Assembly (NCBI GenBank): GCA_019242065.1
Contig: JAFAWJ010000493.1
Span: forward strand, 1-16,026
Reading direction: 5' to 3'
Source: Chloroflexota bacterium
GTDB taxonomy: Bacteria; Chloroflexota; UBA6077; CF-72
Length of the DNA stretch: 16,026 nt
Shown: positions 1-16,026 of the stretch, piece by piece
Layout of the letters: every line of letters begins with the position of its first letter
Position numbering within the stretch: position 1 is the stretch's first letter
Notes under the pieces: generated by a model
The model's input: the letters and a program-made list of their open reading frames with translations, nothing else
The model's database searches: none
Told to the model about the DNA's origin: nothing
Translations under genes and position numbers: made by a program

Positions 1-109
1 ACCGCACTGGGCCATCTTCCCCGGCCTGCTGATCTTCCTGGCCGTCCTCTCCATCAACTACATCGGCGACGGTCTGAGAGACGCGCTCGATCCTCGGAAG
101 ACGCAATAG
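1..109 (+). CDS. Oligopeptide/dipeptide ABC transporter permease, C-terminal end (5' truncated)
   Basis: The reading frame starting at base 2 encodes the last 35 residues of a protein and stops at TAG 107-109. The peptide contains [20 protein letters not shown] followed by DALDPR. A hydrophobic final helix leading into [11 protein letters not shown] is the hallmark C-terminus of DppC/OppC-type permeases of peptide ABC importers, which form half of the membrane channel. Everything upstream, including the EAA loop that contacts the ATPase, lies outside the window. Substrate cannot be inferred, because this family also moves nickel, opines and sugars. It is probably the last gene of its operon, as a long gene-free stretch with strong hairpins follows. 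Confidence 0.85.
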
Positions 110-121
110 GTTCGTTTTGGA

Positions 122-195
122 GGGAGTCCGCGCATGCGCGGACTCCCCAAGGTGGCGCATGCGCCACCTTGCCCAGCGGCACATGTGCCGCTGGG
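122..195. repeat. Three abutting perfect palindromes, each centred on CATG
   Basis: Three exact palindromes follow each other with no base between them: 122-147 (26 bases), 148-171 (24) and 172-195 (24). The left arms are GGGAGTCCGCG, CAAGGTGGCG and CCCAGCGGCA, each followed by CATG and then the exact reverse complement. As RNA they would form three back-to-back hairpins of 11, 10 and 10 base pairs, each with a CAUG tetraloop. The stem sequences differ while pairing stays perfect and the loop stays constant, so the structure or symmetry seems to be what is kept. The element starts 12 bases after the permease stop codon. There is no T-tract after it, so it is not a textbook terminator. A transcript-end stabiliser, a protein-binding array or a mobile REP-like element are all possible. 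Confidence 0.9.
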
Positions 196-417
196 TGCTA
201 ACGCAACGGGTCAGGGCGCCTGCGGTCCCCCGCCGCCAGTCACTCCCTTCGGTCGTTCCTTCCCGCGGCGACCCCCCGCGTACGTGCTTACCGCGGTTCG
301 GGCTTACTGATCGCCACGCGTGGGCACTGGGGTGATGCGACCCTTCTGGGAGCACCGCGCCACGGATGTCGGCGTCCCAGCCTATTCAGGTGGACCAGGG
401 CAACGCCGTCCCGCTCG

Positions 418-492
418 CGCGTGACGCTCACGACAGGCATGCGCCAACGGTAACATCGGGAGGACTCTGTATCGTTCGCGTGACGCCACGAC
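418..492. repeat. Imperfect direct repeat CGCGTGACGC(T)CACGAC
   Basis: CGCGTGACGCTCACGAC at 418-434 recurs at 477-492 as CGCGTGACGCCACGAC, differing by one deleted T. The first copy can also pair with itself (CGTGA, loop CGC, TCACG at 420-432); the deletion breaks that symmetry in the second copy. Each copy is followed, at different distances, by CGGGAGGACTC (457-467 and 541-551). The same two words in the same order suggest a partial duplication or two binding sites upstream of the surface-protein gene. The function is unknown. Confidence 0.5.
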
Positions 493-551
493 CTGTTTAG
501 AATGCAGTCACCGCGTTGAAACACTAGGCCCGATACCGCACGGGAGGACTC
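457..551 (+). repeat. Repeated CGGGAGGACTC; the second copy is the ribosome binding site of the next gene
   Basis: The 11-base word CGGGAGGACTC occurs exactly at 457-467 and 541-551. In the second copy GGAGG (543-547) sits 10 bases before the ATG at 558, a usable Shine-Dalgarno site. No start codon with a credible reading frame follows the first copy at the same spacing, so it may be a relic of duplication. Confidence 0.5.
475..503 (+). promoter_or_regulatory. Possible sigma-70-type promoter for the surface-protein/sortase genes
   Basis: TAGAAT at 498-503 matches TATAAT at five of six bases. TTCGCG at 475-480, 17 bases upstream, is only a weak -35 match. Transcription would begin near 510, giving a leader of about 48 bases with a GGAGG site before the ATG at 558. 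This rests on short motif matches only. Confidence 0.3.
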
Positions 552-557
552 CGACGC

Positions 558-890
558 ATGCTGAAAAGCGCACTTGCCGGCCGCTGGATGGTCGGGCTAA
601 TCCTGGTACTCACCATCTGGTTAAGCGCGCAGGTCGGTGCGGCCCTCGCGGCACCCGACACCCTGTCTGCCTCACCCGAGCTCGCCCAGGGTGTGCTGGC
701 GACCCCGACTCCGTTCCGCTTCCTAACGCCGACGCCGTTCGTCCCGGGTGCCACGACCACCACGACGCGGCCAGCCACGGCGCCCAACGCCGGCGGCTTC
801 CCCATGGAGCTTGCCTTCCCAATCCTGGCAGGTGGTCTGGCGGCCATCGGCGGTGGCTCGCTGGTTCTCCGGCGTAAGACCGCCCGCTGA
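558..890 (+). CDS. Small secreted protein with a C-terminal membrane anchor and sorting-like signal
   Basis: This 110-residue protein has an N-terminal signal peptide (hydrophobic core about residues 11-30, likely cleavage near GAALA/AP). A short Thr/Pro-rich spacer follows (ATPTPF, FLTPTPF, a run of Thr around 66-70). The C-terminus reads APNAGGF (75-81), a hydrophobic helix (84-104) and the basic tail RRKTAR. That three-part tail is how sortase substrates end, but APNAGG is not a canonical LPxTG. The start is supported by GGAGG at 543-547. The next gene encodes a sortase and overlaps its 3' end, so substrate and enzyme are probably co-produced. A plain tail-anchored surface protein is the alternative. 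Almost the whole exported part is spacer, so it may act as a stalk or carrier rather than an enzyme. Confidence 0.75.
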   Translation: MLKSALAGRWMVGLILVLTIWLSAQVGAALAAPDTLSASPELAQGVLATPTPFRFLTPTPFVPGATTTTTRPATAPNAGGFPMELAFPILAGGLAAIGGGSLVLRRKTAR

Positions 891-2568
891 TTGGCGGCGC
901 CGAGCGATCGGCGTCGGCCTCATCGCGATTGGCGTCGGCGGCGTCGGCCTCGCGTCGTGGGTGTACTACGACGCCTGGGCTCAGCGCCAGGCCTTCGACG
1001 CCTCGCCTGAGGCGGCAGCTCTCCAGCGTCAGGCCGACGCGCCCACGCCGGTGTGGGTCGACGCTACCCCACAAGCGGACTCGGCAGCCCCAACGGATGT
1101 CATCGCGCCGGTTCCTACGCCGCACGGACCTGACATTCCGTTGTTCGACGTCGTGCCGACACCCGCCGCCACCGCCACAGCCGACCAGCTGTCGCTCGAC
1201 TCGGTCGACTTCCGCTTCCTGGACCCACCCCAGCCCGGCGCACACGCGCGTGTGGCATTCACCCTCTCCAATCACGCCAACGTGACCAGTAGCCGGATTC
1301 TGCTCGGCATCAATTCCGATTGGTTCGACGCCTACAGCATCATCGGCACCGGCCCGGCCGTCTCGGAGGATCGCGTCGACGACAACGGTCTGCGCACCTT
1401 CAACTTTCCACCGATCGCGGCCCAGGAATCGGCCACCTACGAGCTCGACGTCACGTCGACCAAGGAGGGCACCACCGCACCGTCGGTCACGGTGCTGGCC
1501 GTAACTGGCGACACGGTTGGCGAAGTCGACGCGCCGCAGACGTTTGCGCCGCCACCGCGGCCCGGGCCAGTCATGGCCGTCGATATTCCCCGCCTCCAGC
1601 TCCACACCGGCGTCCTGCAGGTCGCCTGGGAGCCGCCACCGTTCACCGTCGGTCAGATCGAAGACACCGCCAACATCAGTCAGGGCAATACCGTGCTCGT
1701 CGGCCACCTCACCGGCCTGGCCGGCAACGTCTTTGCCCACCTGGACCAGCTCCAGCCTGGCGACGAGATCACCGCCACCTCGCGCGGCTTGCCGTACAAG
1801 TTCGTCGTGAGTCGCACCTTCGTCGGCGCCAATACCGATTCGTCGCCCATCGATCCCGAAGCTGATCCGCGCCTGACGTTGATGACCTGCACTGGCGTGT
1901 GGAACCCCTTCACGCACGACTACTCCCAGCGGCTGTGGGTGATCGCCGAACCGCCCGACCAGGCCGCCGTCACTATTGCCAACGCGCAGGCAACGGCGAC
2001 CGTCGTATCCGCGACCGCCACCGCGCAGGCTACCGAAGACGCGGCCGCGACCGCGACGGCTGCCAATGCAACCGCCACCGCCGTCGCGCTGCTGCCCACC
2101 GCGACGCCGGTGCCAACGCCCTTCGCCGGCGAGCCGTCGCTGCCCGGCGGTATCGGCAACACACGCGTGAATCTGGAGAAGACCTTCGGTCAAGCCACTG
2201 GCGAAACTGGCGGCAAACTCGTGGTCTTTCGTCAGCCCGGCAAGGAGGTGCACGTCGAGTTTTCGCCCGATCCGCCCCGCGCCCTGCTGGTCGCCGAGAT
2301 GCTGACGCCGCCCTTGGCCTTTGATGCCGCGGTGCGCGACGCCCGCAAGTTGTTCCCCAGTGACGCCCAACCACGTGATTCCGCACCCGAGGGGAACGCG
2401 CAGTTCGTCGTCGAGCGCTTCACCAGCCCGCAACTGGCGCAGGCCCTGTCGCTGACCAGCGGCGACTTTTCGGTGATCTACACGAAGAACTCGGCGGGTG
2501 CGATCAGCAGCATCGTGCTTGGTCTCGGCGACGACCTGGACGCGCTGCAAAGCGACGCGAAGCGCTAG
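853..2568 (+). CDS. Membrane-anchored sortase with extra N- and C-terminal extracellular domains
   Basis: Sortases cut a sorting motif in exported proteins and join them to a surface acceptor. Counting from GTG 853 (571 residues), the order is: membrane helix (about 18-38), a Pro/Ala-rich linker, a beta-rich region (about 112-230) resembling Ig-like/DUF11-type modules, the sortase core (about 240-370), a Thr/Ala-rich spacer (about 375-424) and a C-terminal domain (about 425-571) I do not recognise. The catalytic set is present: His285 in VGHLTG, Cys346 in TLMTC and Arg360 in SQRLWV. Sortases usually run 200-300 residues, so this one is unusually long. Start choice is uncertain: GTG 853 or GTG 832 keep the helix near the N-terminus and overlap the preceding gene by 38 or 59 bases, and GTG 748 would add an unlikely Pro/Arg-rich stretch. 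No clear Shine-Dalgarno site is seen. The core is solid; class and substrate are not. Confidence 0.85.
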   Translation: MARWFSGVRPPADWRRRAIGVGLIAIGVGGVGLASWVYYDAWAQRQAFDASPEAAALQRQADAPTPVWVDATPQADSAAPTDVIAPVPTPHGPDIPLFDVVPTPAATATADQLSLDSVDFRFLDPPQPGAHARVAFTLSNHANVTSSRILLGINSDWFDAYSIIGTGPAVSEDRVDDNGLRTFNFPPIAAQESATYELDVTSTKEGTTAPSVTVLAVTGDTVGEVDAPQTFAPPPRPGPVMAVDIPRLQLHTGVLQVAWEPPPFTVGQIEDTANISQGNTVLVGHLTGLAGNVFAHLDQLQPGDEITATSRGLPYKFVVSRTFVGANTDSSPIDPEADPRLTLMTCTGVWNPFTHDYSQRLWVIAEPPDQAAVTIANAQATATVVSATATAQATEDAAATATAANATATAVALLPTATPVPTPFAGEPSLPGGIGNTRVNLEKTFGQATGETGGKLVVFRQPGKEVHVEFSPDPPRALLVAEMLTPPLAFDAAVRDARKLFPSDAQPRDSAPEGNAQFVVERFTSPQLAQALSLTSGDFSVIYTKNSAGAISSIVLGLGDDLDALQSDAKR

Positions 2569-2572
2569 GAGA

Positions 2573-2604
2573 TTGTTGGCTCCCCCGCCGGCGGCGTCTA
2601 TAGT
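2573..2604 (+). promoter_or_regulatory. Candidate promoter giving a nearly leaderless glucosaminidase mRNA
   Basis: TATAGT at 2599-2604 is a good -10 match. TTGTTG (2573-2578, 20-base spacer) or TTGGCT (2577-2582, 16-base spacer) could serve as -35. The GTG start lies at 2615, ten bases after the -10, so a transcript would carry almost no leader. No Shine-Dalgarno sequence is present, which fits leaderless translation. Confidence 0.4.
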
Positions 2605-2614
2605 CCGCCCGACC

Positions 2615-3688
2615 GTGCCTCGGCTGTTCACTCTTTTCGCCGCCACTGCACTGGCCCTGGCTGCGATTGCTCCGACGGCCGCCGCGCAGTCGGACGATCA
2701 ATCGGTTACCGTGGCCACCGTCACGTCCTCGTCCAAGAGTCACCTCCCGGCCTGGGTCCAGACTGTCCATGACCACGCCGCCGTGTACCAGGCCGACGCG
2801 GACGACGATCGGATCAGCGCCACGCTTGCGAGCTCCAGCTTCCTGCGCGTCGTCGATGGCGGCACCTCGCGTCTGCAAGTCCAGGCGTACGACGACAGCG
2901 GCAATCCCGCCCTCACCGGCTGGGTCGACGCCGAACAGGTCGAACCCTCGGCACCGGCCATCGGCTGGCTCGTCAGTTCGACGCCCACTACGCTCTGGAG
3001 CGCTGACGACGCGAGCGCCAGCGCGCTGGGACGCCTCGATCGTTTCACTCCGCTGCAGCAAGTCGACGGTCCCGTCCTGAGCCGCGTGCTCGTGCGCGTG
3101 TATCGGCCTGACTTCAGCGGCGTGGTCGACGAAGGCTGGGTCGATACAGCCGACACCGGTCCGGCCCTGGCGCCGCATACGCACGTACCGCCGCCAACTG
3201 GGGCTTCGGCGAGTCCCACCAGCCCCAGTCAGCAGGCCTTCCTGGATGCCACCATCCAGGCCGCCCGCCGCGACACGGTCCGGACGCATGTGCCAGCCAG
3301 CGTGACCGTCGCTCAGGCGATCCTCGAATCGAACTGGGGCCGCTCGACGCTGGCCGAGGACGCCAATAACTATTTCGGCATGAAGGTCATGGGGACGCTC
3401 GGCAACGACGGCGTGGTGTGGATGCCGACCTCCGAGTACGACGATTCGGGCGCGCTGCAGTCCACGACCAGCGCGTTCCGCGCCTACAAGAGCCTCGCCG
3501 ATTCAGTTGCCGACCACGGCCACCTGCTGGCCTATTCCTCGCACTACGCGTCGGCGATGCAGGCGACTGACGATCCACAGCAGTTTGCGACGCTGGTCGC
3601 CCAGGATGGCTACAGCAGTGACCCGACGTACGCCGACAAGCTGATCAATCTGATGGATCAATACAACCTGTACCAGTTAGATCAATAG
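2615..3688 (+). CDS. Secreted SH3-like domain glucosaminidase (peptidoglycan hydrolase)
   Basis: This 357-residue protein begins with a signal peptide (residues 1-24, ending PTAAAQ). Two SH3-like repeats follow (about 45-113 and 115-185), each ending in a GWVD motif typical of bacterial SH3 cell-wall-binding modules. After a Pro/Ser linker comes a glucosaminidase domain of the FlgJ/LytG type (about 204-357): the catalytic glutamate is Glu238 in AILESNWGRS, followed by NNYFGMK and FRAYKS, all conserved in this family. It would cleave the glycan of peptidoglycan outside the cell. An upstream in-frame start at 2498 would run through the sortase 3' end, whereas GTG 2615 puts the signal peptide at the N-terminus. 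It lies 46 bases after the sortase stop and ends 4 bases from convergent pyrE. There is no sorting signal, so it is probably released or held through its SH3 domains. Confidence 0.88.
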   Translation: MPRLFTLFAATALALAAIAPTAAAQSDDQSVTVATVTSSSKSHLPAWVQTVHDHAAVYQADADDDRISATLASSSFLRVVDGGTSRLQVQAYDDSGNPALTGWVDAEQVEPSAPAIGWLVSSTPTTLWSADDASASALGRLDRFTPLQQVDGPVLSRVLVRVYRPDFSGVVDEGWVDTADTGPALAPHTHVPPPTGASASPTSPSQQAFLDATIQAARRDTVRTHVPASVTVAQAILESNWGRSTLAEDANNYFGMKVMGTLGNDGVVWMPTSEYDDSGALQSTTSAFRAYKSLADSVADHGHLLAYSSHYASAMQATDDPQQFATLVAQDGYSSDPTYADKLINLMDQYNLYQLDQ

Positions 3689-3692
3689 AGAC

Positions 3693-4220
3693 CTACAGGC
3701 CGAGTTGCGTGCGGGTGAACAGAGCCTGAAAGGGCACGCCGCGAGCGGCGAACGCGTCAGGACCGCCCTGCTCGCGATCGACCACCACCACCGCGCCCAG
3801 CACCTCGGCGCCCGCGCCGCGTAGCTCGTCCACCGCCGTCAACGCCGCGCCGCCGGTGGTCACCACGTCTTCGATCAGCAGCACCCGCTCGCCCGCTTCG
3901 AGCGCACCTTCAATCTGCTTCGAAGTGCCATAGTCCTTCGGCTTGTCGGTGCGCACAATGACCATCGGCAGCCCGGTCTCCAGCGAGACGGCCGTCACCA
4001 GCGGCACGGCGCCGAGCACCGGTCCGGCCAACCGCTGCGTACCGGGCGGGACCAGCGCGGACAGCGCGACGGCCAGTCGCCGCAGCAGCGTGGGCTGCGT
4101 CGTAAACAGGTACTTATCGATGTAGTAGCTGCTGCGCGCCCCCGACCGCAGCAGGAAGTCCCCCCGCAGCACGGCCGTTTGCACCAGGTCGCGCCCCAGT
4201 GCGTCGTCTGTGGTACTCAT
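3693..4220 (-). CDS. pyrE: Orotate phosphoribosyltransferase
   Basis: This cytoplasmic enzyme adds ribose-5-phosphate from PRPP to orotate, giving OMP in de novo pyrimidine synthesis. The 175-residue product shows the family's substrate segment RSSYYIDKY (29-37), the flexible catalytic loop region RTDKPKDYG (90-98) and the PRPP-binding motif LLIEDVVTTGG (114-124). Length is a little short of the usual 180-220. I chose ATG 4220 because it gives the standard N-terminus; GGAGGG lies upstream but only about 2-3 bases away. A further in-frame start lies at 4262. Its 5' part overlaps the end of pyrD by 107 bases in another frame, so translation is probably coupled. It converges on the glucosaminidase gene with a 4-base gap. 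Confidence 0.92.
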   Translation of the reverse strand: MSTTDDALGRDLVQTAVLRGDFLLRSGARSSYYIDKYLFTTQPTLLRRLAVALSALVPPGTQRLAGPVLGAVPLVTAVSLETGLPMVIVRTDKPKDYGTSKQIEGALEAGERVLLIEDVVTTGGAALTAVDELRGAGAEVLGAVVVVDREQGGPDAFAARGVPFQALFTRTQLGL

Positions 4221-5166
4221 AACCCTCCACACGCCGGATGAGCTGTTGAATTTGCAGCCCACGGATGGGCCCCAGGATGTAGCCCAGGTAGGGCGCCAAC
4301 CACACTTCGCTGCCGAGGCTCACCGCGTCGGCGCCCGCCCAGAAGTACTCGCAACAGTCGTCAAACGTTCGAACGCCGCCGGTGGCCACGATCGGCAGCT
4401 CGATGCCGGCCTCGCGCAGCTCGGCGACCACTCGCAGGCCAATGGGCTTGATCGCTCGACCCGACAGGCCGCCGTAGCCGTTTTTGAGCAGCGGCTCGCC
4501 CGTGCGCGGATCGAGCCGCAGGCCCTTGACCGTGTTGATGGCCACCAGGCCCGCCACCCCGTAGCGTTCAGCCAGTCGAGCGTGCTCGACATAGTCGTAA
4601 TCAGGCGAAAGTTTCAGCAACACCGGGTGGTGGCTGCGCCGAACCGCCGCGGCCAGCACCTCTTCGAGGATCGTCTCGAAGGGAAAGTTCACGTTGTGGC
4701 ACGAGACGTTGAATTCGACCGCGGCGATCTCGCCCGGCCGCGCGCCAGCATTGACCGCATCCACCAGCCCGCAGAATTCGTCTGCCGAGAAGCCACCCAC
4801 TGACACGATGCGGTTCAGGTGCTGTGTCTTCGGAAAATAGTCGCGGAAATAGGCCTGGATACCGATGTTCGACCAGCCGAAGGCATTCAGCCATCCGGCG
4901 TCAACGCGCCGCAGCGCGCGGGCGTAGCGTCCGAAAAGCTCCGGCAGCTCATGTACACGCCAGTCCTCGCGCAGCGTGAAGTGACCTTCGCGCGGCTCGA
5001 GGCTCAGCGTGCGCGTGGTCACCGCGCCAAAACGCTCGAGCGGCACCCACTGCGCAAACGGGCTCAGCCCGTACAGGACCAGCCGTCCGCGCGGCGCCCC
5101 ATAGCCCAACAAACTCGACGACGTCACCAGCCGGTTGCGCAGGCGCACGCCGTTGAGATCGATCAT
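4114..5166 (-). CDS. pyrD: Dihydroorotate dehydrogenase, class 1-like
   Basis: This flavoenzyme oxidises dihydroorotate to orotate, the step before PyrE. In the 350-residue product the active-site loop reads FNVSCHN (152-158): Cys156 marks it as class 1, since class 2 uses Ser, while His157 stands where Pro is usual. Other family signatures are LLKLSPD (183-189), INTVKG (210-215), GGLSGRAIKP (232-241) and the FMN phosphate region ATGGV (261-265) and SLGSEVW (283-289). The last 35 or so residues are Arg/Gly/Ala-rich, unlike the family, and come from reading into pyrE in another frame, so the C-terminus is probably a neutral extension. No PyrK electron-transfer partner is in the window, so the 1A or 1B subtype is open. 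It is divergent from the acyl-CoA ligase gene. Confidence 0.88.
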   Translation of the reverse strand: MIDLNGVRLRNRLVTSSSLLGYGAPRGRLVLYGLSPFAQWVPLERFGAVTTRTLSLEPREGHFTLREDWRVHELPELFGRYARALRRVDAGWLNAFGWSNIGIQAYFRDYFPKTQHLNRIVSVGGFSADEFCGLVDAVNAGARPGEIAAVEFNVSCHNVNFPFETILEEVLAAAVRRSHHPVLLKLSPDYDYVEHARLAERYGVAGLVAINTVKGLRLDPRTGEPLLKNGYGGLSGRAIKPIGLRVVAELREAGIELPIVATGGVRTFDDCCEYFWAGADAVSLGSEVWLAPYLGYILGPIRGLQIQQLIRRVEGYEYHRRRTGARPGANGRAAGGLPAAVGGAQQLLHR

Positions 5167-5199
5167 GTGTAGGCCACCCGAAGTATGGCATGTTCGGTG

Positions 5200-5252
5200 C
5201 TGACCAGTCGGGAGGTGAGGGTAGAGTAGAGGCCACCATCACCAGGGGGAGA
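5200..5252 (+). promoter_or_regulatory. Candidate promoter and ribosome binding site of the CoA ligase
   Basis: CTGACC (5200-5205) and TAGAGT (5222-5227), 16 bases apart, are each four-of-six matches to sigma-70 boxes. AGGGGGAGA (5244-5252) lies 7 bases before GTG 5260 and is a strong Shine-Dalgarno site that fixes this start. The ribosome site is much more certain than the promoter. Confidence 0.4.
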
Positions 5253-5259
5253 CGGGACC

Positions 5260-6843
5260 GTGGCCACCGAAACTCGGCCAGCAGCTATCTCGGCTGATTC
5301 GATTCCCAACGCGTTCAACGTTGCGACCTACTTCGTCGACCGCAACGTCACCGAAGGTCGCGCCGACAACATCGCCGTCGAATATGGCGATCAGCGCATC
5401 ACCTATCAAGAGGTTCTCCACAACGTCAATCGCTTCGGCAACGCGCTACGCGACACGCTTGGCGTGCGCATCGAAGAACGCATCGTGCTCCTGCTGCTCG
5501 ATTGCCCCGAGTACGTGTACAGCTTCTTTGGCGCAATCAAAGTCGGCGCGATTCCGATCCCGACCAGCACGCTCTTCAAGCCGGCCGACTACGCCTACAT
5601 TTTGAATGATTCGCGCGCACGGGTGGTGGTGATCAGCGAAGCCTTGCTGCCACAGCTCCAGGCCATCCCCCGCGACAGCCTCCGCTACCTGCGCGACGTT
5701 GTCGTCGTCGGTCAAGTACCGCCGCCGCCCGACTGCCGCGCTTTCGACGAGCTGATCGCCAACCAGCCCACCCGGCTCGATGCCGAACCCACGAGCAAAG
5801 ATGACGCCGCCTTCTGGCTGTACTCATCCGGCAGCACCGGGGCACCCAAGGGCTGCGTCCACCTCCACCACGACATGCTCATCTGCACCGAGTCGTACGC
5901 GCGAACAGTCCTGGGCATGACCGAGCAGGACCGCTGCTTCAGCGTTGCCAAGTTGTTCTTCGCCTATGGGCTCGGCAACGCGCTGTTCTTCCCGTTTGGC
6001 GTCGGAGCCACGAGCATTCTGTTCCCCGGCCCGCCGACGCCCGCCAACGTGTTCGAGACGGTCAGCCGGTATCGTCCGACGCTGTTCTTCTCAGTGCCGA
6101 CCAACTACGCCATGCTGCTGGCCCACGCCGCCGAGTGCGACTTCGGATCGGTGCGCTGGGGCGTCTCGGCCGGCGAAGCCCTGCCAGCGGCGGTCTTCGA
6201 GCGCTTTCGGGCACGCTTCGGCGTGACCATCCTCGATGGCATCGGATCGACCGAGATCGGCCACATCTTCATCTCCAACCAGCCCGGCGCCATCCGGCCG
6301 GGTTCCAGCGGCAAGCCGGTGGCCGGTTACACGTCAAAGATCGTCGACGACGATGGCCAACCCGTGACACGCGCTGAGATCGGCAACCTGCTGGTGCGCG
6401 GCGACTCCACGTGCGCGCAGTACTGGAACAAGCACGAAAAGACGAAGGACACGATCGAAGGTCACTGGATTCACACGGGCGACAAATACTGGGAGGACGA
6501 GGACGGCTTCTTCTGGTACGCCGGACGCGGCGACGACATGCTCAAGGTCGGCGGGATCTGGGTCAGCCCGATCGAAGTCGAAAACGCGCTGATCGAGCAC
6601 CCGGCCGTGCTCGAGGCCGGCGTGGTCGGGCGCGAGGACGGCGACGAGCTCGTCAAGCCGATGGCGTACGTGGTGTGCGCCCGGGGCGTGAGTGCCTCAC
6701 CGGAGCTCGAGCGCGAGCTGCAGGCGTTCGTGCGCCAGCGTCTGGCCGAGTACAAGCGGCCGCGCTGGGTCGCCTTCGTCGACGAGCTGCCCAAGACGGG
6801 CACGGGCAAGATCCAGCGATTCAAGTTGCGGCAACACGCGTGA
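5260..6843 (+). CDS. Benzoate-CoA ligase family protein
   Basis: This ATP- and CoA-dependent acid:CoA ligase of the adenylate-forming (ANL) superfamily has 527 residues, the usual length for benzoate-CoA ligases. It starts with ATYFVDRNVTEGRADNIAV, characteristic of that subfamily. The ATP P-loop is YSSGSTGAPKG (188-198), the adenylate motif is DGIGSTEIGHIF (326-337), the hinge region is GDKYWEDEDGFFWYAGRGDD (407-426) and the catalytic lysine is Lys517 in PKTGTGK. It would activate benzoate or a related aromatic or short-chain acid, with AMP and pyrophosphate formed in the first half reaction. No ring-opening or ring-reducing genes are nearby, so the true substrate is inference. A strong ribosome binding site supports the GTG start. 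Confidence 0.85.
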   Translation: MATETRPAAISADSIPNAFNVATYFVDRNVTEGRADNIAVEYGDQRITYQEVLHNVNRFGNALRDTLGVRIEERIVLLLLDCPEYVYSFFGAIKVGAIPIPTSTLFKPADYAYILNDSRARVVVISEALLPQLQAIPRDSLRYLRDVVVVGQVPPPPDCRAFDELIANQPTRLDAEPTSKDDAAFWLYSSGSTGAPKGCVHLHHDMLICTESYARTVLGMTEQDRCFSVAKLFFAYGLGNALFFPFGVGATSILFPGPPTPANVFETVSRYRPTLFFSVPTNYAMLLAHAAECDFGSVRWGVSAGEALPAAVFERFRARFGVTILDGIGSTEIGHIFISNQPGAIRPGSSGKPVAGYTSKIVDDDGQPVTRAEIGNLLVRGDSTCAQYWNKHEKTKDTIEGHWIHTGDKYWEDEDGFFWYAGRGDDMLKVGGIWVSPIEVENALIEHPAVLEAGVVGREDGDELVKPMAYVVCARGVSASPELERELQAFVRQRLAEYKRPRWVAFVDELPKTGTGKIQRFKLRQHA

Positions 6844-6873
6844 ATTGTCTATTGTTGACCTGATCATAAGACT

Positions 6874-7278
6874 ATGTCTGGTATATCCGAGCGACGCGGC
6901 GCCGATCCGCAGCTGGTCGCCATTTCTCTGCGGGTCCTGGGCGGCGACCTCGGTGCGACGCACCTGTGGTTCGACCAGCGCGTGCTGGATCGCTACCGCG
7001 AACAGTCGGGCTGGCGCGTCATGCGCACCAACACCGTCGGTCGGCTCCGCTCACCAGACGGCTGGTCACTTGACTTCGGCATCGCGGATGCCGACGGTGT
7101 GCTGCACTCCAGCGCCACCGAGCTCAGCCAGCGCTTGCCCGCGCCCGAGCGTCAACACTGGGCCCAGCACGTGGTCGCCCCGACGGCCAGCCGCAATTTT
7201 CTGAGCATGCGCCTGGCGCCTGGCAGCTGCATCGACGACGGCGAGCTGCGCGACTGGCCGGCGCCAGTCCCGGCATGA
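6874..7278 (+). CDS. Unrecognised 134-residue protein after the CoA ligase
   Basis: I do not recognise this family. The ORF begins 30 bases after the ligase stop. It has no signal peptide or membrane helix and no Cys pair beyond a single Cys near residue 115. A mixed pattern of strands (VAISLRVLGG, WRVMRTNTVGRLRS, WSLDFGIADADG) suggests a compact soluble domain in the first 85 residues, followed by a likely helix and a Pro-rich end. No Shine-Dalgarno site precedes the ATG; the 30-base gap is AT-richer than its surroundings and contains TTGACC (6855-6860), so it may have its own start of transcription. Codon choice is GC-rich like the neighbours, supporting a real gene. The position hints at a role linked to the ligase, without direct evidence. 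Confidence 0.6.
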   Translation: MSGISERRGADPQLVAISLRVLGGDLGATHLWFDQRVLDRYREQSGWRVMRTNTVGRLRSPDGWSLDFGIADADGVLHSSATELSQRLPAPERQHWAQHVVAPTASRNFLSMRLAPGSCIDDGELRDWPAPVPA

Positions 7279-7332
7279 CGCGACGCATCCGGTGTCGAGA
7301 CATAGGCATACACAGGGAGGTTCTCTCGATCC

Positions 7333-8193
7333 ATGAGTGGTGAACAGGGTTACGCCAATCCAGCTGCGCTGGTTTCGACCCAATGGGTGGCGGACCACCT
7401 GAACGACCCCAACGTCCGATTGATCGAAGTCGACGTCGACACGTCGGCCTACGGGCAGGGGCACATCCAGGGCGCGGTGGGCGTCAACTGGACGACCCAG
7501 CTCGGCGATCCGATCCGCCGCGACATCCCGACCAAGGAAGACTGGGCCAAGCTGTTGGGCCAGTCCGGTGTCGGTCCCAACACGCAGGTCATCTTCTACG
7601 GCGACAACAACAACTGGTTTGCCGCGTTCGCGTATTGGGTCAGCAAGATCTACGGCCACCAGAACTCGGCGCTGATGAACGGCGGCCGCAAAAAGTGGGA
7701 GCTCGAAAATCGGCCGTTGACCACCGATGCGCCGTCCGCGGCCGCCACCAACTATCCGGTGCATGAGGCCGACCTGAAGTATCGTGCCTCGCTGCAGGAC
7801 GTCCTGAATCGCTCCGGCCAGACCGCGCTGGTCGACGTGCGCTCACCCGCGGAGTTCAGCGGCGAAGTCATCGCCCCGCCAGGCATGAGCGAGACGGCCC
7901 AGCGCGCCGGCCACGTTCCGGGCGCCCAGAACATCCCGTGGGCTCAGGCAGCCAACGAAGATGGGACGTTCAAGTCGCCTGAAGAGCTCAAGGCGCTGTA
8001 CGGCAACAAGGGCGTCACCGCCGACAAAGACGTCATCGCGTATTGCCGCATTGGCGAGCGCTCTTCACATTCGTGGTTCGTGCTGAAAGAGCTGCTCGGC
8101 TACAACAACGTCAAGAACTACGACGGCTCGTGGACCGAATACGGCAGCGTCGTGGGCGTGCCGATCGAGAACCCCAGCAAAGCAGCCGCCTAG
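7333..8193 (+). CDS. Two-domain rhodanese (thiosulfate sulfurtransferase)
   Basis: This 286-residue protein has two rhodanese domains, the usual form of thiosulfate or mercaptopyruvate sulfurtransferases, which carry sulfane sulfur on an active-site Cys to cyanide or another thiophilic acceptor. The N-terminal domain (about 10-130) has no catalytic Cys; Asp91 in YGDNNNWF lies in the corresponding loop. The C-terminal domain (about 150-280) has Cys238 in the loop CRIGERSS, the form seen in actinobacterial CysA-type enzymes, rather than the CGSGVTA loop of mercaptopyruvate enzymes, so thiosulfate is the better guess. AGGGAGGT at 7314-7321 is a good Shine-Dalgarno site for ATG 7333. It converges on the SDR gene with a 3-base gap. 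Confidence 0.9.
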   Translation: MSGEQGYANPAALVSTQWVADHLNDPNVRLIEVDVDTSAYGQGHIQGAVGVNWTTQLGDPIRRDIPTKEDWAKLLGQSGVGPNTQVIFYGDNNNWFAAFAYWVSKIYGHQNSALMNGGRKKWELENRPLTTDAPSAAATNYPVHEADLKYRASLQDVLNRSGQTALVDVRSPAEFSGEVIAPPGMSETAQRAGHVPGAQNIPWAQAANEDGTFKSPEELKALYGNKGVTADKDVIAYCRIGERSSHSWFVLKELLGYNNVKNYDGSWTEYGSVVGVPIENPSKAAA

Positions 8194-8196
8194 TTC

Positions 8197-9021
8197 TCAG
8201 GCCGGCCAGACCTGCAAGCCGCCGTCGACGCGCAGCACCTGGCCTGAAATGAACGACGCGCCGTCCCCGACTAAAAAGGCGACGGCGCGCGCCACCTCCA
8301 CTGGCTGTCCGTAGCGCTGGAGGGTGCCATCCTCCACCAGCCGCCGTTCGTCGAGTGGGCGGCTGGCGCGGAAGCGCGGCGTCAGGATGGCGGCGGGCGC
8401 GACGACGTTGACGCGCACGTTGAAGTCGCGCAGCTGGACGGCCAGACACCGCGTGTACTCGGTCATGCCGGCCTTGGCCGTGGCGTACAGGGCGGCGTTG
8501 GCGGTGCCGTGCAGCGCGTCGACGCTGCTGATGGTGACGATGTGGCCGGCGCGCCGCTGCATCATGCCCGGGGCGACGGCGCGGCACACCAGGATGGTGG
8601 AGAGCAGGTTGCGGTCGAGGATCGCGTGGATGTCGTCGAGGGCGACGAAGACGGCATCGTTGGGGTCAGGCTTGCCGGCGTTGGGTGCGCCAGTGCCACG
8701 GGCGCCGATGTCGCCGCCAGCGGCGTGGACGAGAATGTCGATCCTCTCGAAGCTGGTATGTATCTGAGCGACCACACGATCCACAGTGTCGGGTTGACTG
8801 AGGTCACCATGAACCGCCAGCGTGGCCACGTGATGCCGCTCGGCAATGGCAGCCGCCACGCTGTCGAGCGAGTCCGCTTCGTTGAACGCCCGCGTGGACG
8901 TCGGCGTCGTGCCGTGGACCACCACGTCGGCGCCGAGACTCGCCAGGTGGTCGGCGATGGCCCGCCCCAACCCGCGCGAGGATCCCGTGACCCAGGCCAC
9001 CCGCCCGCTCAACTCTGCCAC
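8197..9021 (-). CDS. SDR family oxidoreductase
   Basis: This 274-residue classical short-chain dehydrogenase/reductase has a Rossmann nucleotide loop TGSSRGLG (12-19), the structural Asn138, and the catalytic triad Ser166, Tyr179 and Lys183 (YATAK) with the normal 13-residue Ser-Tyr spacing. The GSSRG loop and absence of an acidic residue after strand 2 (HGTTP at 36-40) lean towards NADPH, which is inference. The C-terminus [13 protein letters not shown] resembles FabG-like members, but the insert around residues 103-122 (GGDIGARGT onwards) is unusual. The substrate is unknown. The start is a GTG. It lies 79 bases downstream of the response regulator on the same strand and could be part of that transcript. 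Confidence 0.88.
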
Positions 9022-9100
9022 CTCGGTTCCACAGCATAGTCAAGGTCACACTGTCTGTGTCCAGGCGAGCCGTCTTCACCTGTGGGTCCCCTCTGGGGAA

Positions 9101-9760
9101 TTACGTCGTCAGGTCCGCGCGTACCCAACCGCGTTTAACTGCCAGTAAGACCGCCTCGGTGCGTGAACTGACGCCCAGCTTGGCGAAGATGCTGGTCAAG
9201 TGCGTCTGCACCGTCCGCGCGCTCATGCCCAGCTCGGCGGCGATCTGCTTGTTGCCCAGCCCGCGCGCGGCGGCGAACAGCACGTCCCGCTCGCGCGGCG
9301 TGAGCGGCACCTCGGGTCCACTCTCGCCCAGCGCGGACCGCGTCACACCCCGCGCGATGGCCGCCGAAAAGACCGTCTCGCCCGCGGCCGCCGCGCGCAC
9401 CGCCTGGACCACCTCGCGGCCGCGGCTGGACTTGCTCAGATAGCCGGTGGCGCCCGCCTGCAGCATGGCCAGCACATACGGCTGCTCCTCGTGCGCCGTA
9501 AGCGCCACGACGCGGGTCGCGGGCGAGATGCTCAGCGCGCGGCGGGTGACCTCGAGGCCGTCGAGGCCAGGCATGGCCAGGTCCAGCAGCAACACGTCGG
9601 GGCGCGTGGCGGCGACCAGCTGCAGCGCCTCGGTGCCGTCGGCGGCCTGGCCGACGACGTCGATGCCGCCAGCACGCTCGAGCAGCTCGGCCGTGCCCTC
9701 GCGCACCAGCGCATGATCATCCGCCAAAACCACGCGAATCGTCGGCTCGACCCCGCTCAT
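9101..9760 (-). CDS. NarL/FixJ-type two-component response regulator
   Basis: The 219-residue product has a receiver domain (about 8-122) with acidic residues Asp14/Asp15, phospho-acceptor Asp60 in LLLDLAMPG, Thr88 and Lys110. It is followed by a LuxR/GerE helix-turn-helix (about 152-216: [28 protein letters not shown]). It should bind DNA after phosphorylation. The ATG at 9760 overlaps the kinase stop codon as ATGA, a sign of translational coupling to its partner. An upstream extension to 9946 in this frame lies wholly inside the kinase gene and is not used. Target genes are not shown; the downstream SDR gene is one candidate. Confidence 0.93.
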
Positions 9761-10911
9761 CGGCCGTCCAGTAACGTCAGGGTGAGCGGCACCCACAGCC
9801 GCACGCGCGTGCCGCGTCCCGTACTCGCCGGCGAGGTGATCTCCAGCTCGGCCCCGATCTCGGCCGCGCGGTCGCGCATGCCGAGCAGCCCCTGGCCCGC
9901 CGGCGTGCGCCGCGGCGCAAACCCGTGCCCGGCATCCGTCACGCACAGGCTCAGCTCGTCTGCCGAAAAGCGCAGCTCCACCTCAACCTCGGCCACGCCC
10001 GCGTGCCGCGCCACGTTGCTCAACGCCTCCTGGGCCACCCGATACACGGCATATTCAATGGCACCCGGAACCCGCCGCGGCACGCCACAGATCTTCAGCG
10101 CCACGTGCAGCCCCAGGTCGCCCCAGGCATCGGCGTGCGCCCGCAGCGCCGCCACGAGTCCAAGGTCCTCCAAGGCAGCCGGCCGCTGGTTCTGGCTCAT
10201 GCGTCGCACGCCGTCGAGGGTGGTGCCCAGCAGCGTCTGGACGCGCTCGAGCCGTTCGGCCGCCGCCTCCGGCCGAGCCAGGTCCAGCGCCAGCAGATCC
10301 AGCTGCCGGCCCAGCGCCACCAGCGCCTGAATGGTGTCGTCGTGGAGGTCGCGCGCCAATCGAGCTCGCTCCTCGGCGGCGGCCAGCTGGCGTGAGTCCG
10401 CCGCCAACCGTGCATTGTCGATCGCCTGGGCCAGCTGCCCGGCCAAGCCGCGCAGATACGGCACGTCGGCAGCGCCGAAGGCATCCAGCCGTTCGCTCTC
10501 GATGTTCAGAACCCCGATCGTTCGACGCCCCAGCCGTAGCGGCACGTCCAGCTCAGCCCGGGTGTGCTCGCGGCCGGGGCCGAGAATGTAGCGCGGATCT
10601 TTCTGCACGTCGTTGACCAGACACGGCCGGCCGGATCGGGCCACCCAGCCGGTCAGACCGTGGCCGACGAGCACACGGAACGCACGCGGCAGCCGACGTT
10701 CCGGCGGATACGCGGCCGCCTGGAACAGCCGTCGCGCGTCGAGCGGATCGACCAGGTTGATGCCGACCAGGTCATAGCCAAAGGCCTGGGCGATCAGCCG
10801 GCACGCTTCGGGCAGCAGCACCTCCAGGTCCAGCATGGAGGTCACGCGCTGACCAAGCGCCAGGACCACACGCAGCCGCTGCGCTTCTGAGACGTCCGCG
10901 GAGGCCTGCAC
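9757..10911 (-). CDS. Soluble GAF-domain sensor histidine kinase
   Basis: The 384-residue product has no membrane helix. A GAF domain fills about residues 15-165 (GHGLTGWVARSG and LRLGRRTIGVLNIES are typical of its ligand-binding core). The phospho-acceptor region (HisKA_3) has His190 in ARDLHDDTIQAL, and the ATPase domain shows the N box around Asn299 (EALSNVARHA), G1 DAGHGF (326-331) and G2 GLLGM (341-345). This is the NarX/DegS/LiaS-like kinase class that pairs with LuxR-type regulators, and such a regulator follows directly with an ATGA overlap. The signal must be intracellular, possibly a small molecule, redox or gas signal in the GAF pocket. No Cys/His cluster for haem or iron is evident. 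The start is GTG. Confidence 0.93.
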   Translation of the reverse strand: MQASADVSEAQRLRVVLALGQRVTSMLDLEVLLPEACRLIAQAFGYDLVGINLVDPLDARRLFQAAAYPPERRLPRAFRVLVGHGLTGWVARSGRPCLVNDVQKDPRYILGPGREHTRAELDVPLRLGRRTIGVLNIESERLDAFGAADVPYLRGLAGQLAQAIDNARLAADSRQLAAAEERARLARDLHDDTIQALVALGRQLDLLALDLARPEAAAERLERVQTLLGTTLDGVRRMSQNQRPAALEDLGLVAALRAHADAWGDLGLHVALKICGVPRRVPGAIEYAVYRVAQEALSNVARHAGVAEVEVELRFSADELSLCVTDAGHGFAPRRTPAGQGLLGMRDRAAEIGAELEITSPASTGRGTRVRLWVPLTLTLLDGR

Positions 10912-10917
10912 AGCGGC

Positions 10918-10962
10918 AGTCTACCCTCGGCCTCTACGCCTTAACGCGTAGGCACGCTACGC
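10918..10962. promoter_or_regulatory. Kinase promoter region with three alternating CTACGC/GCGTAG words
   Basis: On the minus strand TAGACT (10923-10918) lies 6 bases before the kinase GTG, so the kinase transcript could be leaderless. Just upstream, CTACGC (10934-10939), GCGTAG (10946-10951) and CTACGC (10957-10962) alternate, so the middle word can pair with either neighbour at loops of 6 or 5 bases. Together they look like an operator with two overlapping dyads, perhaps for autoregulation by the LuxR-type regulator. This is based on symmetry only. Confidence 0.4.
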
Positions 10963-11026
10963 GCCTCGCTCGATGTCGGCAGTCGGGGCCATACCCGATG
11001 CTCAAACCACGAGGAGAAGCGTTCTC

Positions 11027-11227
11027 ATGAGCTATCAGTACCTGTTTTGCGCGACGTGCGGGACGCGGCGCGCCGGTCATGGCTACCAGTGTTCGGTGTG
11101 CGGCAGCCTGCTGCGGCACGAGGTCGAGCGCAAGCACGCGGCGTCGCCGTTCACCCTGCAGACGACCGTCCATGGCCACAAGCCCGTCCGCATCGAACCG
11201 CCGGTCCCGACGCAGGTCGCCGCCTGA
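11027..11227 (+). CDS. Small zinc-ribbon protein
   Basis: This 66-residue protein has two CxxC knuckles, CATC (8-11) and CSVC (21-24), separated by a basic turn, the standard arrangement for one structural zinc ion. The rest is a short basic/hydrophobic tail (HEVERKHAASPFTL) with a Pro-rich end. GAGGAGAAG at 11011-11019 lies 7 bases before ATG 11027 and fixes this start over a longer in-frame alternative at 10973. Such proteins may bind nucleic acid or another protein, but no specific role can be assigned. It is divergent from the kinase gene and precedes the epoxide hydrolase. Confidence 0.75.
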   Translation: MSYQYLFCATCGTRRAGHGYQCSVCGSLLRHEVERKHAASPFTLQTTVHGHKPVRIEPPVPTQVAA

Positions 11228-11244
11228 CCCACACGCCCCGTCCG

Positions 11245-11284
11245 TGATCGTGCTGGCGGCAACCGAGTACCGTTAGCACGATCA
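11245..11284. promoter_or_regulatory. Long inverted repeat directly before the epoxide hydrolase start
   Basis: TGATCGTGCT (11245-11254) and AGCACGATCA (11275-11284) are exact reverse complements, 10 bases each, 20 bases apart, ending 2 bases before ATG 11287. As RNA the stem could extend inward through two G-U and three G-C pairs (11255-11259 with 11270-11274), leaving a 10-base loop. No Shine-Dalgarno site precedes the start codon. As DNA it fits a dimeric repressor operator overlapping the transcription start; as RNA it would mask the start region. No T-tract follows, so it is not a normal terminator for the zinc-ribbon gene. Confidence 0.7.
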
Positions 11285-11286
11285 GC

Positions 11287-12444
11287 ATGTCCGACCCGCG
11301 ACCGTTCACCCTTCACGTCGCGGATGCCACACTCGACGACCTCCAGCAACGGCTTGCCAGGGCCCGCTTTCCAGACCTCCCACCGCACGGCGAGGCCTGG
11401 GAATACGGCGCCGACGTCACGTACCTGCGCGACCTGGTTGGCTACTGGCGCGACGGCTTCGACTGGCGGAAGCAAGAAGCCGCGCTGAACGCGTTTCCCC
11501 AGTTCACGGCCGAGGTCGCCGGTATCAATCTGCACTTCCTGCACGTGCCCGGCGTCGGCCCGCGCCCGATGCCGCTGCTGCTGTCGCACGGCTGGCCCGG
11601 CTCGATCTGGGAGTTCTACAAGATCATTCCGCTGCTGACCGATCCGGGCCGCTTCGGCGGTGATCCGTCAGACGCGTTCACCGTCGTCGCGCCCTCGCTG
11701 CCTGGCTACACGCTCTCCTTTCAGCCGGGCCAGCCGCGCTTCGGGGTTGCCGAGATGGGCAACGCCTTCGTCGAATTGATGCGCGACGTCCTGGGCTACG
11801 AGCGTTTCCTGGCCCAGGGCGGCGACTGGGGCTCCTTCATCTCGACCCATATCGGTCTGATCCATCCGTCCAGCACGCTCGGCGTCCACATCAACCTGAT
11901 CCCGTTGCGCCGAGAGCCGCCGAATCCCGCCCTGGCACAGACACCCGAGGTGCTGGCCTACCGGGACGAGCTCGATCACTGGCTGCGCGAAGAGACCGGC
12001 TATTCCGCCATCCAGGGCACGAAGCCTCAGACACTCGCCTTCGGCCTGACCGATTCACCAACGGGTCTCGCGGCGTGGATCGTCGAAAAATTCCGGACCT
12101 GGAGCGACAACCGCGGCAACCTCGAGAACAGCTTCTCCAGGGACGACCTGCTCACCAACGTCATGCTGTACTGGACGACCGGGGCCATTGCCAGCTCGTT
12201 CTGGCCGTACTACGTCCGACAACACGCGGGTTGGCCGCTGCCGAGCGCCGACCGACGCGTCGAAGTCCCCACGGCGTATCAGTCATTCCCGAAAGACATC
12301 CTCCACCCGCCCCGAGCGGTCGCCGAGCTTGCCTTCAACATCCAGCGCTGGACCGTCGCACCGCGCGGCGGCCACTTCGCGGCGCTGGAAGCACCCGACC
12401 TGCTGGCTGAAGACGTTCGCGCGTTCGCCCGCGCCCTGCGCTAG
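11287..12444 (+). CDS. Epoxide hydrolase (EHN domain plus alpha/beta hydrolase)
   Basis: This 385-residue enzyme opens epoxides to vicinal diols. The N-terminal EHN region (about 4-110) shows FTLHVADATLDDLQQRLARA and the conserved FPQF (70-73) typical of microsomal/juvenile-hormone-type epoxide hydrolases. The oxyanion-hole motif is HGWPG (101-105), the nucleophile Asp180 sits in GGDWG and the catalytic His363 in PRGGHFAALE. Lid tyrosines that could activate the oxirane are Tyr239 and Tyr331 (YQSFPKD). Length matches the family. It is likely a cytoplasmic detoxification or secondary-metabolism enzyme; the epoxide is unknown. It may be controlled through the inverted repeat just upstream. Confidence 0.92.
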   Translation: MSDPRPFTLHVADATLDDLQQRLARARFPDLPPHGEAWEYGADVTYLRDLVGYWRDGFDWRKQEAALNAFPQFTAEVAGINLHFLHVPGVGPRPMPLLLSHGWPGSIWEFYKIIPLLTDPGRFGGDPSDAFTVVAPSLPGYTLSFQPGQPRFGVAEMGNAFVELMRDVLGYERFLAQGGDWGSFISTHIGLIHPSSTLGVHINLIPLRREPPNPALAQTPEVLAYRDELDHWLREETGYSAIQGTKPQTLAFGLTDSPTGLAAWIVEKFRTWSDNRGNLENSFSRDDLLTNVMLYWTTGAIASSFWPYYVRQHAGWPLPSADRRVEVPTAYQSFPKDILHPPRAVAELAFNIQRWTVAPRGGHFAALEAPDLLAEDVRAFARALR

Positions 12445-12451
12445 ACCCATC

Positions 12452-12631
12452 GTGTGGCACGCGCGGCCAGCTTCGGCACGTCTGCTCATCGTGCTCGTAC
12501 TGGAAGTGCTGCTCATCCTCGTGGTATTCGTCATCGTGGGACTGGTCGTTATTCCAGTCGTTGAACCTAGTCTGCCCGTGTCGCCAACGCCAGGCGCGAC
12601 GCCGGCCGCGGCACAGGGTTTGCTCATGTAG
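12452..12631 (+). CDS. Possible 59-residue single-pass membrane protein
   Basis: Starting at GTG 12452, 7 bases after the epoxide hydrolase stop, the frame encodes a short basic N-terminus (WHARPASAR), one very hydrophobic helix (about residues 11-37, all Ile/Leu/Val/Phe) and a Pro/Thr/Ala tail (LPVSPTPGATP). The clean division into basic end, helix and Pro-rich tail, and the fit into an otherwise empty gap, argue for a real small gene. There is no Shine-Dalgarno site, so translation would rely on reinitiation from the upstream gene. I do not recognise it. Confidence 0.45.
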   Translation: MWHARPASARLLIVLVLEVLLILVVFVIVGLVVIPVVEPSLPVSPTPGATPAAAQGLLM

Positions 12632-12676
12632 CACACTTTCACGTCCGACTCAGGACGCAAGAAAGGTCGTGGCGTT

Positions 12677-13432
12677 ATGACAACTCCCGAAAACCCGTCA
12701 GCCGACCAGAGCAATCCGGCCGAAGGCCAGGCGCCGATCGCCGAGCCCGTGTATGCACCCGCCTCGGAGCGTGTACCCAGGACGGTGCCCGGCTACGGCG
12801 ACGTGACCTCGCATACCGATCCCAGCACCGCGGAGCGCCAGGCGGCGGGCGAGTCGGAGCCGGCGTTTGCGCGCATCGCACGTCCCGCGAACGGCGTGAG
12901 CACCGAGCCCGCGTGGGACACGCCGAGCAGCGCCTGGATGAACGAGTCTGGCGGCGGCCTGCCCTGGAAGCGCTTCGGGCTGCTCCCGGTGATCATCGCC
13001 GGCGGCGTTGGCGTGTGGCTGTGGGTGCGGTGGCAACGCGAGCGCAACAAGCCGATCAATCGATTCCGTCGGCAAGCGCGTCAGGCGGCTGGCCAGGCAC
13101 GCCAGCGGGCTTCGGCGCTGCGCAGCCAGATGCCCGACCTGCCGGAGCTACCCGACGAAGCACGCCGCCCGGCGGTTGGGCTGGGGACAGCTTTGCTGTC
13201 GCTGGCGATCGTCGTCTGGCAGCAGTCGCGGGCTCGCTCGCGCGCCGAAGAAGCCGCGGAAGAGGCCGCCAATCGCGCCAACAAGGCATCCAAGCAGGCC
13301 CGCAAGGTGGGCAAACAGGCGGCCGACACGGTCGCCGAGGTCGACTGGATGCAGCGACTTCAGCAGCTCAAGGAGCTGTGGAGCCCGGTCCGCGTGGAGC
13401 TCGAGAAGACCTCGATCCCGCGTCGACACTAA
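12677..13432 (+). CDS. Unrecognised membrane protein with two helices and a coiled-coil tail
   Basis: This 251-residue protein has a disordered Pro/Glu/Ala-rich N-terminus (1-95), a membrane helix (about 101-117, ending in WLWVRW), an Arg/Gln/Ala-rich amphipathic stretch (120-150), a second hydrophobic helix (about 165-182) and a long charged helix (185-220; AEEAAEEAANRANKASKQA) likely to form a coiled coil. GAAAGG at 12661-12666 is a plausible Shine-Dalgarno site for ATG 12677. The overall pattern recalls YtxH-like or other small envelope-stress proteins, but I see no motif that proves it. It converges on the metallo-hydrolase with a 6-base gap. Confidence 0.75.
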   Translation: MTTPENPSADQSNPAEGQAPIAEPVYAPASERVPRTVPGYGDVTSHTDPSTAERQAAGESEPAFARIARPANGVSTEPAWDTPSSAWMNESGGGLPWKRFGLLPVIIAGGVGVWLWVRWQRERNKPINRFRRQARQAAGQARQRASALRSQMPDLPELPDEARRPAVGLGTALLSLAIVVWQQSRARSRAEEAAEEAANRANKASKQARKVGKQAADTVAEVDWMQRLQQLKELWSPVRVELEKTSIPRRH

Positions 13433-13438
13433 GCGGCG

Positions 13439-14062
13439 TCACCAACCGCGGGCGATCCATTCATCCAGGTGCGGCCGCTCGGTACCGATCGTGGTATCGC
13501 GACCGTGGCCTGGATGGACCATCACGTCGTCGCCCAGCGTAAACAGGCGGTCGCGCACGCTGGCGATGATCCGCTCGAAGCGGACCGGATCTTTCTGCGT
13601 GTTGCCCGGCCCGCCCGGAAACAGCGTGTCGCCCGAAAAGAGGTGACCGTCGTACACGAAGCACGTCGATCCAGGCGTATGCCCCGGCGTGTGAATTGCC
13701 GTGAGCGCGTGCGGCCCGAACGACAGCGACTGCTGGTCGACTATGAGAAAATCCGGCTCGACGCTCAGCTGCGCCGCATCGTCGATGCCGATGGCCACCG
13801 GTACGTGCAGCAGGCCCTTGAGCTCGGCGACGTGCTCATGATGATCGCGGTGGCCGTGTGTGACGATGATCGCTTTGACGTTCAGGCCCTCCGCCGCGGC
13901 CGCGATGGCCTCGGGCTCGTAGCCGCCGTCCAGGACGTACGCCTCGCGCGTGTCCTCGTCCGAGACGATAAAGATGTTGTTTTCGTGAGGCCCGATGTTG
14001 CGCAGGCACTGGATGTTCAAGCCGCGCGAACTATGGGCTAGCTGTTCCACTGGGATAGTCAC
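13439..14062 (-). CDS. Metallo-beta-lactamase-fold hydrolase (glyoxalase II-like)
   Basis: The 207-residue product carries the dinuclear metal site of the MBL fold: THGHRDHHEH (His69, His71, Asp73, His74), His128 in TPGHTPGS, Asp145 in SGDTLF and His186 in HPGHG. The short length and the GGPGNT and IGTERPHL segments match the small glyoxalase II-like / YcbL-type group, which hydrolyses thioesters; the actual substrate is unknown. Start choice: GTG 14062 overlaps the murA stop as GTGA, and the GAGGAG encoding the two Glu near the MurA C-terminus serves as its Shine-Dalgarno site. A longer frame to 14248 runs inside murA and lacks family resemblance. It is probably co-transcribed and coupled with murA. 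Confidence 0.88.
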   Translation of the reverse strand: MTIPVEQLAHSSRGLNIQCLRNIGPHENNIFIVSDEDTREAYVLDGGYEPEAIAAAAEGLNVKAIIVTHGHRDHHEHVAELKGLLHVPVAIGIDDAAQLSVEPDFLIVDQQSLSFGPHALTAIHTPGHTPGSTCFVYDGHLFSGDTLFPGGPGNTQKDPVRFERIIASVRDRLFTLGDDVMVHPGHGRDTTIGTERPHLDEWIARGW

Positions 14063-15387
14063 GGCGAATGCTCCTCTGTAATCCGCGCGCCAGCCTGGCT
14101 CAACTTGCCGACCAGGTTTTCGTATCCGCGCGCCACGTGATCGATGCCGGTGATGCGACTGACGCCCTCGGCGGCCAGCGCGGCGAGCACAAGCGTGGCC
14201 CCCGCGCGCAGATCTGGGATCTCGACTTGCGACCCGTGCAGTCGGCACGGACCGTAGATAGCCGCCGTATGCGCATCAAACACGTGGATGTTGGCACCCA
14301 TGCGCTGGAGCGCGGGAGCATAGTCGAACCGGTCCTCGTACAGGTTCTCTTTGATCGTGCTCACGCCGTCAGCCTCGACCAGCGCCAGCGAGAACGGTGC
14401 CTGGAGATCGGTCGGGAACCCCGGATAGATGGCCGTGTTGATGCGGTGCTCGCGAAATGGCGGCTGACCGTGAACGCGCAGGCCGCCGGAGGCCGCCTCT
14501 ACGCCAACGTCCATCTGGCGGAGCGCTTCAAGGAACGCCTCCATATGGTCGGGGCGGGCGCCGGCCAGCAGCACGTCACCTCCGGTGATCGCCGCGGCGA
14601 TGGCGAACGACCCGGCCTCGATGCGATCCGGAATGACGTCGATGTGGGCACCGCGTAGCGAATCGCGGCCGACGCCTTCGACGACGACGGTGTGCACGTC
14701 ATCCACGTCGCGTTGCACGCAGGCGCCCATGCCGTTGAGGAAGTCGATCAGGTTGTCGACTTCGGGCTCCGCGGCGGCGTTGGTGATCACCGTCCGACCG
14801 TCGGCCAGGACGGCCGACATGACCACGTTCTCGGTGCCCGTGACGCTCGCCTCGGCCAAGCGCAGATCGGTGCCCTTCAGCCCGCGCGGCGCCCGCGAGA
14901 AGTAGTAGCCCCACTTGTAGTCGATCTCGGCGCCGAGCGCGCGCAGCGCTTCGACGTGAACGTTAACAGGCCGTCGTCCGATGCGATCGCCGCCCGGATT
15001 GGGAATGATGACCTTGCCGCGACGGCCCAGCATCGGGCCGAGGAGCACGAACGAGGCGCGCAGACGCTTGGCTGCTTCCAGCGGAATGAAGTCCCAATCG
15101 AGATCATGGGCGTGGATGCGCAGGGTGTGATCGGCGATCCAGCACGCTTCGGCCCCCAGGTCGCGAAGGGTCTCGAGGATGTACTCCACGTCCGCGATGC
15201 GCGGCGCATTGCCGATCGTGCACGGCTCGCCGCACAGGACGGCGGCCGCCATCAGCTTCAGCACCGCGTTCTTCGCGCCCGAAACTGGCAGTGTCCCTCG
15301 CAAGGAGACACCACCCTCGATCACATACGCGGTCGATTCGGACAGGCAGGCCTCGCCGTTATCGCCGCCGGGCCCAGGCTCGGCCAT
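14059..15387 (-). CDS. murA: UDP-N-acetylglucosamine 1-carboxyvinyltransferase, Asp-type
   Basis: MurA transfers enolpyruvate from PEP to UDP-GlcNAc, the first committed step of peptidoglycan synthesis. The 442-residue product has the PEP/UDP site SGAKN (36-40, Lys39 and Asn40), the active-site loop PGGDRIGRRP (131-140), the catalytic Asp327 in FPTDLQAPF and Arg420 in ARGYENL. The loop residue that is Cys115 in E. coli is Asp134 here (codon at 14988-14986). That replacement is known to confer intrinsic fosfomycin resistance in mycobacterial and chlamydial MurA while keeping activity. ATG 15387 gives an N-terminus about 20 residues longer than usual, and the in-frame upstream extension to 15624 overlaps the divergent gene and is unlikely. 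No Shine-Dalgarno site is seen. It overlaps the MBL-fold gene by 4 bases. Confidence 0.92.
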   Translation of the reverse strand: MAEPGPGGDNGEACLSESTAYVIEGGVSLRGTLPVSGAKNAVLKLMAAAVLCGEPCTIGNAPRIADVEYILETLRDLGAEACWIADHTLRIHAHDLDWDFIPLEAAKRLRASFVLLGPMLGRRGKVIIPNPGGDRIGRRPVNVHVEALRALGAEIDYKWGYYFSRAPRGLKGTDLRLAEASVTGTENVVMSAVLADGRTVITNAAAEPEVDNLIDFLNGMGACVQRDVDDVHTVVVEGVGRDSLRGAHIDVIPDRIEAGSFAIAAAITGGDVLLAGARPDHMEAFLEALRQMDVGVEAASGGLRVHGQPPFREHRINTAIYPGFPTDLQAPFSLALVEADGVSTIKENLYEDRFDYAPALQRMGANIHVFDAHTAAIYGPCRLHGSQVEIPDLRAGATLVLAALAAEGVSRITGIDHVARGYENLVGKLSQAGARITEEHSP

Positions 15388-15398
15388 ACTTAGGAGCG

Positions 15399-15404
15399 AT
15401 TGTA
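15399..15404 (-). promoter_or_regulatory. Candidate -10 box of murA
   Basis: On the minus strand TACAAT (15404-15399) matches TATAAT at five of six bases and lies 11 bases before the murA ATG. With normal spacing the leader would be only about five bases, matching the missing Shine-Dalgarno site. No good -35 is visible 16-18 bases further upstream. Confidence 0.35.
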
Positions 15405-15442
15405 TGGCCACAACCGAGATCGCTACTTTAGGGGCGGCGACG

Positions 15443-16026
15443 ATGCGCATCGGCCTCAACATCAACCAGTCGGCCGGCGGTGGCCGGCCCGCCACGGTCG
15501 ACCAGGTCATCGACGAGGTCGCGTCCGCGGCGGAGCGTGGCTTTGCCTCGGGCGCGCTCGCCCAGCTGTCGGGGATCGACGCACTGACCCTGATCGCGCT
15601 GGCCGGGCGCGTGGTACCTGGCATCGAGCTCCAGACCGCCGTCGTCCCGATCTATCCGCGCCATCCGACGGCCCTGGCCCAACAGGCGCTGACCGTGAAC
15701 GCCGCGATCGGCGGGCGACTGGTCCTCGGCATCGGGCTGGCGCACAAGCCGGTTGTCGAACAGCGCTGGGGCATGTCGTTCGAGCGGCCCGTCGCGTACA
15801 TGCGCGAGTACCTGGCCATCCTGATGCCGCTCCTGCGCGGCGAGGCGGTCGACTTCAAGGGCGACCGACTGACCGGTCAGCAGCAGCTGTCCTTTGCCGA
15901 AGCCCCGGCGCCGACGGTCCTGCTGGCGGCGCTTGGCGAACACATGCTGCGGCTGGCCGGCGCACACACCGACGGCACCTCGCTATGGATGGTCGGTCCG
16001 CGCACGCTGGCCGACCACATTACGCC
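15443..16026 (+). CDS. Luciferase-like (LLM class) F420/flavin-dependent oxidoreductase, 3' truncated
   Basis: The frame stays open to the window end and encodes about 194 residues of a bacterial-luciferase-fold oxidoreductase. Recognisable segments are MRIGLNINQS at the start, then LQTAVVPIYPRHPTALAQQA (about residues 66-85), GRLVLGIGLAHKP (92-104) and MREYLAILMPLLRGEAVDFKG (about 120-140), all standard for the F420-dependent subgroup. The cofactor (F420 or FMN) cannot be settled from this part. Two starts are possible: ATG 15443 with AGGGG at 15430-15434, which gives the family's usual N-terminus, and in-frame ATG 15404 with AGGAG at 15392-15396, which adds 13 residues but leaves only 16 bases to divergent murA. 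I favour 15443. Confidence 0.82.
   Translation, partial: MRIGLNINQSAGGGRPATVDQVIDEVASAAERGFASGALAQLSGIDALTLIALAGRVVPGIELQTAVVPIYPRHPTALAQQALTVNAAIGGRLVLGIGLAHKPVVEQRWGMSFERPVAYMREYLAILMPLLRGEAVDFKGDRLTGQQQLSFAEAPAPTVLLAALGEHMLRLAGAHTDGTSLWMVGPRTLADHIT

Follow-up and report, generated by a model that had tools for sequence, protein, structure and literature searches.

Three abutting palindromes with CATG centres in a Chloroflexota contig: the probable outer end of a dispersed miniature mobile element

Three palindromes joined end to end behind a permease gene in a Chloroflexota contig probably mark the outer end of a miniature mobile element that is dispersed, does not code for protein, and is organized as a REP/BIME-like mosaic of hairpins. 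The window (the whole stretch of DNA that was analysed, 16,026 nucleotides) carries one strong full triple of such palindromes, and at least 18 were found in one related genome (G002) and at least one in another (G001). When the window's dihydroorotate-dehydrogenase-like protein (a name assigned by eye) was searched against species genomes, the closest relatives proved to be Chloroflexota MAGs, the protein being 90% identical in G001 (locus L066), 87% in G002 (L001), 83% in G003 (L002), and 75% in G004 (L003). The reading of the palindromes as part of a mobile element is based on their repeated occurrence in G002 and G001, on stems in which both arms have changed together, and on sites that are occupied in one genome and empty in another.

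Build of the palindromes and of the repeat

Positions 122-195 match their preliminary description exactly, with perfect palindromes of 26, 24, and 24 nt that follow each other with zero spacer, form 37 pairs, and all have CATG at the centre (Table 1). The observed arms measure 13, 12, and 12 nt, compared with a longest arm of 11 when the window was shuffled 200 times by mononucleotide, and the RNA fold of positions 105-215 yields three hairpins with a z-score of -6.4 that was equalled in 0 of 200 shuffles. The stop codon of the permease gene does lie 12 nt ahead of base 122, and the permease call itself is based on the aligned part of L066 (6867-6977), which is the end of a gene for a 315-aa BPD_transp_1/OppC_N protein. 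An intrinsic terminator was rejected, since a T-tract is absent after the hairpins, as first described (a TTTT sits ahead of them instead), and none of eight terminator-scan matches falls at 110-200. A known structured RNA was likewise rejected, as the window has no Rfam match at gathering score. Elsewhere in the window (558-3688), proteins with a sortase domain and a glucosaminidase domain are encoded together with a small protein that has no Pfam match and ends in an LVLRRKTAR-type C-terminus, recognized by eye.

The first description ended the feature at position 195, a boundary that was not borne out. The palindromes form the first 80 bases of a repeat of ~185 bp, which spans ~115 to ~301 and begins about 5 nt behind the permease stop codon. 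The inner parts of this repeat were delimited with an alignment (A3) of the window and seven other copies, L099 among them.

Table 1. Coordinates of the repeat element, its parts, and the adjacent gene end in the window
Positions	Strand	Feature	Evidence
2-109	+	3' end of oligopeptide-type ABC transporter permease gene, stop TAG at 107-109	88% identity of window 2-112 to L066 6867-6977
115-301	+	Entire type I repeat (half-element, outer end left); ends approximate	80% identity of window 116-301 to L099 8702-8886, whose genomic surroundings differ
115-120	+	Outer terminal motif TTTTGG	Copy flanks, by eye
122-147	.	Palindrome 1 (outer), 26 nt, CATG centre	Direct reading, shuffle test
148-171	.	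Palindrome 2, 24 nt, CATG centre	Direct reading, shuffle test
172-195	.	Palindrome 3 (inner), 24 nt, CATG centre	Direct reading, shuffle test
195-230	+	Degraded counterparts of two small hairpins in relatives: GTGCTTCGCAC and GGGGGC..GCCCCC type	Alignment A3, by eye
231-270	+	Conserved inner block CGCCGCC...GCGGCG	Alignment A3
271-301	+	Conserved inner tail ACCCCCCGCGTACGTGCTTACCGCG and a few further bases	Alignment A3; BLAST edge at 301

The recurrent build in the analysed pieces of G002 and G001 consists of an outer palindrome, often GGAGCCCGCG-CATG-CGCGGGCTCC, followed by two 24-nt palindromes at a spacing of 0-2 nt and bordered by a TTTTGG-like outer flank (the "outer" side of each copy was assigned by hand). 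By eye, TTTGG-like outer flanks recur among the copies and CCAAA-like sequences recur at the opposite end. Two types can be told apart by what follows the triple: in type I, to which the window belongs, there are small hairpins, a conserved block around CGCCGCCAGTCGCTCC..GGTCGCTCCTTCCCGCGGCG, and the tail, and in type II there is CGCTGCGCTTGGCACGCCGCTGCGCGGCG. The inner block is also present in G003, a Chloroflexota MAG with no CATG stem-10 hairpin in the 116 kb examined. Half-elements are found singly, joined in inverted orientation to a length of about 380 bp, or shortened to a single palindrome. Two-ended copies with inverted triples were observed at L097, L149, L152, L102, and L163, and a half-element alone stands opposite an empty site at L099.

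G001 also contains another repeat of ~390 bp, which has GCGTGCTTTGGCACGCCGC-like ends, a series of GC hairpins, and no CATG triples, at the approximate places L163 13550-13945, L177 3392-3788, 7110-7510, and 9411-9806, L178 2612-3018, and L195 2464-2856. Its exact end motifs number 31 in G001, 5 in G002, and 0 in G003, and it resembles a type II interior alone.

Copies and empty sites in related genomes

A search of relatives for abutting CATG palindromes, with a covariance model built from the hits, had been proposed together with the first description and proved positive, revealing many copies, compensated stems, and insertion polymorphism. A simple pattern of two GCATGC at hairpin distance was matched 31 times in G002 (versus 20 in the reversed control), 17 times in G001 (versus 13), 15 times in G003 (versus 13), and twice in G004 (versus 4), and further abutting palindromes were present among the matches of G002 and G001. 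With the covariance model R1, built from 12 triples, at least 56 matches at no fewer than 29 places were found in G002 and at least 22 matches at 15 or more places in G001 (E ≤ 0.01); these place counts are lower bounds, with 150 scored of about 7,000-17,000 candidates, and the weak G001 matches (E near 0.01) may include chance ones. Among the candidates scored, G003 gave one weak match (E = 0.002) and G004 gave none at E ≤ 0.01. The full triple is mainly a feature of G002 and the window, because abutting hairpins with at least 9 of 10 pairs are absent from the G001 pieces. Counts of hairpins and gene contexts here and below refer to 28 pieces of G002 (370,480 bases), 25 of G001 (405,685 bases), and 8 of G003 (116,398 bases) that were chosen for holding matches. 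When overlaps of 20 nt are allowed, 38 of the 39 runs or solo palindromes are located outside called genes.

Beyond these relatives, the distribution is narrow. Only G001 and G002 matched among the 29 genomes of a class survey (E ≤ 0.001), and the same two were the only matches among 400 genomes of a phylum survey conducted with strict filters (E ≤ 1e-4; 10 candidates scored per genome). Spread via plasmids or phages was rejected, since neither the plasmid nor the phage collection contains a match to window positions 110-310 at E ≤ 0.01.

Comparison of G002 with G001 demonstrates three copies that stand opposite empty sites. The element at L097 4440-4818, between livM- and livG-like genes, corresponds to 30 bp in G001; that at L097 6358-6738, behind a livF-like gene, to 2 bp between the aligned flanks; and that at L099 8702-8900, behind a purH-like gene, to 8 bp in G001 and 54 bp in G003 (all liv and purH names were assigned by eye). 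G003 also lacks an insert at the livM-livG site, as it does at the L099 site, and the livF site is outside its coverage. The interval that separates livJ- and livH-like genes holds a two-ended element in G002 and a solo palindrome in G001. Inspection by eye revealed no target-site duplication at any of the three empty sites, and the absence of the copies from G001 could be a result of loss instead. Two of the G002 inserts overlap or extend gene starts. The livG-like gene takes its start codon and initial codons (MSELLQ, versus MTDLLV in G001 and MAELLV in G003) from the final palindrome of a two-ended element (L097 4727-4799); this palindrome is perfect, and its arms differ in step from those of the commonest outer palindrome.

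The site of the triple palindrome in the window is variable as well. The window and L066 of G001 are collinear on both sides, with no similarity found for window positions 113-463, and L066 has a different hairpin ~40-60 nt behind the stop codon. A single conserved local regulator was therefore rejected, as L066 carries unrelated sequence with another hairpin at this place and L002 of G003 has no palindromes behind the stop codon. Two other repeats were noticed by eye in these comparisons. A hairpin repeat of the GCAGTCGAAAGGCTGCGGCCTTTCTCCCCAGG..CCTGGACCC type is found in both genomes (L066 ~6780-6840 in G001; L101 ~4060-4130 and L106 ~10245-10320 in G002), and the L066 hairpin of this type occupies the site that the triple palindrome has in the window. 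The other, CTCCCTCTCCC..GGGAGAGG, is found at L196 ~1350-1475 (G001, opposite the L149 element) and at L100 ~11175-11290, within the L100 element; similar strings are widespread in bacteria.

Paired arms and position behind stop codons

The sequence of the arms varies among copies, and the pairing is kept. In an alignment of 12 copies made by sequence alone (A1), 96.6% of 355 cells are paired, with 76 two-sided changes, 3 one-sided wobbles, and 12 unpaired cells. In a second alignment (A2), in which 20 triples were fitted to the model structure, 590 of the 597 pair cells are Watson-Crick and the remainder are G-U (2), A-C (4), or other (1), and where a cell deviates from the commonest pair, it does so on both sides in 126 instances and on a single side in 5. 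Pairings that are slid out of register drop to 36-44% paired. The left arm exists in 13, 12, and 12 versions in the three hairpins of A2, whose 60 units include 52 perfect ones. In a larger set, 68 of 81 units are perfect and the mismatches are G/T (6), A/C (4), and others (10); this set admitted units in runs at 7 of 10 pairs and solos at 9 of 10, so perfect symmetry was partly favoured by the way in which it was gathered. Pairing in RNA tolerates G-U. Since G-U is no commoner in these stems than its mirror image A-C, albeit in small numbers, we infer that symmetry seems to be kept up at the level of DNA while the arms drift.

The fixed CATG centre of the original description applies to 59 of the 60 aligned family units; as the remaining unit has a CACG loop, the centre is nearly, and not absolutely, fixed. 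When hairpins with a stem of 10, at most one mismatch, and a loop of 4 were collected from the G002 pieces (370 kb) irrespective of loop sequence, the loop was CATG in 64 of 98 (the next commonest loop occurs twice; a mononucleotide shuffle control yielded 21 hairpins), and CATG is found in 51 of 52 abutting hairpins. CATG loops account for 10 of 47 stem-10/loop-4 hairpins in G001 and 0 of 7 in G003, and no two abutting hairpins at 9 of 10 pairs are present in the G001 pieces; because the G002 and G001 pieces were picked for matches, these loop counts are not genome-wide rates.

This symmetry would be enforced on DNA while it is folded into single-strand hairpins or cruciforms, whether through selection on the folded forms or through mending of one arm from the other. 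A candidate hairpin-recognising enzyme could move the element, or template-switch copying between the arms could mend mismatches; correction of imperfect inverted repeats by template switching is known in E. coli and yeast (PMC7202029, PMC8604942).

Copies tend to be positioned shortly behind genes. The distance from stop codon to outer palindrome ranges from 2 to 27 nt, with a median of 13 (30 edges including solos, counting the stop of a frame of at least 80 codons within 40 nt). Such a stop is located within 25 nt of the outer edge at 19 of 29 edges, compared with 15.8% of intergenic positions drawn at random from these pieces (binomial p = 2e-9), the window edge being omitted because the end of the window cuts its gene. 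Three of the 19 stops terminate frames no longer than 83-99 codons (L097 2243, L102 1985, and L163 10077), and that at L097 2243 is opposite a called gene start. A stop of this kind is present on at least one side of 7 of 8 solos, three of which lie between convergent genes and behind both stops (L156, L157, and L165). In terms of called genes within 25 nt, outer edges face a gene end in 17 of 29 cases, a gene start in 4, and neither in 8; these genes were called with a home-made codon-usage caller, which ran one gene through an element (L097 6655).

This position, including that of the solos between convergent genes, would fit a structured RNA element at the 3' end, with hairpins selected in the mRNA as a terminator, exonuclease block, or ribosome brake and dispersal being incidental; an mRNA 3'-end protector was also among the initial suggestions. 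Reported effects of hairpins at this place would support the same reading, as REPs within 15 nt of a stop codon are reported to lower translation in E. coli, where they are discussed as ribosome brakes (PMC12306157), and clusters of hairpins behind stops are described as terminators for which poly A/U trails are not necessary (PMC8355165). The pairing data argue against selection in RNA, given that G-U (2 of 597) is no commoner than A-C (4) and that two-sided changes far outnumber one-sided ones. The position is also not exclusive to gene ends, since a called gene start is the neighbour at three right-hand ends (L097 2243, L097 4799, and L154 5526), nor to this family, since 4 of 12 edges of a different G001 repeat, used as a control, also lie no more than 25 nt from a stop. 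We therefore regard the RNA reading as improbable, although it deserves more weight than any of the other alternatives. If the palindromes are the end of a mobile element, transcripts of the host gene would end in three hairpins as a side effect, which may be tolerated or used for 3'-end protection, termination, or the slowing of ribosomes.

Probable mobility and likeness to known repeats

One candidate for the mover is the RAYT (TnpA_REP, Y1 HUH) transposase of ordinary REPs and REPINs. Resemblance to these repeats includes short intergenic palindromes, mosaic classes, inverted pairs, and solo remnants (PMC3116915, PMC8266576), as well as presence/absence polymorphism and a location near stops in some cases, and perfect palindromes are described in one REP group (PMC8266576). 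However, the window family has three abutting and mostly perfect 24-nt CATG palindromes per end, and none of 21 elements has, on either strand and up to 8 nt from either edge, the unpaired tetranucleotide GTAG or CGTC that tags one end of a REP. The Y1 transposase family PF01797 has no match in the copy-bearing genomes G001 and G002, an absence that is provisional in MAGs of unstated completeness, and its single match in G003 is in a genome with no strong triple; a control search gave matches in 5 of 14 named genomes. An ordinary REP or REPIN moved by RAYT is thus very unlikely. The preliminary description had suggested a REP-like mobile element copied by a single-strand transposase, of which the first part is supported in kind, because of the many copies, compensated stems, and insertion polymorphism, and the second is not, given the lack of Y1 matches and of the tag.

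As in REPs, a short palindrome is repeated in intergenic DNA, at a minimum of tens of places (29 in G002 and 15 in G001), and as in BIMEs, several palindrome classes occur in both orientations (half, two-ended, and solo forms). In REPINs, two inverted palindromes form the replicative unit; the present family has two-ended copies, but also the half-element that stands alone at L099. We do not file the element as a REP, because it has no GTAG/CGTC tag and a Y1 gene, though possible, was not found; it works like one. The GTAG- and CGTC-tagged repeats, including GTAG-23 of T. roseum, are likewise palindromic, GTAG repeats are known from Chloroflexi, and the CGTC families also seem to have no dedicated transposase (PMC3733652). 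In contrast to the tagless family described here, those repeats have stems of 5-13 bp and a tag at one end (PMC3733652).

Exact type II inner motifs in G001 form 11 neighbouring inward pairs 224-391 bp apart, and nine further motifs are unpaired, which the exactness of the pattern can cause. G002 has one inward pair on C23 (4534 and 6625), 2.1 kb apart, that encloses livG- and livF-like genes. A transposon with an internal gene was rejected here, since the C23 ends belong to two separate elements and the livG- and livF-like genes have an identical location in G001, where these ends are missing, and no gene-bearing copy was found with exact inner motifs in G001-G003. The family is similar to MITEs in being short, non-coding, and bounded by terminal inverted repeats (the two-ended copies of ~380 bp with inverted triples). 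As for the other marks of MITEs, examination by eye showed no target-site duplication at the three empty sites, and exact inner motifs led to no parent transposon.

Compensated stems also occur in mitochondrial double-hairpin elements. These and other repetitive hairpin elements of mitochondria are likewise potentially mobile, intergenic hairpins (PMC2800124), a likeness at the level of description. Hairpin-cluster terminators share the presence of at least two close hairpins soon after a stop, but are not known to have been described as dispersed perfect palindromes (PMC8355165). A description of tandem CATG palindromes was not found in the literature examined on palindromic and hairpin repeats, Chloroflexi included.

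An array of sites for a dimeric DNA-binding protein reading CATG, also raised at the outset, would account for the CATG in nearly all loops and for the constant 24-nt units and abutment of the full triples. The reading is weak because a protein that reads half-sites in duplex DNA would conserve bases and not self-complementarity, whereas beyond CATG the bases vary freely (each palindrome has 12-13 different arms, the two sides of which have changed in concert) and the symmetry does not; there is little chance that it is correct. A local accident or assembly artefact would agree with the lack of the element at the window's site in the nearest relative, but is refuted, almost to certainty, by copies of the same family on many contigs of two other MAGs, G001 and G002, in unrelated contexts.

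For the mobile element favoured here, a more specific picture can be proposed tentatively, and with a good deal less confidence than mobility itself. A Chloroflexota lineage may harbour mobile DNA that passes on self-complementarity, and not a sequence, as its heritable trait, in runs of three 24-nt hairpins that abut and have CATG loops. Their arms would be rewritten in matched pairs, and a hairpin-handling enzyme other than Y1 (RAYT), or a copying process, would move them and keep them perfect; they would dock ~10 nt behind stop codons, such that host mRNAs end in a triple hairpin.

The usual explanation for REPs is the Y1 transposase TnpA_REP. A REP-like life style with a CATG centre, no tag, and no Y1 gene found in the copy-bearing MAGs raises the question of which other process spreads and keeps the palindromes. 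The ratio of 126 two-sided to 5 one-sided changes makes this process testable, because the mutation spectrum expected from template-switch repair differs from that expected under selection by an enzyme. Sites behind stop codons that are occupied in one genome and empty in another, in turn, provide a natural test of the effect of three hairpins on the end of an mRNA.
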